A stretch of DNA of 64,000 bases from Acidobacteriaceae bacterium (GTDB taxonomy: Bacteria; Acidobacteriota; Terriglobia; Terriglobales; Acidobacteriaceae), in NCBI GenBank assembly GCA_035944135.1, contig DASZBM010000001.1, positions 434,001-498,000 on the forward strand. Direction: 5' to 3'. The notes below the pieces were generated by a model. The model saw only the letters and a list, made by a program, of their open reading frames with translations. It was not told the DNA's origin and made no database searches. Position numbers and translations under genes: made by a program. Positions 1 through 64,000 of this stretch are shown here, one piece after another (within the stretch, counting starts at the first letter, position 1; the number at the start of each line of letters is the position of its first letter).

Positions 1-2
1 AC

Positions 3-851
3 TCCGGCTCGGCGCTGTTCGGCTACTCGCATATGTATGGCGGCTACGCCGGAGGCCAGGCGCAGTACGTACGCGTTCCGTTCGCAAACGTGGGCCCGAT
101 CAAGATCGAGAACGACCTTCCCGACGAAAAGGTGCTCTTCCTCTCCGACATCTATCCCACCGGCTACATGGGCGCGGAGAACGCGAATATCCAGCCGGGC
201 GATACCGTCGCTGTCTGGGGCTGCGGTCCCGTTGGCCTGTTCGCCATTGCCAGCGCCTACATGCTCGGCGCGGCGCAGGTCATTGCCATCGATCGCTTCC
301 CCGAGCGCCTGAAACTAGCACGCGAATACTGCGGCGCCATCACCATCGACTACACCGACAACGACGTTGTCGTCGTCGAAGCGCTTCGCGATCTCACCGG
401 CGGCATCGGTCCTGACTCCTGCATCGATGCGGTCGGCATGGAGGCTCACTCCCACACACTCATCGGCATGTACGACAAGGTGAAGCAGGCTGTCATGCTC
501 GAGACAGACCGCCCCTTCGTCCTCCGCCAGGCCTTCCAGGCCATTCGAAAAGGCGGCACGCTCTCCATACCCGGCGTCTACGGCGGCGCGCTCGACAAGA
601 TGAACTTCGGCGCGGCGTTCGGCAAGGGTATTCACATGAACATGGGCCAGACCCACATGCACAAATATTTGAAGCCGCTCCTCAAGTACATCGAGGACGG
701 CAAGATTGACCCAAGCTTCCTGATCTCCCACCGCGTCGGCATCGAGGAAGTCCCCGACATGTACAAGATCTGGCGCGACAAGAAAGATCAGGTTACGAAG
801 ATCGTCATCGATCCCTGGCGGGATCAGATCGGCGACAGAATTGCAGCGTAG
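3..851 (+). CDS. zinc-dependent alcohol/formaldehyde dehydrogenase, 3' part
   Basis: The gene is open from the window edge, so its N-terminus with the catalytic zinc ligands is missing. The visible part holds the Rossmann NAD-binding segment ([18 protein letters not shown], then [10 protein letters not shown]) and a C-terminal catalytic-fold half ending KIVIDPWRD. The long insert around [16 protein letters not shown] resembles glutathione-independent, FdhA-like medium-chain dehydrogenases, which oxidise alcohols or formaldehyde with NAD. The first in-frame Met is at 33, but the reading frame continues upstream with sensible residues ([10 protein letters not shown]), so 33 is not the start. 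Family is confident; substrate is inferred only. A strong hairpin terminator follows. Confidence 0.9.
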
Positions 852-879
852 TCCCCCCGCAAGAACGCTGCTGCTACCA

Positions 880-913
880 AGGCCCAGGACAGTAGCTCCT
901 GGGCCTCCTTTTT
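880..913 (+). terminator. rho-independent terminator after the dehydrogenase
   Basis: A 9-bp perfect stem (GGCCCAGGA / TCCTGGGCC) with a 7-nt loop is followed by a run of T. It lies 30 bp after the dehydrogenase stop and before an unrelated small gene. Confidence 0.85.
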
Positions 914-944
914 TCTCTGCCATCCCTCTCTGGCGTTCGCAACT

Positions 945-1268
945 ATGATGGAGCCAGGACTTTCAGCCATGCCATCTGCCAAGAATCTCGAGCCACCTCC
1001 GGTTGCAAAGCGTGACGCAGCTTCCTTCGAGCTTCTGCGCGTCTGGATTGCCGAACAGGGCCAGCACGTCAGCCTGCGCTCCGGCGTGTGGGAAGACCCG
1101 TTTGCATGGGGAATCGTGCTCGCCGATCTGGCGCGGCACATCGTGCACGCCGAGTCGCTCGCGCGCAAAGACCTCGATCAGGAGGCCTTTTTCAAGCGCA
1201 TGCTGGAAGGATTTGAAGCCGAGATCGAATCGCCCACCGACGATCCTGAAGGCCAGCTCACACAATAG
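945..1268 (+). CDS. small conserved protein, DUF5076-like
   Basis: The product is 107 aa, soluble, with no signal peptide. The core LRVWIAEQGQHVSLRSGVW followed by WGIVLADLARHIVHAE resembles my memory of the DUF5076 family, whose function is unknown; this match is from memory, not a search. A later Met (at 969, MPSAKNLEPP) is an alternative start. It stands alone between a terminator and a convergent small gene. Confidence 0.75.
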   Translation: MMEPGLSAMPSAKNLEPPPVAKRDAASFELLRVWIAEQGQHVSLRSGVWEDPFAWGIVLADLARHIVHAESLARKDLDQEAFFKRMLEGFEAEIESPTDDPEGQLTQ

Positions 1269-1332
1269 AGCGATGCGTCCGCGCGCGCCGACAGCACAGG
1301 ACGCACGCAATGCGTCATCCCGGCGCGCAGTA

Positions 1333-1593
1333 TTACATCACCCTCGCCACGCGCTCCAGTTCTTTCTGAATGTGTTCCGGCTTGCACCCCATACCCTCGA
1401 TCGTCGTGGCGACATGACGCGCCTCCTGCGAGGAGATGCCATAGCCGCGCCCGCTCAGAAAGCTGGTCACAATCTCTGCTGCCTGGAAAGAGTCCAGGCC
1501 GTTCTGCAAAAGCTCACTGCGGAGTCCCATCAAATCCGACGGGGTAAACTTCTCCGCGGTTAAACGATCGTCGTAACGGTCGAAATCACTCAC
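1333..1593 (-). CDS. hypothetical small helical protein
   Basis: The product is 86 aa, charged and mostly helical by composition, with no membrane segment. Its start (MSDFDRYDDRLTAEKF) faces folD and is separated from it by about 180 bp, so the two are divergent and may share a promoter region. Amino-acid use looks like a real protein, and the frame is better than its overlaps. I do not recognise the family. Confidence 0.7.
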   Translation of the reverse strand: MSDFDRYDDRLTAEKFTPSDLMGLRSELLQNGLDSFQAAEIVTSFLSGRGYGISSQEARHVATTIEGMGCKPEHIQKELERVARVM

Positions 1594-1772
1594 TGCGCCA
1601 CTCCCTTCGAGCTACCTAGAATCCCTAGGGGTACAGCGGCCCGACAGCCAATAGAGACTTAGAGCGAAAATCGCACGCCCGAGTTGTAGGCGAACCATCG
1701 AAAACACCGCGTTACTAGCGGGTTTCACGCATTCTTTGAGTGGCATCAAACTTGCTCGCGTATCCTTCCTGT

Positions 1773-2741
1773 ATGCAGTCTGCTCTCTCTGCCGCCCGTG
1801 TTCTGGATGGCATCGCCATCGCCGCCGAGATCAAGTCCGAGGTCGCTCGCGACGTAGAACTCGCCCGCCGCTCCGGCTACACTCCAGGCCTCGCCGTCGT
1901 TCTCGTCGGTGACAACGCCGCTTCGCAAATTTACGTCCGCAGCAAGATCAAGACCTGCGGCGAGCTCGGCATCCGCTCCGAGATGCACACTCCGCCCGCC
2001 AGCATCACCACTGAAGAGTTGCTCGCGATCGTGCACTCGCTGAATTCGCGCGACGATGTCGATGGCATTCTCATCCAGCTTCCACTACCTGATCATGTCG
2101 ACACCAGCCTCCTGCTCGAGGCCGTCGATCCGCGCAAGGATGTCGATGGCTTCCACCCCATCAACGCCGGCCGTCTGCTCAGCGGCGCGGCCATGGACAC
2201 CGTGCTCGCTCCCTGCACGCCCGCGGGCATCATGGAGATCCTCAAGCGCAGCAACATTCCGATCGCCGGCGCCGATGCAGTCGTCGTCGGCCGCTCGAAC
2301 ATCGTGGGCAAGCCCATCGCCTCGATGCTCATCAACGCCTCCGCGACCGTTACCGTCTGCCACTCGCGCACACGCGACCTGCCCAAGATCACGCGCGAGG
2401 CCGACATCCTCGTCGCCGCCATTGGCCGCGCAGGCTTCGTGCATCGCGACATGGTGCGCCCCGGCGCCACCATCGTCGACGTCGGCATCAACCGCCTCAC
2501 GGGAGAAGCCGAGTTCTCGCGCTTCTTCCCGCCCGACCACCCGGACCACATCATCCGCAGACAAGGCTTTGAGAAACGTGGCTCCACAGTCATCGGCGAC
2601 GTCGACCCAGCAGCGTTCGCCGTCTCCGGTGCCTACACGCCAGTGCCCGGTGGGGTCGGCGCGCTCACCATCGCCATGCTGATGTCCAACACCGCGAAAG
2701 CCGCGCGCCTGCGCCGCAACCTGCCGGCGCCTCGCCACTAG
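1773..2741 (+). CDS. folD: bifunctional methylenetetrahydrofolate dehydrogenase / methenyl-THF cyclohydrolase
   Basis: FolD interconverts 5,10-methylene-, 5,10-methenyl- and 10-formyl-tetrahydrofolate in the cytosol using NADP. Diagnostic stretches are all present: YVRSKIKTCGELGI (with the catalytic Lys), DGILIQLPLP, PCTPAGIMEIL, VVGRSNIVGKP and TPVPGGVGALT near the C-terminus. The product from this ATG is 322 aa, slightly longer than the usual 280-300 because of a short insert before VIGDVDPAAF. An in-frame GTG at 1740 would add 11 residues; the ATG gives the usual FolD N-terminus. coaE begins 3 bp after the stop, so the two are probably cotranscribed. Confidence 0.97.
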   Translation: MQSALSAARVLDGIAIAAEIKSEVARDVELARRSGYTPGLAVVLVGDNAASQIYVRSKIKTCGELGIRSEMHTPPASITTEELLAIVHSLNSRDDVDGILIQLPLPDHVDTSLLLEAVDPRKDVDGFHPINAGRLLSGAAMDTVLAPCTPAGIMEILKRSNIPIAGADAVVVGRSNIVGKPIASMLINASATVTVCHSRTRDLPKITREADILVAAIGRAGFVHRDMVRPGATIVDVGINRLTGEAEFSRFFPPDHPDHIIRRQGFEKRGSTVIGDVDPAAFAVSGAYTPVPGGVGALTIAMLMSNTAKAARLRRNLPAPRH

Positions 2742-2744
2742 CTC

Positions 2745-3407
2745 ATGCTGCGCGTCGGTCTCACCGGAGAACTTGGCAGCGGCAAATCCACCGTTGCGCG
2801 CATGCTTGCACAGCACGGCGCCGTCATTCTCTCTTCCGACGAAATGGGCCGCGCAATGATGCAGCCCGGCCACGCTGCATTCGACCAGATCGTCGAGCAC
2901 TTCGGCACCAGCGTCCTGAACGACGACGGCACGCTCAACCGTCACGCACTCGCGAAGCTCGCCTTCGACCCTCACGCCCCGCGCGTCGAAGAGCTCAACG
3001 CGATCATCCACCCTGCCGTGATTACCGCTCAGGCCGAACAGATTGCCGAGCTCGCCCGAACCCAGCCGCACGCTATCGTCGTCATCGAATCCGCGCTCAT
3101 CTTCTCTACGAAACATGCACCCGGCCGCGGTTGGCGTGACCGCTTCGACTGCATCCTCCTCGTCACCGCGCCCGACGACATCAAGATTGACCGCTTCATC
3201 CAGCGAACCTCACCGGGCGCCGCAGAACTCCCGCAACTACGCGAAGACGCCCGCCGGCGCCTCCAGGCACAGCGCGCCTCGATCCCTGACCAAATTCCGA
3301 CCTACAGGCTCGAGAACGACGGCACACTCATCGAGCTCACTCAACGCGTCGACGCGCTCTGGTCCGAACTCCAGCAACTCGAAGCCCGAACCAGAACGCT
3401 TGCGTAG
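2745..3407 (+). CDS. coaE: dephospho-CoA kinase
   Basis: CoaE phosphorylates the 3' hydroxyl of dephospho-CoA with ATP, the last step of CoA synthesis. The 220-aa product opens with MLRVGLTGELGSGKST, a P-loop at residues 8-16, followed by the SSDEMGR segment in the position of the family's DAD motif and NAIIHPAV in the middle. Length is normal to slightly long (about 200 is typical). It starts 3 bp after folD, indicating translational coupling. The type III pantothenate kinase of the same pathway is at 59.3 kb. Confidence 0.95.
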   Translation: MLRVGLTGELGSGKSTVARMLAQHGAVILSSDEMGRAMMQPGHAAFDQIVEHFGTSVLNDDGTLNRHALAKLAFDPHAPRVEELNAIIHPAVITAQAEQIAELARTQPHAIVVIESALIFSTKHAPGRGWRDRFDCILLVTAPDDIKIDRFIQRTSPGAAELPQLREDARRRLQAQRASIPDQIPTYRLENDGTLIELTQRVDALWSELQQLEARTRTLA

Positions 3408-3422
3408 CTAACTGCGTTATCG

Positions 3423-3635
3423 CTATGTCCTTGCCACCAACGCCTTCAGCGCCTCGCGAATTGTCACCGAGCCCTTGCGATGCTCCGCCGCCGGCTTTTC
3501 GTAACGAATGCTAACGAATGCTTTTGATGCGGAACAATAATCACGCGGCTTCATTCTTCCACTGCACAGAAACTCTCTTCGCTGCCTCTTTTGCCCCCCT
3601 TTCACTGCGCTCTTTGCGTCTCTAAACGACCCCAT
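3423..3635 (-). other. possible small ORF or gene remnant between coaE and ahcY
   Basis: A 70-aa frame whose last part (KPAAEHRKGSVTIREALKALVA) reads like a protein C-terminus, while its N-terminal half does not. A tandem 10-bp duplication (TAACGAATGC twice, near 3502-3521) sits at the change and would shift frame, so this may be the decayed end of a gene. It overlaps the presumed ahcY promoter region. Confidence 0.2.
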
Positions 3636-3680
3636 CCTGATACCCTGAATAGGTCACCCTTACCGAGAGGACCAAGCCAA

Positions 3681-5120
3681 ATGGCTACCGCCACACTCAC
3701 CGAAGTTCAGCAGTCCGCCCTTCCATACAAAGTCGCCGATATCTCGCTGGCCGACTGGGGCCGCAAAGAGATCACCATCGCCGAGCAGGAGATGCCCGGC
3801 CTCATGTCCATCCGCGCCAAGTACGCGCCTTCAAAGCCGCTCAAGGGCGTGCGCGTCACCGGCTCGCTGCACATGACCATCCAGACTGCCGTGCTCATCG
3901 AGACACTTACCGCGCTGGGCGCAACAGTCCGCTGGGCCTCCTGCAACATCTTCTCCACGCAGGACCACGCCGCCGCCGCCATCGCCGCTGCCGGTGTGCC
4001 TGTCTTCGCCTGGAAGGGTGAGACCCTCGAAGAGTACTGGTGGTGCACCGACCAGGCGCTGCGTCATGAGAACGGCACCGGCCCACAGCTCGTCGTCGAC
4101 GACGGCGGCGACGTCACGCTCCTCATCCATAAGGGCTATGAGCTCGAAGAGGGCGACCGCAGCTTCGTCGATGGCAAGGCCGGGTCCGTCGAAGAGGGTG
4201 TCATCCAGAAGCTTCTCAAGAACGTCCTCGCCGAGGACGCACAGCGCTGGCATCGCGTAGCGAAGGATTGGCGCGGAGTTTCGGAAGAGACCACCACCGG
4301 CGTTCACCGCCTCTACAAGATGCTCGAGCAGGGCAAGCTCCTCGTCCCTGCCATCAACGTCAACGACTCCGTCACCAAGTCCAAGTTCGACAACCTCTAC
4401 GGCTGCCGCGAGTCGCTCGTCGACGGCATCAAGCGTGCCACCGACGTGATGATCGCCGGCAAGGTCGCGGTCGTCTGCGGCTATGGCGATGTCGGCAAGG
4501 GCTCCGCGAAGTCGCTCCGCGGTCTCGGCGCGCGCGTCGTGATCACTGAGATCGACCCCATCAACGCCCTGCAGGCCGCGATGGAAGGCTTTGAGGTCAC
4601 CACGATCGAAGAGACCCTCGGCCGCGGCGACATCTACGTCACCACCACCGGCAACGTCGACGTCATCACGCTCGAGCACATGCGCCAGATGAAGGACCAG
4701 GCCATCGTCTGCAACATCGGTCACTTCGACAACGAGATCCAGATGGCCGAGCTCGAAGGTTCAGACGCCAAGCGCCTGAACATCAAGCCGCAGGTCGATC
4801 AGTACACCTTCCCCAACGGCAACTCGATCTTCATCCTGGCCGAAGGCCGCCTGGTCAACCTCGGCTGCGCCACCGGCCATCCGAGCTTCGTGATGTCCAA
4901 CAGCTTCTCCAACCAGACGCTCGCGCAGCTCGACCTCTGGGCCAACAAGGACACCTACAAGCCCGGCGTCTACATCCTGCCCAAGAAGCTCGACGAAGAG
5001 GTCGCACGCCTCCACCTCGAGAAGATCGGCGTGAAACTCACCACGCTCTCGAAGAAGCAGGCCGACTACCTCGGCGTCCCCGTCGAAGGTCCTTACAAGG
5101 CCGAGCACTACCGCTACTAA
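3681..5120 (+). CDS. ahcY: adenosylhomocysteinase (SAH hydrolase)
   Basis: AhcY splits S-adenosylhomocysteine to homocysteine and adenosine, removing the product inhibitor of methyltransferases. The 479-aa product has [43 protein letters not shown] with the catalytic Lys/Asp, the NAD site [23 protein letters not shown], and the hallmark C-terminus PYKAEHYRY that contacts NAD of the neighbouring subunit. The ATG at 3681 is preceded by GAGAGG. An in-frame ATG at 3591 would add 30 unrelated residues and is rejected. I saw no convincing SAH riboswitch in the 270-bp leader. Confidence 0.98.
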
Positions 5121-5140
5121 ATTCCGAGACTCACACAAAC

Positions 5141-5173
5141 GAAGGCCGCCATCATGGCGGCCTTCTTCTTTTA
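5141..5173 (+). terminator. rho-independent terminator after ahcY
   Basis: Perfect 10-bp stem GAAGGCCGCC / GGCGGCCTTC with a 5-nt loop, followed by TTCTTTT. It lies 20 bp after the ahcY stop, and the next gene converges. Confidence 0.9.
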
Positions 5174-5191
5174 CTATCTACTGTCCACCGT

Positions 5192-5524
5192 CTACTGTTT
5201 CGCAGCGTTGTGCTTGTCGCGATAAATTCTGCGCGACTCCTGGTTCTGCTGCTTCGCCAGCGTGCGCCGATCCTGCGCGCTCAGGTGCCCGTTGTCCTCG
5301 GCCCGCATGCCACGCTCTTCGCGATTGATTCCCGTCTCCTGCTTTTCAAGCTTCGCGGTCTCGCCGGCAGTGAGTTGCCCACTCTTCACGCCCTGCGCGA
5401 TGCGGTCCTGCTGATTCTCTTTGCGTGCATTGATGTGGTTACGCTCGTACTTCGTGGTTTGCGCCGATCCGACAGCCGGCAGTGCAACGAGAACAGTAGC
5501 GAGAACAACGTAGATAGCTTTCAT
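5192..5524 (-). CDS. small exported charged helical protein
   Basis: The 110-aa product has a clear signal peptide (residues 1-21, cleavage near GSAQ) and a mature part of two similar charged helical units. Unit one contains QQDRIAQGVKSGQLTAGE, and unit two repeats the pattern in NREERGMRAEDNGHLSAQD. Proteins with this RI-x-G-x-x-G-x-L-T-A repeat are common periplasmic unknowns. No enzyme motif is visible. It is a single gene whose 3' end faces ahcY. Confidence 0.8.
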   Translation of the reverse strand: MKAIYVVLATVLVALPAVGSAQTTKYERNHINARKENQQDRIAQGVKSGQLTAGETAKLEKQETGINREERGMRAEDNGHLSAQDRRTLAKQQNQESRRIYRDKHNAAKQ

Positions 5525-5733
5525 GACTGTCTTCTCCCGTATGACTCACCGCGGCTTCGATCGTGCTGCCGCTGTGATACGGATGAGTGGACACACGTCA
5601 ATTCATGCAGTTGCGTTGCAGCAGAAAACTATATTTCCGTCAGTAACCGCAACTTCCCGCAACGTAACGTGTAGGCGCGACTCTATCGCGTGACCTGCAC
5701 GCTCTCTAGTCTCTGATCTCTAATTTCTGTTCT

Positions 5734-6525
5734 CTATTGCTTGCTTTCCTGCGGCTCGTAGTCGCTCGCCTCAATCTCATCCACGCCCGGTTCCTTCACG
5801 TTGGGATGATCCACCAGCACCACGGTACGGACGGCGCCCGCCGCATACGTCGTCTGCGGCGCCGTCATCAGCGGGAGCGCCTGGTTCGTCGGCGCCGTCC
5901 CGCCGGGCAGCACCACCAGCGAATACGTACCCGCGGGCAGCAGCATGTATCCCGTCGCAGACCCAAAGCCCACGCCCGCGCGCATCGCCGCCGTCGCCTT
6001 CAACTTTTCACCGGCGGGCACCATATAAAGATCGACACTGCCCGCGCGCGTCGCCGCATCGATCACCCGCACCGCAACCTCGCCCGCCGGTGCAGGCGCC
6101 GTCTGGTCCGCGTAAATGTTCTCCTGAAGGCTCGCCGCGACATTCGTCACCACCGCCGTGTATTGCCTGCCAGGAGTGAGTCCCGCATTGGCCGCCACCA
6201 GCATCTGCGTCGTGTTCGCCGTGTTCGCACTCAGCCGCACATTGCCCGCAGGCAGCGGCACGTACGTGCTCGCACTGCCGAAGTCAACGCTGTACGCCAG
6301 CGCCGTTCCGCCGGCATAAAAGTCCATGCTTCCCGCGTCCGGCGACGCCGCAATCACCCGCACCTGCGCGACACTCTCCGGGCTCATGTCGATTCCCTGG
6401 CAACCGAGCATCAGCATCGCCGTCACGCCCAGCGCACCCACACACAATCGCCGTCCGCGCGAGGCCTTCGCCCGCGCGATACACACGCTCATCCGTGCAG
6501 GAATTGTAGGGAGTGCCGAAGCCAC
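5734..6525 (-). CDS. DUF4397-domain lipoprotein
   Basis: The 263-aa product has an Arg-rich N-region, a hydrophobic stretch and a lipobox ending MLMLGC, so it is probably a lipoprotein; the true start may be the Met at residue 12. The mature part has the DUF4397 pattern twice: VRVIAASPDAGSMDFYAGG and VRVIDAATRAGSVDLYMVP, each followed by a propped-beta segment with LPAG. DUF4397 proteins are cell-surface unknowns with an immunoglobulin-like look. It stands alone. Confidence 0.85.
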   Translation of the reverse strand: MASALPTIPARMSVCIARAKASRGRRLCVGALGVTAMLMLGCQGIDMSPESVAQVRVIAASPDAGSMDFYAGGTALAYSVDFGSASTYVPLPAGNVRLSANTANTTQMLVAANAGLTPGRQYTAVVTNVAASLQENIYADQTAPAPAGEVAVRVIDAATRAGSVDLYMVPAGEKLKATAAMRAGVGFGSATGYMLLPAGTYSLVVLPGGTAPTNQALPLMTAPQTTYAAGAVRTVVLVDHPNVKEPGVDEIEASDYEPQESKQ

Positions 6526-6658
6526 CTGTTTATTCTACCCACTGAAAGCGCCGTGGAGCACACGCGGAGAACCGCCCACGGAACCGAAAAATTCTGCCGG
6601 TTGCGGCACTCCGCGTATACCCCTCAAAACGTTGGCCCACCCCTTACAAGGCAGCCAC

Positions 6659-6979
6659 TTACTTCTTGTGCGCGACGATCTTGTCCGCAATCTTGTCGTA
6701 GGTCGCCTTCGGAATGATGCCTTTGGTCACCAGCTGGTTCTTCGACGAGTACGGCCGCCCGTCGATGATCCGTTTCGCATACGCATCGCCGATGCCTGGC
6801 AGCGTCTTCAACTGGTCCGCCGTTGCCGTGTTGATGTCAATCAAATCCGGTGCCGGTGCGGGAGCCATTGCATGCGGTGCTTTCGGGCCCATCGCCGGCG
6901 TTCCCGCCGACACCACACCCGGAAGACTAATCAGGAGCCCGAGACAAGCATAGGAAAGCAGGCGATTCCAACGTGACAT
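6659..6979 (-). CDS. exported helix-hairpin-helix protein, ComEA-like
   Basis: From the Met at 6979 the product is 106 aa: a signal peptide, a short Ala/Pro/Met linker, then a helix-hairpin-helix domain with DINTATADQLKTLPGIGDAY and the tail GIIPKATYDKIADKI. This arrangement is that of the ComEA DNA-binding domain used in competence, but stand-alone versions often have unknown roles. A longer start at 7027 would prepend 16 non-signal residues and is disfavoured. comEC lies at the far end of this window, not nearby. Confidence 0.85.
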   Translation of the reverse strand: MSRWNRLLSYACLGLLISLPGVVSAGTPAMGPKAPHAMAPAPAPDLIDINTATADQLKTLPGIGDAYAKRIIDGRPYSSKNQLVTKGIIPKATYDKIADKIVAHKK

Positions 6980-7053
6980 ACACCCTCCTGAAGTTTCTGA
7001 ACCTTTGACGCGCCCGTCAGCATACACTGTGCGCGCAGCTTCAGGGAGGTTCG

Positions 7054-7515
7054 ATGCAAACTCTTCGCGCCGCGTGCCTTGTCAGTGTCCTGGCTCTCGC
7101 TTCGAGTCTCGGCGCACAACGCCTGCCAAGCTTCATCACCGACGAACCAGCACCGCCTCCGCCTCACAGCTCAACACAGACTCCGACACCAGGACCCGAC
7201 AACCCGGCGATGCGCACTCCCAGCGGCGCGGTCCGCATCTCCGGCGGCGTCATGGCCGGTCAGATCGTCAAACGCGTGATGCCCGCATGCAGCGCTAGCG
7301 GAGTTCCACAGGGAATTGTTGTCATGCACGCAATCATCGGAACAGATGGAAAGATCCAGCAGCTTACGTTGATCTCAGGCCCACCGGACGCGGGCTATAC
7401 ATCCACAGTGATGAGCGCCGTGCGACAGTGGGAGTACAAACCTTATCTACTGAACGGAGAGCCAGTGAAGGTCGACACCACGATCACCTTCGATGAGCGG
7501 ACTCTCAGCTGCTGA
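7054..7515 (+). CDS. TonB C-terminal-domain exported protein
   Basis: The 153-aa product has a signal peptide, a Pro/Thr-rich linker (residues about 30-60) and a TonB C-terminal domain recognised by GIVVMHAIIGTDGKIQQL, then AVRQWEYKPYLLNGEPV. It lacks the long periplasmic arm and membrane anchor of an energising TonB, so it is unlikely to power transport itself. Many such proteins occur per genome in this group. It is divergent from the HhH gene. Confidence 0.85.
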   Translation: MQTLRAACLVSVLALASSLGAQRLPSFITDEPAPPPPHSSTQTPTPGPDNPAMRTPSGAVRISGGVMAGQIVKRVMPACSASGVPQGIVVMHAIIGTDGKIQQLTLISGPPDAGYTSTVMSAVRQWEYKPYLLNGEPVKVDTTITFDERTLSC

Positions 7516-7540
7516 TTGGCTGTACCTGAGACTCTTGCCT

Positions 7541-8248
7541 CTACACCGCCACCGGAACGCCGCGCCCGGCTTCCGTCTTCACAATCTGCCCATCCCTCAT
7601 GTGTAGAATGCGGTCCGCAATCCCCGCGGCCTCCGGATTGTGCGTGATCATCAGCACCGTCTGACCCAGCTCGCGGCTTGAGACCCGCAGCATCTCCAAC
7701 ACGGCATCCGAGTTCTGCGTGTCGAGATTGCCCGTCGGCTCATCCGCCAGCACAATCGCCGGCTTCGTAATCAGCGCCCGCGCAATCGCCACGCGCTGCT
7801 GCTCGCCGCCCGAAAGCTCATTCGGCCTGTGGTCCAGCCGTCCCTTGATCCGCAGCAGCTCCGCCAGGTGATCCAGCAGCGCGCGGTCAAAAGGTCTGCC
7901 GGTATCGGCAATGTCATGGGCCAGCTCAATGTTGTCGTAGGCCGAAATCGTCGGCAGCAGGTTGAACCGCTGAAACACAAACCCGAGGTGCGCCCGCCGC
8001 AGTTTTGTCCGCTCTGCATCGCTCAGCCGGGAAAAATCCTGACCGCGAATCTTCAGCGATCCCGCCGTCGGCGATGTCAGACCGCCCAGCACATAAAACA
8101 ACGTCGACTTTCCCGAGCCCGACGGCCCCACAATCGACACAAACTCGCCCGGTTCCACGTTGAATGTGACATCGCGCAGCGCCGGAACCTCCAGCTTGCC
8201 CGAATGGTACGTCTTCCCTAAATGACTGGCTTCAATAATCGGAGGCAT
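7541..8248 (-). CDS. ABC transporter ATP-binding protein, LolD/MacB type
   Basis: The 235-aa ATPase has Walker [11 protein letters not shown]-loop [11 protein letters not shown], signature [15 protein letters not shown], Walker [13 protein letters not shown] and the switch His in MITHNPEAA. This is the subgroup that pairs with MacB/LolC/FtsX-type permeases in lipoprotein release or efflux. No permease is adjacent on either side, so the partner must be elsewhere. Family certain, cargo unknown. Confidence 0.93.
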
Positions 8249-8292
8249 GGCGCAGGCATCAGTCTATCGCAGCGCGCTTCTCTTCCCGCTCA

Positions 8293-8709
8293 TCACGCCG
8301 ACGCCGCCTGCACCATAACGATCTCGGAGCTCTCCGACATCCCTAAAAAACTTACCCGCAGCCGCACGCTCACCACCCGTACGCCTGCCCGCAGAGCCCG
8401 CTCGTGCGTCCGCAGCATACACAGCTCCGTCAACGCGCGATGGCTCAGCTCCGTCATCTCCAACCCAGCCTGCGCAAGGCCACAGTACAGCTCCAGCGCC
8501 GCGCTCAGGTTCACCTCGAAACTGTATTCGACCGTTCGTCGGCCGCGTCGTTTCCGGCCGAACACAGAACAGCCGCTTGCCGTCAGTGCCTTGTATACCC
8601 TGGGGAGCAACAGCGCTCGCTGCTCCCGCGAAAAACTGTAGACCTCTATCGCGCTTCCAAAGTCGGACTCCAGGGCCGGTCGCATCATTACTGCATCTAT
8701 CGGCCGCAC
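8293..8709 (-). CDS. hypothetical protein
   Basis: The frame gives 138 aa; starts at 8688 or 8685 (MMRPALESDFGS) are equally plausible. The sequence is a mixed alpha/beta soluble protein with a basic stretch (FGRKRRGRRTVEY) in the middle. No family is recognised. It is divergent from acpS with about 60 bp between them and lies upstream of the ABC ATPase on the same strand. Confidence 0.6.
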   Translation of the reverse strand: MRPIDAVMMRPALESDFGSAIEVYSFSREQRALLLPRVYKALTASGCSVFGRKRRGRRTVEYSFEVNLSAALELYCGLAQAGLEMTELSHRALTELCMLRTHERALRAGVRVVSVRLRVSFLGMSESSEIVMVQAASA

Positions 8710-8770
8710 ATGCGCGGGTCATTACTTCTGTCTCACAATCCGACTCAGCCCATCGCAGTACACTCGCACA

Positions 8771-9151
8771 ATGGTCCTCGGCCTCGGCACCGACATGATA
8801 GAGATCGCCCGCATCGAACACTCGCTCTCCCGCTTCGGCGAGTCCTTCCTCCACCGCATCTACACGCCCGCCGAAATCGCCTACTGCCAGGACAAAAAGA
8901 AGACTGCCGCCGAAAGCTTCGCCGCCCGCTTCGCCGCCAAAGAGGCCGCCGCCAAGGCGCTCGGCACCGGCATCAGCCGCGGTGTCACCTGGCGCGAGCT
9001 CGAAGTCCTGCGCCTGCCCGGCCAGCGTCCCACGCTGCACCTCTCCGGCCGCGCCGCCGAGATCGCCGCCCGCCTCGGCGTCCGCCACCTCGCCCTCTCG
9101 CTCTCCCACACCCGCGAGCTCGCCCTCGCCGTCGTGGTCGCTGAAGACTGA
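8771..9151 (+). CDS. acpS: holo-[acyl-carrier-protein] synthase
   Basis: AcpS transfers the 4'-phosphopantetheine of CoA to acyl carrier protein. The 126-aa product has the two metal-binding signatures: GLGTDMIEIARIE with the conserved Asp at the N-terminus, and FAAKEAAAKALG with the conserved Glu, then LSLSHTRELA near the C-terminus. Length is standard. It depends on CoA, for which this window also carries coaE and coaX. Confidence 0.96.
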   Translation: MVLGLGTDMIEIARIEHSLSRFGESFLHRIYTPAEIAYCQDKKKTAAESFAARFAAKEAAAKALGTGISRGVTWRELEVLRLPGQRPTLHLSGRAAEIAARLGVRHLALSLSHTRELALAVVVAED

Positions 9152-9249
9152 GGAAGAAGTGAACAGAAGACAGAGCAGAGATCTCCCATGGGCCGCCCTG
9201 ATCTCTCATCTCTGTTCTCTCGCTCCATCTCGCTGATACGATAAATCCC

Positions 9250-10335
9250 ATGCCAAGTCAGGCTGAGGTCCGGTGGTCGCAGCTCAAGGTCGGCGGCATC
9301 GTTCTTGCCTCCCTCGTGCTCCTCACCACGCTTCTGTTTCTCATGACCAGCAACGCCGGTATAGGCCTGTTCGAGAAGCGCATCATCCTCCACTCCTTCT
9401 TTGACAATGCCGCGGGCGCCAAGGTCGGCGCTCCTGTCTCTCTCGAAGGCGTCAACGTCGGCGAGGTCACGCGCGTCGAGATCTCCACCGATCCCGCGCG
9501 CAAGCTCACTCCCGTCGAACTGGTGATGAAGATCTCGCCGCACTTCCGCTCCAGCATCCGCAAAGACTCCGTCGTCACCCTGCAGACCGCCGGCGTTCTC
9601 GGCGACACCGTCGTCGACATCAACAGCCAGCTCGCCACCGGTCCCGAGATTCAGAATGGCGACGAGCTCCGCACCAAAGACGTCCCCTCCATCGCGGACG
9701 TCGTCGCTTCCAGCCAGGCGACCATCCAAAACCTCAACTCGGTCATGCCGAAGCTCAACGACATCGCGACCTCGCTCGACAGCGATAAGGGTTCCGCGGG
9801 CAAGCTCATCAATGATCCGGAGCTTTACAACCGCGCCGTCGGCGCCATCAACCAGCTGCAGACCCTCGCCACCAATCTCAACAACGGCCGCGGCTCCGCG
9901 GGCAAGCTCCTCACCGACGACACCGTCTATAACAACCTGAAGGATGCCACCGCCAAGCTCGACGCCCTCACCACGAACCTCAGCTCCGGCAAAGGCACCG
10001 CCGGCAAGCTCCTCACCGACGACACGCTCTACAACAACCTCAACAGCACCCTGAATCAGACCAACGCCATCCTCGCGCAGATCAACTCCGGCAAGGGCGG
10101 CCTCGGCATGCTGATCAAGGACCCAGCCTTCGCCGACCACCTCAACGACACCGTCTCGAAGCTCGATCTCCTCCTCACCAACATCGACAACGGCAAGGGC
10201 ACCATCGGCAAGCTGGCCACCGACGACGCAGCCTACAACAACCTCAACAAGCTCCTCACCGACACGGACACCCTGATGAATATGCTCCGGACGGACCCGA
10301 AGAAGTACCTCACGATCCACATGAAGATTTTCTAG
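9250..10335 (+). CDS. MCE/MlaD-family protein with tandem repeats
   Basis: The 361-aa product has an N-terminal membrane anchor (residues about 14-33), an MCE domain (about 40-120, with GAPVSLEGVNVGEV and TAGVLGDTVVDI), then a helical region. From 9781 to 10290 five head-to-tail copies of a 34-residue unit follow, each starting S/N-G-K-G-x-x-G-K-L and containing a D-D-x-x-Y-N-N-L motif. MCE proteins form periplasmic rings or tubes for lipid transfer between membranes. The usual MlaE permease and MlaF ATPase are not adjacent. Function as a lipid carrier is inferred from family. Confidence 0.9.
   Translation: MPSQAEVRWSQLKVGGIVLASLVLLTTLLFLMTSNAGIGLFEKRIILHSFFDNAAGAKVGAPVSLEGVNVGEVTRVEISTDPARKLTPVELVMKISPHFRSSIRKDSVVTLQTAGVLGDTVVDINSQLATGPEIQNGDELRTKDVPSIADVVASSQATIQNLNSVMPKLNDIATSLDSDKGSAGKLINDPELYNRAVGAINQLQTLATNLNNGRGSAGKLLTDDTVYNNLKDATAKLDALTTNLSSGKGTAGKLLTDDTLYNNLNSTLNQTNAILAQINSGKGGLGMLIKDPAFADHLNDTVSKLDLLLTNIDNGKGTIGKLATDDAAYNNLNKLLTDTDTLMNMLRTDPKKYLTIHMKIF
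9781..10290 (+). repeat. five in-frame 102-bp tandem repeats in the MCE gene
   Basis: Five consecutive units of exactly 34 codons begin at 9781, 9883, 9985, 10087 and 10189. Core residues G-x-G-x-x-G-K-L and Y-N-N-L are kept, although unit 4 diverges most (SGKGGLGMLIKD). Confidence 0.9.
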
Positions 10336-10528
10336 CCGGCGTCCCTCACCCGTGCCCCGCCACGTCCGGTTCGCTGAACCCCGCCCTCCCGCCTTTTCCG
10401 TTGTCCCCCCACGAAACTTCCGGCTATCCTGTGTCGTCTCAGCAGCACCGTTCATGCTGTTGTCACCAAGGAGCCGCCAGATTGTCCGGCGACCCCGCAA
10501 TATCAGCAACTCTCTTTCAAGGAGACCT

Positions 10529-12631
10529 ATGCGCGCGCTTGTTATTGCATCACTTCTTGGCCTCGCAGTTCCGCTCTGTCATGGCCAGGAGCTCGACCCC
10601 ATCCACCTCGCCGCCCCCGCTGCCGTCGATCTCGGCTCTGCCCCGACCAAGATCCCGGTCAAGCCCGTTGCCTTCGATGTCAACGCGATCGACAAGTCCG
10701 CCGACCCCTGCCAGGACTTCTTTCAGTACGCCTGCGGCAACTGGAACAAGAACAACCCTATCCCGTCCGACCGCGCGGCCTGGGGCCGCTTTGCCGAGCT
10801 CGCCGAGTACAACAACTATCTCCTCTATAAGGATCTCGTCGCCGCCGCCGAAGCCCCGAAGTCCCCTCTCCAGAAGAAGTATGGTGACTATTTCGCGGCG
10901 TGCATGAACACCGACCTCCTCGACAAGCTCGGCGATAAACCGCTGCTCCCTGACCTCCACGCCATCGACGAGCTCACCAGCGTCAAGCAGCTCGCAGCCT
11001 TCAATGCCAAGCAGGACCGCCGCGGCGGTGGCGCCTTCTTCGCCGTCGCCGTTACGCAGGACCAGAAGGACTCCACCCAGCAGGTCGCCGCTACCGGACA
11101 GGGCGGTCTCACCCTCCCCGATCGCGACTACTACCTGAACCAGGCCGAGCGCTTCCAAAAACTTCGTGAAGGCTACGTCGACAACATGGTCAAGACCTTC
11201 CAGCTCCTCGGCGACTCGCCCGAGAAGGCCGCCAAGGAAGCCGCCGACGTCATGACCATCGAGACCGCTCTCGCCAAAGGCTCGCTCGACCGCGTCGCTC
11301 TTCGCGATCCCGCTACCCGTTACCACCCCATGTCCGTCGCCGACCTTCAGGCCAAGACGCCGAACTTCGACTGGCAGACTTACCTTGACGGCATCGGCCT
11401 TCCGAACGCGAAGACCATCATCGTCACCAGCCTTCCCTATCTCGATACAGCGAACGCCGAGATCACCGACGAGAACCTGCCGGCCATCAAGAGCTACCTG
11501 CGGTGGCACGCCGTACACGCGGCCGCTCCGCTGCTCAGCAAGAACTTCGAGGACGTGAACTTCGACTTCTTCAACCGCACGCTCGGCGGACAGAAGGAAG
11601 AGCTTCCTCGCTGGCAGCGCTGCACGTCCATCACCGACCGCGCGCTCGGCGAAGCCGTCGGCCAGGACTGGGTGAAGCAGAACTTCCCGCCGGCATCCAA
11701 GGAAGCCACCGAGCATCTCGTGAAGGCACTCGAGGCCGCCATGGCAACCGATCTTCAGACTCTTCCCTGGATGAGCCCGGAGACGCGCGTCGAAGCCCGC
11801 AAGAAGCTCGACGCCATCGCCGACAAGATCGGCTATCCCTCGCACTGGCGCGACTACTCAACCCTCGAGGTCAAGCGTGACGACTTCTTCGGCAACACAC
11901 AGCGCTCCGCCGCCTTCGAGCGTCACCGCAATCTCGACAAGTTCGGCAGACCCGTCGACCTCACCGAGTGGGGCATGACGCCGCCCACCGTCAACGCCTA
12001 CTACCAGCCCTCGCAGAACAACATCAACTTCCCCGCCGGAATTCTGCAGCCGCCGTTCTATGACGTCACCAAGGACCCAGCCGTGAACTTCGGCGGCATC
12101 GGCGTCGTCATCGGCCACGAAATGACCCACGGCTTCGACGACCAGGGCGCGCAGTACGACCCCAAGGGCAACGTACGCATGTGGTTCACCAAGGAGGACC
12201 TCGCCAAGTTCAAGGAGCGTAGCGAGTGCTACGCCAAGGAGTACGACGCCTTTGAGGTGGCCCCTGGTCAGAACCTCAACGGCCACCTGACCCTCGGCGA
12301 GAACTCCGCCGACAACGCCGGCATCCGCATCGCCTTCCAGGCCCTGCAGACCACCCTGCAGGAAGAGGGTGCGAAGGCGGAGCCCGGATACGTCGACGGC
12401 AAGCGTGACGGCTACACGCCCAACCAGCGTTTCTTCATCTCCTTCGCTCAGGTATGGTGCGGCAATCAGACCCCGCAGGCCGCCATCAACCAGGCCAAGA
12501 CCAACCCGCACTCCACCGGCGAGTGGCGCGTCAAGGGCACCGTGCAGAACTTCGACGAGTTCGGCAAGGCCTTCGGCTGCAAGAAGGGCGACCCCATGAT
12601 GCCGGCCTCCGGCGGCTGCCGCACCTGGTAG
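10529..12631 (+). CDS. exported M13-family zinc metallopeptidase (neprilysin/PepO-like)
   Basis: The 700-aa product begins with a signal peptide (MRALVIASLLGLAVPLCHGQ) and continues with the M13 start DPCQDFFQYACGNW. Zinc motif VIGHEMTHGFDDQGAQYD gives the HExxH ligands; GENSADNAG gives the third ligand and Asp; the CxxW C-terminus (CRTW) is present. These enzymes cleave peptides in the periplasm or outside. The ATG at 10529 has AAGGAGA eight bases upstream and gives the signal peptide; the frame is open to 10352, but that extension is Arg-rich and unlikely. Length matches the family. Confidence 0.96.
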   Translation: MRALVIASLLGLAVPLCHGQELDPIHLAAPAAVDLGSAPTKIPVKPVAFDVNAIDKSADPCQDFFQYACGNWNKNNPIPSDRAAWGRFAELAEYNNYLLYKDLVAAAEAPKSPLQKKYGDYFAACMNTDLLDKLGDKPLLPDLHAIDELTSVKQLAAFNAKQDRRGGGAFFAVAVTQDQKDSTQQVAATGQGGLTLPDRDYYLNQAERFQKLREGYVDNMVKTFQLLGDSPEKAAKEAADVMTIETALAKGSLDRVALRDPATRYHPMSVADLQAKTPNFDWQTYLDGIGLPNAKTIIVTSLPYLDTANAEITDENLPAIKSYLRWHAVHAAAPLLSKNFEDVNFDFFNRTLGGQKEELPRWQRCTSITDRALGEAVGQDWVKQNFPPASKEATEHLVKALEAAMATDLQTLPWMSPETRVEARKKLDAIADKIGYPSHWRDYSTLEVKRDDFFGNTQRSAAFERHRNLDKFGRPVDLTEWGMTPPTVNAYYQPSQNNINFPAGILQPPFYDVTKDPAVNFGGIGVVIGHEMTHGFDDQGAQYDPKGNVRMWFTKEDLAKFKERSECYAKEYDAFEVAPGQNLNGHLTLGENSADNAGIRIAFQALQTTLQEEGAKAEPGYVDGKRDGYTPNQRFFISFAQVWCGNQTPQAAINQAKTNPHSTGEWRVKGTVQNFDEFGKAFGCKKGDPMMPASGGCRTW

Positions 12632-12650
12632 TCCTCAATTCCACCCTATC

Positions 12651-12690
12651 CAAAGCCCCGGACACGTTCCGGGGCTTTGCCTTTGTTCTT
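12651..12690 (+). terminator. rho-independent terminator after the M13 peptidase
   Basis: Stem CAAAGCCCCGG / CCGGGGCTTTG with a short loop, followed by a T-rich stretch, 20 bp after the stop. Confidence 0.88.
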
Positions 12691-12735
12691 GCTCTTCTTG
12701 TCGTCATTCCCGAATCTGCTCTCGCTTTTGCTCCT
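12677..12735 (+). repeat. degenerate copy of dispersed GTCATCCCCGAAGGGG repeat
   Basis: Reads TTCTTGTCGTCATTCCCGAA then TCTGCTCTCGCTTTTGCTCC. It matches the copies at 15634, 19585 and 19771 but has lost the right arm of the small hairpin. Confidence 0.55.
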
Positions 12736-12736
12736 C

Positions 12737-12773
12737 ACTAACCACTAACTACTAACTACTAACCACTCCAAAC
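12737..12773 (+). repeat. short degenerate tandem tract (ACTAACTACTAAC)
   Basis: About 37 bp of near-repeated 7-8 bp words in a gap, before a run rich in C and A. Confidence 0.6.
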
Positions 12774-12933
12774 CCAGCCTCGTCACCCACTCCCACCCCA
12801 AACCCCGTCTATCTCAATTGGCAGAAATCGTCTGCCGCCACTACAATCAGACGAAGGTTTGTACTCTCTCCAAGATAGGTTTCTCCGCACGCCGGCTTTT
12901 GAACGCTGAGCACGACGGGGATGAAGGAAGCAC

Positions 12934-14172
12934 ATGAAGTTGAGTTGGTTCGGCCGGCTGGCTCTGGCCCTGTTTGCGTCGTTGGCCTTGGGACTTGGCA
13001 TGTCGGCATGTGGTGGTGGAACCATCGCCTACCTCTGGGTCCTTGGGCAGCAGTACAACCAGATCGCCGCCTTCAAGGTTGACGATTACACCGGCAATCT
13101 CACCCAGACGCCGCATGAGCCCTTTTCCGTGCAGGGCACAAATCCCGTCACCCTCGTGGTCAAGGCGGGCGGCCGCTTCGTCTACGTGCTGAACCAGGGC
13201 ACGCTGCCGTCAACCTGCACCAGCGCCTCCACCTGCACCACCGCGTGGACCGGCAGCGGCATCGTCGAGTTCTCCGTCGGCGGCGACGGCTCCCTTACCT
13301 ATCAGCAGACCTACCACAGCCAGGGATTTGAACCCGTCTGGATGCAGTTCGACAGCACGAACTCCTATCTCTACGTGGTCGACAAGTACTCCCCGAGCGG
13401 CGACGGCAACGGCTCGATCACGTCGTTCTCCATCGACCCGACCACCGGCCGTCTCACGCTCGTGCTCAACACCCAGTCCGTTCCGCCCAACAGCCCCGCG
13501 CCTACCTACTGGGAAGTCGGCAAGAATCCGATCATGATGAAGCAGCTCGGAAGCTGCCTGTTTACCGTCAATTCCGCGGACCAGTCCATCACCCCATACA
13601 GCACCTCCGGCGGCCAGCTCGTCAACACCACCACCGGCAAGATTGCGACCAGCGCCAGCAACATCACTTCGATCAACGGCAACGGCAGCACCATCATCCT
13701 CACCGACGCCGGCAGCAACGAGATCCTGCCCTACGCGGTCGGTTCGAGCTGCAATCTGAACTCCACCGACGGTGGCGCCACTCCGAACGCAGCCGGAACG
13801 TCGAACCCCGTCAACTCGTTCATCGCCACCGGCGGCACCAACACCTATCTGTACATCCTGAATCAATCGACCACGAACACCACATCGAATCAGCCGTACA
13901 GCAGCATCTCCGGCTTCCTGGTCCAGTCCACCGGGCTTGCGCCACTCACCGCGGGCTCCGCCAATGGTGTCTATCAGGTTCAGGCCGCTCCTGTTTGCAT
14001 GGTCGAAGATCCCACCAACAAGTGGATGTACGTCTCCAACCGCGATCCAGGGGCCGTTACCGGAAAGCAATTTGATCAAACGACCGGCGCACTCTCTGAC
14101 CTCCCGCGCGGTTCCAACTTCCCCGCCACCGGCCTGGCCTCCTGCCTCGCCATCAGCGGGAACGTCGACTAG
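12934..14172 (+). CDS. beta-propeller (YVTN/lactonase-like) lipoprotein
   Basis: The 412-aa product starts MKLSWFGRLALALFAS and has a lipobox at LGMSACGGG, indicating a lipoprotein. The mature chain carries repeated propeller blades of the form FVYVLNQ / YLYVVDKYS / WMYVSNRD, each followed by I-x-x-F-x-x-D-x-x-T-G-x-L. Such proteins resemble 6-phosphogluconolactonase folds, but no catalytic site can be assigned. It is paralogous to the next gene, 99 bp downstream. Confidence 0.85.
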   Translation: MKLSWFGRLALALFASLALGLGMSACGGGTIAYLWVLGQQYNQIAAFKVDDYTGNLTQTPHEPFSVQGTNPVTLVVKAGGRFVYVLNQGTLPSTCTSASTCTTAWTGSGIVEFSVGGDGSLTYQQTYHSQGFEPVWMQFDSTNSYLYVVDKYSPSGDGNGSITSFSIDPTTGRLTLVLNTQSVPPNSPAPTYWEVGKNPIMMKQLGSCLFTVNSADQSITPYSTSGGQLVNTTTGKIATSASNITSINGNGSTIILTDAGSNEILPYAVGSSCNLNSTDGGATPNAAGTSNPVNSFIATGGTNTYLYILNQSTTNTTSNQPYSSISGFLVQSTGLAPLTAGSANGVYQVQAAPVCMVEDPTNKWMYVSNRDPGAVTGKQFDQTTGALSDLPRGSNFPATGLASCLAISGNVD

Positions 14173-14271
14173 GAGCCTCTCGTGCCTCGGATCGACGATT
14201 CATCTATGACTCACACGGCCACGGCCGAAACTCACGCGGCGCGTCTCACCGCGCCAGCGCAAGGGAAGCAA

Positions 14272-15561
14272 ATGACGTACAAAAGAACGCTCCAGGCTGC
14301 GATGGCCGCAGGTATTTCAGTAGCCATTGGCCTCGGCGCAACGGCCTGCAGCCGCGACTACGTATCGGATTACGTCTACACAGTCTCGGCCTCCAGCGGA
14401 AGCATCAATGGCTTTGCCGTCGACTACCAGACCGGAATCCTGAGCCAGATCACCGGCTCGCCCTTCCAGACCGGCTTCACCCGCGAGACGGCCGTCGTGC
14501 CCTCGCCCGACGGCAAGTTCCTCTATGTCCTCTCCGGCTCTGAGGACTCCAAGGTCATCGAGTTCGCCGTCGGCACCGATGGCAAGCTCTACGGCCAGCA
14601 CACCTACTCGCTCACCGGAACCTACCCCACGGCCATGGCGATCGACTCCGCCGGCAAGTTCCTGTACATCACCTTCAAGTACCAGCCCGGCTTCACGCCC
14701 GCATCCCCCGGCCCCGGCGGCGTGACCATCTTCCCCATCAATAGCGACAACACGCTCGGGACCGCGGTCACCGTCAACGGCTTGCCTTACCTCGCCGTCG
14801 GCAACAATCCGGCCGCGATCAGCGTCTCGCCCGCCGTTTGCTCGCCTACACCTGTGATCTCTTCCAACACAGCCTGCACGGGAACCACGGGCGCCGGCCA
14901 CCAGAACGTCTTCGTCTATATCGTCGACCAGGAAGCACCACCCAACGCCACCGTTCTCGGCTTCGCCCAGAACACCTCCACCGGCGCGTTGACTCCGCTC
15001 TCCGGCACGACCTTCAGCTCCAGCCTGAAGACCTATCAGGGATACAGCGCCGGCGTCGCTCCCAGCGCGATCGCTACGGATCCCACCGGCCGCTTCGTCT
15101 ACGTCACCGACCAGAACGCCAACCAGATCTACGGCTACGCCATCGACAACCAGAAGACCGGCAATCTCGCACCGCTCGTCTCCAGCCCCTACGGCACCGG
15201 CGAATTCCCCGTCTCTATCGTCATCGACCCGCGCGGCAAGTACGTCTACGCCACCAACCTCAACAGCAGCTCGGTGAGCGCTTACGCCATCGACCAGGCC
15301 AGCGGCTCCCTTTCGAGCATCGCCGGCAACTCGAGCTTCACCACCGGCACGCGTCCCACCTGCGTCACTATCGAGCCGGCGCTCGGCATTTACCTCTACA
15401 CCTCCAACTACCTCGACGGCACTGTCTCCGCTGGCCAGCTCAGCCCCAACACCGGTGCCCTTACCGGCGTAGAAGCCTCGCCGTTTACCGTCTCCGCCCT
15501 GCCCGCGTGCATCGCCTCCGTTCCCAACGGCGCGCACTCCTTCCAGCTCGCCAACCCGTAG
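14272..15561 (+). CDS. beta-propeller (YVTN/lactonase-like) lipoprotein, second copy
   Basis: From the ATG at 14272, preceded by AAGGGAAG, the product is 429 aa with a lipobox at GLGATACSRD. At least six blades show FLYVLSGS, FVYVTDQNANQIYGYAI, YVYATNLNSSSVSAYAID and IYLYTSNYLDG. The start at 14182 would prepend 30 residues before the signal peptide and is rejected. Paralogy and tandem arrangement with the preceding gene suggest duplication. Role unknown; surface binding is a guess. Confidence 0.85.
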   Translation: MTYKRTLQAAMAAGISVAIGLGATACSRDYVSDYVYTVSASSGSINGFAVDYQTGILSQITGSPFQTGFTRETAVVPSPDGKFLYVLSGSEDSKVIEFAVGTDGKLYGQHTYSLTGTYPTAMAIDSAGKFLYITFKYQPGFTPASPGPGGVTIFPINSDNTLGTAVTVNGLPYLAVGNNPAAISVSPAVCSPTPVISSNTACTGTTGAGHQNVFVYIVDQEAPPNATVLGFAQNTSTGALTPLSGTTFSSSLKTYQGYSAGVAPSAIATDPTGRFVYVTDQNANQIYGYAIDNQKTGNLAPLVSSPYGTGEFPVSIVIDPRGKYVYATNLNSSSVSAYAIDQASGSLSSIAGNSSFTTGTRPTCVTIEPALGIYLYTSNYLDGTVSAGQLSPNTGALTGVEASPFTVSALPACIASVPNGAHSFQLANP

Positions 15562-15564
15562 AGC

Positions 15565-15598
15565 AGCGAGTCAGCAAGCTAGCGAGTCAGCAAGTCGG
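15565..15598 (+). repeat. GCGAGTCAGC repeat tract, intergenic copy
   Basis: A 34-bp run of AGCGAGTCAGC-type words immediately after the lipoprotein stop. It matches 29 of 34 bases of a tract inside the UvrC-like gene at 50872. Confidence 0.8.
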
Positions 15599-15604
15599 CA
15601 CCAG

Positions 15605-15645
15605 GCAAAAGCGCTCCGGGACATCCGGAGCGCTTTTGCTTTTGC
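15605..15645 (+). terminator. rho-independent terminator after the second propeller gene
   Basis: A 15-bp perfect stem (GCAAAAGCGCTCCGG / CCGGAGCGCTTTTGC) with a 5-nt loop, followed by TTTTGCC. Confidence 0.9.
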
Positions 15646-15690
15646 CTTGTTCTTCTTTCTGTCATCCCCGAAGGGGATCTGCTTCTGCCT
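15634..15690 (+). repeat. dispersed GTCATCCCCGAAGGGG repeat, intact copy
   Basis: Contains CTTTCTGTCATCCCCGAAGG then GGATCTGCTTCTGCC, with the perfect mini-hairpin ATCCCC-GAA-GGGGAT. It partly overlaps the terminator tail. Confidence 0.75.
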
Positions 15691-15770
15691 TATTCACTAT
15701 TCACTACTCACTATTCACTCGAGCCGCCTCACTCCACCGCCCGCTAACCACTGCCCCGCCACGCCCCGAT

Positions 15771-15802
15771 GACTCGCTGACTCGCTGACTCGCTGACTCG
15801 CT
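15771..15802 (+). repeat. four perfect tandem copies of GACTCGCT
   Basis: An 8-bp unit repeated four times without error, ending 12 bp before the kdsA start. It is the reverse complement of the GCGAGTCA word at 15565 and 50872. Its position occupies the place of the Shine-Dalgarno and leader. Confidence 0.9.
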
Positions 15803-15814
15803 GATAATAGTTCC

Positions 15815-16666
15815 ATGCCTCACGCTTCCAGCTTCCCTCTCGGCGGCATCACCCTCGGTGGCGGCCCGCTCTTCCTCATCGCCGGCCCCTGCGTCATCGA
15901 GTCCGAACCGCACGCCCGCCGCATGGCCGACGCCATCCAGCGCATCGCCTCCGACATCCGCATCCCCTACATCTTCAAAGCCAGCTACGACAAGGCCAAC
16001 CGCACCTCCATCCACAGCTTCCGCGGCCCCGGCATCGAAGAAGGCGCGCGCATCCTCCGCCTCATCGCCGAGCAAAACCGCCTCCCCGTCCTCACCGACA
16101 TCCACACCGCCGACCAAGCCACCGAGCTCTCAGACCGCCTCGGCCCCGTCGACGCCATGCTCCAGATCCCCGCCTTCCTCTGCCGCCAGACCGACCTCCT
16201 CATCGCCGCCGCCCGCGCCTGCGCCTCCCCCAATCGCGCCGTCAACGTCAAAAAAGGCCAGTTCGTCGCCCCTTGGGACATGCGACACGCCGTCGAAAAG
16301 GTCCGCGAATCCGGCTGCCCCCGCGTCACCCTCACCGAGCGCGGTGCCTCCTTCGGCTACAACAACCTCGTCGTCGACATGCGCTCCCTGCCCGTCATGC
16401 GCGCCATGGCGCCCGTCGTCTTCGACGCCACCCACTCCGTCCAGACCCCCTCAGCCGCCAACGGAGTCTCCGGCGGCCAGCCCGAGTTCATCCCCGTCCT
16501 CGCCCGCGCCGCCGTCGCCGCCGGCATCGACGGCATCTTCCTCGAGGTCCACGACAACCCTGCCGAAGCCAAATCCGACGGCGCCAACGCCCTCCACCTC
16601 AACCGCCTGCGCTCCGTCCTCGAGACACTCCTCGCCATCCACGCGGCCGTCCCACCCACCGAGTAA
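15815..16666 (+). CDS. kdsA: 3-deoxy-8-phosphooctulonate synthase (KDO8P synthase)
   Basis: KdsA condenses PEP with arabinose 5-phosphate to make KDO 8-phosphate for the lipopolysaccharide inner core, so the cell should make LPS. Motifs: AGPCVIES, KASYDKANRTS, TDIHTADQA, KKGQFVAPWDM, TERGASFGYNNLVVDM, FDATHSVQTP and EVHDNP, over 283 aa. The Cys in GPCVIE, the His in ATHSV, the Glu in EVHDN and a downstream Asp match the metal-ligand set of metal-dependent KDO8P synthases (Aquifex type) rather than the Asn-type E. coli enzyme. The leader contains four GACTCGCT repeats. Confidence 0.96.
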   Translation: MPHASSFPLGGITLGGGPLFLIAGPCVIESEPHARRMADAIQRIASDIRIPYIFKASYDKANRTSIHSFRGPGIEEGARILRLIAEQNRLPVLTDIHTADQATELSDRLGPVDAMLQIPAFLCRQTDLLIAAARACASPNRAVNVKKGQFVAPWDMRHAVEKVRESGCPRVTLTERGASFGYNNLVVDMRSLPVMRAMAPVVFDATHSVQTPSAANGVSGGQPEFIPVLARAAVAAGIDGIFLEVHDNPAEAKSDGANALHLNRLRSVLETLLAIHAAVPPTE

Positions 16667-16686
16667 CCCCGGCCCTTAAAGGAAAA

Positions 16687-16705
16687 GACCCCCGAGCCGG
16701 GGGTC
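16687..16705 (+). terminator. hairpin after kdsA, probable terminator
   Basis: Perfect stem GACCCCCG / CGGGGGTC with a 3-nt loop, 21 bp after the kdsA stop. No T-run follows, so termination is less certain. The rest of the gap to 16882 shows nothing recognisable. Confidence 0.55.
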
Positions 16706-16882
16706 GTCCATGCTCAGGGGCCCAATCTGCCTTGGTCGCTGGAGGCGTTGTCGAGGACTCTGATCAAGCAGTCTGCATGGCCGGAAACATCATCGGCCAA
16801 CCAAGGTCACTAAGGGTTGAACGTTCCAGGACCAGAAAAAGGGTATGGAAATCCTGTTAAAATCCTCTGCAAACCTCACAGT

Positions 16883-17431
16883 TTATCGTGTTGAGACTTG
16901 GACAACCTTTAGCGCCGGAGTCTGCTGATTCCAGTTGTCGCTAACTCCCTCAAAAATCAACCGAAAATCCGCCTGCGCCCCCGGCGCTAACGGGGCCGCG
17001 CTCAGCGGCTCGGTATCCACATAGGGCTGCCGCGTCCGAATAATCGACACCGGCGCGCTCAGCACCTGCGGATTTCCCCCGTCCGCCGCAAACGTGGCCT
17101 CGACTGTCACGCCCGTCACCGTCTGGTTCCCATGGTTCACGATGTGCCCATCCACATACGTCGAGCGCCCGCCCGACAGACTCTCCGCCTGGCTCGGCTG
17201 CGGATTTGTCAGCTCCAGGTTCGCCGCATAGGCCGCACCGCCCCCCGGTCCGCCCCTGTGCCGCCCTAGCAGAAGAAACGCCACCACGATCACCACCACC
17301 ACCGCGGCCGCTATCGCCACTGTACTGGCCTGAAAACCCTTGTCACGAGGCTCAGCTCGAAACAGAGGATCGCCCCCTGCATCCCGAGGGTTCTTCGAAT
17401 CTGGAGGAAATTTTGTCGGCTCAGGCATCAC
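16883..17431 (-). CDS. membrane-anchored protein, DUF2393-like
   Basis: The 182-aa product has a charged N-terminus, one transmembrane segment (residues about 37-56, AIAAAVVVVIVVAFLLLG), a Gly-rich linker, then a beta-rich extracytoplasmic domain containing YVDGHIVNHGNQTVTGVTVE and QADFRLIFEGVSDNWN. The domain pattern fits DUF2393/FxLYD-like folds that modify envelope proteins, but that assignment is from memory. No operon partner is visible. Confidence 0.75.
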   Translation of the reverse strand: MMPEPTKFPPDSKNPRDAGGDPLFRAEPRDKGFQASTVAIAAAVVVVIVVAFLLLGRHRGGPGGGAAYAANLELTNPQPSQAESLSGGRSTYVDGHIVNHGNQTVTGVTVEATFAADGGNPQVLSAPVSIIRTRQPYVDTEPLSAAPLAPGAQADFRLIFEGVSDNWNQQTPALKVVQVSTR

Positions 17432-17537
17432 GAGCGATTCTATACTGCACCAAATCCTTCAAGAGCTTTCTGGGTTCGGCTTCACTTTAGGCAGAGCATC
17501 TGCCGCACCTCTGGAGTACCTTGGGACGAGGTCCCTG

Positions 17538-17789
17538 ATGTCCAAGCACGCCAGCTCCGCGAGTCTTCGCATCTGCCAGCCCCGCGTGCCCATCCCCGGC
17601 ACGCAGCAGGAGCGCGAGCGCGACTATGCCCAGACCCTCCACCGCGAAGCTCCGTTCCTTATCCAGTCCGAGCTCAGCCGCATCCGCCCCACCGACGGCG
17701 CACCCGGCAACCTGCTCAACCGCATCTGTCTCGCCATCGACGTCCTCCTCGGCCGCAGCAACGTCTACGTCGACCGTCGCCGCCACTAG
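17538..17789 (+). CDS. small hypothetical protein
   Basis: The frame from the Met at 17538 gives 83 aa with sensible composition (RERDYAQTLHREAPFLIQSE, then LLNRICLAIDVLLGRSN). It is soluble and partly helical with no signal peptide. An upstream extension to 17340 overlaps the divergent gene and looks non-coding. Family not recognised. Confidence 0.55.
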   Translation: MSKHASSASLRICQPRVPIPGTQQERERDYAQTLHREAPFLIQSELSRIRPTDGAPGNLLNRICLAIDVLLGRSNVYVDRRRH

Positions 17790-17947
17790 CGTGCTTGCTC
17801 CGTCCCTGGCTTTCACTCGCACGACCCTTAACCTCGCACATTGCATCCGATATCGCGTCGGTTCACTAACTGCGTAAACATTCATACTGGCAACGGAAGC
17901 AGGGGCCAATCGGCCTCAACGGACAGCATCTGCCCGGAGGATCAACA

Positions 17948-19342
17948 ATGCAGCACTCGGACGCACTTGTGTTTTTTGGCGCGACTGGCGATCTTGCCTA
18001 CAAGAAAATCTTCCCCGCCTTGCAGGCCATGGTGAAGCGCGGCACGCTCGATGTACCGGTCATCGGTGTCGCGAAATCAGGCTGGACACTCGAACAGCTC
18101 AAGGACCGTGCAAAAGACAGCCTGGAAAAACATGGCGGCCTCGATCAGAACGCCTGGCCAAAGCTCAGCAGCCTGCTTCGCTACGTCGACGGTGACTACG
18201 CCGATCCGGCGACCTTCGCTGAGGTTCGCAAGCAACTCGGCGACGCGAAGTTGCCCGCATACTACCTCGCCATCCCGCCATCGATGTTCGAACCAGTCGT
18301 GAAGCAACTCCCGGGCGTCGAGGGCACCGACCGCTGCCGCGTCATTGTCGAAAAGCCGTTCGGCCACGACCTCGAATCCGCGAAGGAACTGAATCGTATT
18401 CTGTTGAGTGAGTTTTCGGAGTCTCAGATCTTCCGTATCGACCACTACCTGGCCAAGGGGCCGGTCCACAACATGGTCTCCTTCCGCTTCGCCAACAGCT
18501 TTCTTGAGCCGCTCTGGAACCGAACCTTCATCGAAAGTGTCCAGATCACCATGGCCGAGAACTTCGGCATCGAAGGCCGCGGAGCCTTCTACGATCAGAC
18601 CGGCACCATCCGCGACGTCATCCAGAATCACCTCTTTCAGGTGATGTCCAGCCTCGCGATGGAGTCACCCGCGGACCACGACAGCGAATCCATCCGCAAC
18701 GAAAAAGTAAAGGTTCTCAAGTCCATCCCCGCCATCAGACCCGAAGATGTCGTGCGCGGCCAGTTCATCGGCTATCTCGATGAAAAGGGTGTGGCCCCGA
18801 ACTCGCAGGTAGAAACCTTTGCCGCGCTTAAGCTTTCAATCAACTGCTGGCGATGGAGTGGTGTCCCCTTCTACATTCGCGCCGGCAAGAACATGCCCAT
18901 CACCTGCACCGAGGTCATGGCGCGCCTGCGCTGTCCGCCCGCCACCAGCTTCAACACCGAAACCGGTCCGCAAAACTACATCCGCATCCGCATCAGTCCG
19001 GAGGTGACGATCGCCATGGGCGTAAGCGCGACCAACCCCGAGGGCCACGGACCTCGTCGCGCCGTCGAAATGGTCGCCACCCGCCATCCCGGCGGACAGG
19101 AGATGGACGCCTACGAGCGCGTCCTGACCGATGCGATGGCAGGCGATGCCACCCTCTTCGCACGCCAGGACTACGTCGAAGAAGCGTGGCGTATCGTCGA
19201 CCCGATTTTGCAAAACCTCTGCCCGGTCATCCCCTACGAGCCACACACCTGGGGACCGAGCGATCAAGGCATCGTTCCTCCCGGCGGATGGAACGACCCC
19301 AAGCCCGAAACCCCCGACGCACTGCAACCCGTCGACGTCTAA
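17948..19342 (+). CDS. zwf: glucose-6-phosphate 1-dehydrogenase
   Basis: Zwf oxidises glucose 6-phosphate with NAD(P), opening the pentose phosphate or Entner-Doudoroff route. The 464-aa product has the N-terminal nucleotide site [17 protein letters not shown], the EKPFGHDL segment, and the catalytic [14 protein letters not shown]. The last differs from the common RIDHYLGKE at two positions but keeps His and Lys. GGAGG lies 7 bases before the ATG. The usual partners pgl and gnd are absent; rpe of the same pathway lies at 51.4 kb. Confidence 0.96.
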
Positions 19343-19372
19343 CCGTCCCCACAACGCCATGTGCCCCAAATC

Positions 19373-19770
19373 GGGGTGCCCCATTCATCGCGCAGCGATG
19401 GGTGGGTTCGCCGGGTGCCCATTCATGCCGGGTGCCCCATTCATGCGCGGTCTCATCGCGCATGAGGGGGTTCGCACAATCCCGGGTGCCCCATCCTCGA
19501 CGCGCAGCCGCAGGGTGGGGTATCGCGCGTGCCCGGGGACCCCGGCGAACGTTCTCTGTTCGCTGGGGTGGAAAACGCGCGAGTGCTTTTGCTGTTGCTC
19601 TTGCCTTTCTTTCTGTCATCCCCGAAGGGAATCTGCCGGGTGCCCCATTCATGCGCGGTCTGATCGCGCATGAGTGGGTTCGCACAATCCCGGGTGCCCC
19701 ATTCATGACGACGAAGTCGACATGGGTGGGTTTGCAGAACGCGGGGCGCCCCATCTTCGACGCGCAGCAA
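19373..19770 (+). repeat. cluster of hairpin-forming GGGTGCCCCATTCATG repeats
   Basis: At least six copies of a unit beginning GGGTGCCCCAT(TCAT) occur here: near 19373, 19411 (truncated), 19428, 19481, 19636, 19689, plus a remnant at 19743. Complete units fold: left arm CCCATTCAT plus a variable part, a small loop, then a complementary right arm ending GGGTGGG or GTGGG. Two 67-bp units (19428-19494 and 19636-19702) differ at only two bases. No gene occupies this stretch; long frames across it are artefacts of the repeats. Confidence 0.85.
19585..19636 (+). repeat. dispersed GTCATCCCCGAAGGGG repeat
   Basis: Contains TTGCCTTTCTTTCTGTCATC then CCCGAAGGGAATCTGCC, inserted between hairpin-repeat units. 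One base of the mini-hairpin right arm is changed. Confidence 0.75.
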
Positions 19771-19865
19771 CTTGCCTTTCTTTCTGTCGTCCCCGAAGGG
19801 GATCTGCTTTTGCTTTCGGCCTTGCCTTTGCTCTTGTCATTCGAGCGCAGCGAGGAACCTGCTTT
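19771..19865 (+). repeat. dispersed GTCATCCCCGAAGGGG repeat, double copy
   Basis: A first copy (TTTCTTTCTGTCGTCCCCGA, then AGGGGATCTGCTTTTGC) is followed by a variant unit TCATTCGAGCGCAGCGAGGA before CCTGCTTTTCGCC. The second reads into the 3' end of the DnaC-like gene. Confidence 0.7.
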
Positions 19866-19869
19866 TCGC

Positions 19870-20631
19870 CTACGCGAAGCTCGCCCGCTTCACCTTCTGC
19901 CGAAAATCCTCGCCGCTCATCTCCACCACTACGCACATCTCCTGCAGCCGCGACCTCATGCGCTCTCCGATCCGATCCCCGAGCGTCTCCTCGCGCACCG
20001 CGGCACGCGCGCCGGTCAACTCACCGCCACCCGGTGGCAAATTCGCATAGTTCGTCGTGATGATCGTCGTCCGGCGGTCGTTATACCGCGTGTTCAAAAT
20101 ATGCGCGACGGTGTCCCACACCCAGTCGGTCGGCTTCGACGCTCCCAGCTCATCGAGCACCAGCACCTCGGCATTGAACACCGGTTGCAGGATCTCGAGC
20201 TCCGTCGCCTCAACACTGCGGTTGTAGCTGTTCTGCACCTGCTTCAGCAGGTCGCGATAATCGAAGAACAATCCCTTCGCTCCACGCTCTGCAATCAACG
20301 CCTGCAGAATCCCCACCGCAAGGTGCGTCTTCCCCACTCCGATCGACCCCGTCAGCAGCAGGCCCGCCACATCGCTGCCCGGCATATACTCGCGCACGTA
20401 ATTCCGTGCCTGCACCAGCGCATTCGAAAGCGACGGATTATTCCCGCCGTAGTTCGGCACATAGTCTTCCAGCGTGCAGTGCGCATACCGTTTCGGAATC
20501 CTTGCCTGCTCAATGATTCGCACGGCCCTCCGCGCCACGCGGCACTCACACGGCTGCGCCACCCGCATCCCGTCCTCGCGCTCCACCACGCGCAGCCCCG
20601 AACCCTCACAAATCGGACATATGTCAGCCAT
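19870..20631 (-). CDS. DnaC/IstB-like AAA+ ATPase with N-terminal zinc motif
   Basis: From the Met at 20631 the product is 253 aa. It starts with a Cys cluster (CPICEGSG, later PCEC) as in DnaC/DnaI helicase loaders, then Walker A LLTGSIGVGKTHLAV, Walker B VLVLDELGAS and sensor IITTNYANL. DnaC/DnaI proteins load the replicative helicase; IstB proteins assist transposition. No IstA transposase or inverted ends flank it, so a loader-like role is favoured but not proved. The annotated frame extends to 20655 with 8 extra residues. It ends against the repeat nest. Confidence 0.85.
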   Translation of the reverse strand: MADICPICEGSGLRVVEREDGMRVAQPCECRVARRAVRIIEQARIPKRYAHCTLEDYVPNYGGNNPSLSNALVQARNYVREYMPGSDVAGLLLTGSIGVGKTHLAVGILQALIAERGAKGLFFDYRDLLKQVQNSYNRSVEATELEILQPVFNAEVLVLDELGASKPTDWVWDTVAHILNTRYNDRRTTIITTNYANLPPGGGELTGARAAVREETLGDRIGERMRSRLQEMCVVVEMSGEDFRQKVKRASFA

Positions 20632-20734
20632 CGGTCCCCTCAGTATCGCAGTCATCGTTCATGTGCGAATCCCGTCAGCAACGAGGAAACACCGCCCTCG
20701 CGACCCATTTAAGAGTGCGTCCCCTGTGCGAGAT

Positions 20735-20880
20735 AACCCTTGTGTTTTGAAGATTTTGCAGCCACATAATTTTGCAAGTCACTCAAAACAGGGAATTTGC
20801 GACCCACCACCTTCTTGAGGTCCGGACCTAAGTCCAATGATCTGAAGATTTTGCGCAAAAAGTGACGGGGAGAGGGGGTA
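20735..20880. repeat. intergenic repeat with TTTTGCGCAAAA and AAAACAGGGAATTT modules
   Basis: Modules TTTTGAAGATTTTGC, CAAAACAGGGAATTTGCG, CCGGACCTAAGTCCAATGAT and GAAGATTTTGCGCAAAAAGT lie in one AT-richer block. The same modules, rearranged, lie after tldE at 33084. I recall similar words being widespread in Acidobacteriaceae intergenic DNA, but did not search. Confidence 0.6.
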
Positions 20881-20894
20881 CCCTCAGCCGATGC

Positions 20895-21034
20895 TAAAAT
20901 ACAGGAAGCGCCTGAAGGTCCGGGAGTCGGACCCCAAGCTTGCAGCGCGACAGGAACATCGATGTCAGGAGTGTGAGTCCCCGCCCTGGCAAGCGAACCG
21001 TTCTGCGGCGGGTTAGCTAGCGAAAGGATTCACC
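20895..21034 (+). promoter_or_regulatory. rpmE leader: extended -10 and structured 5' region
   Basis: TGCTAAAAT (20893-20900 region) looks like an extended -10; no good -35 is at standard spacing. About 120 nt follow before the start, with possible stems GGTCC/GGACC, GACA/TGTC and CCGCC/GGCGG, and a Shine-Dalgarno GAAAGGA before the ATG. Ribosomal-protein leaders for L31 are known in other phyla. Regulation here is inferred. Confidence 0.35.
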
Positions 21035-21250
21035 ATGCCCAAGGAAGGCATCCACCCCAAGTACGAAAAGACCAACGTCCGCTGCGCCTGCGGCAACCAC
21101 TTCGAGACCCGCTCGACCCACAAGGGCGACATCGTTCTCGAAATCTGCTCGGCCTGCCACCCCTTCTTCACCGGCAAGCAGAAGCTGATCGATACCGCCG
21201 GCCGCGTCGAGCGCTTCCGCCGCAAGTACGCCGCCATCGAGAAGAAGTAA
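21035..21250 (+). CDS. rpmE: 50S ribosomal protein L31, zinc-binding form
   Basis: The 71-aa product starts [20 protein letters not shown] and has [13 protein letters not shown], so it is the C+ (zinc-holding) L31 that sits on the large subunit. The paralogous C- form expressed under zinc shortage is not in this window. The ATG is preceded by GAAAGGA. It is monocistronic, ended by a hairpin. Confidence 0.97.
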
Positions 21251-21273
21251 CACTCGATCGCACCAGACAAGAG

Positions 21274-21300
21274 AAGGCCTCCCGAACGGGAGGCCTTTCT
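21274..21300. terminator. terminator shared by rpmE and the convergent exported-protein gene
   Basis: Stem AAGGCCTCCCG / CGGGAGGCCTT with a tight GAAC-type loop. T-rich on the right (TTTCTGCTT) for rpmE and A-rich on the left for the convergent gene, so it may work both ways. Confidence 0.85.
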
Positions 21301-21317
21301 GCTTCACCCCCGCTTCA

Positions 21318-22247
21318 TCAGTAGTACGGCCAATAATGTGGCCGCACGTAGTACATCAGCGCCGCTGGATAGTAGACCGGCTGCGGCACATACACAGGCT
21401 GCTGCACATACACCGGCTGAGGCTGAGCCTGCGGCGCTGCCGCCTGCACCACGATGATCTGCGGAGTCGCCGCCTGGGCCTGGTACGTGGGCTGAGGAGC
21501 ATACTGCGGTTGCGGCGGAGCGTAGCTCTGCTGCACCGGCGCAGGAGCCTGTTGCTGAGGCGCTGCATACTGCGAGCCGAACGCCTCATCCGCAGTCATG
21601 TACCCCTGCTCCACCATCGTTTCCTTGTGCCGCTCAATCGCCGCCGCGCGCCGCTCAATCAGAGCCGGCTGCTGGTAATCCTGCTCCACCTGCGATGGAA
21701 TCCCGAAATCATCCAGCACCTTCAGCGTCAGCTGCGTCTCCGGCTTCAGCGTCGGCCGCGGTCCACGTCTCGGCAGGTTGATCAGGTCGATCGGCCACAA
21801 CACCGGAATCAGCCACTCAACCGTATCGCGCACCGGGTGTCCCGTACCGTGAATGCGCCCCTCCGCATCAACCGGATACTTGGGCACGGCGACTACGCGG
21901 GCGTTGATCGGTACGTTCGTATCCGGCTGGATCATCAGCCGGTCGAACCGCAACTCCATCCACCCCTTGCCAACGAAATGCCCAGGATCCTTGTATTCCT
22001 CGAAGTGGCCGATCAGGTAGCTCCCGTACGGAAACACCACCCGGCTGTACGCTTCAGTGTGACCGAGCGTGCACATGACAGGATCGCCGATGGCTTCCGT
22101 CTTCGATGAAATTTTGTCAGACACGGTGCACTTCAGGATGGAGCCGGCAGGCACAAGCTGCTCAGCCGAAGCGGTCGCGGGCGAGGAAAGAAAGGCGGCA
22201 GAAAGCGGAGCAGAGAGGAGGAGAGTGAGTATGAGCTTGCTCTTCAT
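21318..22247 (-). CDS. exported protein with Gln/Pro/Tyr-rich tail
   Basis: The 309-aa product has a signal peptide (cleavage near ATASAEQ), a beta-rich domain (residues about 30-200, with LVPAGSILKCTVSD, VVFPYGSYLIGHFEEY, NVPINARVVAVP) and a low-complexity tail rich in Gln, Pro, Tyr and Val to the C-terminal HYWPYY. The beta domain's pattern of an LPAGS-like start then a G-H strand recurs in the exported protein at 43224, suggesting a shared fold, possibly VirB10/TrbI-like. Function unknown. Confidence 0.8.
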   Translation of the reverse strand: MKSKLILTLLLSAPLSAAFLSSPATASAEQLVPAGSILKCTVSDKISSKTEAIGDPVMCTLGHTEAYSRVVFPYGSYLIGHFEEYKDPGHFVGKGWMELRFDRLMIQPDTNVPINARVVAVPKYPVDAEGRIHGTGHPVRDTVEWLIPVLWPIDLINLPRRGPRPTLKPETQLTLKVLDDFGIPSQVEQDYQQPALIERRAAAIERHKETMVEQGYMTADEAFGSQYAAPQQQAPAPVQQSYAPPQPQYAPQPTYQAQAATPQIIVVQAAAPQAQPQPVYVQQPVYVPQPVYYPAALMYYVRPHYWPYY

Positions 22248-22402
22248 GACAACCCCGAGGAACTATCGGGCTCATCGGAGGAGCCCGGCTGCTGTTGCGC
22301 TGGCAACATGCGACGCTCACCTTGCGAGTGCGCTGGCCCCATCGACCTTCCGGTGGAAGCCGATACAAAGAGTGCCACAATGATGCTCTTGGGGTATTGC
22401 AT
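22244..22402 (-). CDS. possible 52-aa leader peptide upstream of the exported protein
   Basis: The frame from the Met at 22402 starts MQYPKSIIVALFVSAS and ends in a Ser/Gly/Gln-rich tail whose TGA overlaps the ATG of the next gene as ATGA. The overlap suggests translational coupling. Composition evidence is weak, and nothing else occupies this roughly 350-bp gap except the presumed promoters and 5' leader of dusB. Confidence 0.3.
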   Translation of the reverse strand: MQYPKSIIVALFVSASTGRSMGPAHSQGERRMLPAQQQPGSSDEPDSSSGLS

Positions 22403-22598
22403 CGTCAACGGCGAAAATGTCAGAAGAGGCTTACGGCAGCGCAGCTTCAGCGTCTCAATCTCGAGCATCGGCCTGGTGCAACTGAAGTGAATTCAACTGC
22501 TTCGCTCTCTTCAGCTTAGACAGCATCCGTTTGATGAGCGGCACTCAACGGCAATTGAGAGGCCGAAAAGCGATATCCTCTAGAAAGAAAAAGTTGCT

Positions 22599-23921
22599 GT
22601 GGATAAGAAGTGGACACCTACGATTGAGCGCGAGATGCCGGCCGAGGCCAGCGTCCCCGCGGAGCTGCATATCGGCGCCGTGCGCATCGCGCCCGCGACC
22701 GTGCTCGCGCCGATGGCTGGCGTGACCGATACGGTCTTCCGCCGCTTCATCAAGAACGCATCCTTATATTCTGCATATTCTGCCGCAGCGCCATACTCAG
22801 CCGCAGCGCTATATTCCGCCGCGACGCCGTCTTCTGCAACGGAAAACGTTGCGGCAAATGACGTCGACGTCGAGACCTCCAACGAGGTCTCCGGCTGCGG
22901 CCTCATCATGACGGAGTTCACCTCCGCCGACGGCCTGAGCCGCATGCGCGAGACCAAGCGCAAGCGCTACCTCACCTACTACGACGACGAGCACCCTATC
23001 TCCGCGCAGCTCTTCGGCTCCAACCCCGAGACACTCGCCGAGAGCGCGCGTATCTGCGAGGATGCCGGCTTCGACATCGTCGATCTCAACCTCGGCTGCC
23101 CCGCCAAGCGCGTCGTCAACTGCAACGGCGGCAGTGGTCTGCTGCGCGATCTTCCTGCAATTCACAAGATCTTCGAGCGCGTGCGAGCAGCGGTGGCGAT
23201 TCCCTTCACCGTTAAGTTCCGCCTGGGATGGAACGACACGAACATTGTCTGCGTTGAGCTCGCGAAGATGGCTGAAGATTGCGGCCTCAACGCCGTCGCG
23301 CTGCACCCACGCACACGCGAGCAGGGTTACTCCGGCGAGGCGCGCTGGGAGTGGATCGCCGCGGTGAAAGACGCGGTAAAGGTTCCGGTGATCGGCAACG
23401 GAGACATCCGCACGCCCGAAGATGCCGCTGCGATGGTCGATGCGACAAGATGCGACGCCGTGATGATTGGCCGCGCCGCCCCTGCCAACCCGTGGATCTT
23501 CCGGCAGATCGCGCAGTACACAGCGACGAAGCGCGCCACAGGAGTTGGCGCCTACGAGAAGCCCACCGAAATGGATCGTTATCGCATGATCCGCGATTAC
23601 TTCGAGCGCCTGCTGCACGAGATCACAGAGCACCCTGAGGTCGTCGCGCCCGCAATTACCGACGAAGCCAAGCGGCAGAAGCGCGACCACGAGAGCGCGC
23701 AGCGCGACGCCATCGGCAGGATGAAGCAGTTCGCGAGCTGGTTCACGCACGGCGTTCCCGGCGGAGCCACGCTGCGCCGCGAGATCTTCGAAGCCAAGCG
23801 CGGAGCGGAAGTGATGGACCGCGTCGAGCGCTTCTTCACCGCACGTATGGACGAGCCTGCGGAACAACCGCCACTTGAGCCGGATGACGAGTTGAACGCT
23901 GCACCAGCTTGGATGGGGTGA
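22599..23921 (+). CDS. dusB: tRNA-dihydrouridine synthase with repetitive insertion
   Basis: Dus enzymes reduce uridine to dihydrouridine in tRNA with FMN and NADPH. Present: APMAGVTDTVFRRF, LFGSNPETLAE, DLNLGCPAKRVV with the catalytic Cys, FTVKFRLGWND, ALHPRTREQGYSG, VIGNGDIRTPEDA and MIGRAAPANPWIF. The product is 440 aa, about 100 longer than usual. About 50 of these are inserted right after RRFIKNAS, before GCGLIMTEFTSADG, as short YSAAA-type repeats. The GTG start at 22599 is chosen; an ATG at 22635 (MPAEASVPAELH) is possible. Confidence 0.94.
   Translation: MDKKWTPTIEREMPAEASVPAELHIGAVRIAPATVLAPMAGVTDTVFRRFIKNASLYSAYSAAAPYSAAALYSAATPSSATENVAANDVDVETSNEVSGCGLIMTEFTSADGLSRMRETKRKRYLTYYDDEHPISAQLFGSNPETLAESARICEDAGFDIVDLNLGCPAKRVVNCNGGSGLLRDLPAIHKIFERVRAAVAIPFTVKFRLGWNDTNIVCVELAKMAEDCGLNAVALHPRTREQGYSGEARWEWIAAVKDAVKVPVIGNGDIRTPEDAAAMVDATRCDAVMIGRAAPANPWIFRQIAQYTATKRATGVGAYEKPTEMDRYRMIRDYFERLLHEITEHPEVVAPAITDEAKRQKRDHESAQRDAIGRMKQFASWFTHGVPGGATLRREIFEAKRGAEVMDRVERFFTARMDEPAEQPPLEPDDELNAAPAWMG
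22762..22842 (+). repeat. in-frame YSAAA microrepeat inside dusB
   Basis: DNA reads as degenerate copies of TATTCTGC(C)GCAGCG words encoding LYSAYSAAAPYSAAALYSAA. It interrupts a normally continuous N-terminal FMN-binding region. Confidence 0.8.
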
Positions 23922-23925
23922 GTTC

Positions 23926-24519
23926 TTACCGCGGCTTCAGGGCCGCGATGATCTGCTCGCTGGACCGCACGCGTCCCATTCGCGGGAAGATGTTCTTCAC
24001 CGAGAACTCGTGCCACTCCGTGCTCATGCTGCTCATCGCATCCTCGGCGAAGACGAGATCGTAGCCGATGTCCTGCGCCGCACGCGCCGTGGACTCGACG
24101 CCCATGTTGGTCGCGATGCCTCCCATGATGATGGTGTCGATGCCCTTGCGGCGAAGCTGCTGATCGAGGCTGGTCCCTTCAAACGCACCCCACTGGCGCT
24201 TGGCGATGAGGATGTCTCCGGACTGCATGCCGGCCTCGGGGACGATCTCGGTTGCGCCCGGCGGCAACTGTGCGGGCATTGGAGGACGCTGCTCATCGGT
24301 GATGCGATGGGCGAATTGGCCGATGAGCACGTGCACATAAACGACGGTGCCGCCGGCGCCGCGCACGGCTTCGGCGAGCTTCGCCGCCCGGGTAATCACG
24401 TCGAAGGATTTATAAGGGGCGGTATCGCGCGCGACGATGGCGCCTTGCAAGTCGATCAGGACAAGTGCAGTTTTATTCGGGTCCAGCGTCAGCTTCTGGT
24501 CTGTCATCCGACTCATCAT
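23926..24519 (-). CDS. isochorismatase-superfamily hydrolase, YecD-like
   Basis: The 197-aa product has the superfamily Asp in ALVLIDLQGAIVARD, the Lys in IAKRQWGAF and the motif GGIATNMGVESTARAA. The position of the nucleophilic Cys found in nicotinamidase-type members is a Gly, as in isochorismatases and E. coli YecD. It is therefore unlikely to act as a cysteine amidase. It stands between dusB (convergent) and an aldo/keto reductase on the same strand, about 20 bp apart. Substrate unknown. Confidence 0.88.
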   Translation of the reverse strand: MMSRMTDQKLTLDPNKTALVLIDLQGAIVARDTAPYKSFDVITRAAKLAEAVRGAGGTVVYVHVLIGQFAHRITDEQRPPMPAQLPPGATEIVPEAGMQSGDILIAKRQWGAFEGTSLDQQLRRKGIDTIIMGGIATNMGVESTARAAQDIGYDLVFAEDAMSSMSTEWHEFSVKNIFPRMGRVRSSEQIIAALKPR

Positions 24520-24540
24520 TCCTTTACGACAGCTTCGACG

Positions 24541-25404
24541 TTATACCTTCGCGGCGGATTCGACTTCCTTCCACTCGCTCTCGCTGAGATGGACATCGGC
24601 CGACTTCAGGTTCTCTTCGAGATGCGCAACCGAGCTCGTTCCCGGAATCGGCAGCATGACAGGCGAGCGATGCAGCAACCATGCGATTGAAAGCTGCGCA
24701 ACGGTCGCGCCGTGCTTTTTCGCAATCTGATCGAGCTTTCCACCGGGTGCAGCCAGCTTGCCCGCAGCCACCGGAAACCACGGAATGAAACCGAGATTGT
24801 TCTTCTCGCAGTAGTTCAGGATGTCTTCGCTCTTGCGCTTCGTGAGGTTGTACTCGTTCTGCACGCTGACGATGTCGACGATCTTCCGCGCCTGTTCGAT
24901 CTCCGCAACCGAGACCTCGCTGAGCCCGATGTGACGAATCTTTCCCTGCTCCTGCAGCTTCTTCGCTGCGCCAAGGGACTCCTCAACCGGGGTCTTCGGA
25001 TCGATGCGATGAAGCTGCCAGAGATCAAGCCGCTCCAGCTTGAGATGACGCAGGCTCATCTCCACCTGTTGCGTGATGTACTCCCCGCGGCCGAGCTGAA
25101 CCCACTTGTCAGGGCCCAGGCGCAGGAAACCTGCCTTTGTTGCGATCACCAGCCCCGGCTTGTACGGCGCGAGCGTTTCACCGATGAGTTCCTCACTCAC
25201 GTCCGGCCCATAGGAATCAGCCGTGTCGATGAAGTCAACGCCGAGCTCGACGGCGCGCCGCAGAACGCGCTTGGCTTCCTCGCGGTCCTTCGGCTCACCC
25301 CAGATTCCTTTGCCGGTGATGCGCATTGCGCCGAAGCCGAGGCGGTGAATTTCCATGTCGCCGCCAAGGCGGAAGGTGGTCGCAGTCTCTGTCGCAGTTG
25401 CCAT
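24541..25404 (-). CDS. aldo/keto reductase
   Basis: The 287-aa (beta/alpha)8 NADPH-dependent reductase has the full catalytic tetrad: Asp and Tyr in DFIDTADSYG, Lys in VIATKAG, His in LWQLHRID, plus LPIPGTSSVAHLEEN for cofactor binding. It reduces aldehydes or ketones; the true substrate cannot be told. It probably forms a transcription unit with the hydrolase gene downstream. Confidence 0.94.
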   Translation of the reverse strand: MATATETATTFRLGGDMEIHRLGFGAMRITGKGIWGEPKDREEAKRVLRRAVELGVDFIDTADSYGPDVSEELIGETLAPYKPGLVIATKAGFLRLGPDKWVQLGRGEYITQQVEMSLRHLKLERLDLWQLHRIDPKTPVEESLGAAKKLQEQGKIRHIGLSEVSVAEIEQARKIVDIVSVQNEYNLTKRKSEDILNYCEKNNLGFIPWFPVAAGKLAAPGGKLDQIAKKHGATVAQLSIAWLLHRSPVMLPIPGTSSVAHLEENLKSADVHLSESEWKEVESAAKV

Positions 25405-25479
25405 CGCAGTCTCCTCTGTTCTCCCGTTCGATGCGCAACCGGCTGTGGAGGACGCAGAGGAATTTCATGCTGACAAATT

Positions 25480-27375
25480 TCAGCGCAGATGATTTTTTGA
25501 CGAAGCTTTGCCGCCGCTCTTACGCCACACGACGCGAATCTGCTGCCGCCAGCGTTCATCAAGCGCAAGGAGATTCCACTCGACCGCGGGCGAAAGATAT
25601 CGCAGCACAGTTTCTGTTGCAGGATGGACGTGCAGCGCCGGTGCAACAAGATAGAGCCGCGGCGGCAGCGGCGAGAGCTCCACGCCGCGAAAGTAGCCGT
25701 GGCGCTGGAATTCGCCGAGACCAGTGTTTGGATCGGCGGTTTCGCGATGATGGTGACGCACGCGAATCCAGTAGTCGAGTCCCTGCAACGCAAAATGCAA
25801 ATCATCCTGCGCCTTCAACTCCAGCACGGCGAGCCGCCCGTCTGCTGTGACGCCGAGCAGATCGAGCATGTCGCGATCGCTCGCGCCTGCAATGGCCGGC
25901 ACCTGCGTGTACACGTGTTTCGGATCGAGATGCGGCAGCACGCGCGAGGCTTGTACGTTCGCGAATTCTCTTTCGTTCTCACGCGGGACAGCATCGATGC
26001 GATTGCCGCGCGTGTCAGGATCGGGGTCGTTCGCAAATTGGCCAAGCGACCGGTGTCCGCCGTGTGGCTGTGGTGCGAGGCTGCGCGTGAGCGGCGCAAG
26101 ATCGTGCCGGAGCACTGACTCCAGCCAGCGCTCCGGCGCGGCGCGGTAGAGCGGATCCTGCGCAGGATTGACCGCCGAGACCCTCGCTGGCGCTGCCCGC
26201 AAAGGCAGGCGCGTGTGCGCTGCTGTGAGTTGCGGGCCGCCGATTCTCCGGTGGGGCGGAACGGCGACCTGACGCTGAACACGTGCCACGGCCCGCCGTC
26301 GCTCGAACAGCTCCGTCACTCGTTGCTGAATCTCATCACGTGTTGTAACCGTGAGTGGTGTTTCTTCTTCGCCGCTGCCAAAGGTGATCTCGAGCGTGTG
26401 CGCGAAAGTTCCGGGCGCGAGACTGATGCGTGCGCGTGCAAACTCTAGCCCATGCAGCAGAAAGGCGAGCTCGGAAGTGGTGCGCAGCCGCTGCTCCACG
26501 CGGGTGTGATCGTGCGCCGGCACCAGTTCGAGCACCTGCTCGATGGCGCGCGCGAAGCGCTCCGCCGCTGCGCTCTCGTCCGGGTGATGCACGAGCCGCG
26601 TGCGCAGATTTCCGGTGTCCGCGAGGTCGCGCTGCACGAGCTCTTCACTCGACGCATCGAGCTCGTACAACTCCCACTGCGCGGCGTCTGCATTCAGCCA
26701 CGCCATGCGCGAGAGTGTCAGCGCAGCCATGCCGCGCGGTACGACGACCTTCAGCCCCTGGTAAATTCGGCGCCCGGCACCTTGTTCGCGGCAGTGGTGC
26801 AGCCACAAAATTCCTAGCGTGAGGATGCCGTCGACGATCGCTGAACTCTCGTGCTCACCGATGCCAATCACCGCCCGCGCCTGCGATCCGCGCAACAGCA
26901 TACCGCGCGCGTATGCGGGACCGAAGCTGCGCTCAAGGTCCATCGAAGTGCGAAAGCCTTCGACATTCCACTCCGCAAAATTGCGCGCCAGCACTCTCTC
27001 CAGCAGCCGCTGGTAGCGCGTGCGTGCAGCGTCGCGGGAAGTCGGCGTGCGCCGCTCGCGCGTGTTCACCAGCTCCAGCGACTTCGCCTGCGCATGTCCG
27101 AGCCGTTTGGTCGAAAGCCGCAGCCCGTTGGCACGCGGAGTCGCCGCTACTATGCTGCGGACAACGTTCCGCTCATCATTCCAAAGATGCAGCGAGCAAC
27201 GGCCGTGCTCTGTCGAGAGCGTGTACTTTGCCGTGCGCAGATCGAAGAGCACGTTGCCGTCTTCAAGCAATGTCGTTTCGCTGTGCTCTAAGAGGAACTC
27301 AGCGATCATGGCAGCAATCTGTTCAGCAGTTTGAGGTGCTGAGACTTCTGCGGAAGGGGCCCGATGTGACGGCAT
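25480..27375 (-). CDS. large unknown protein with PD-(D/E)xK nuclease-like C-terminus
   Basis: The 631-aa product begins with an Ala/Arg-rich region and a mixed domain (residues about 30-330) containing a YTLSTEHGRCSLHLWNDERN segment. The middle is Arg/Pro-rich. Residues about 495-540 read DRDMLDLLGVTADGR then AVLELKAQDD, where D-x-x-G and E-x-K fit the core of PD-(D/E)xK nucleases (NucS/RecB-like), and a helix with GLDYWIRVRHH follows. Active-site fit is by eye. Long lone gene; the only neighbour on its strand is a DinB gene 36 bp upstream. Confidence 0.75.
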   Translation of the reverse strand: MPSHRAPSAEVSAPQTAEQIAAMIAEFLLEHSETTLLEDGNVLFDLRTAKYTLSTEHGRCSLHLWNDERNVVRSIVAATPRANGLRLSTKRLGHAQAKSLELVNTRERRTPTSRDAARTRYQRLLERVLARNFAEWNVEGFRTSMDLERSFGPAYARGMLLRGSQARAVIGIGEHESSAIVDGILTLGILWLHHCREQGAGRRIYQGLKVVVPRGMAALTLSRMAWLNADAAQWELYELDASSEELVQRDLADTGNLRTRLVHHPDESAAAERFARAIEQVLELVPAHDHTRVEQRLRTTSELAFLLHGLEFARARISLAPGTFAHTLEITFGSGEEETPLTVTTRDEIQQRVTELFERRRAVARVQRQVAVPPHRRIGGPQLTAAHTRLPLRAAPARVSAVNPAQDPLYRAAPERWLESVLRHDLAPLTRSLAPQPHGGHRSLGQFANDPDPDTRGNRIDAVPRENEREFANVQASRVLPHLDPKHVYTQVPAIAGASDRDMLDLLGVTADGRLAVLELKAQDDLHFALQGLDYWIRVRHHHRETADPNTGLGEFQRHGYFRGVELSPLPPRLYLVAPALHVHPATETVLRYLSPAVEWNLLALDERWRQQIRVVWRKSGGKASSKNHLR

Positions 27376-27411
27376 GCGTGAGAGCGTATCACCGGCCTCA
27401 GCCTCGAGGCT

Positions 27412-27960
27412 CTACCACCCTTGTTGTGCACGCAGATGCGTAATATGCGCGACGTGATGGCGGCAATGCCACGCATACAGCATCGTCACCACATCAAGGC
27501 GCTGCACACCACGCTCGCTGTGATTCCACGTGCGCTTCCACTGCGCCTCGTCCATTGAATTCAGCAGCGTGACCCAGCGCGCGTGCACGCCCTCCAGAAG
27601 ATCGAGCGACCACTGGATCGGCATCTTGTGGTCGGGCAGCTCGGCAAAGGCAGCCTCGTGATATCCCTGCACTGTCGGCTGGTCCTCTGTCAGCGCGCGG
27701 CACAGGCGATGAAGCGACGCCATATGCGAATCCGCGAGATGATGCACCACCTGCCGCACCGTCCATCCACCTTCACGATACGGCGTGTCGAGCTGGTGTT
27801 CGCTCAGCGAGCGCACGGCTTCGCGCAATTGCTCCGGCATCTCGGAGATCGTCAAAATCGCGTAGCGCCGGTCCTCTTCCGTGATTGTCTCAGGAGGCGC
27901 AAACCGCCCGACGGGATAGCGCGGGTCGTTCGTCTGTGAGAGTTCATTCGTGTCGGGCAT
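27412..27960 (-). CDS. DinB/YfiT-family metal-binding protein
   Basis: The 182-aa four-helix protein keeps three spaced His residues of the DinB-2/YfiT fold: VVHHLADSH in the second helix and HCRHHVAHI near the C-terminus, which bind a divalent metal. Relatives transfer bacillithiol or act as thiol-S-transferases. The opening RYPVGRFAPPETIT is typical for YfiT-like members. Function inferred from fold only. Confidence 0.88.
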   Translation of the reverse strand: MPDTNELSQTNDPRYPVGRFAPPETITEEDRRYAILTISEMPEQLREAVRSLSEHQLDTPYREGGWTVRQVVHHLADSHMASLHRLCRALTEDQPTVQGYHEAAFAELPDHKMPIQWSLDLLEGVHARWVTLLNSMDEAQWKRTWNHSERGVQRLDVVTMLYAWHCRHHVAHITHLRAQQGW

Positions 27961-28043
27961 GGCTCAGCCTCCAGTTCTTAGACCTGTATCTTAAATGGTG
28001 TGAGCACTCTGGGTATGGCACGGAAGCGGGAAGGAGCGAAACG

Positions 28044-28967
28044 ATGCGGAAGGTCGGCCTTGGACTTTTAGTTGCGAGTGCGGCGATGCTTTGCGGATGT
28101 TTGCGCGCGCACTCGAATGCGCCGGTGAAAGCTGAAAGCGCTCAGCCCGCAGCAACGCAATCGTCATCTCCAGCGAGCAGCCCGAATCCAGCGCCCCCAC
28201 GCGGCGGCCCTTTCCTGGGGTTCGACCGCAACGACTATCCGGGCGATGACGCCATGCTGTCGATGCACAAGACCTTCAGCTTCACGGGATATTGGCTCAC
28301 CAATCCGCCCGGTGAAGAAACCAACACATGGGTCGGCAAGCGTACGCTCCTGCGTTCGCAGGGATGGGGCTTTCTCGTGCTCGCGAACGGGAAGCTCGAC
28401 GCCGAGATTCTGGAGGGTCAGAAGAGCGGCACGCCGCCGGCCGCGCTGGGCAAGAGCGATGCCGCCGACGCAGTTGCAGCAGCCAAGCGCGAGGGATTTC
28501 CACCGCAAGCGATCCTCTTTCTCGACCAGGAGGAGGGTGGCCGTTTGCTCGATGAGCAGGCCGCCTATCTGCTCGCGTGGACCGAGGCCGTCGCCGGCTC
28601 GGACTACCGTCCCGGCGTTTACGCCAGCGGCCAGCATGTCCAGGATTCTCCCGGAGTGTGGATTGACACCGTCCAGGACATTCGCGCGCGCGTAAAGAAG
28701 AGCGGACTTCATGACGTCGCGATCTTCGATGCGCTCGACCAGTGCCCGCCGTCACCGGGATGTACGCTCCAGGCTAAACCCCTCAGTGCAGCGCCGGACC
28801 TGGATCTCACCGTGTGGCAGTACTCGCAGTCGCCGCGCCGGCCGGAGATTACACAAAGCTGCGGCGCAACCTATGCCGACGATCGCAACTGCTATGCGCC
28901 GGGATCGCCCGGGGTTTTTCTCGATATGGATGCCGCCGACTCCGCCGATCCGTCGCACGGCCGGTGA
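28044..28967 (+). CDS. DUF1906 glycoside-hydrolase-like lipoprotein
   Basis: From the ATG at 28044, preceded by GAAGGAG, the product is 307 aa with a lipobox at AAMLCGCLRA. The mature domain opens FLGFDRNDYPGDD and has FSFTGYWL, AILFLDQEEGGR and YRPGVYAS, the layout of the DUF1906 (Rv2525c-like) TIM-barrel family related to GH25 lysozymes. Catalytic ability is unproven, although Asp/Glu pairs are present (LDQEEGG). An upstream frame to 27885 overlaps the divergent gene and is rejected. Confidence 0.82.
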   Translation: MRKVGLGLLVASAAMLCGCLRAHSNAPVKAESAQPAATQSSSPASSPNPAPPRGGPFLGFDRNDYPGDDAMLSMHKTFSFTGYWLTNPPGEETNTWVGKRTLLRSQGWGFLVLANGKLDAEILEGQKSGTPPAALGKSDAADAVAAAKREGFPPQAILFLDQEEGGRLLDEQAAYLLAWTEAVAGSDYRPGVYASGQHVQDSPGVWIDTVQDIRARVKKSGLHDVAIFDALDQCPPSPGCTLQAKPLSAAPDLDLTVWQYSQSPRRPEITQSCGATYADDRNCYAPGSPGVFLDMDAADSADPSHGR

Positions 28968-28999
28968 ATCCTCACGACTCCGCATAGAATCGAACCATC

Positions 29000-30454
29000 G
29001 TGGCAGACTTCACTTCCCTCGCGCAGCCCTATGATCACAAACGCTACTTCTTAGAAACGCTGGGTCTGACAGAGCGCCTGATGGAGCGCGCTCTGAGCGA
29101 AGCCCTGAGCGCCGGCGGCGACTTCGCAGATCTGTACTTCGAAGCCGTTACATCCACATCGCTCGCCATGGACGAGGGCATCGTGAAGACCGCGGCGCAA
29201 GGCGTCAGCGTCGGCTGCGGCGTGCGTGTTCTCAGCGGAGAGCGCACGGGCTTTGCCTACACGGACGACCTCAGCGCGGAACGCCTGCTGAAAGCCGCAC
29301 GCACCGCAGCGCTGATCGCAAGCGGGCCGCAAACAACGCGCGTGGCGGGCTTTCAGGAGACGCGTACGCCACAGCTCTATCCCATCGCGGGCTCCTCCGA
29401 AGCGGAGATCAGCGCGAAGCTGGATCTGATCGCCCGAGCAGATCGCGCAGCGCGAGCCTTCGATCCCCGCATCGTGCAGGTGCGCGCTGGAATGAGTGAC
29501 GAGCTGCGCAGGATTCTTGTCGTCGCGTCGGATGGGACCTTCGCCTCGGACACGCAGCCGCTCGCGAGGCTGAACGTCGCAGTCATCGCCAAGGATGAAC
29601 ACAACACGGCGCGTGGATCGAGCGGCGGCGGCGGACGCGTGACGCTTGATTTCTTTGCGGGTGCGAAGGGCCCGGAGCACTTTGCAACCGAAGCTGCGCG
29701 CACTGCTGTGTTGCAGCTTGGCGCGGTGGCTGCACCGGCGGGCGAGATGGAAGTTGTGCTTGGCCCGGGATGGCCGGGCGTGCTGCTGCATGAGGCTGTC
29801 GGGCATGGCCTCGAAGCCGATTTCAATCGCAAGAAGACGAGCGCGTTCGCTGGGCTGATTGGCCAACAGGTCGCGTCGAGCAAGGTGACCGTCGTCGATA
29901 ACGGCACCATGCCCGGACGGCGTGGATCGCTGAACGTCGATGATGAAGGCAATCCGACGCAGGAGACCGTGCTGATCGAAAACGGCATCCTGCGTGGCTA
30001 TCTCAGCGACAAGCTCAGCGCAAAGCTGATGAACATGCCCAACACAGGCAGCGGGCGCCGCGAGAGCTACCAGACGATCCCGATGCCGCGCATGACCAAC
30101 ACCTACATGCTGGCGGGAGACGACGAACCCGCTGACATCATCCGCAGCGTCAAGCGCGGCTTGTACGCGGTGAACTTCGGGGGCGGACAAGTCGACATCA
30201 CCACCGGCAAGTTTGTCTTCTCAGCGAGTGAAGCCTACCTGATCGAAGACGGCAAGGTCACAGCACCGGTGAAGGGCGCAACGCTGATCGGCAACGGGCC
30301 GGAGTCGCTGAAATATGTGTCGATGGTCGGCAACGATCTCGCGCTCGATGAAGGCATCGGCACGTGCGGCAAGAACGGTCAGAGTGTGCCCGTTGGCGTG
30401 GGTATGCCTACCGTCAAGCTGGATCGCATGACGGTCGGTGGAACGAAAAGCTAG
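29000..30454 (+). CDS. tldD: metalloprotease TldD
   Basis: TldD is the zinc-bearing half of the TldD/TldE protease that matures microcins and degrades peptides. The 484-aa product has the signature HEAVGHGLEADFNRKKTSAF with HExxxH zinc ligands, an upstream FAYTDDLSAERLL segment, and DNGTMPGRRGSLNVDDEGNP, TQETVLIENG and MPNTGSGRRESY in the catalytic half. Its partner tldE lies 1.2 kb downstream, separated by a gene on the other strand. The last base pair of the gene is in a palindromic CTAG shared with that gene's stop. Confidence 0.96.
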   Translation: MADFTSLAQPYDHKRYFLETLGLTERLMERALSEALSAGGDFADLYFEAVTSTSLAMDEGIVKTAAQGVSVGCGVRVLSGERTGFAYTDDLSAERLLKAARTAALIASGPQTTRVAGFQETRTPQLYPIAGSSEAEISAKLDLIARADRAARAFDPRIVQVRAGMSDELRRILVVASDGTFASDTQPLARLNVAVIAKDEHNTARGSSGGGGRVTLDFFAGAKGPEHFATEAARTAVLQLGAVAAPAGEMEVVLGPGWPGVLLHEAVGHGLEADFNRKKTSAFAGLIGQQVASSKVTVVDNGTMPGRRGSLNVDDEGNPTQETVLIENGILRGYLSDKLSAKLMNMPNTGSGRRESYQTIPMPRMTNTYMLAGDDEPADIIRSVKRGLYAVNFGGGQVDITTGKFVFSASEAYLIEDGKVTAPVKGATLIGNGPESLKYVSMVGNDLALDEGIGTCGKNGQSVPVGVGMPTVKLDRMTVGGTKS

Positions 30455-31662
30455 AGCACGCCTTCGAAGGCGGCGGCCAGTTTCGCGTGGCCAGCGGTGT
30501 TGGGATGCACGGTGTCGACCAAGTCCGTTGTGATGTTCAGAACGGAATCGCAGTGGACAACGGTTACCCACATTCCGTCAGCGGCGAGCGCGGTAGCCAG
30601 CTGATTGAGCGCGTTGTTGTGAGTCACTTCAACGGTATTGAAATACGGAGCGGTTGACTGCGGCAGCAGCGCCACCATCACGCGAGGTGCACCTGTGGTG
30701 GAGGCATATTGACCACTCGAAACACCGGCCCACTGAAAGGAAAAGAACCCGCCGCTGGATCCGTTCGTGATCGTGACCGTGTGCGCACCCACAGCTCCCA
30801 GGGGGATTCCAACAGCCCAGATTGTGTCGGACGTTCCATTGGGGGTGCTGATAAAACGTCCGGCATTCGCGATTGTCGAAAGCGTCGCGACGGTTTTTCC
30901 ATCCACTTGTACCGTCGCTGTTCCGCCATTCACCTTGCCTGCGTCGAAGACGCGATAAGCGATGTACAGCGTGCGGCCGTCGACGGTCTGCTGGACGGGA
31001 AAGCTGAGCGAAGCGCCCGCCGTGTTTGTGGCGACTCCGATGTTCAGGTCGGGGGTCCATGCCGACGAGACATTCAGCGATGATCCGAGCACCTTATCGT
31101 TTGCCGGGAGAGCGAGCCATGAAAGCATTGCAGTCATCGCATTGATGAAGTTCGGCAGACAACCGGTCTGTCCTCCGCACTGCAGCAGATCGTTGGTACC
31201 CACCATCAGCGTGTAGAGTTGCCTCCGCCCCAGGGCCGGAACAGCATTCGGCATCACCCAGGCGCGTGCGGTATCCGCGGCCATATCTCCCGCGCGGCAA
31301 AGATTCTGCGCCGTGGTGCCGGAGAGCGAGCTGTCAAAGACCCCGGCATATCCAAGAGTCGAGTAGATGTTTCCCGAGGCTCCCTGCGGCGTTGCATAGT
31401 AGCCGCATGTGATGGACGCGCCGAAGTTGGTGACCGTCGCATATTTCGGGGCGACAGGAGTTTGAGGACCGCTGGATGAGGGTGCGCCGGCAGCAGTGTT
31501 GGTGACGACCGCGCAACCTGCAAGGACAGCGCAAAGCACGGCGCCCGCGCCGAGGGCACATGCCGCGCGGATTTTCCTGGCGCGAAGGTTGCCAGTGCGT
31601 GCATGCCGCGAGCCCTGAGACAATGAACGGGAATGGGACCTCAAAGACACAATCCTCAGCAT
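30451..31662 (-). CDS. SGNH/GDSL-like esterase lipoprotein
   Basis: The 403-aa product has an Arg-rich start, a hydrophobic stretch and lipobox AVLAGCAVV. SGNH blocks are visible: block I NFGASITCGYYA (GxS with Ser), block III LMVGTNDLLQ and block V LVDTVHPNTAGHAK with the Asp-x-x-His pair. Members deacylate or act on glycans outside the cell. The 3' end meets tldD at the palindrome CTAG, and the 5' end overlaps tldE by about 30 bp, so start may be further in (a TTG at about residue 15). Convergent and divergent to the two tld genes. Confidence 0.8.
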   Translation of the reverse strand: MLRIVSLRSHSRSLSQGSRHARTGNLRARKIRAACALGAGAVLCAVLAGCAVVTNTAAGAPSSSGPQTPVAPKYATVTNFGASITCGYYATPQGASGNIYSTLGYAGVFDSSLSGTTAQNLCRAGDMAADTARAWVMPNAVPALGRRQLYTLMVGTNDLLQCGGQTGCLPNFINAMTAMLSWLALPANDKVLGSSLNVSSAWTPDLNIGVATNTAGASLSFPVQQTVDGRTLYIAYRVFDAGKVNGGTATVQVDGKTVATLSTIANAGRFISTPNGTSDTIWAVGIPLGAVGAHTVTITNGSSGGFFSFQWAGVSSGQYASTTGAPRVMVALLPQSTAPYFNTVEVTHNNALNQLATALAADGMWVTVVHCDSVLNITTDLVDTVHPNTAGHAKLAAAFEGVL

Positions 31663-33081
31663 ACGGAATCAGATGCAGGTGAGCGAAAACTTAAGTTCCT
31701 CGCCGAAGTAATCGTCGAGCAGGCACTTAAGTCAGGAGCCGCGGACGCCGAAGCCGTCGCGTTTGAGGGTGACGAGTTCTCCGTCCACGTGCGCATGGGT
31801 GAGGTGGACGAGCTGACGGAGTCGGGCTCGCGGGCGATGGGCCTGAGGGTGTTCTTTGAGGCTGACGGCGGGCAGCGCACGGCGAGCACCTCAACGTCGG
31901 ACCTGAGTGAGGACGGACTGCGGCGGCTGGTGAGTGGCGCGATCGAGCTGGCGAAGGTGACGGGCGCCGATCCGTTTGCCGGACTGCCGGAGCGCGAGGC
32001 GTTTGGCTCGCTTGCAGTGGAGGATCTGGCGCTGTACTTCGACGACATCGACAGCGTTGCGCCCGAGGAGCGGATTGAGATTGCGAAGCGCTGCGAGGCG
32101 GCGGCGCTGGGCATGGATACGCGGATCCAGAACAGCCGCGGGGCGGGATTCGACCTGAGCACGTCGCGACGGGTGATGGTGAACTCGCGGGGATTTTCGG
32201 GAGAATATCGGCGCAGCTACTGCGGTTTCTCAACGACGCCGATTGCGCAGGATGAGGGCGGAATGCAAACGGGGCACTGGTACTCGAGCGCACGCACGCC
32301 GCGGCTGCTGGAAGACCCGGAAGAGATTGGGCGGATTGCGGCGCAACGTGCGCTGCGCAAGCTCGGGGCGCGGCGCGTCCCGACCTGCCAGGTTCCGGTG
32401 GTGTTTCCTCCGGAGGTCTCGCGCGGGCTGATGGCGAACCTGCTGCACGCAGCCGATGGCGATTCGATTTACCGCAATGCGTCGATGTTTGCGGGGAAGC
32501 TGGGTGAGCAGGTGGCGGGGGAGAACATCACGATCGTGGATGACGGGACGATGGTGTTCGACCATGTGCTGCCGAATGGGACGAGCTTGCGGGTGGGTGG
32601 ATTTGGGACGTCGCCATTCGATGGGGATGGATTGCCGACTCGGAGGACAGTGGTTGTCGAGCGCGGCGTGCTGAAGGAACTGCTGCTGAACACCTACACC
32701 GCGCGCAAGCTGAACATGAAATCGAATGGGAAGGCGGCGCGGGGGCTGGCGGGGGCACCGGGGATTGGCGGGGGGAACTACTTCCTGGAGCCGGGAGAGC
32801 TGACGCCGGAGGAGATTGTCCGGGACGTGCAACGGGGGCTGTTCGTGCTGGGCACGATGGGGTTCGGGGTGAACCTGGTGACGGGAGACTACTCGCAGGG
32901 CGCGGTCGGGCTATGGATCGAGGATGGGGAGCTGACGCACGCGGTCGAGGAGGTCACGATCGCGGGGAACCTGAAGGAGATGTTCCGGAACGTGAGCGCG
33001 ATCGGGAATGACCTGGAATTTCGCGGATCCGGCGCGGTGCCGACGGTGCGGGTCGAGGGAATGACGGTTGCGGGGAGTTGA
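31633..33081 (+). CDS. tldE: TldE/PmbA-family protease subunit
   Basis: The 482-aa product follows the TldD/PmbA fold but lacks the HExxxH zinc motif; the place holds VSRGLMANLLHAADG. It keeps DAEAVAFEGDEF, GAPGIGGGNYFLEPG, TPEEIVRDVQRGLFVLGTM and FRNVSAIGNDLEFRG. It is thus the non-catalytic partner of TldD at 29.0 kb. Start is uncertain: downstream in-frame starts around residue 20 are possible, which would remove the overlap with the divergent SGNH gene. A dispersed repeat follows the stop. Confidence 0.94.
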   Translation: MGPQRHNPQHTESDAGERKLKFLAEVIVEQALKSGAADAEAVAFEGDEFSVHVRMGEVDELTESGSRAMGLRVFFEADGGQRTASTSTSDLSEDGLRRLVSGAIELAKVTGADPFAGLPEREAFGSLAVEDLALYFDDIDSVAPEERIEIAKRCEAAALGMDTRIQNSRGAGFDLSTSRRVMVNSRGFSGEYRRSYCGFSTTPIAQDEGGMQTGHWYSSARTPRLLEDPEEIGRIAAQRALRKLGARRVPTCQVPVVFPPEVSRGLMANLLHAADGDSIYRNASMFAGKLGEQVAGENITIVDDGTMVFDHVLPNGTSLRVGGFGTSPFDGDGLPTRRTVVVERGVLKELLLNTYTARKLNMKSNGKAARGLAGAPGIGGGNYFLEPGELTPEEIVRDVQRGLFVLGTMGFGVNLVTGDYSQGAVGLWIEDGELTHAVEEVTIAGNLKEMFRNVSAIGNDLEFRGSGAVPTVRVEGMTVAGS

Positions 33082-33083
33082 GG

Positions 33084-33150
33084 CCCCCTCCCCCCTGTTT
33101 TTTGCGCAAAGTCTTCAAAACAGGGAATTTAGGCTTGGACCTTGTGTCCA
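33084..33150. repeat. intergenic repeat, second copy of the GCGCAAA / CAGGGAATTT family
   Basis: TTTTTTGCGCAAAGTCTTCA with CAAAACAGGGAATTTAGGCT next to it, directly after the tldE stop. Matches modules in the repeat at 20735, in a different order and orientation. Confidence 0.6.
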
Positions 33151-33186
33151 GACAGACACAGGGGTGTGGTAAATAGTGCTCAGGAC

Positions 33187-33675
33187 CTAGCGGACGATTC
33201 CGTGCAGCGGAAGCGTGATGGTCTCTGTGTGGGGTGGAAGGCAGATCTGGTCGTTGCAGGATTGGTAGCGGACGAGGATACGGCTGCTGGCGCCAGAGGG
33301 CAGCGAGCGCGGGGCACGAACTTTGACGGTGAAGTCGGCGGCGTTCTGGAACATGCCGGTGGGCTGGCGAAGGACGGGATCGGGGACCATGCGCGGCTCA
33401 GGCTCGGCGACGTCGAGCAAAGTCAGGGGGTCGCCCTCGGCGAGGCCAATCTGGGTGGCGATGGGACCACCCTCGGGTTCTTCGAGGGCATAGATGTGCC
33501 AGCCGGGGTCGATGTGCGCGGTGAGGGTCAGGGTGAACGAGGCTCCCGGAGCGGCGGGCGATTTTGGTCCCTGGACGGCCCAGTGGGCAGGGGTCGGCGG
33601 AGCGGCGAGCGCCACCGAAGCGACGAGGGTGGCGGCGAAGAGGAACAGAGCGGAACGAAACGAAGATGGGTTCAT
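33187..33675 (-). CDS. stand-alone DsbD N-terminal (alpha) domain protein
   Basis: The 162-aa exported product has a signal peptide and a single DsbD-alpha immunoglobulin-like domain, seen in HIDPGWHIYALEEPEGGP and YQSCNDQICLPPHTE with the two redox Cys. DsbD normally joins this domain to a membrane beta and a thioredoxin-like gamma domain to pass electrons to the periplasm; here only alpha is present. Its start overlaps the stop of the upstream thioredoxin-like gene as ATGA, so the two are translated together. Confidence 0.86.
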   Translation of the reverse strand: MNPSSFRSALFLFAATLVASVALAAPPTPAHWAVQGPKSPAAPGASFTLTLTAHIDPGWHIYALEEPEGGPIATQIGLAEGDPLTLLDVAEPEPRMVPDPVLRQPTGMFQNAADFTVKVRAPRSLPSGASSRILVRYQSCNDQICLPPHTETITLPLHGIVR

Positions 33676-35480
33676 CGGGTGGCTGTCTGCGTGGTGTGCT
33701 GCTGGAGTGGAACGAACGCGGCGGCGACGACGCGGTGGGATTTGGTGTCCTCGACCCAGGCGGCCACGGCGAGATCCGCCGGAGGAAGCGTGGTATCGGT
33801 CATGAGGAAGTGTACGGGGCCGAAGCTGGCGTTGTGCTTCTGATACTCGGCGAGGTATTTGCTGAGGGTGTCGCTGACGGCGGCCGGATCGAAGGTAAAG
33901 GAGGCATTGGACCCACCGGTTGAGGCGATGGGGAAGGCGTCAGTGGAAGGCTTGGCGAGCGCGCGGACGACCATGGAGTGGAAGCGGATGCCGTTTTCGC
34001 CGCTGTAGCGCACGTCTTTCTGGACGAGGGCGAAGTTGAGCACCAGGTTCGGAGGTTCGGGCACAGGGGCGGGTTTGGCCGCTTCCTCTTTTTTATCCGC
34101 GCTCTTGTCCGCTGCGGCGAGCGCAGACGGTTCTTCATGCTTCGCGGTGAGGGCCTTGCCGAGCGCGGCGGGGTCGGTGACGTGGACCTGTGCGCTGGCG
34201 GCGATGGTGTTTACAGGCGTGAGGCTGGCGGTGAGCTCGAGGGTGACGCCGGATGGTGTGGAGAGGTCGGTGTCGATGGCCTTGCTGAGGGCTTCGAAGG
34301 CGCCTTTTGCGCGGGATCGGTCGCCGCCCAATACGGGGGCGGACTGGCCATCGACGAGGACGTGCGGCGTGCCGCCCAGATGGATGTACTCGCCGCGCGC
34401 TGCGGTATCGGCGTTGGCGAGCGGGTCGGGTTGCGGGATGTGCTGGTCGAAGGAAAGGGCGACCACTTCGGTGCGCGGATAGGACTCGAGGATGCCGTCC
34501 ATGCCGAGGTCGGCGGCAACGCAGGGTTCGCAGCCGGAGCCGGTGTAGAGCTCGACGAAGACGGTGCGGCCTGAGGCGGCGGCAGTGTGCGGCGAAGGTG
34601 TGAACGGCTGCTCGAGGCTGCGGTAACGCTTGTCGAGCTCCGCATCGAGGCCGGAGGGATCGTTCGGGTGCTGCGCGGCGTAGAGCTCGACCAGAAGGGC
34701 GTTGCCGGAGGCGTTGATGCCTCCGTAGAGCTCGGCGAGCTCGAGGTCCTGGATGGCCTCGGTGTCGTTGTGGCGGGCGTGCGCGATCTGGCCGCGGGTG
34801 AGGAAAATGTCTCCTTCGAGCGGTTCGAGGTGCTGGGCCTCGTCGAGGACCATGGAGGCTTTGTCGAGCTTGCCTTCGTGAAAGTAGACGTCGGCGAGGG
34901 TCTGGAGATAGGCGGCGCGGGTGCTGCCGGCGATCTTCTGAAGAGCGTCCGCGGACGGCATCGGTCCTTTGAATTTGGCGAGGCTCTCTTTCGTCTGCGC
35001 GACGACGGCGGCGATCGTGGTCTTATCGACGGCATCTTTGGACCAGGACTCAGCGGACTTGAGATCGGCGCCGTTGGGCGCGGCTTCGGCGAGATCGAAG
35101 GCAACAGAGTTTTCCTCGTCGGCGCGAGCGTTCGGCTCGGCGGTGTCGATGATGGCCTTTGCGGCTTGATGAATCTCGCGTTTGTTTTGCGGCTCCTGAG
35201 CGAGCAACAGCTTGAGGATCATCTTGCGGGCGAAGGGATCGAGCTTGCTGTCAGGAAAGTCGTGGAGAAACGCCTGGAGAGCCTTGAGGTGCTCGTCGGT
35301 GTCAGCGATGGAGGTCGTGGCTCTCCATGCCTTGCGATCGGGAGGGACTTGCATGGCCGGTGGGGCCATGGACGCGGCGGCCGGCTGAGAGGAATTCGTA
35401 GAGGTCTGGGAGGCGGCAGGGAGAACGAGGCATAGGCCGGCGACAGGGACGGCCAGCCAGGAAAAGCTCCGCGTGTGCAT
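33672..35480 (-). CDS. exported TPR-like/thioredoxin-like protein
   Basis: The 602-aa product has a signal peptide, a helical TPR-like region (about 60-290, with YLQTLADVYFHEGKLDKASM), then a thioredoxin-like domain where VELYTGSGCEPCVAADLG gives a CxxC (about residues 317-320) and TPHVLVDG the cis-Pro loop. A beta-rich C-terminal domain (390-600) with FNFALVQKDVRY-like strands is not recognised. Next to DsbD-alpha, it may move disulfides in the periplasm. The predicted partnering is inference from overlap. Confidence 0.78.
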   Translation of the reverse strand: MHTRSFSWLAVPVAGLCLVLPAASQTSTNSSQPAAASMAPPAMQVPPDRKAWRATTSIADTDEHLKALQAFLHDFPDSKLDPFARKMILKLLLAQEPQNKREIHQAAKAIIDTAEPNARADEENSVAFDLAEAAPNGADLKSAESWSKDAVDKTTIAAVVAQTKESLAKFKGPMPSADALQKIAGSTRAAYLQTLADVYFHEGKLDKASMVLDEAQHLEPLEGDIFLTRGQIAHARHNDTEAIQDLELAELYGGINASGNALLVELYAAQHPNDPSGLDAELDKRYRSLEQPFTPSPHTAAASGRTVFVELYTGSGCEPCVAADLGMDGILESYPRTEVVALSFDQHIPQPDPLANADTAARGEYIHLGGTPHVLVDGQSAPVLGGDRSRAKGAFEALSKAIDTDLSTPSGVTLELTASLTPVNTIAASAQVHVTDPAALGKALTAKHEEPSALAAADKSADKKEEAAKPAPVPEPPNLVLNFALVQKDVRYSGENGIRFHSMVVRALAKPSTDAFPIASTGGSNASFTFDPAAVSDTLSKYLAEYQKHNASFGPVHFLMTDTTLPPADLAVAAWVEDTKSHRVVAAAFVPLQQHTTQTATR

Positions 35481-35558
35481 GGCTCACTCCTGCGATCGAT
35501 GCGTGCCATCGACCGAGTTGCGACAGCATAGCATCGTGCGGCGATGGCGTGGGATGAA

Positions 35559-37598
35559 TCAGGCGGACGCAATGGCTGAGGCTCGGCCATCATTGCTGAT
35601 ACCACGGGACAAACCAGTCAGCTCCAGAAGTCTCTGTTCATCGCGCCGGACGTCCGCCTCGATGTCCTGGACGATCATTACGGCGCCCCACTGCGTTCCG
35701 TTCTCGAGGCGCACGGGCGCGGCGGTGATGTTGAGCCATCTCCTGCGGCCGTCCGGGTCGCGCAGGAGAATCTCCTCGCTCCTGGTGGTCCTGCCGGTAC
35801 GCATGGCGGACGTCAGGGGCATGCTTGCTTCCGGAATATGGTTGCCGTTGGAGTCGAAGAGGTGCCATCCCTGGTGTGACCAGACCATGTCCGGGGTGAA
35901 GCGGAATCCGACGAGTTGCTCGGCGTGCGGATTGGCGCGCAGGACGCGGCCGGTGGATGATTCGACGAGAACGATGCCGACGGGCGCGGCCTGGAAGAGG
36001 GCGCGCAAGCGAGCCTCGCCGCAGCGAAGCTCATCGACTGCGCGTTTGTGCTCGTCGATGTTTTCGGCGCTTCCGTACCAGCGAATGATGCGACCGTTTT
36101 CGTCACGGCGGGGGTAGCCGCGCCCGCGCATCCAGAGCCAGCGACCTTCGGACTGGACACGGTACTCGATATCCAACGGATCTCCGGTGCGAAGGCAGTG
36201 CTGCACGGCGGCGACGGCAAGAGGGCGGTCCTCGGGATGGACGCACTCGAGCCAGTCGCGGTTTTCGGCGGGCTTGCCGGTAAGGGCGTGCCAGCGGGAG
36301 CTGATGGAGATGACGTTCCCGTCGGGATCCGCGACCCAGGGAATCTGCGGGTTGAGCTCGACGGTGTGGCGATAGTGGTCTTCGCTCTCGCGGAGGGCCT
36401 GTTCCTTCTGCTTGAGGGCGCTGATATCGGCTACGGAGATGCAGACGCCGAGGATCTCTCCGGCCTCATCGCGCACTGGCTCGTAGCAGACCATCAGGGT
36501 GCGGGCGGGCTCTCCTGCGATGGGCGTGGAGCTGAACTCGATATTTCTGAGCGATTCGCCCTGGAGAGCGCGATGAAGAAAGGGCTCGACCTGGGCGTAG
36601 AGCTCAGGGCTGAGAACCTCAGAAACCTTGCGGCCGAGGTGAGACTCGATAGGCTTGTTATTGGACTGCGCAAGACGCTGGTTGAGATTGACGTAGCGGA
36701 GCTGGGTGTTCACGAATCCCAGGCCGACGGGCGCGCCGTCGTAGATCGCGCGAAGCTGGGAGAAGCGTTCGGTGGGCTGCGCGTCGACAGACAAAAAGCG
36801 GGAGCTGATCGCGGGCGGGGCCTCGGTGTTGACGCCGGGGAATGGCTCGGGACGGGCGAGGATACCAAGGAGTTCTGCGGCCGGAACTGCCTTTCCGTAG
36901 AGGAACCCCTGGCCGAGGCTGCAGCCCTGCCAAGCAAGGAGGTTGGCCTGGCTCTGATGCTCGATGCCTTCGGCGACGGTGGTGAGGCCGAGACTCAGGC
37001 CGAGACCGATGACGGCGGCTGTAATCTTGCGGCTCTGGCGTGTCTCGGTGATGGAGCGTACGAAGCTGGCGTCGACCTTGAGCTCGTCAAACGGAAGCGA
37101 TTGCAGGTGCAGGAGGCTGGAGTAGCCGGTGCCGAAGTCATCGAGGGCGAGCCGCATGCCGCGCTGCTTGAGCTGGCGGGCGACGCTTCCGGCGAGTTCG
37201 AGGTCGTCCACGAGAGCGCTTTCCGTGAGCTCGACGGTAAGGCGGGAGAGGTCAAACTCTGCTTCTTCGGCGATGATGTCGATCAGTTTGGGTAGTGATC
37301 GGTCATGCAACTGGGCCGGCGAGACGTTCACGGACAGGCCGAAATTCTGCGGCAGGGAGCGGACCTCCGCGAAGGCGGAGATCAACAGCGAGGCAGTGAG
37401 ATTGTTGGCGAGCCGGTACTGCTCGATGAGAGGAATGAAGACACCCGGCGAGATGAGGCCGAGGGTCGGATGCTGCCAACGGGCCAAAATCTCGAAGCCA
37501 TGAATCTCGCCGGAGCGGAGATCGACGAGCGGCTGAAAACAGGGGACAAACTCCCCCTGTTCGAGAGATTGGACTATGTGGTGCGCACTAAGCTGCAT
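35559..37598 (-). CDS. cyclic-di-GMP phosphodiesterase-like protein, EAL followed by PAS domains
   Basis: The 679-aa product has an EAL domain first (residues about 1-250): CFQPLVDLRSGEIHG, EILARWQHP (E-I-L instead of E-A-L), NVSPAQL, ELTESALVDD, LDDFGTGYSSLLHLQ and KVDASFV. The metal and general-base residues Glu, Asn, Glu, Asp, Asp and Lys are all kept, so activity is likely. PAS domains follow at about 280-390, 400-530 and 535-655, with PAC-type segments. No GGDEF, kinase or response-regulator output is seen. The usual order is PAS then EAL. It ends with a short tail after the third PAS, so a lost partner cannot be excluded. Confidence 0.86.
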   Translation of the reverse strand: MQLSAHHIVQSLEQGEFVPCFQPLVDLRSGEIHGFEILARWQHPTLGLISPGVFIPLIEQYRLANNLTASLLISAFAEVRSLPQNFGLSVNVSPAQLHDRSLPKLIDIIAEEAEFDLSRLTVELTESALVDDLELAGSVARQLKQRGMRLALDDFGTGYSSLLHLQSLPFDELKVDASFVRSITETRQSRKITAAVIGLGLSLGLTTVAEGIEHQSQANLLAWQGCSLGQGFLYGKAVPAAELLGILARPEPFPGVNTEAPPAISSRFLSVDAQPTERFSQLRAIYDGAPVGLGFVNTQLRYVNLNQRLAQSNNKPIESHLGRKVSEVLSPELYAQVEPFLHRALQGESLRNIEFSSTPIAGEPARTLMVCYEPVRDEAGEILGVCISVADISALKQKEQALRESEDHYRHTVELNPQIPWVADPDGNVISISSRWHALTGKPAENRDWLECVHPEDRPLAVAAVQHCLRTGDPLDIEYRVQSEGRWLWMRGRGYPRRDENGRIIRWYGSAENIDEHKRAVDELRCGEARLRALFQAAPVGIVLVESSTGRVLRANPHAEQLVGFRFTPDMVWSHQGWHLFDSNGNHIPEASMPLTSAMRTGRTTRSEEILLRDPDGRRRWLNITAAPVRLENGTQWGAVMIVQDIEADVRRDEQRLLELTGLSRGISNDGRASAIASA

Positions 37599-37751
37599 TA
37601 AAGGCCCGTTTTCCGCTTCTTGCTGAAGAGCTACAGGCGAGTACCTTACAGCAGGGACGATCTCCTTTCCATCCCCCGTTCGTTTGAAAAACGAGTGCAG
37701 TGCGGAGTTTGCGTTGCAGTTTGGAACATGAAGCCGGGATGGAGCGAGGGG

Positions 37752-38483
37752 TCAGGGCTGGGGTTGCTGATCTGGTGAGGGAGGCGCGGTCTGGCCGGGT
37801 GGGACCACGGCGGGTGGCGTTTCTTTGGGCTTGGGTGCGGCGATGACCGGGCATTTGTCGGAGAGATCCTTGGCGAGGTCTTCGCGTTCGACAGAGAAGT
37901 TGAGCAGGCGCTTTTTGTCGGGGCCGGTGGTGATGCGGAAGATGTAGATGGTTTCGTAGTCGGAGTTGAGCCAGCGAGGAACGATGTCTTTCTGGCCGAA
38001 GGATTTCAGCATTTCCTCGGCGAAACGGCGGGCCTGGATGTGCTCCCAGGCGACAACGACGAGGGTGTTGGCGAACTCGGGCTTGAGAAGCTCTTTCTCA
38101 AGGCCCTTGATGTCGGTGGCGGCGATCTCAGCGTTGACGGGCATGCCGAGCGAGATGGCGTAGGGCTCGATGGTGGCGAGGGGGCGGACGTAGGAGTGGT
38201 GGGTGGCCGAGGGCAACGAGTTGTCGTTGTCGGTGGGCTTGGTAGGGTTGGCGGCAAAGATGGCGGAGGGCTTGCCGTAACGCGCGAGGATTGAGGGCAA
38301 CGCCAGCGCGCGATTGAGGCCCTGGCAGTCCAGCTGGCCGCGAGCCTTTTCGGCTGGCTTTTCGGCGTGGCGGACCATCACGATGGTTTCAGTGCCCGGG
38401 GTTTGATCGGCGATGGCCAGTGTGGCGGGCGTGAGCGCGAGAAGAGCAATGAGAGTTGGAAGGCGACGGCGAAAAAACGACAT
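37752..38483 (-). CDS. exported histidine phosphatase-family protein
   Basis: From the Met at 38483 the 243-aa product has a signal peptide ending near LAIADQ, the RHG-type motif VMVRHAEKP with the catalytic His, GLNRALAL, and VVVAWEHIQ in the second-His position (WEH). The C-terminal Pro-rich tail looks unstructured. Phosphomonoesterase activity is expected; substrate unknown. The frame is open to 38561, but that extension precedes the signal peptide. Confidence 0.85.
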   Translation of the reverse strand: MSFFRRRLPTLIALLALTPATLAIADQTPGTETIVMVRHAEKPAEKARGQLDCQGLNRALALPSILARYGKPSAIFAANPTKPTDNDNSLPSATHHSYVRPLATIEPYAISLGMPVNAEIAATDIKGLEKELLKPEFANTLVVVAWEHIQARRFAEEMLKSFGQKDIVPRWLNSDYETIYIFRITTGPDKKRLLNFSVEREDLAKDLSDKCPVIAAPKPKETPPAVVPPGQTAPPSPDQQPQP

Positions 38484-38598
38484 GGAGGGTGAGACGGGAG
38501 ATTGTGGTGTGGGGTTGAGTAGAAGGAGGAATTGGGACGATGTTTGCTGCGTGATGCGCAAATTCAGGCGGCGGGTCGTGGGCGCGAGCAGCAGGTTA

Positions 38599-38630
38599 TT
38601 GGAACTCTGCCGGACAATCGACGTATATAA
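38599..38630 (+). promoter_or_regulatory. possible promoter for the S41-like gene
   Basis: TATATA at 38624-38629 with TTGGAA at 38599-38604, spacing 19. If used, transcripts begin near the 38638 ATG, which would favour the later start at 38701. Confidence 0.3.
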
Positions 38631-38637
38631 GTGTGCG

Positions 38638-39990
38638 ATGAGATGGGGATCCGGGCCGAGTTGCGAAAATTTTTTGAGGTCGTCGCGTTGCGCAGCCGGG
38701 ATGATGGTGGGGCTGCTCTGCTTTGTTTTTTGTGCGGGCTTCGGAGTGCTGGGATCGAGCGCGCAGACGGCAAGTGCGCCGCGGTTAAGCAGCGAGCAGT
38801 GGCACGAGGATTTGAAGTATCTCGCTACGGAATTGCCGAAACGGCACGCGAATGCCTTCCACTTCCTTTCTGAAGCGAAGTTTGCCGAGGAAGTAAAGCA
38901 GTTGGACGGCGCGCTGGATCATCTTGACGGCGATCAGATTTTCGTCGGCATGGATCAGATCGAGAATTCGATCGGTGACGGGCACACGTATATCCGGGTT
39001 CCTGCCGACGCGCCGGTATTTCCAGTTCATTTTGAGCGGTTCGGGGCGGACTACCGGCTGGTCTCGACGCGCGATGTTCCGGGAGCCCGCGAAGCTCTGG
39101 GAGGGCGGTTAATCAGCATTGACGATATGCCGGTGGACCGCGCGCGGGACCTTCTGCTGACGCTGACGCCCGCGGATGAGACGCAAAGCCTACGGGATGT
39201 GCGCACCACTGCATTGTTGAACGACGGCATGGTGCTGCATGGATTGGGCATTACGCGCGATCGGGATCGAGTGCGCTATGTCGTGCGAACGGATCGCGGA
39301 AATGAAGTGACCGTGGTGTATCAGGGAGAAGCGAACCAAGAGCGAGGCGCTGAGACGACGGAGATTCTTGACCCGGGATGGTTGAGCGCGGTGGCTCATC
39401 CAGCTCTCTACCTGCAGCGCTCGGATGAGGGATTCTGGTGCACGTATCTGCGGGAGTCGCGGACGGGCTATTGCAACTTTCGATCGTACAAAGATCTGGA
39501 GCATACCTCGCGCGCTTTGACGGAGCTTGTGGAGCAGCATCATCCAGAGAATCTGGTGGTTGATGTGCGGCTGAATGGCGGAGGAAATTGGGACCTGGGG
39601 CTGAAGTATGTTGTCAACCCGATTCGGCGTATGTCCAAGATCAATCGGCCGGGGCATCTGTTTGTGCTGATCGGGCCGAGAACGTTTTCAGCGGCCATGG
39701 CGAACGCAGAGCACTTTCGCCAACGGACGAAGGCGATTCTGGTGGGGCAGCCGATCGGAGAGAAGCCGAACAGTTATCAGGAGGCGCGGGAGATGGTTCT
39801 GCCGAACTCTCGCTGGGTGGCCCGCTATTCCGTGCGGTTCTATCGATTCGTGAATGGCGAAGAAAATCTGGTCCGCCCTGATCAGGACATCCCTGAGAGC
39901 TGGACGGATTTTGAGGCGGGGAGCGATCCGGTGATGGATTGGGTACTGGGGAGTGTTTCGGATCGACAGAAGGGCGAGGAGTCTCGCTGA
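38638..39990 (+). CDS. exported S41-like (tail-specific protease fold) protein
   Basis: The 450-aa product (from 38638; Met at 38701 is a second candidate that starts the signal peptide MMVGLLCFVFCAGFG) has an N-terminal helical part and a C-terminal crotonase-like fold of S41 proteases: VVDVRLNGGGNWD, IGPRTFSAAMANAEHF with the Ser of TFSAA, and GQPIGEKPN. A central PDZ-like part is implied by LGGRLISIDDMPVDRARDLL. Catalytic competence needs the Lys/Ser dyad, which I could not confirm. Next gene follows by about 25 bp. Confidence 0.78.
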   Translation: MRWGSGPSCENFLRSSRCAAGMMVGLLCFVFCAGFGVLGSSAQTASAPRLSSEQWHEDLKYLATELPKRHANAFHFLSEAKFAEEVKQLDGALDHLDGDQIFVGMDQIENSIGDGHTYIRVPADAPVFPVHFERFGADYRLVSTRDVPGAREALGGRLISIDDMPVDRARDLLLTLTPADETQSLRDVRTTALLNDGMVLHGLGITRDRDRVRYVVRTDRGNEVTVVYQGEANQERGAETTEILDPGWLSAVAHPALYLQRSDEGFWCTYLRESRTGYCNFRSYKDLEHTSRALTELVEQHHPENLVVDVRLNGGGNWDLGLKYVVNPIRRMSKINRPGHLFVLIGPRTFSAAMANAEHFRQRTKAILVGQPIGEKPNSYQEAREMVLPNSRWVARYSVRFYRFVNGEENLVRPDQDIPESWTDFEAGSDPVMDWVLGSVSDRQKGEESR

Positions 39991-40013
39991 AGGGAACATC
40001 TACTTTCGCACTG

Positions 40014-41075
40014 ATGTACCGCGAACGCAATTTCCGCAAGCAATTACTGAGTTACACAGCTGCCATTCTTATTACAGGCTATGGGGCAGCCACCAACGCT
40101 GTGGGCCAGACCGGCTCCACCACGCTGCCTGCGGATTGCTCCGCCTACGCATCCGTTCCGCTCCCGCCTGAAGCGGAGAAAGCTGCTGTTCCCAAGGCAG
40201 CGCCGGGATGTGCCTCCTACCGCTCGTATCGCGGCATCGGTCGACCGGTCGATTACTCCGCGGCGCGGGCATGTGCATGGCAGGAGCGTCTCGCGCAGAA
40301 GGCTGACCTCGGACAAAACCCGAACGAAGGCGCTGCATGGGTTGTCGGCGGGTCGCTGATACTCGCGGATATCTATTTCAACGGCGCCGGAGTCAAGCGC
40401 AACATTCCGCTGGCGATGCGGTTCGCGTGTGAATCCGAAGCAGGCATGGCGATGCTGGCGCTGCCGGAGATCCAGAAGCTCAACGGCTCGCTTCCCACGG
40501 ATGGACCTTTCGAGTTCTGCGATTACGCCGAGACGACGTTCACTGAAAATTTCTGCAGTGGATATGCGGCCGAAATAGCGGATGACCGAAGACACCGTTA
40601 TTACGATTCACTGAGATCTGCCATGAGTCCTGAGCAGCGGGCGGCGTTTGAAAAGCTGGTTGCGGCTGAGAACGCATACATCGTGGCGCACGCCTCCGAG
40701 GTATATCAGGGCGGATCGATTCACAACATACGAACGATCTTCTCGCAGGAGATCCTCGAAGATCTCTTTCACACGGAAGTAGTCCACTTTGAGCGTGGGA
40801 AGTGGCCCGCGCTTTCTGCAGATCAAATTAGAAGAGCCGATGCGTTATTGAGTCGCGAAGACGAGAAGACGCTGAAGCGATTGCGAGCTCAGACAAAAGA
40901 AGAGACCGAGGACAGTCGTGTGACCGCTGATGATCTGACGAAGGTGGAGCGGGCATGGGAGAACTACCGCGACGCCTGGGTTGCGTTCGCGCGTGTTCGT
41001 TATCCGGCGCACGTGGAGGCGATCCGCGCGGAAGTTATCCTGGATCGATATCGACTGTTGAAGACGATCGGGTGA
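40014..41075 (+). CDS. exported protein with LprI-like (DUF1311) C-terminal region
   Basis: From the Met at 40014 the product is 353 aa with a signal peptide-like start, a Sel1-like helical segment (AAWVVGGSLILADIYFNGAG) with several Cys, and a C-terminal ERAWENYRDAWVAFARVRYP that resembles LprI lysozyme-inhibitor family proteins. The upstream start at 39939 overlaps the preceding gene and is rejected. It lies just after the S41-like gene and may be cotranscribed. Binding partner unknown. Confidence 0.72.
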   Translation: MYRERNFRKQLLSYTAAILITGYGAATNAVGQTGSTTLPADCSAYASVPLPPEAEKAAVPKAAPGCASYRSYRGIGRPVDYSAARACAWQERLAQKADLGQNPNEGAAWVVGGSLILADIYFNGAGVKRNIPLAMRFACESEAGMAMLALPEIQKLNGSLPTDGPFEFCDYAETTFTENFCSGYAAEIADDRRHRYYDSLRSAMSPEQRAAFEKLVAAENAYIVAHASEVYQGGSIHNIRTIFSQEILEDLFHTEVVHFERGKWPALSADQIRRADALLSREDEKTLKRLRAQTKEETEDSRVTADDLTKVERAWENYRDAWVAFARVRYPAHVEAIRAEVILDRYRLLKTIG

Positions 41076-41079
41076 TTTG

Positions 41080-41118
41080 TTGGCGGCACGGCCGAAGCCG
41101 CGCCAGCCAAAGAAGTAA
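41080..41118. terminator. hairpin between the LprI-like gene and typA, probably bidirectional
   Basis: Outer stem TTGGC/GCCAA and inner GGCaCGGC/GCCGcGCC around a CGAA loop, 5 bp after the stop of one gene and about 100 bp from the 3' end of typA on the other strand. Confidence 0.6.
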
Positions 41119-41211
41119 ATGACCCGCTTGCGGCCCGTCTAAAGATGGGCCCTACCAGAACGTGAGATTTCCCCAAGCATGTGAAGATGGGCGTTCCCAG
41201 CGCGAGGGTGG

Positions 41212-43035
<1,824 letters not shown>

Positions 43036-43223
43036 AAGGGCTTCCTCAAATAAAAAGATTCAGGGGTGAGTCGGATGTCCGATGGGTTCAGGCGCGGCGT
43101 GTTCACAGAGGCCGGGGCGCGAAAAGAACGCAACTTATTAAGTTTACCGCAGATGCGGCCCCCACTAGGATGGGTGCGGGCTTTTACAGCGTGATTTTCA
43201 GGTCGTTTTCGGGAGAAGTTTTT

Positions 43224-43868
43224 ATGAAATTGAAGCTGGGTATTGCGGCCGCAATGGTGGCCGCGTTTTGTACGCTGGCGGCCCAGGAGCCGAGTGGAGC
43301 GTTTGAAGGACAGATTGCGGTGAACTGCACGCTGAAAAAGGGGCTAAGCTCGCGGGATGCGAAGGTGGGCCAGGAGATCGCGGCGGTGACAGAGAAGCCG
43401 ACGACGATCAACGGCGTGGCGATTCCGCGCGGATCGCTGTTGACAGGCCATGTGGTGGATGCGACGGCGTTCAAGAAGGGAGCGAACAGCGCATCGCTGA
43501 CGATCGTGTTCGACAAGATGGAGCCTAAGAAAGGCACGGCGTTTCCGGTGGAGGCGAGCGTGTATGAGATTGCGCTGTCAGAGAACCAGCGGCTTGCGCA
43601 GCGGAGTGATCAGGATCTCGGGATGCGTGGGTCGGCGGCGGAGGCGAATACGACGGCGGCGGTCCGTGGGGGCTCAGACAATATGGACAATCACGTGAGC
43701 GGGATGCGATCGGCGGCGGGAGCGCCGGTGCTCGTGGACAGCAAGATTCCGGGTGTGGCGCTTTCGGCGGTTGCGGGCGGCGAGCGGTCGGCGATCATGA
43801 CGGCGGCGAAGGACGACGTGAGCCTGGTGGGCGGCACGGAGATGGTGATTGGGATGAAGGCGAAGTAA
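43224..43868 (+). CDS. exported beta-domain protein
   Basis: From the Met at 43224 the product is 214 aa with a signal peptide ending near TLAAQEP. The mature domain has GVAIPRGSLLTGHVVDA and SLTIVFDKMEPKKG, a pattern of alternating beta strands shared with the exported protein at 21318. A Ser/Gly-rich middle precedes VALSAVAGGERSAI. Upstream frame from 43023 is not plausible. It is divergent from typA; family not identified. Confidence 0.75.
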   Translation: MKLKLGIAAAMVAAFCTLAAQEPSGAFEGQIAVNCTLKKGLSSRDAKVGQEIAAVTEKPTTINGVAIPRGSLLTGHVVDATAFKKGANSASLTIVFDKMEPKKGTAFPVEASVYEIALSENQRLAQRSDQDLGMRGSAAEANTTAAVRGGSDNMDNHVSGMRSAAGAPVLVDSKIPGVALSAVAGGERSAIMTAAKDDVSLVGGTEMVIGMKAK

Positions 43869-43949
43869 CGCGCGGGCATCAGCGAGGGCCGGAGCGGCAG
43901 ATTGCGCTCCGGCCAATGTGTTTTTGTGCCCTATACTGACGGCGAGATC

Positions 43950-45428
43950 ATGGAAAACTTCGCGACGGATGGCCCGATCAGCACAGTGGAGCGGATGGCG
44001 CTCGCGAAGTACTCGCTCGACGGCGCGTACGACGAGATGTTTGCGGCGGCGGACGAACTGCACGACCACTACGAGCCGCTGCTGAAGCTGTTGAAGAGCA
44101 TGCCGCAAGCGGAGATTCAGCGGCGGAAGCAAGAGGCGGACCTGAGCTTCCTGAACCAAGGCATCACGTTTACGGTGTACGGACAGGAAGAGGGCACGGA
44201 GCGAATCTTTCCGTATGATCTGCTGCCGCGGATCATCACGGCAGCCGAGTGGGAGCGCGTGGAGCGTGGACTGACGCAGCGAATTACGGCGCTGAACCTT
44301 TTTCTGAAGGACATCTATAACGAGGGGCGGATTCTTAAGGACGGCGTCGTGCCGCGGGAGCTGGTGTACTCGTGCCCGCAGTTCAGAAGGCAGATGAGCG
44401 GACTGCAGGTGCCACGCAATGTGTATGTGGCGATCTGCGGGACGGATCTGATCAGGCTGCAGAACGGCGACTTTGTGGTGCTGGAGGACAACCTGCGCGT
44501 GCCCAGCGGTGTCAGCTATATGCTGACCAATCGGCGCGTAATGAGGCGGATCTTTCCGCGGCTGTTCCGGCAGTACAACGTGCGGCCGATTGAGAACTAC
44601 ACACAGGTGCTGCTGGGGACGCTGCGGTCGCTGGCGCCGGAGGGACGGGCGGAGCCGAACATCGTGCTGCTGAGTCCGGGTGTGTTCAACTCGGCGTACT
44701 TCGAGCATGCGTACCTGGCGAGGCAAATGGGCATTGAGCTCGTGGAAGGGCGCGACCTGGTGGTGCACGATAACGTGTGCTACATGCGGACGACGAGCGG
44801 GCTGCGGCGCGTGGATGTGATCTACAGGCGCGTGGACGATGACTTCATCGATCCGCTGGCGTTGCGCGCGGACTCGATATTGGGCGTGGCGGGGCTGTTC
44901 AATGCGTATCGCGCGGGGAACGTGACGCTGGCGAATGCGTTCGGCACGGGAGTGGCCGATGACAAGGCTATCTATGCGTTCGTGCCTGACATCATTCGCT
45001 ACTACCTGCAGGAGGATGAGATTCTCCCGAATGTGAAGACGTTTCTTTGTTATATCGATAAGGAGCGCGATCATGTGCTGGCGAACCTCGACAAGCTGGT
45101 GGTGAAGGCTGTGGGCGAGTCGGGCGGGTATGGGATGCTGATCGGGCCGCACGCGTCGCAGAAGGAGCGCGAAACGTTTGCGGAGAAGATCAGGGCGAAT
45201 CCGCGGAACTATATTGCGCAACCGACGATCAGCTTCTCGCGCGCGCCGTGCTTGATTGGAGATGAGTTGCAGCCGAGGCATGTGGACCTGCGGCCTTATG
45301 TGCTGTACGGCGATAAGGTGACGATTGTGCCGGGTGGCTTGACACGGGTGGCACTGCGGCAGGGCTCGCTGGTGGTGAACAGCTCGCAGGGTGGGGGGTC
45401 GAAGGATACGTGGGTGCTGAGCGAGTGA
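43950..45428 (+). CDS. circularly permuted ATP-grasp protein (DUF404/DUF407, COG2308)
   Basis: From the Met at 43950 the 492-aa product opens [16 protein letters not shown] and carries the circularly permuted ATP-grasp core: [54 protein letters not shown] and ISFSRAPCL. Members are predicted amidoligases that make short peptides and typically sit with alpha-E and transglutaminase proteins, as here. An earlier start at 43902 is disfavoured. Its stop overlaps the next gene's GTG start. The peptide product is not known. Confidence 0.92.
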
Positions 45429-46519
45429 GGCGATGGATTGCGGCAGCTGTGATGCTCATGGGCGCGGGCGCGATGTGGGCCCAGGCGCCGGCGGGCTCGC
45501 CGCGGATGGTGATCATCGACCAGGATGGGAGCGGGCCGGGCGGGTCGAACCAGATGTCCATGATGGTGCTGCTGCAGTCGCCGCAGTGCAGAGTGCTGGG
45601 CATCACGATGGTGAGCGGCAACGCGTGGGAGCCCGAGGAGGTTGCGCATACGCTGCGCATGCTGGAGCTGATTCATCGCACGGATGTTCCGGTGGTGCCG
45701 GGCGCGGTGTTCCCGCTGGTGCGCACGCAGAGTGAGTCGATGAGTGAGCGGGGGCTGACAGGAAGCTTTTACTGGTATGGCGCGTGGGGTGATGTCTCGG
45801 ACAAGACCAACAACCGGCCGTATCACGGGCCGTTCGTTGTGCCGCCGCTGACTGAGGGCGAACCCCACGCGAAGCCGCTGGATGAGGATGCGGCGCACTT
45901 TTTAATTCGGCAGGTGCACGCGCATCCGCATGAGGTGACGATCTATGCCGCGGGACCGCTGACGAATGTTGCGCTGGCGATATCGATCGACCCGGAGTTC
46001 GCGGAGATGACAAAGGGGATTGTGATTATGGGCGGAAGCCTGGCACCGCAAGGAGATGATCCGGAGTACGCGACGCATCCGCGACACGAGTTCAACTTCT
46101 GGTTCGATCCCGAGGCGGCGCACATCGTTTTGCGCGCGCCGTGGCCGCGCATCGATCTGACAACGGTGGACATCTCGGTGAAGACGCAGTTTACGAAGGA
46201 GATGTTGAAGCAGATTGCGCAGTCAAACACGCCGGCCGCGCAATACATCGCGAGATATACGGACGAGTTTTATTACATGTGGGACGAGCTGGCGGCGGCA
46301 GCGTGGCTGGACCCGGCGATCATCACGAAGGACAAGACGTTCTACCTGGATGTTGACGTGACGCACGGACCGAACTATGGCGATACGCTGACGTGGACCG
46401 CGGAAAACCGGCCGAAGGACAGGCCGCTTCAACTGGTGCACGTGCACGAGGACCTGGACACGGCGCGGTTCTACAAGATGTTTGTGGAGCTGATGAAGGC
46501 TCCACCGCGCGAGCCGTAG
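45425..46519 (+). CDS. exported nucleoside-hydrolase-like protein
   Basis: The GTG at 45425 overlaps the preceding TGA (GTGA), and the resulting 364-aa product has a signal peptide ([14 protein letters not shown]). It has the inosine-uridine nucleoside hydrolase fold: [51 protein letters not shown] and [12 protein letters not shown]. The N-terminal calcium motif DxDPGxDD reads [12 protein letters not shown] instead, losing the second Asp pair, so classic hydrolysis is uncertain. Its place between ATP-grasp and alpha-E genes is unusual. Confidence 0.85.
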
Positions 46520-46633
46520 TTCAGAAATTTCTGGGGCACGAATCGGGTGGAGTGTAGAGTAGACGAAATATTTCAGCGCGACCGGAGTTCTGGCTGGACT
46601 CCGGTCGTAAGGAACTTGTTGCACAAGGGGCCT

Positions 46634-47626
46634 ATGCTCTCCCGTGTTGCGGATTCGCTGTACTGGATGGCGCGGTACCTGGAGCGCGCCGAGCATACGA
46701 CGCGGCTCGTCGATGTGAACCTGAACCTGATGCTGGATGAGAGCTCGACGAGCTCGGACCACAGGTGGATACGCGTGCTGCAGGCACTGGGAAGGCCCAA
46801 GCGCGTTAAGTGGGATGGGAATCCGTATGAGCTGGCACGCACGCTGACGTTCGATACCGGGTACAAGTCATCGGTGCTGTCGTGCATCCTTTCTGCGCGG
46901 GAGAATGCGCGGCATGTGCGCGAGCAGATTTCGACGGAGCAGTGGCACCGGCTGAACTCGTTGTATCTGGATGCGACGCGGCCTGAGGTTAAGGCCATGG
47001 TGCAGCAACCCAAGGAGGCTGCGAGCGAGGCGCCCTCGGGGTTTCTACAGCAGGTGCTGGAAGCGGTTCATCAGTTCCAGGGCGTGACGGATTCGACGAT
47101 GACGCATGGTGAGGGATGGTATTTCATCCAGGTGGGGCGATACCTGGAACGTGCGACTGCGACGGCGCTGCTGCTGAATGCGTATCACGAAGATTTATGG
47201 ACGAAGCGCGAGCGCGCGATGGTGGGCAACGAGTACCTGGAGTGGATGGGGCTGCTGCGGAGTGCCACAGCGTTCGAGGCGTACTGCAAGGCGTACACGG
47301 CGGACCTGACGCCGGAGAGGATTCTAGAGTTCCTTCTGCTGAATGCGGAGTTTCCGCATTCGCTGCGGTTTTCTGTCGAGGCGATGCAGGAAGCGCTGCG
47401 CAGCATCCAGTCGCGCAGTGGAGGGGCGCGCGCGGAGCCGCTGACACGGCTTGCAGGGCGGATGCAGGCGACGCTCGCGTATGTTTCGGTGGACGAGATT
47501 CTGGATCGCGGTGTGATACCTTACCTGCAAAGTGTCCAGGGCGAGTGCAGTCAGCTCCACCGCATGCTGTACAGCATCTATGTGGACTATTCAGTGCAAA
47601 CCGCCCTCGCCGACTCGAGGCGATGA
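46634..47626 (+). CDS. alpha-E domain protein (DUF403, COG2307)
   Basis: From the Met at 46634 the 330-aa all-helical product reads MLSRVADSLYWMARYLERAE and TTRLVDVNLNLMLDESS, with TMTHGEGWYFIQVGRYLERA in the middle. Alpha-E proteins accompany the permuted ATP-grasp amidoligase and are thought to act with it; the reaction is unproven. It follows the hydrolase gene after about 115 bp. The frame is open to 46547 but the usual start is MLSR. Confidence 0.92.
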   Translation: MLSRVADSLYWMARYLERAEHTTRLVDVNLNLMLDESSTSSDHRWIRVLQALGRPKRVKWDGNPYELARTLTFDTGYKSSVLSCILSARENARHVREQISTEQWHRLNSLYLDATRPEVKAMVQQPKEAASEAPSGFLQQVLEAVHQFQGVTDSTMTHGEGWYFIQVGRYLERATATALLLNAYHEDLWTKRERAMVGNEYLEWMGLLRSATAFEAYCKAYTADLTPERILEFLLLNAEFPHSLRFSVEAMQEALRSIQSRSGGARAEPLTRLAGRMQATLAYVSVDEILDRGVIPYLQSVQGECSQLHRMLYSIYVDYSVQTALADSRR

Positions 47627-47789
47627 GGCGCGAAGCACGCTGCAAGAACGGGCTGGAGTATCTGCCGCTTTGGCGAAGATTGAAACAAGAGAAAACACAG
47701 ACGCGTCGCACGCGGGCAGCGGCGCGGCAGCGGATCTAAGTCATTCAGATCAGGTTTATTCAGAGAAGAGGAAGCCGGCAGCGCGGTCG

Positions 47790-48779
47790 ATGCTGATTGA
47801 CGCTGTGCGCGGGATGGCGATCTCGCTGGTAGCGCTGGGACATACGAACCAGGGCATGACACATCGCGGGTGGTGGGGCGCGTCGAATGTAGGGACGCGG
47901 CTGGATATCACGATCTATGCGTTTCATATGCCTGCGTTCTTCTTTGTATCGGGGATCTTCATCTTCGCGAGCGTGCAGAAGCGAGGACCGGGACGGTTCA
48001 CGATGGAACGTGTGCGGACGTTGATCTATCCGTACGTGCTGTGGTCGGCGATCGGCGTAGCCGCGGTAAACCAACTATCACATTTCACTGCGCAACCCGT
48101 GATTGCATGGAAGGACTTCCTGCCGGGCTTGGTGAGGGGCATCGGCATCTGGTTTCTGCCGACGTTGTTCGCGTGCCAGATGTTTGGCATGGCGCTGCGC
48201 AAGCTGCCGGGGCCGGCGATTCTGGCTGTTGCGCTCGTTGCGTACTACTTTATGCCGCGCACGGGCGTGAACTGGTTCGACCTGGCGGTCCAGTTCTTTC
48301 CGTTTGTCGCAGCCGGTATGTGGATGGGCCGTGGGTATGAGCGGCTGGAGGGGATTCCGAGGTGGGTTGGGCTTTTGGCCGCGGTTGGATTGCTCGCTGC
48401 GCTGCTGGCCGCAACCTACCGGCCGTGGACGACGTATCAAAATTACGTGCTGATCGGCGGTGCGATTGGGATCCTGATGCTGATGATGCTGGCGCGAAGC
48501 TTCGGACAATCAAAGGTTGCGCGAGTGTTTGCTTGGATCGGTGAGGCGTCGCTGGCGATTTACATGGCGGGAGAGTACGCGCAGGGGCTGGTGCGGCAGT
48601 TGATGGTGTGGGCGCATGTGATCACGCCGTATCCGCAACTCATTCTGCCCACGGTTGCCGCGATTCTGATTCCGACATGGATGTATCAATATCGCGTGCG
48701 GCTGCATCTTGGATGGTTATTTGTGGCTCCGTTCTGGAAACCGCGGCCGCGTGCGCCGCAGACTGCGAGCGCAGCATGA
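47790..48779 (+). CDS. acyltransferase-3 family membrane protein
   Basis: From the Met at 47790 the 329-aa product starts MLIDAVRGMAISLVALGHTN, carrying the family's His near the N-terminus, and has about ten hydrophobic segments (FHMPAFFFVSGIF, IGIWFLPTLFACQMF, and so on). These integral enzymes O-acylate sugars or lipids. The N-terminus may lie further upstream (an in-frame ATG at 47580 would overlap the alpha-E gene), as the family usually has a few residues before the LDAxRG-type motif. Its stop overlaps the transglutaminase start (ATGA). Confidence 0.86.
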   Translation: MLIDAVRGMAISLVALGHTNQGMTHRGWWGASNVGTRLDITIYAFHMPAFFFVSGIFIFASVQKRGPGRFTMERVRTLIYPYVLWSAIGVAAVNQLSHFTAQPVIAWKDFLPGLVRGIGIWFLPTLFACQMFGMALRKLPGPAILAVALVAYYFMPRTGVNWFDLAVQFFPFVAAGMWMGRGYERLEGIPRWVGLLAAVGLLAALLAATYRPWTTYQNYVLIGGAIGILMLMMLARSFGQSKVARVFAWIGEASLAIYMAGEYAQGLVRQLMVWAHVITPYPQLILPTVAAILIPTWMYQYRVRLHLGWLFVAPFWKPRPRAPQTASAA

Positions 48780-49753
48780 ACTACTTTGTGCGACACCTGA
48801 CGAAGTTCACCTATAAGAGCGAGGTGAGCGAGAGCATCATGGAGACGCGGATGCATCCGCGATCGGACCAGAGCCAGCGCTGCCTGATGTTTCAGCTCTC
48901 GGTGACGCCGCGATGCAGGGTGTTCAGCTATCGCGATCATCATGCGAATCATGTGCATCACTTCGATATTCCGGGGCAGCATGCGCAGCTGGTGATTGTG
49001 GCGGAGTCGGTGGTGGAGACGCAGGCGCAGGTGGAGCTGCCACAATCGCTAGGCGCGGGCGCATGGGAAGAGATGGACCGGCTGGTCGCGGAGGGTGACT
49101 TCTGGGAGATGCTGCTGCCGAGCACGTTTGCGACGCCGACGGCTGCGCTGAAGGAACTCGCGGCGGAGCTGGACGTTCGGCGAAAGGACGATCCGCTGAG
49201 CGTGTTGCATACGCTGAACAAGCAGTTGTATGAGCATTTCAGTTACAAGCCGAATACGACGCGCGCGGATTCGCCGATTGATCATGCACTTCGCAGCAAG
49301 GCGGGGGTGTGTCAGGATTTTGCGCACATCATGACGACGCTGCTGCGGACGGAATTGCGGATTCCGTGCCGGTATGTGAGCGGATATCTGTTTCATGGCG
49401 GAGGAGCGCATGACCGCTCGGAGGCGTCGGCGACGCATGCGTGGGTGGAAGCGTTTCTGCCGGAGCTGGGATGGGTAGGGTTCGATCCGACGAACGATCT
49501 GGTTGCGGGTGACCGCCATATTCGCACGGCGATTGGGCGCGACTATGCGGATGTTCCGCCGACACACGGGATCTTTCGCGGCAAAACGAAGAGCGAGCTG
49601 ACGGTGGCCGTGCGCGTGACGCAGAGCGAAGGCCGGCCAGAGCTGGATCGCGAGTTGCCGGTGCCCGAGGAGTGGTCGATCCTGGTGGAGAAGGCGCAGG
49701 CCATGCCGGACCAGCACGTGGCCAAAAGGCAGCATCAGCAGGCGCAACAGTAG
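48776..49753 (+). CDS. transglutaminase-like cysteine protease-fold protein
   Basis: The 325-aa product has the N-terminal beta domain (MNYFVRHLTKFTYKSEVSES) and a transglutaminase-like core with the Cys in KAGVCQDFAHIMTTLLR, His in SATHAWVEAFLP and Asp in GWVGFDPTNDLV. All three catalytic residues are kept. In the conserved peptide cluster these enzymes are predicted to process the amidoligase product. The ATG overlaps the preceding stop, and the window frame starting at 48608 is the wrong start. Confidence 0.93.
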   Translation: MNYFVRHLTKFTYKSEVSESIMETRMHPRSDQSQRCLMFQLSVTPRCRVFSYRDHHANHVHHFDIPGQHAQLVIVAESVVETQAQVELPQSLGAGAWEEMDRLVAEGDFWEMLLPSTFATPTAALKELAAELDVRRKDDPLSVLHTLNKQLYEHFSYKPNTTRADSPIDHALRSKAGVCQDFAHIMTTLLRTELRIPCRYVSGYLFHGGGAHDRSEASATHAWVEAFLPELGWVGFDPTNDLVAGDRHIRTAIGRDYADVPPTHGIFRGKTKSELTVAVRVTQSEGRPELDRELPVPEEWSILVEKAQAMPDQHVAKRQHQQAQQ

Positions 49754-49804
49754 ATGGTTTGATGTGCGGCGGATGACAAGGTCGCGCGACTAGAATCCGT
49801 GAGA

Positions 49805-51325
49805 ATGGGTGTGGGCTTTGAGTTCGAGCGGCGCGTAGAGTTTGCGCCCGAGCGTGCGACGGAGATTCTGCGGGAGATTCCTGCAGCTCCGGGAGTTGTT
49901 TGTCTGCGCGGGCATGATGAAGCGGCGCAGCCGTATCTAACGCGCGCGGCGGACGTACGGCGAAGGCTGCGACGATTGCTGGATTCACCGGATGCCGTGG
50001 ACGAGGCGGGAAGACCGGTGTTGTCGAAGCGGCTGAACCTGCGCGAGCGCGTGCGCTGGATCGAGTGGACGCGGACGGGGTCGGAGTTTGAGTCGACGGT
50101 GGTGTTGTACTGCGCGGCGCGGGCGAGCTTTGGGCCAGCGGAGGCGCGCCGAAGGCTGAGGCTGCATGCGCCGTTTGTGCTGCGGATGGCGATGTCGAAC
50201 GAACATCCGCGGGTATATGTGACAAATAAGTTGAACAAGAGATCCTTGGCGGAGGCGTATGGGCCGTTTGCATCGCGGGCGGCAGCGGAGCGGTACTGCG
50301 AGGCGGTGCTGGACCTGTTCAAGCTGCGGCGGTGCTGGGAGGACCTGGAGGTTTCGCCTGAGCATCCGGGGTGCGCGTACGGCGAGATGAAGATGTGCAT
50401 GGAGCCGTGCAAGGGAGCGTGCACGCGCGAAGAGTATGCGGCGGAGGCAGAGCGGGTTCGCAGCTTTTTAGAAACGAATGGAGAGTCGATGCTGGCGGAG
50501 TTGGCGGCGAAGCGTGAGGCTGCCAGCGAGGCGATGGACTTCGAGGGCGCGGCAGCCGCGCACAAGCAGTGGGAGAAGGTGAAGGCCGCGACGGCGCTTG
50601 CGGATGAAATTGTGCAGCCGCTGATGAAGCTGCGGGCGTTGATTGTGCAGGCGGCGGCGCCGACGGATGAAGAGAGTGCGCGCGAAGCGGCGAGTGTGTT
50701 TGCGTTTGAGCAGGGGCGGATTGTGGGGCCGGAGCGGTTGTCCACGCTGGGTGTTCGCGCCGTAAAAGAGCAGACGGCTGTGGGGAGTTCGCTGTTTGCG
50801 CAGCCGCTGATGATTGCGGCGGTGCCGCTGGATCAGCCCAGCGAGCAAGCTCGCCGGGGACCGCGGGACGAAGCGAGTCAGCAGGTTAGCGAATCAGCGA
50901 GTCAGGGAGCGGGGGAGGCGATGGTCTCGCACGCAGCGTTGAATCCGGAGGAGCGGGCGCGCGGTGTGATTGCGCGGCTCGAGGAGCGGGTGCGCGAGGC
51001 GGGTGAGCCGCAGGTCGAGGAGCGCTGCGATTACCTCTCGCTGCTGCGGCGGTGGTACTACCGGCCGGAGAAGCAGCGGGCAGGGGCGATTCTCTTCCCT
51101 AACCCGGATGGGGCTTGGCCGGTGCGGCGGCTGCTGAATGCGGCAGCAAGAGAGGCGCTTGGGCCGCCGCGGGAGGCTGCAGCGGTGGATCGCGAGGCGG
51201 CGAAGGAGATGAAGACACGTGTGCTGCATCCGGGGCGCGAGGGTGTGGAGCGAGTTGTGCCGCTATTGCCGAAACGTGCGAGGCGAAAGAAGGGTGTCCT
51301 GCCTGAGAATGTCCCCGAAGAGTGA
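49805..51325 (+). CDS. UvrC homologue lacking the C-terminal nuclease half
   Basis: The 506-aa product has a UvrC-like N-terminal GIY-YIG-type region (EILREIPAAPGVVCLRGHDE, then PYLTRAADVRRRLRRLLD), a Cys-rich stretch (YGEMKMCMEPCKGACT) and a UVR-like helix pair (KREAASEAMDFEGAAAAHKQ). The RNase-H-like nuclease and HhH region of full UvrC are absent; the C-terminus ends in a Lys/Arg-rich tail. The canonical Gly-Tyr motifs of the GIY-YIG centre are altered, so nuclease activity is doubtful. A GCGAGTCA repeat tract lies in frame at 50872. The ATG at 49805 is chosen over the GTG at 49799. Confidence 0.82.
   Translation: MGVGFEFERRVEFAPERATEILREIPAAPGVVCLRGHDEAAQPYLTRAADVRRRLRRLLDSPDAVDEAGRPVLSKRLNLRERVRWIEWTRTGSEFESTVVLYCAARASFGPAEARRRLRLHAPFVLRMAMSNEHPRVYVTNKLNKRSLAEAYGPFASRAAAERYCEAVLDLFKLRRCWEDLEVSPEHPGCAYGEMKMCMEPCKGACTREEYAAEAERVRSFLETNGESMLAELAAKREAASEAMDFEGAAAAHKQWEKVKAATALADEIVQPLMKLRALIVQAAAPTDEESAREAASVFAFEQGRIVGPERLSTLGVRAVKEQTAVGSSLFAQPLMIAAVPLDQPSEQARRGPRDEASQQVSESASQGAGEAMVSHAALNPEERARGVIARLEERVREAGEPQVEERCDYLSLLRRWYYRPEKQRAGAILFPNPDGAWPVRRLLNAAAREALGPPREAAAVDREAAKEMKTRVLHPGREGVERVVPLLPKRARRKKGVLPENVPEE
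50872..50905 (+). repeat. GCGAGTCA repeat tract inside the UvrC-like CDS
   Basis: 34 bp AGCGAGTCAGCAGGTTAGCG and AATCAGCGAGTCAG, in frame, encoding the low-complexity EASQQVSESASQ. Matches the intergenic tract at 15565 at 29 of 34 bases. Confidence 0.8.
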
Positions 51326-51379
51326 TGAATGCTTTCGAAGCGGTAGACTTGAGGCAATTCTGAACGGTGGAGCGGCGCT

Positions 51380-52054
51380 TTGGTTGAACTGGCATTTTCG
51401 ATTCTGGCGGCGGACTTTGGTCATCTGGCCGACGAGATCGCGCGGGCGGAGCGCGGTGGCGGGACCATCTGTCATGTGGATGTGATGGATGGGCACTTTG
51501 TGCCGAACATCACGTTTGGGCCGCCGGTGGTGGAGGCCGTGCGCAAGGTGACGAAGCTGCCGCTCGACTGCCACCTGATGATCGAGGACCCGGACAAGTT
51601 CATTCCGGAGTTCGCCAAGGCGGGGGCGGACATGATCAGCGTGCAGTGGGAGACGTGCCCGCACCTGAACCGGACGTTGCAGCACATTCTCGACCATGGT
51701 GTGCTGCCCGGGGTGGTGATCAATCCGGCGACCCCGGTGGACTTCCTGGTCGAGGTGCTGCCGATGGTGCATCACGTTCTGGTGATGAGTGTTAACCCCG
51801 GGTTTGGCGGCCAGAAGTTCCTGCCGCGGTCGGTGGAGCGGATTGCGCATTTGCGGCGGCTGCGCCATGAAATGGGGTTGAATTTCCGGATCGAAGTGGA
51901 CGGCGGGGTGGCCGACGACACGGTCGCTTCTGTAGTGCGGGCCGGGGCGGACATGCTGGTGGCCGGGTCAGCGATCTTCGCGGGCGGGAAGGCGGAGGAA
52001 AACGCGCGGCGGTTCCTGGAGGTTGCTCGCGCAGCTACCGAGGTCTCCGTCTAA
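51380..52054 (+). CDS. rpe: ribulose-phosphate 3-epimerase
   Basis: Rpe interconverts ribulose 5-phosphate and xylulose 5-phosphate in the pentose phosphate and pentose routes. The 224-aa TIM barrel has LAFSILAADFGHLADEI, HVDVMDGHFVPNITFG, DCHLMIEDP, MSVNPGFGGQKF and EVDGGVADDT. Start: a TTG at 51380 is the only start codon near the expected N-terminus, with GGTGGAG 8 bases upstream; in-frame TGA lies at 51350, so no longer start exists. Zwf of the same pathway is at 17.9 kb. Confidence 0.96.
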   Translation: MVELAFSILAADFGHLADEIARAERGGGTICHVDVMDGHFVPNITFGPPVVEAVRKVTKLPLDCHLMIEDPDKFIPEFAKAGADMISVQWETCPHLNRTLQHILDHGVLPGVVINPATPVDFLVEVLPMVHHVLVMSVNPGFGGQKFLPRSVERIAHLRRLRHEMGLNFRIEVDGGVADDTVASVVRAGADMLVAGSAIFAGGKAEENARRFLEVARAATEVSV

Positions 52055-52197
52055 AGAAAAGACGCTGTTCAGGCCCGGGAGAGTGTCGTCCGGCAAGCCC
52101 GGACGGGGCTTTGCCATTTAGAATCTGGGTAGCTTATGCGGCTTACGCCGCGCGGCAGTCCTGGTGCGATGGCGCCGGGACGGATCGAGGATTTTTG

Positions 52198-54018
52198 ATG
52201 ATGGAACGTTCCCTTTCTTCTCCCCGCACGGCGCGTTTGGCGACGGGCGTAATTGCTGCCGCGCTGGCCCTTACGGTTGCAGCAGGCGCACAGGTGACCG
52301 GAAGCTCGCAGACGACGACGGATGCGCAAGGCCGCCCGCAGGAGTCCGCCACGGTCAGCGTGACTACGTCGAAGAAGAAGACGCGTGAGTCCAAAAAGGA
52401 CGAAAAGGTGAAGTCCACCAAGGACACGCTTGCCGAGGAGAAGAAGGCGAAGAAGATGAATCCGCTGGTGGGCAAGGATGTTGACCTGCCGGATAAGCAG
52501 CTTTATGACAAGGCTTTGGCGCAGATCAAGTCGGGACACTTCGACGTGGCGCGGCTGGATCTGAACACGCTCCTGAGCACCTACCCGGATTCGCAGTACC
52601 AGATGCGGGCGAAGCTGGCGATCGCGGACGCATGGTATCGCGAGGGCGGGTCGGCGGCGCTGGCGCAGGCCGAGCAGGAGTACAAGGACTTCATCACCTT
52701 CTTCCCGAATGCACCGGAGGCGGCCGAGGCGCAGATGCGCGTGGGCGATATCTACTTCAAGCAGATGGACGTTCCGGACCGCGATTACTCGAAGGCGCAG
52801 CATGCGGAGGAAGAGTACCGGACGATGCTGAAGCAATATCCGGACGCTCCGAAGGAGATCCTGAAGGAGGCGCAGCAGAAGCTGCGTGATGTGCAGGAGG
52901 TGCTAGCGCAACGCGAGGCCGACATCGGGGCGTTTTATGCCACGCATGAGGACTGGCCGGCGGCACTGGCGCGCTATCAGACGGTCAAAGAAACCTATCC
53001 GCAGTACAGCCACATGGACGATGTGCTGATTGGGATTGGGGACGCGTACGAGTCGGAGGCGAAGATTGCGCGCGCCTCCAGACTGTGTGCGCCGAACCTC
53101 CCGCCGAATACGCCATGCATGACCGAGGCTTTGAAGTCTTCAATCGAGCAGGAGTACGACGGCAAAGCGGCGGCGGAGTATCGCGAGGTTGTGCTGAAGC
53201 ACGCTGCGGCTCCGCATGCGGAGTTCGCGAAGGAGCGGCTGGCGGCGATGAACCTGCCGATTCCGGAGCCGACCGCGGAAGATATGGCGGCCAGCGAAGC
53301 GCTGGAGGGCAGCCGGGCGCAGTACACCATGCAAAAGCGGCTCGCGTTGCTGTTTATGCGCAAGCCGGACACGGTTACGGCGGCGCAGATTGGCGATCCT
53401 CCTCTGGAAGATCCGAGTCCGGTGCTGGCGCCTGAGGTGGCGCACGCAATTCTGGACAGCTACAAGAATGCGCTCAACCCTGGCACGAGCCCAAAGGCCG
53501 AGGTCAAGACAGCGACGCCGGCGATTGAGCCCGGGCCCGGTGAAGTTCCACCGCAGCCGAGAACTCCACCGGGGCAGCCTGCCTCGCCAGCCGCGCCGCC
53601 GACCCTGTCAGACGTTCCGGCCGCAGGTGCAGGCAATGACACGGGCGGAGCGACCGAGATGACTCCAGCGTCGCCGTCGGACGCTTCGCCGAGTGGAACG
53701 GGAGTAGGCGTTGAGGTGCTGACGCCAAGTGTGAATACCGGGGCTGGTGCGGCGAGTTCGCTGCCGTCGGCCACGGGAGCTGCCGATCCGAACCTCGGGT
53801 TGAAGGCCGTGGGGCCGAAGGACAATTCGCCATTGCCTGCTGTGGAGGCGCCGGCGGCAGCTCCGGACCAGGTGAATGACGCCGCTGGCAATCAGACGCC
53901 GCCCGCGGGGACGAAGCCAGCCGGGAAGAAAAATCCCAAGCCGGACTACGACAAGAATGACGAAAGCTCCAGCAAGCACAAGAAGAAGAAGGGCGCGGAT
54001 AAGCTGAACCCGTTCTAG
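52198..54018 (+). CDS. BamD-like TPR protein with long low-complexity tail
   Basis: The 606-aa product begins with a signal peptide (cleavage near AAGAQVTG; no lipobox Cys). BamD-like TPR helices follow: KQLYDKALAQIKSGHFDVAR, then AKLAIADAWYREGG and VGDIYFKQMD. Residues about 400-590 are Pro/Ala/Thr-rich and the end is Lys-rich (SSKHKKKKGADKLNPF). BamD is an essential outer-membrane lipoprotein of about 250 aa; this one lacks a lipid anchor and is far longer, so it may be a second role. The ATG at 52198 is chosen; 52201 is equivalent. Confidence 0.8.
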   Translation: MMERSLSSPRTARLATGVIAAALALTVAAGAQVTGSSQTTTDAQGRPQESATVSVTTSKKKTRESKKDEKVKSTKDTLAEEKKAKKMNPLVGKDVDLPDKQLYDKALAQIKSGHFDVARLDLNTLLSTYPDSQYQMRAKLAIADAWYREGGSAALAQAEQEYKDFITFFPNAPEAAEAQMRVGDIYFKQMDVPDRDYSKAQHAEEEYRTMLKQYPDAPKEILKEAQQKLRDVQEVLAQREADIGAFYATHEDWPAALARYQTVKETYPQYSHMDDVLIGIGDAYESEAKIARASRLCAPNLPPNTPCMTEALKSSIEQEYDGKAAAEYREVVLKHAAAPHAEFAKERLAAMNLPIPEPTAEDMAASEALEGSRAQYTMQKRLALLFMRKPDTVTAAQIGDPPLEDPSPVLAPEVAHAILDSYKNALNPGTSPKAEVKTATPAIEPGPGEVPPQPRTPPGQPASPAAPPTLSDVPAAGAGNDTGGATEMTPASPSDASPSGTGVGVEVLTPSVNTGAGAASSLPSATGAADPNLGLKAVGPKDNSPLPAVEAPAAAPDQVNDAAGNQTPPAGTKPAGKKNPKPDYDKNDESSSKHKKKKGADKLNPF

Positions 54019-54053
54019 AACCAGGGAACAGACATCAGAAACAGAGATCAAAT

Positions 54054-54083
54054 GGGGGCTCCTGCGGGGGCCCTCAATTTTTG
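54054..54083 (+). terminator. rho-independent terminator before valS
   Basis: GGGGGCTCC / GGGGGCCCTC stem with wobble pairs, followed by AATTTTTG. It ends the BamD-like unit. Confidence 0.8.
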
Positions 54084-54092
54084 TGTGGCGCG

Positions 54093-54126
54093 AGTGATCT
54101 CTGTTCTCTGATTTCTGATCTCTGCC
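54093..54126 (+). repeat. degenerate ATCTCTG(TT/AT)CTCTG tract upstream of valS
   Basis: GATCTCTGTTCTCTGATTTC then TGATCTCTGC. Similar tracts lie at 5707-5742 and 9199-9223, each in a gap between genes. An approximate inverted copy (CAGACATCAGAAACAGAGAT) precedes the terminator at 54029-54048. Confidence 0.55.
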
Positions 54127-54151
54127 GCTGCGCCTGCTACGCTTAAGGCTT

Positions 54152-56902
54152 ATGAGTTCTGAGCTGCCGAAGGCGTATGAGCCTTCCCTGATTGAAGAAA
54201 AGTGGGCGAAGTTCTGGGTGGAGCGGGGGCTGTTCCATGTGCCGACGCCGCGCGAAGGTGAGAGCGTGGGACCGCGGTTTGTTCAGCTGCTGCCGCCGCC
54301 GAATGTGACGGGGCGCCTGCATATGGGCCACATGCTGAACCAGACCGAGATGGACATCCTGACGCGCTGGCACCGCATGCGCGGAGAGACCGCGCTGTGG
54401 CTTCCGGGTACGGACCATGCGGGGATTGCGACGCAGATGATGGTCGAGCGGCAGCTTGCGGCGGAAGGTGGACCGAGCCGCACGGAGATGGGCCGTGAGG
54501 CGTTCACGCAGCGCGTGTGGTGCTGGAAGAAGCAGTACGGCGGAGCGATCACGGAGCAGATGCGGCGGCTGGGCGCGAGTGTGGACTGGTCGCGCGAGTA
54601 CTTCACGATGGATGACCGGCTGAGCAAGGCAGTGAAAGAGGCCTTTGTTCGCCTGTGGGAGCAGGGGCTGATCTATCGCGGAGCGTACATCGTGAACTGG
54701 GATCCGGTGCTCGGGACTGCGGTGTCGGACCTTGAGGTGGTGCACGAAGAACGAGCGGGCAAGCTGTATCACATTCGGTATCCACTCGCCGATGGCTCAG
54801 GCTCGATCGTCATTGCAACGACGCGGCCGGAAACGATGCTGGGTGACGTTGCGGTGGCCGTGAACCCGGATGATGAGCGATACAAGCAGTTCGTCGGAAA
54901 GGTGCTGGTGCTGCCGCTTGTCGGAAGAGAGCTTCCGGTGATCGCGGATGAGTGGGCGAATCCGGAGTTCGGCACGGGCGCGGTGAAGGTGACGCCAGCG
55001 CACGATCCGAATGACTTCGCGATCGGGCAGCGGCACAAGCTTCCGCAGCTCTCGATCATGGATGAGCACGCGAAGATTGTATTGCCGGGGACGCCGTACG
55101 ACGGGCTCGACCGCTTTGTTGCGCGCGAGCGCGTGGTGGAAGACCTGCGCGCGACGGGAGCGCTGGTGGATATCAAAGACCATCAGTATGCGATTGGACT
55201 CTCGCAGCGCACGGGTGAGGTGATAGAGCCGCGGCTCTCGATGCAGTGGTTTGTGAAGATTCAGCCGCTGGCGGACAAAGCGATTGCGGCAGTGGATGAG
55301 GGACACATCCGCTTCACACCGGAAAACTATAAGAAGACGTACGACGAGTGGATGCGCAACATTCACGACTGGTGCATCTCGCGGCAGCTGTGGTGGGGAC
55401 ATCGGATTCCGGCGTGGCACTGCGGCAATTGCGGCGAGATTACTGTTGCTCGCGAGACGCCGAACGCGTGTGAGCATTGTGGTTCGGCGGAGATTACGCA
55501 GGATACGGACGTGCTCGACACGTGGTTCAGCTCAGGGCTGCTGCCGTTTACGTCGCTGGGGTGGGATGGCGATAGCTCGAAGCCGACCGCGGACCTTGCG
55601 GCGTTTTATCCGACCGACCTGCTGGTGACGGGATTCGACATCCTCTTCTTCTGGGTAGCACGCATGATTATGCTGGGCTGCCACTTCATGCTGGACGTGC
55701 CGATGCCTGATGGTTCAGCACGCACGCTTGCCGAGGCCGTTCCATTCCGTGAGGTGTACATCCACGGGCTGGTGCGCGACGCGGACCGGCAGAAGATGTC
55801 GAAAACGAAGGGCAACGTGATTGACCCGATCGAGGTGATCACGAAATACGGCACCGATGCGGTGAGGTTCACGCTGGCGTCGCAGGCTTCGCCGGGAACG
55901 GACATCGCGTTCAGCGAGGCGCGGACGGAGGGCTATCGCGCGTTCGCGAACAAGATCTGGAACGCGGCGCGGTTCGTGCAGATGCAGATCGATCGCGCTC
56001 GCGAAGCGGGTTACAACGCTGCGCTGAGGTTGCCGCAGAACTTAGGTGAAGCTCCGCTGGAAACGCGCTGGATTGTGGCGCGATTGCACACAGTTGCGGA
56101 GGAACTGGCAAGAGCGCTGGAGAACTATCGATTCGACGAGGCGGCGAATGCTGTCTACCAGTTCTTCTGGGGAGAGTTCTGCGACTGGTATGTCGAGCTG
56201 GTGAAACTGCGGCTCGACTTTGGAACGGCAAAGAACGAGACAGCGCAGCTCACATTGAATGCGCTGGTGAGCGTTTTTGAAGCGGCCCTGCGGTTGCTGT
56301 CGCCTTTCATGCCCTTCCTGACGGAGGAGCTCTGGCATGCGCTATATAGCGCGATTGAGCAGCCGGTTCCGGCGAAGTCCATTGCACTCACACGCTTTCC
56401 TTTGGCTGGAGATTTCGCGAAAGACGAGGCAAGCATCGTGGCGATGCAAACTTTGCAGGAGCTGATCGTTACGGTTCGTGCGCTGCGGAAGGATCTTGGC
56501 GTTCCGGAGAAGGAGTCTGCGGCGATTCGCCTGCACTCGAGCGCCTCGGCCGCTAAGCTGGCGCAGGACAATGCGGACATGCTCTCACGGCTGGCGCGCG
56601 TGAGTTCAGTGGAGATCGCCGGAGAGGCATTGACTGGCAACAGTGCGCGAGCGACCGCAGTGTTCGATGTGGCGGTCCTTTATGAGCGGCAAATTGATGT
56701 TGCTGCTGAGAGGGAACGCCTCACGAAGGACATCGCAAAGTACGACAAGGGCCTGCAGGCGGCGGAGAAGCAGCTGAACAACCCCGGGTTTGTTGCGAAA
56801 GCTCCGGCGCACATCATCGACGGATTAAAGAAACAGGCAGCGGAGACGCGCTCGCTGAAAGAAAAGGCGGAGGCGGCTCTGGCTTCATTACCGCAACAGT
56901 AG
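54152..56902 (+). CDS. valS: valyl-tRNA synthetase
   Basis: ValS attaches valine to tRNA-Val and edits mischarged threonine. The 916-aa class I enzyme has the HIGH-type motif PPPNVTGRLHMGHML, the KMSKS-type motif KMSKTKGNVIDP, an editing domain with RYPLADGSGSIVIATTRPET, the anticodon-binding helices, and a C-terminal coiled coil (VAAERERLTKDIAKYDKGLQ). Length is normal. ATG at 54152 lies 26 bp after the repeat tract. Confidence 0.98.
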   Translation: MSSELPKAYEPSLIEEKWAKFWVERGLFHVPTPREGESVGPRFVQLLPPPNVTGRLHMGHMLNQTEMDILTRWHRMRGETALWLPGTDHAGIATQMMVERQLAAEGGPSRTEMGREAFTQRVWCWKKQYGGAITEQMRRLGASVDWSREYFTMDDRLSKAVKEAFVRLWEQGLIYRGAYIVNWDPVLGTAVSDLEVVHEERAGKLYHIRYPLADGSGSIVIATTRPETMLGDVAVAVNPDDERYKQFVGKVLVLPLVGRELPVIADEWANPEFGTGAVKVTPAHDPNDFAIGQRHKLPQLSIMDEHAKIVLPGTPYDGLDRFVARERVVEDLRATGALVDIKDHQYAIGLSQRTGEVIEPRLSMQWFVKIQPLADKAIAAVDEGHIRFTPENYKKTYDEWMRNIHDWCISRQLWWGHRIPAWHCGNCGEITVARETPNACEHCGSAEITQDTDVLDTWFSSGLLPFTSLGWDGDSSKPTADLAAFYPTDLLVTGFDILFFWVARMIMLGCHFMLDVPMPDGSARTLAEAVPFREVYIHGLVRDADRQKMSKTKGNVIDPIEVITKYGTDAVRFTLASQASPGTDIAFSEARTEGYRAFANKIWNAARFVQMQIDRAREAGYNAALRLPQNLGEAPLETRWIVARLHTVAEELARALENYRFDEAANAVYQFFWGEFCDWYVELVKLRLDFGTAKNETAQLTLNALVSVFEAALRLLSPFMPFLTEELWHALYSAIEQPVPAKSIALTRFPLAGDFAKDEASIVAMQTLQELIVTVRALRKDLGVPEKESAAIRLHSSASAAKLAQDNADMLSRLARVSSVEIAGEALTGNSARATAVFDVAVLYERQIDVAAERERLTKDIAKYDKGLQAAEKQLNNPGFVAKAPAHIIDGLKKQAAETRSLKEKAEAALASLPQQ

Positions 56903-56960
56903 TTTGCTAAGAACGACAACGGCGGTAATCTGCGCCGCGTCTCAAACGTAGGAGATTTCT

Positions 56961-57290
56961 ATGGCTGTACAAAAATCGCCTCACACCAACTCCGAGCAGA
57001 ATGTCAGCTCAGCCGCAATGGACCTTGAGCCGAATTTGAATCCACAAGACGTAGGACGAGGAGAAGACGCAAAGCTTTACGAGAATGCAGATGGCGCGCA
57101 GACGGGAGCGAACCGGGCGTTTCACATGAATGATCGCCGCGACAATCTTCCCAAGTCAATCGACGAAGGCACGCGCCTGGAGGCGGAGAACACCGCGCGG
57201 AAGCAGCATGAAGATATGCCGGGCGTGACGACGCACAGCGCCGGCGAGGAAAACAAACGTCAGCAGAAGGTTGAGCGGAATAACGAGTGA
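56961..57290 (+). CDS. small hydrophilic unknown protein
   Basis: The 109-aa product is very hydrophilic and probably disordered, rich in Asn, Glu, Lys and Gln, with no Cys or membrane segment (AMDLEPNLNPQDVGRGEDAK). Similar small proteins in the group are stress-related, but that is a guess. The Shine-Dalgarno AGGAG sits close to the ATG. A hairpin terminator follows, and the next two genes converge on it. Confidence 0.75.
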   Translation: MAVQKSPHTNSEQNVSSAAMDLEPNLNPQDVGRGEDAKLYENADGAQTGANRAFHMNDRRDNLPKSIDEGTRLEAENTARKQHEDMPGVTTHSAGEENKRQQKVERNNE

Positions 57291-57311
57291 AAGAAAGCTG
57301 AAGTAAAGAAC

Positions 57312-57338
57312 GGGCGCCAGGTGGCGCCCTTCTTTATT
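57312..57338 (+). terminator. terminator after the small hydrophilic gene
   Basis: GGGCGCC / GGCGCCC with an AGGT loop, followed by TTCTTTATT. Confidence 0.85.
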
Positions 57339-57348
57339 GCGCGTGTAC

Positions 57349-57669
57349 CTATTGGCGGCGGTATTCCTTCCCTGCCCTGCTGACTTCCTTTGGCGGTTCG
57401 CGTTCAGCGTCGTATTTGCGCATATCGCCAACAGGCTTGGTGTGGTCGTGAGGATGGCCGCCGAGGTGGGCCGCCTGCGAGCGCGCGTGGCTTCCATCCT
57501 CCGGCGCGGGAATTGCGGATTGCTTTGCGCTCGAATTCTTAGAGTCGTGTTCTGCCGCAACCGAGCGTTCGCCCGCCGAGGAGACCACCTCATCGAGAGC
57601 ATCGCCGTGCAATTTTTCCTCGCCGGCCTGCCTCTCAGCGTGAGATTTGTTCTCCGGTGTTCGTGCCAT
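57349..57669 (-). CDS. small hydrophilic unknown protein
   Basis: From the ATG at 57669 the product is 106 aa, highly charged with many His, Ala and Glu (SHARSQAAHLGGHPHDHTKP). A TTG start at 57675 would overlap the upstream stop (TTGA) and add two residues. No family recognised. It forms a probable two-gene unit with the gene at 57672. Confidence 0.7.
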   Translation of the reverse strand: MARTPENKSHAERQAGEEKLHGDALDEVVSSAGERSVAAEHDSKNSSAKQSAIPAPEDGSHARSQAAHLGGHPHDHTKPVGDMRKYDAEREPPKEVSRAGKEYRRQ

Positions 57670-57671
57670 GA

Positions 57672-57935
57672 TCAATCCTTTCTGGTGTTCTGCTGCTGCC
57701 CGGCTGCATTGGGATCAAGCTGCGTGTTCACCGGTTCGTCGCCGAAGACACGAGCGCCGTAGTTGTAGTCGAGGCCGCCGTCGGTGTTCTGTGGATTCAC
57801 TGACTCTCGCCTGCGCTGCTCGATATTGAGTCCCCACCCCTGTTCATGCGCATACTCGCCGGAGAGTCCACGTGTGTGCTCGCCGAACCCTCGCGGCTCT
57901 GCGGCGCCCTCTGCTCGTGGTGAATAGTCGGCCAT
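57672..57935 (-). CDS. small hydrophilic unknown protein
   Basis: The 87-aa product is rich in Gly, Asn and Gln (QTDGG-like and LDYNYGARVFGDEPVNTQ segments) and probably disordered. Its stop lies within 3 bp of the start of the next small gene on the strand. No function can be given. Confidence 0.7.
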   Translation of the reverse strand: MADYSPRAEGAAEPRGFGEHTRGLSGEYAHEQGWGLNIEQRRRESVNPQNTDGGLDYNYGARVFGDEPVNTQLDPNAAGQQQNTRKD

Positions 57936-57983
57936 CTCGATTCCTCCTCTTGCTTAAGACGGCCAACGCTTCACAACGTTGCC

Positions 57984-58406
57984 CTACGATTTTCTTTGCG
58001 GAGCCTCTGGTGGAAGCGATGTTTGATCCACCGCAATCGAGACGTTCTCGTGCTTGATGTCGAGACGCAACCTATTGAAGAGGCTCATGTAAACGTTGGC
58101 CATCCACACGAGCGAGAACCATGCGACAAGATAGCCGCGCCAACCGAGGAACAACATTTGGAAGTGAAATATCCAGAGTGCAAATGCTGCTACATAGTGT
58201 GAGAAGCAGTACTCGCACGTGAAGAGATAAAAGAACTTTCGCTGCGGGAGCGCAGGCGCGCGTTCGCTCTTACGTTTGCAAAACTCGCGGGGCTCGCGGA
58301 AGACCTCTTCGTGCGTGACAGTCCATGCGACACAGGCGACCGGAATCGCAAGTAATAAGAGGGTTGCACACTGATGAGTGAGTGAGACGGGCAGGTTGTC
58401 GATCAT
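57984..58406 (-). CDS. small integral membrane protein with CxxC
   Basis: The 140-aa product has three to four hydrophobic segments (CATLLLLAIPVACVAWTV, VAAFALWIFHFQMLFLGW, LVAWFSLVWMANVYMSLF) and a CEYCFSHY motif between segments one and two, facing probably the cytoplasm or a metal site. Shape recalls DUF1360-like proteins, but I am not sure. It is divergent from birA. Confidence 0.7.
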   Translation of the reverse strand: MIDNLPVSLTHQCATLLLLAIPVACVAWTVTHEEVFREPREFCKRKSERAPALPQRKFFYLFTCEYCFSHYVAAFALWIFHFQMLFLGWRGYLVAWFSLVWMANVYMSLFNRLRLDIKHENVSIAVDQTSLPPEAPQRKS

Positions 58407-58460
58407 CGCGCGGTGGCTGGCTCAGGTTACCAGCCTGCCTTGTGAGATGCAGGTACCATC

Positions 58461-59300
58461 ATGAAGAGCATGGACATAGAGCAAGAATCGAACACGATCC
58501 ACGCGTCAGCAGTTGGGCGCGCTATCGAGTTGCTGGCGATTAGCGGCCCAGTAACGTGGCTGCCGGTGACAGGATCGACCAACCAGCTTGCGCTCGAGGC
58601 CGCCCAGGCCGGTGCGCGGCGGGGCATCTGGGTTACGGATGAGCAGACCGCAGGACGAGGCCGCGGCGGACATTCGTGGCACTCGACGCGCGCGGATGGA
58701 CTGTACCTCAGCGTCCTGGTAACGCCGGAGCTTCCGCTGGATCGCGCGCTTTGGCTATCGCTCGCGACGGGTCTGGCTGCGCAGCAGGCGATTCTCTCAA
58801 CTACCGGGATCCGAATCGATCTGCGATGGCCGAATGACCTCCTCTGCGACGGGCGGAAGCTCGGCGGAATTCTCGTGGAGACTTCGGTCGCGAACGCAGC
58901 GACGGGAGCATCAGCCGCACTTCGTTATGCGGTGATTGGGGTGGGGATCAACGTATACCACGAGTCATTCCCGCCGGAAATCGCATCGCTCGCGACATCA
59001 CTCCGGCTGGAGGGTGCTGCAGTTCTGAGCCGGCAAACACTCCTCATAGCGCTCTTGCGTGCACTGGATCGCGAATTGGACGAGCTCGACCGCGAATACG
59101 CGGGCGTAACCACGGATGAGAGCATTCTCAGTCGTTTCACGAGAGCCTCGTCATGGGTGCAAGGCAAACGCGTCCAGGTTCCTGAAGACGGCGGCTATAC
59201 CGGAGTTACTTCCGGTCTGGATAGCCGTGGTTTTCTTGTCGTAGATGATGACCAAAGAGTGCGCCGAACGGTGCTCTCAGGCGGCGTTCGTGAGGTATAA
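58461..59300 (+). CDS. birA: biotin--[acetyl-CoA-carboxylase] ligase
   Basis: BirA activates biotin with ATP and joins it to a Lys of the biotin carboxyl carrier protein. The 279-aa product has GSTNQLALEAAQAGA, TAGRGRGGHSWHS (biotinyl-AMP loop), LRWPNDLLCDGRKLGGIL and ITSGLD-like C-terminal SH3 strands. The N-terminal winged-helix DNA-binding domain of E. coli BirA is absent, so it should be the non-regulatory type. Start may be the Met at residue 4. coaX starts about 40 bp downstream. Confidence 0.94.
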   Translation: MKSMDIEQESNTIHASAVGRAIELLAISGPVTWLPVTGSTNQLALEAAQAGARRGIWVTDEQTAGRGRGGHSWHSTRADGLYLSVLVTPELPLDRALWLSLATGLAAQQAILSTTGIRIDLRWPNDLLCDGRKLGGILVETSVANAATGASAALRYAVIGVGINVYHESFPPEIASLATSLRLEGAAVLSRQTLLIALLRALDRELDELDREYAGVTTDESILSRFTRASSWVQGKRVQVPEDGGYTGVTSGLDSRGFLVVDDDQRVRRTVLSGGVREV

Positions 59301-59343
59301 AAGATACCGCGAAGACGAGATTTGAGAGGTACCGAAACCAACC

Positions 59344-60165
59344 ATGCTGCTGGCGATCGATGTGGGTAACTCGAACACTGTCATGGGTCTTTTTCAACCA
59401 GCAACGGACAGCGCACCCGCGTCACTTGTTGCAGATTGGCGAATCACAACGCCGCATAAGCAGACACCAGATGAATTGGGTGTGCTGCTCCAGACGCTGT
59501 TCACAATGCGCAATGTGAAGACGGAGGATGTACACGGGGTTGCGATCTCGTCGGTCGTGCCACCACTCGATGCATCGCTTCGCCGCGTGTGCGAGGTCTG
59601 CTTCAAGGTGCGACCGCTATTCATCGAACCGGGCGTCAAGACCGGGCTGCCGGTGCTGACAGACAATCCCGGTGAGGTTGGCGCGGACCGGGTGGTGAAC
59701 TGCGTGGCTGCCTTCGACCTGGTTGGAGGTCCTGCGATCGTCGTGGACATGGGAACCGCGACTACTTTTGATGTGGTTTCAAAACAAGGCGCCTTTTTGG
59801 GTGGGGCAATCGCTCCGGGCCTCGGGATCTCGGCCGATGCACTTTTTGCACGGGCCGCGCGGCTGACTCGAGTTGAGATCAAGAAGCCGGCGAAGATTAT
59901 TGGAACGAGCACAACGGACAACATCCAGATTGGGCTGTACTACGGGTACATCGGTTTGGTCGACGGAATCCTGGAGCGGCTGATTCATGAGTTGGGTCCC
60001 GAAACTAAGGTCATTGCTACCGGCGGCCTCGCGAAGCTGATCTCTGCCGACAGTAAGTACATCTCGCGGGTGGAGGAGATGTTGACGCTTAATGGCCTGC
60101 GGCTGATCTGGGAACGCAATCATGACCGTCAGCGGCGACGGAATGAAAACAGGCAAGTAAACTGA
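59344..60165 (+). CDS. coaX: type III pantothenate kinase
   Basis: CoaX phosphorylates pantothenate, the first committed step to CoA, and is not feedback-inhibited by CoA. The 273-aa ASKHA-fold enzyme has MLLAIDVGNSNTVMGLF, PGEVGADRVVNCVAAF, IVVDMGTATTFDVV and GGAIAPGLGISADALF. Metal and pantothenate sites look intact. It closely follows birA, a common pairing of birA with coaX. Confidence 0.96.
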   Translation: MLLAIDVGNSNTVMGLFQPATDSAPASLVADWRITTPHKQTPDELGVLLQTLFTMRNVKTEDVHGVAISSVVPPLDASLRRVCEVCFKVRPLFIEPGVKTGLPVLTDNPGEVGADRVVNCVAAFDLVGGPAIVVDMGTATTFDVVSKQGAFLGGAIAPGLGISADALFARAARLTRVEIKKPAKIIGTSTTDNIQIGLYYGYIGLVDGILERLIHELGPETKVIATGGLAKLISADSKYISRVEEMLTLNGLRLIWERNHDRQRRRNENRQVN

Positions 60166-60204
60166 GGAACGCAGGGAGTCGTACTGTCTCCCGCGTGCGC
60201 CTCG

Positions 60205-60921
60205 ATGCAGAACTACTTTCATTACTTCACTGAAATTGAAGAGCGCTTCAGCCGCAGGCGTGGATCGCTGCTGCTGCTCTCAACGCTCGACTGGGCGCTG
60301 ATTGAGACCTGGCGCGAGGCTGGGGTTCCCCTGGAGGCCGTGCTGCGCGGCATTGACGCGGCATTCGACCGCTACGAGACTCGCTCGGTGCGAGCCAAGG
60401 GCCGTCTACGCAAAGTGAATGGACTCGCGTGGTGCGCCCAGGCGGTGATGACAGCAGCTGAGGAGATGGTTGACGCCGCGACCGGTGCTGCACCGCAACG
60501 CGAGATCGCGAGTCAGCCGAGCGGCTTTGAGAATGAACGCATCGCTTCCTATCTGCAGCGGAATGCGGACTCGGTTACAGCCGCCGCCGATAGGTCGTCG
60601 AATGACGCGCTCGCCTCGATCGCAACAAGACTGCGGGAGTTAGCCGCAGGTGTAAACGATACTGACGCGATGACACTCGAAGAACTCGATCGTAACCTCA
60701 CAGTTCTTGAAGAGCGAATGGTAGACGCTGTGCGGGCAGAAGCAAGCGAAGCGGAGCTTGTGGGTCTGCGCAAGGAAGCCGATACGGAGATTGCACAATT
60801 CCGCTCGCGCATGACTGCTGTGCAATTGCGACAGGTGCAGCAGCAGTTTCTGACGCGCAGATTGCTGCAGACGCATTCGCTTCCGCGGCTCAGCCTGTTC
60901 TACATGAGCGTGGGCGAATGA
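60205..60921 (+). CDS. hypothetical protein between coaX and the RNA methyltransferase
   Basis: The 238-aa product is helical and charged with no signal peptide or membrane segment. It begins MQNYFHYFTEIEERFSRRRG and contains LDWALIETWREAGVPLEAV and long Glu/Arg/Gln helices (ELVGLRKEADTEIAQFRSRM). Its stop overlaps the next gene's start as ATGA, so it is cotranslated with the methyltransferase. Function not known. Confidence 0.75.
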   Translation: MQNYFHYFTEIEERFSRRRGSLLLLSTLDWALIETWREAGVPLEAVLRGIDAAFDRYETRSVRAKGRLRKVNGLAWCAQAVMTAAEEMVDAATGAAPQREIASQPSGFENERIASYLQRNADSVTAAADRSSNDALASIATRLRELAAGVNDTDAMTLEELDRNLTVLEERMVDAVRAEASEAELVGLRKEADTEIAQFRSRMTAVQLRQVQQQFLTRRLLQTHSLPRLSLFYMSVGE

Positions 60922-62246
60922 AGCCGGTCCAGCTAGGGATCGAACGCGTTGTATACGGAGGTTTCGGGCTTGCGCGATCAGCTTCTGCGACGAGTTCCTC
61001 GGGCCCGGAAGCATTGTTCGTTCCGTTTACGCTGCCCGGCGAGCTCGTCGAAGCAGTGCCGTTCGGAATCAAAGGTGAGCTGCGGCTCATTGATGTGCTC
61101 GAGCCTTCGAGCGAACGCGTGCAGCCCGGATGTCCGCACTTCGGAGTGTGCGGAGGTTGCCATCTTCAGATGGCGAACTATCCTGAGCAGCTTCGACTGA
61201 AGCAAGAGGTGTTGCGCGAGTCGCTGATGCGAGCCGGCGTCTCTGAATTTCCAGAGATCACAATGCACTCCGCGGACGCGTGGCATTATCGCAACCGGAT
61301 CCGGCTGCATGTGACTCGCGAGGGTGACGCGTTTCGGCTTGGATATCGGGAGCGTGCAAGCAACTCGATTCTGCCGATCAGCACATGTCCCATTGCTGCG
61401 CCATTGCTCTGGCGGGCCGCTGAAGCAATGCTCGAAGCTGCTTCGGAAGACGCGGAGATGCAGCGCTGGCTGGAGTCTGCGGCCGAGGTGGAGCTCTTCT
61501 GCGCTGCCGATGAGTCCCGCGTGCAGATCACATTGCTTTCCAAAACGCCGAAGCAGCTCTCGGCCGCAAGCTTTGAGAAAGCATTCGCGGTGCTTCAGCA
61601 GAAACTTCCGGAGCTCGCTGGTGCGGGAGCTCTTCAGATTCAGCCACGCACGGCGCAGGTTCAGCGCGAGTTGGCGAACTGGGGCGCGGCTGGTCTCAAC
61701 TATGAGATCGCGGGAGAGCGCTATTGGATTGCGCGCGGCGGTTTCTTTCAGGTGAATCGATTTCTTCTGCCTGCGATGGTGGACCTCGTTTGCTCCGGCC
61801 AGCGTGGTCAGGTCGCGTGGGATCTGTTCGCCGGTGTTGGGCTTTTCGCGCGGATTCTGGCGCACACATTTGAGCAGGTAACAGGTGTGGAGGCGAATCC
61901 CTCTGCCTCGCGTGAGCTTGGCGCGTCGCTCCAACGCATCGGCCCGCAGCATAAAGGCGTCGCGGCTGTCATCGTGGATTTCTTGCGCAGTGCGGTGCTG
62001 CAGCGCGATCGTCCGGACCTCGTCGTGCTTGATCCTCCACGGGCGGGCGCGGGGATGGAAGTGTGCCAACTGCTGTCGCGACTCGCTCCGCCACAGATGG
62101 TGTATGTCTCCTGCGATCCCGTTACTCTGGGCCGTGACCTCGCGGTTTTGCAGACGGTCTACACGATTGAAGCGCTGCATTCGGTCGATCTTTTTCCCCA
62201 GACATATCACCAAGAGGCGGTAGTGAGGCTTCGGCGGCGCTCATGA
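60918..62246 (+). CDS. rlmD: class I SAM-dependent 23S/tRNA m5U methyltransferase (RlmD/TrmA type)
   Basis: Members methylate C5 of uridine in 23S rRNA or tRNA. The 442-aa product has the [4Fe-4S] Cys set CPHFGVCGGCHLQM, SAM site VAWDLFAGVGLFARIL, VLDPPRAGAGMEV, and the nucleophilic Cys in YVSCDPVTLGRD. The TRAM domain is at the N-terminus (VYGGFGLARS, then FTLPGELVEAVPFG). Which uridine is targeted cannot be told; RlmD/RumA is the closest type. It overlaps the preceding hypothetical gene by ATGA. Confidence 0.9.
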   Translation: MKPVQLGIERVVYGGFGLARSASATSSSGPEALFVPFTLPGELVEAVPFGIKGELRLIDVLEPSSERVQPGCPHFGVCGGCHLQMANYPEQLRLKQEVLRESLMRAGVSEFPEITMHSADAWHYRNRIRLHVTREGDAFRLGYRERASNSILPISTCPIAAPLLWRAAEAMLEAASEDAEMQRWLESAAEVELFCAADESRVQITLLSKTPKQLSAASFEKAFAVLQQKLPELAGAGALQIQPRTAQVQRELANWGAAGLNYEIAGERYWIARGGFFQVNRFLLPAMVDLVCSGQRGQVAWDLFAGVGLFARILAHTFEQVTGVEANPSASRELGASLQRIGPQHKGVAAVIVDFLRSAVLQRDRPDLVVLDPPRAGAGMEVCQLLSRLAPPQMVYVSCDPVTLGRDLAVLQTVYTIEALHSVDLFPQTYHQEAVVRLRRRS

Positions 62247-62286
62247 CACACTGAAGGCACACTCCGTGGAATCGGAGTGTCTTCTC

Positions 62287-64000
62287 ATGCAGGCAGTCGG
62301 GACTCCCAAACACTGGATGGACTCGCCGCCAGCCGTCGATCCACCTCAGTTGCGGGGTGGTCCGATGTTGGCTGCTGCACTCTGCTTCGCCGCCGGCGAT
62401 CTGATTGCGCGCCGATGGCAGCCGCCAGCGTTGTTGGCCACTTCCTTTGCGTTGCTCGTGTTGCTCGCAATCATCAGCCTGGTGTGGTGGCGGCGCATAG
62501 CAGTAGTTCCCGTCCTGGCGCTCTGGGTCGTCGTTGGCTGCATATGCGCGCAGGTTCAACTGCCGATCTCCCGGCAATCAGAACTCACCAGGTACGCAGA
62601 CGGATTGAGTCGCACGGTGCGCGGGCGAGTAATGCGAGTGCGGGAGCTTCCTCCTGAAAATTCTTCTCAAGACCAGGTGAACGATTTCCCGTGGGCGCTC
62701 GGCCCCGGCGCATGGGAACAGATCAGCGGGGAGCCACATCGCTCGGTTGATCTCAATGTGGAGGCAGTCGAAGATGTCGCGCCTGACGTCTCCGAGATGC
62801 GACCAGTGAACGGAGGGCTTCGCGTCACTCTGATGGACGCAGACCCTGCACTCGAATGCGGCGATGTCATCGAAGTGCCGTTGCGCCTCCGTGTTCCGGA
62901 TACATATCGCGATCCGGGAGCATGGTCTTACTCCGATTACCTGCTCGGCCAGGGCATCGGCGCTCTTGCATCTGCTCATACGCAGAGACTCCATATCGTT
63001 GACCACGCACGGGGAGCCTGGAGTTGCCGTCTCGCAGCGGCGCAGAGCTGGGCTTCGAGTCGCTTGCAGAAGCTGAGTGCTCCCACCCCGGCGCGGTCGC
63101 CCGCGTGGATGCAACCTAATTCAGACGACACAGCTATGCTCAGCGCCATGCTCGTGGGCGACCGGACGCAGCTCACAACAGACTTGCGTGCAGGATTCGA
63201 GCGCACCGGCACCTTTCATCTGTTCGTCGTTTCCGGTCTGCACATCGTGCTGCTGATCGGCGGACTATTGTGGCTGTTGCGAAAGACGAGGATGCGAGAG
63301 GGAGCAGCCGTGACCATCGCATTGAGTCTTGGACTGCTGTTCGCTCTACTGACCGGTTTTGGCGCGCCTGTGCAACGTGCGCTGGGGATGACTGCAGCCT
63401 ATCTACTCGCACGATTATTTGGCCGGGACACCGGCCCGCTGAACGCGCTCGGCATCGCCGCGGCCATCATTCTTGCCATCGATCCGCGGGCACTATTCGA
63501 AGCCAGCTTCCAGATGACAACGCTAGTCATTATTGCGGCTGCCGGGCTCGCACGGCCTGTCGAGGCGCGCAGTTTCCATCCGCATGCGCGTGCACTGCGC
63601 AATCTGGACACGATCGCGCTGGATGCCAACATTCATCCGCGAGTTGCGCAATTACGCGTTCGGCTGCGGATGTTCGGACAGCTGTGCGCGTCGTTGCTTC
63701 ATCCCCGCCTGCGGAATCTTCCACTTTGGCTTGGCCGCGGAATGGCCGGCGTGGCCGGCGCCGTTCTATTCGGCGTTGCCGTGGAGATTTGCATGGTTCT
63801 GCCAATGGCAACCTACTTCCACCGCGCAACACTGCTCGCGCTTCCCACAAATTTGCTGCTTGTCCCGCTCATCGCTGCCCTATTGGCTCTGACCATACTT
63901 ACGTTCTGCACGTCACTCATCAGCATCTCTGTTGCGCGTGTTCCCGCGGCCTGCACCGCTGCACTCATTCACCTGATTCGCGGAACTGTTGATCGAATCG
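62287..64000 (+). CDS. comEC: ComEC/Rec2-family competence protein, 5' part
   Basis: ComEC forms the inner-membrane channel for single-stranded DNA uptake. The reading frame runs open from ATG at 62287 off the window end. It has N-terminal hydrophobic segments (AALCFAAGDLIARRW, LVLLAIISLVWWRR), a DUF4131-like periplasmic part (VIEVPLRLRVPDTYRDPGAW), and the competence-domain signature FHLFVVSGLHIVLL, then more hydrophobic segments. The metallo-beta-lactamase domain, if present, lies beyond the window. Annotation of shorter frames in other phases here would be wrong. Confidence 0.9.
   Translation, partial: MQAVGTPKHWMDSPPAVDPPQLRGGPMLAAALCFAAGDLIARRWQPPALLATSFALLVLLAIISLVWWRRIAVVPVLALWVVVGCICAQVQLPISRQSELTRYADGLSRTVRGRVMRVRELPPENSSQDQVNDFPWALGPGAWEQISGEPHRSVDLNVEAVEDVAPDVSEMRPVNGGLRVTLMDADPALECGDVIEVPLRLRVPDTYRDPGAWSYSDYLLGQGIGALASAHTQRLHIVDHARGAWSCRLAAAQSWASSRLQKLSAPTPARSPAWMQPNSDDTAMLSAMLVGDRTQLTTDLRAGFERTGTFHLFVVSGLHIVLLIGGLLWLLRKTRMREGAAVTIALSLGLLFALLTGFGAPVQRALGMTAAYLLARLFGRDTGPLNALGIAAAIILAIDPRALFEASFQMTTLVIIAAAGLARPVEARSFHPHARALRNLDTIALDANIHPRVAQLRVRLRMFGQLCASLLHPRLRNLPLWLGRGMAGVAGAVLFGVAVEICMVLPMATYFHRATLLALPTNLLLVPLIAALLALTILTFCTSLISISVARVPAACTAALIHLIRGTVDRI

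What the first reader, a model, noticed from the sequence alone, without database searches (positions are those of the whole stretch)
43950..49753. ATP-grasp/alpha-E/transglutaminase cluster expanded with a nucleoside-hydrolase-like and an acyltransferase gene
Known knowledge: permuted ATP-grasp (COG2308), alpha-E (COG2307) and transglutaminase proteins form a widespread cluster predicted to make and process peptides. Here two further enzymes are built in. The nucleoside-hydrolase-like gene starts inside the ATP-grasp stop (GTGA) and the transglutaminase starts inside the acyltransferase stop (ATGA), so the extra genes are coupled into the unit. The combination hints at a peptide that is acylated or linked to a nucleoside/ribose-like group. 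This is the strongest candidate for an undescribed system here.
Basis: partly seen in the sequence, partly recalled or inferred. Interest (0 to 1): 0.7.

Follow-up and report, generated by a model that had tools for sequence, protein, structure and literature searches.

The report
Known gene trio with two add-ons
A soil bacterium carries a widespread but poorly understood three-gene cluster, thought to make peptides, into which two further genes have settled; relatives share the add-ons separately, so it looks like a lineage-specific elaboration of a known cluster rather than a new five-enzyme pathway.

Summary
Confirmed: five same-strand genes encode a permuted ATP-grasp, a nucleoside-hydrolase-like protein (NH), alpha-E, an acyltransferase-3 (AT3) and a transglutaminase-like protein, with 4-nt overlaps at ATP-grasp/NH and AT3/transglutaminase. 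The add-ons are not private to this strain: among 24 alpha-E-bearing genomes of the genus, NH lies directly upstream of alpha-E in 16, AT3 between alpha-E and transglutaminase in 7, both in 6. But the overlaps were found only here, and NH and AT3 do not track each other. NH has a signal-peptide-like N-terminus and lacks the Asp-Asp of the DxDxxxDD fingerprint in 35 of 35 copies. AT3, a predicted membrane protein, holds the same slot in a second genus and mostly abuts alpha-E. Best reading: the known trio (Anbu-operon trio without Anbu), plus an AT3 that probably serves it, plus an exported NH-like enzyme that is probably a neighbour rather than a pathway step. The 'nucleoside-linked peptide' is not supported. 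Against me: NH and AT3 co-occur with the trio more than expected.

The parts
43950..45428 (+). Circularly permuted ATP-grasp protein (492 aa)
   Evidence: Pfam PF14403 575.7 bits, PF04174 515.8 bits; closest solved structure by sequence 3n6x, E 9.4e-176
45425..46519 (+). Nucleoside-hydrolase-like protein with signal-peptide-like N-terminus (364 aa, GTG start inside the ATP-grasp stop; alternative GTG at 45410)
   Evidence: Pfam PF01156 208.4 bits; residue counts; N-terminal hydropathy
45518..45553 (+). Altered fingerprint in [14 protein letters not shown] (residues 32-43) where nucleoside hydrolases have DxDxxxDD
   Evidence: Alignments to solved enzymes and to orthologues
46634..47626 (+). 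Alpha-E protein (330 aa)
   Evidence: Pfam PF04168 297.6 bits; residues LSR after the first Met invariant in 37 aligned sequences, Met itself in 90% or more; model pLDDT 90.3
47670..48779 (+). Acyltransferase-3 family predicted membrane protein; start TTG 47670 or ATG 47790
   Evidence: Pfam PF01757 107.3 bits; start candidates; an Arg ahead of the ATG is conserved in 23 of 23 copies, favouring an upstream start
48776..49753 (+). Transglutaminase-like protein (325 aa)
   Evidence: Pfam PF08379 and PF01841; motifs around Cys, His and Asp present, starting at residues 177, 220 and 236 (catalytic roles recalled)
43887..43914 (+). Terminator-like hairpin between the upstream gene and the ATP-grasp gene
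   Evidence: 10-pair stem, 9 G-C (9 terminator-like sites in the stretch against 3.3 expected); consensus match only

Best explanation
The core is the known trio: an ATP-grasp enzyme, taken to be cytosolic, that activates a carboxylate with ATP and joins it to an amine, its helical partner alpha-E, and a transglutaminase/protease-like enzyme; in some other bacteria related genes respond to nitrogen supply. Two genes have settled into this operon in the genus of this strain (g1, which holds Granulicella and Bryocella species). AT3, a predicted membrane acyltransferase, sits between alpha-E and transglutaminase in at least two genera and mostly can start right after the alpha-E stop; it most likely acylates a membrane- or envelope-side acceptor connected with the trio's product. 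NH is an exported enzyme with an altered active site, probably acting on an N-riboside or other glycoside outside the cytoplasm; its gene most likely took an insertion-tolerant junction and shares transcription, not a pathway, with the trio. Shown: gene identities, order, recurrence, altered motif, hydrophobic N-termini. Inferred: export, locations, substrates, co-transcription, functions.
For: Trio: 79 of 150 genomes drawn from the order have alpha-E; in the neighbourhoods of these 79, a transglutaminase gene is found in 79 and the ATP-grasp gene in 76. AT3: in the alpha-E/transglutaminase slot in 7 of 24 alpha-E genomes of the own genus and 9 of 24 of genus g4; first possible AT3 start 0 nt after the alpha-E stop in 12 of 16 other loci, some of them near-identical genomes. 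NH: directly upstream of alpha-E in 16 of 24 own-genus genomes and in the cluster in 0 of 68 alpha-E genomes of other genera. NH N-terminus hydrophobic in 30 of 31 rows, two rows being the same own gene and the exception a row without a start codon; the trio proteins score far lower (hydropathy only, no signal-peptide predictor). NH residues: D14 equivalent Ser in 31 of 31, D15 equivalent Asn in 28 and Asp in 3; in a wider set of 35, D14 is Ser in 34 and Thr in 1, D15 is Asn in 31, Asp in 3, Gly in 1, so DD in none. Of 19 NH copies outside the cluster that I fetched, I scanned the neighbours of three: one beside an alpha-L-rhamnosidase, one beside a GH35 beta-galactosidase, one beside NIPSNAP and aldose-epimerase genes. 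The ATP-grasp/alpha-E junction of relatives also holds DUF676 hydrolases (L066, L068, L230), BrnT genes (L070, L071, L229) or a TetR gene (L067). NH tree: most in-cluster copies in an own-genus clade with two relocated own-genus copies nested in it. Nitrogen: PP_2685 (proteasome beta-like) and PP_2688 (ATP-grasp) higher on nitrate than ammonium (PMC8050072, passage); DUF403 and DUF404/407 genes listed at -9.4 and -8.2 in an NtrC-regulon table (PMC5491218, passage); trio domains associated with urea-metabolism domains in marine metagenomes (PMC3597751, passages).
Against: NH and AT3 co-occur with alpha-E even when not adjacent. In g4, NH (E 1e-129 or better) in 16 of 24 genomes with alpha-E and 0 of 11 without; AT3 (E 1e-50 or better) in 11 of 24 and 0 of 11 (Fisher p 0.0002 and 0.007); over 80 genomes of five genera NH 37 of 62 against 3 of 18, AT3 15 of 62 against 0 of 18 (p 0.0025 and 0.018). 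Pagel-type tests p=0.0105 and 0.014, on a TypA tree that does not recover the genera and so is a weak control. This speaks against NH as a mere neighbour; but in g2, 3 of 6 genomes without alpha-E keep NH. Against a tie of AT3: it lies outside the cluster in five genomes, the AT3 tree mixes in-cluster and outside copies with modest support, and most trio genomes lack it. [quoted passage not shown] putida. No expression data for this organism.
Confidence: 0.55

Rival explanations
1. Integrated five-enzyme pathway: the peptide is built by ATP-grasp/alpha-E, acylated by AT3, trimmed or linked by transglutaminase, and NH removes or handles a ribosyl group.
For: Both add-ons in the cluster in 6 of 24 own-genus genomes; co-occurrence and Pagel-type tests; overlaps in this genome.
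Against: NH looks exported, the trio proteins do not; NH and AT3 do not co-vary (p=0.35); overlaps found only in this genome; of the 79 trio genomes of the order draw, only the own one has both genes in the cluster.
Confidence: 0.15
2. Nitrogen-scavenging regulon: the trio answers nitrogen limitation and NH, exported, releases nitrogen-rich bases from outside ribosides under the same control; the link is regulatory, not biochemical.
For: Nitrogen-dependent expression of trio relatives in Pseudomonas putida and Burkholderia (PMC8050072, PMC5491218, passages); NH co-occurs with the trio even at a distance in g4.
Against: No sigma-54-like site within one mismatch at the cluster (consensus recalled, and control in this phylum may differ); NH motif altered; two of the three outside NH copies scanned point to sugar degradation.
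Confidence: 0.2
3. Pure passengers: both genes are unrelated to the trio, in an operon tolerant of insertions.
For: Variable cargo at the ATP-grasp/alpha-E junction; 11 Acyl_transf_3 genes in the own genome; AT3 copies outside the cluster.
Against: AT3 is found in one exact slot in two genera, with a possible 0-nt gap to alpha-E in 12 of 16 loci; co-occurrence tests.
Confidence: 0.1

Closest known systems
ATP-grasp / alpha-E / transglutaminase trio (COG2308/COG2307; peptide-synthesis prediction of Iyer et al. 2009, not held, known through citing papers and recall)
   Same: Same three families; alpha-E present in 79 of 150 genomes of the order draw, with transglutaminase in the neighbourhood in 79 and ATP-grasp in 76.
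   Different: Two additional genes inside; no Anbu here.
Anbu operon (PMC5666114, PMC6376114; passages seen)
   Same: ATP-grasp, alpha-E and transglutaminase families; the Yersinia bercovieri ATP-grasp releases phosphate from ATP (PMC6376114).
   Different: The only proteasome-family match in this genome is HslV beside HslU, so no Anbu was found.
IU nucleoside hydrolases (RihA/B/C and plant and protozoan enzymes)
   Same: Family by Pfam (208.4 bits); equivalents of D10, T126, E166, N168 and D242 kept in 31 of 31 rows (residue roles recalled). The Trp before the last Asp resembles Trp260-Asp261 of IAG nucleoside hydrolase (PMC4660014, passage).
   Different: Three-residue insertion and loss of Asp-Asp in DxDxxxDD; signal-peptide-like N-terminus; far below the NCBIfam cut-offs for named enzymes (best 110.2 of 433 bits).
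HopQ1, a nucleoside-hydrolase-like protein with an altered aspartate motif (PMC3608555, passages only)
   Same: NH-like domain with a non-canonical aspartate motif; no activity was found on standard nucleosides.
   Different: Different motif change and biology; used only as a precedent, no sequence fetched.
Acyltransferase-3 family (NolL- and MdoC-like by NCBIfam, far below cut-off)
   Same: Family match; His21 and other residues conserved in 23 of 23 aligned copies.
   Different: Does not reach any named subfamily (35.7 of 425 and 31.7 of 338 bits).

Membership tests
ATP-grasp/alpha-E/transglutaminase trio | Permuted ATP-grasp gene | tested here: met
   575.7 bits against cut-off 32
ATP-grasp/alpha-E/transglutaminase trio | Alpha-E gene | tested here: met
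   297.6 bits against cut-off 20.8
ATP-grasp/alpha-E/transglutaminase trio | Transglutaminase-like gene with Cys-His-Asp | tested here: met
   roles of residues recalled
Anbu operon | Anbu gene present | tested here: not met
   Single PF00227 match in the genome; it is HslV (273.5 bits, cut-off 137) beside HslU (593.7 bits, cut-off 362.45)
Nucleoside hydrolase | IU_nuc_hydro domain | tested here: met
   208.4 bits against cut-off 34.2
Nucleoside hydrolase | DxDxxxDD fingerprint (PMC8910321, PMC3608555) | tested here: not met
   [14 protein letters not shown] in 0 of 35;
Nucleoside hydrolase | Third Asp about 230 residues downstream (PMC8910321) | tested here: met
   D287 in 31 of 31 rows
Nucleoside hydrolase | Hydrolysis of an N-riboside | not testable with these tools
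   Needs purified protein
Acyltransferase-3 | Acyl_transf_3 domain | tested here: met
   107.3 bits against cut-off 31
Acyltransferase-3 | About ten membrane segments (number recalled) | tested here: inconclusive
   Crude hydropathy gives 5 segments over its threshold
Single five-enzyme pathway | NH and AT3 inherited together in the cluster | tested here: not met
   AT3 in 6 of 16 with NH and 1 of 8 without, p=0.35, 24 genomes
Single five-enzyme pathway | Co-transcription of all five genes | not testable with these tools
   No expression data

The most novel reading that the evidence does not exclude
The trio makes an amide-linked nitrogen-storage or tag compound under nitrogen limitation; AT3 anchors or caps it at the membrane, and the exported NH-like protein, with its rebuilt metal site, cleaves a non-standard riboside or glycoside outside the cytoplasm as the recycling step. 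The co-occurrence of NH and AT3 with the trio even when unlinked would then reflect one dispersed pathway, giving the first substrate handle on the alpha-E system.
Probability: 0.1. Interest if true: 0.65.

Novelty: new variant of a known kind. Interest (0 to 1): 0.3.

Why it matters
The product of the ATP-grasp/alpha-E/transglutaminase trio is unknown although the trio is widespread. A predicted membrane acyltransferase that keeps the same place inside the trio in two genera is a concrete, testable clue that the product reaches the membrane or envelope. The NH-like family with a rebuilt fingerprint is a separate small open question about substrate.
Full report
WHAT IS THERE. The two overlaps are literal: GTGA 45425-45428 and ATGA 48776-48779. 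The rest of the unit is looser: 114 nt between NH and alpha-E, 43 or 163 nt between alpha-E and AT3. The window lies in a 4.43-Mb, 10-contig genome. By matching contig lengths, members of its genus g1 include Granulicella mallensis, G. paludicola and Bryocella elongata, while Granulicella rosea falls in genus g4.

THE TRIO. Alpha-E occurs in 79 of 150 genomes drawn from the order. I read the neighbourhoods of all 79 (up to 7 kb each side): transglutaminase is found in 79 and ATP-grasp in 76, three g8 genomes lacking it in the stretch. The own genome has one proteasome-family gene, HslV next to HslU, so no Anbu was found. Published hints: Pseudomonas relatives are higher on nitrate than on ammonium (PMC8050072, passage) and Burkholderia ones are listed in an NtrC-regulon table (PMC5491218, passage); the Yersinia ATP-grasp releases phosphate from ATP, and no specific binding of Anbu to the other operon proteins was detected (PMC6376114, passages).

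THE ADD-ONS RECUR, SEPARATELY. In the genus, 24 of 28 genomes have alpha-E. NH lies directly upstream of alpha-E in 16 of 24; AT3 lies between alpha-E and transglutaminase in 7 of 24; both in 6 of 24. One AT3 carrier (L232) is on a short contig on which ATP-grasp was not found and is counted as lacking NH. In genus g4 AT3 holds the same slot in 9 of 24 alpha-E genomes, with NH in the cluster in none. Among 80 named alpha-E loci, a capped list of the best matches, NH is in the cluster in 6, AT3 in 3, both in 2; these overlap with the genomes above. NH and AT3 insertions are not associated (p=0.35).

HOW TIGHT. Among 15 other loci with NH in the cluster, no start codon gives a 4-nt overlap with ATP-grasp; two (L065, L229) have no usual start near the expected place and stay unresolved. 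First possible starts run from 12 nt to about 2 kb after the ATP-grasp stop, with other genes in between in some: DUF676-type hydrolases (L066, L068, L230) and BrnT genes (L070, L071, L229). AT3 differs: in 12 of 16 other loci its first possible start follows the alpha-E stop at 0 nt.

WHAT NH IS. It matches IU_nuc_hydro well, but the alignment to solved enzymes puts PGGSN against PGIDD after a three-residue insertion. Across 31 rows (own gene twice) the D14 equivalent is Ser in all, D15 is Asn in 28 and Asp in 3, His241 is Trp in all, and D10 and D242 are kept in all (numbering of the Crithidia enzyme recalled). A Trp before that Asp is also found in IAG nucleoside hydrolase (PMC4660014, passage), so that change alone is not odd. 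A wider set of 35 has no DD. A hydrophobic N-terminus is seen in 30 of 31 rows. It is the only match of its Pfam family in the genome. It should be called nucleoside-hydrolase-like. Of 19 copies fetched away from the cluster, the neighbours of three were scanned: an alpha-L-rhamnosidase, a GH35 galactosidase, and NIPSNAP plus aldose epimerase. In the NH tree most in-cluster copies form an own-genus clade with two relocated own-genus copies inside it; two g4 copies also fall there (L243, nearby support 0.906; L250, support 0.290).

WHAT AT3 IS. A PF01757 protein, one of 11 in the genome, with several Arg, His and Gly residues conserved in all 23 copies aligned. The tree, rooted on a distant copy and with modest support, has two deep branches, each with in-cluster and outside copies, so either repeated entry into the slot or ancient residence with departures.

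THE EVIDENCE AGAINST ME. In g4, NH is in 16 of 24 genomes with alpha-E and 0 of 11 without; AT3 in 11 of 24 and 0 of 11. Dependent-evolution models fit better (p=0.0105 and 0.014). The tree used is of one gene, does not recover g1 and g4, and so controls poorly for descent; in g2, 3 of 6 genomes without alpha-E have NH. I read this as a real but weak link, stronger for AT3 because of its fixed place.

VERDICT. Known trio, lineage-specific elaboration; AT3 probably works with the trio, NH probably only beside it. The nucleoside- or ribose-linked peptide idea found no support here.

Noticed in passing
window 41212-43035: The own TypA/BipA gene is closest (91%) to a genus-g4 genome that lacks alpha-E, unlike the genus assignment; possible gene exchange next to the cluster.
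   Followed up: partly
19 of 150 order genomes, e.g. G089:C189:9656-10621: A second alpha-E type lies in open frames of about 830-920 aa, with a transglutaminase-like match close by in those compared: perhaps a fused second version of the system.
   Followed up: no
L093 (G119): Alpha-E is separated from ATP-grasp by 5.2 kb and from transglutaminase by 3.1 kb.
   Followed up: no
L070, L071, L229: BrnT-type toxin genes sit between ATP-grasp and NH in relatives.
   Followed up: partly
L242 (G090): NH and a GH35 beta-galactosidase ORF overlap by 4 nt outside the cluster, the same kind of overlap as here.
   Followed up: partly
window 49799-51325: A 508-aa ORF right after the cluster has no Pfam match at E<=0.001 but resembles the UvrC-like part of DEDD-exonuclease and UvrC models, far below their cut-offs (best 101.4 of 495 bits).
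   Followed up: partly
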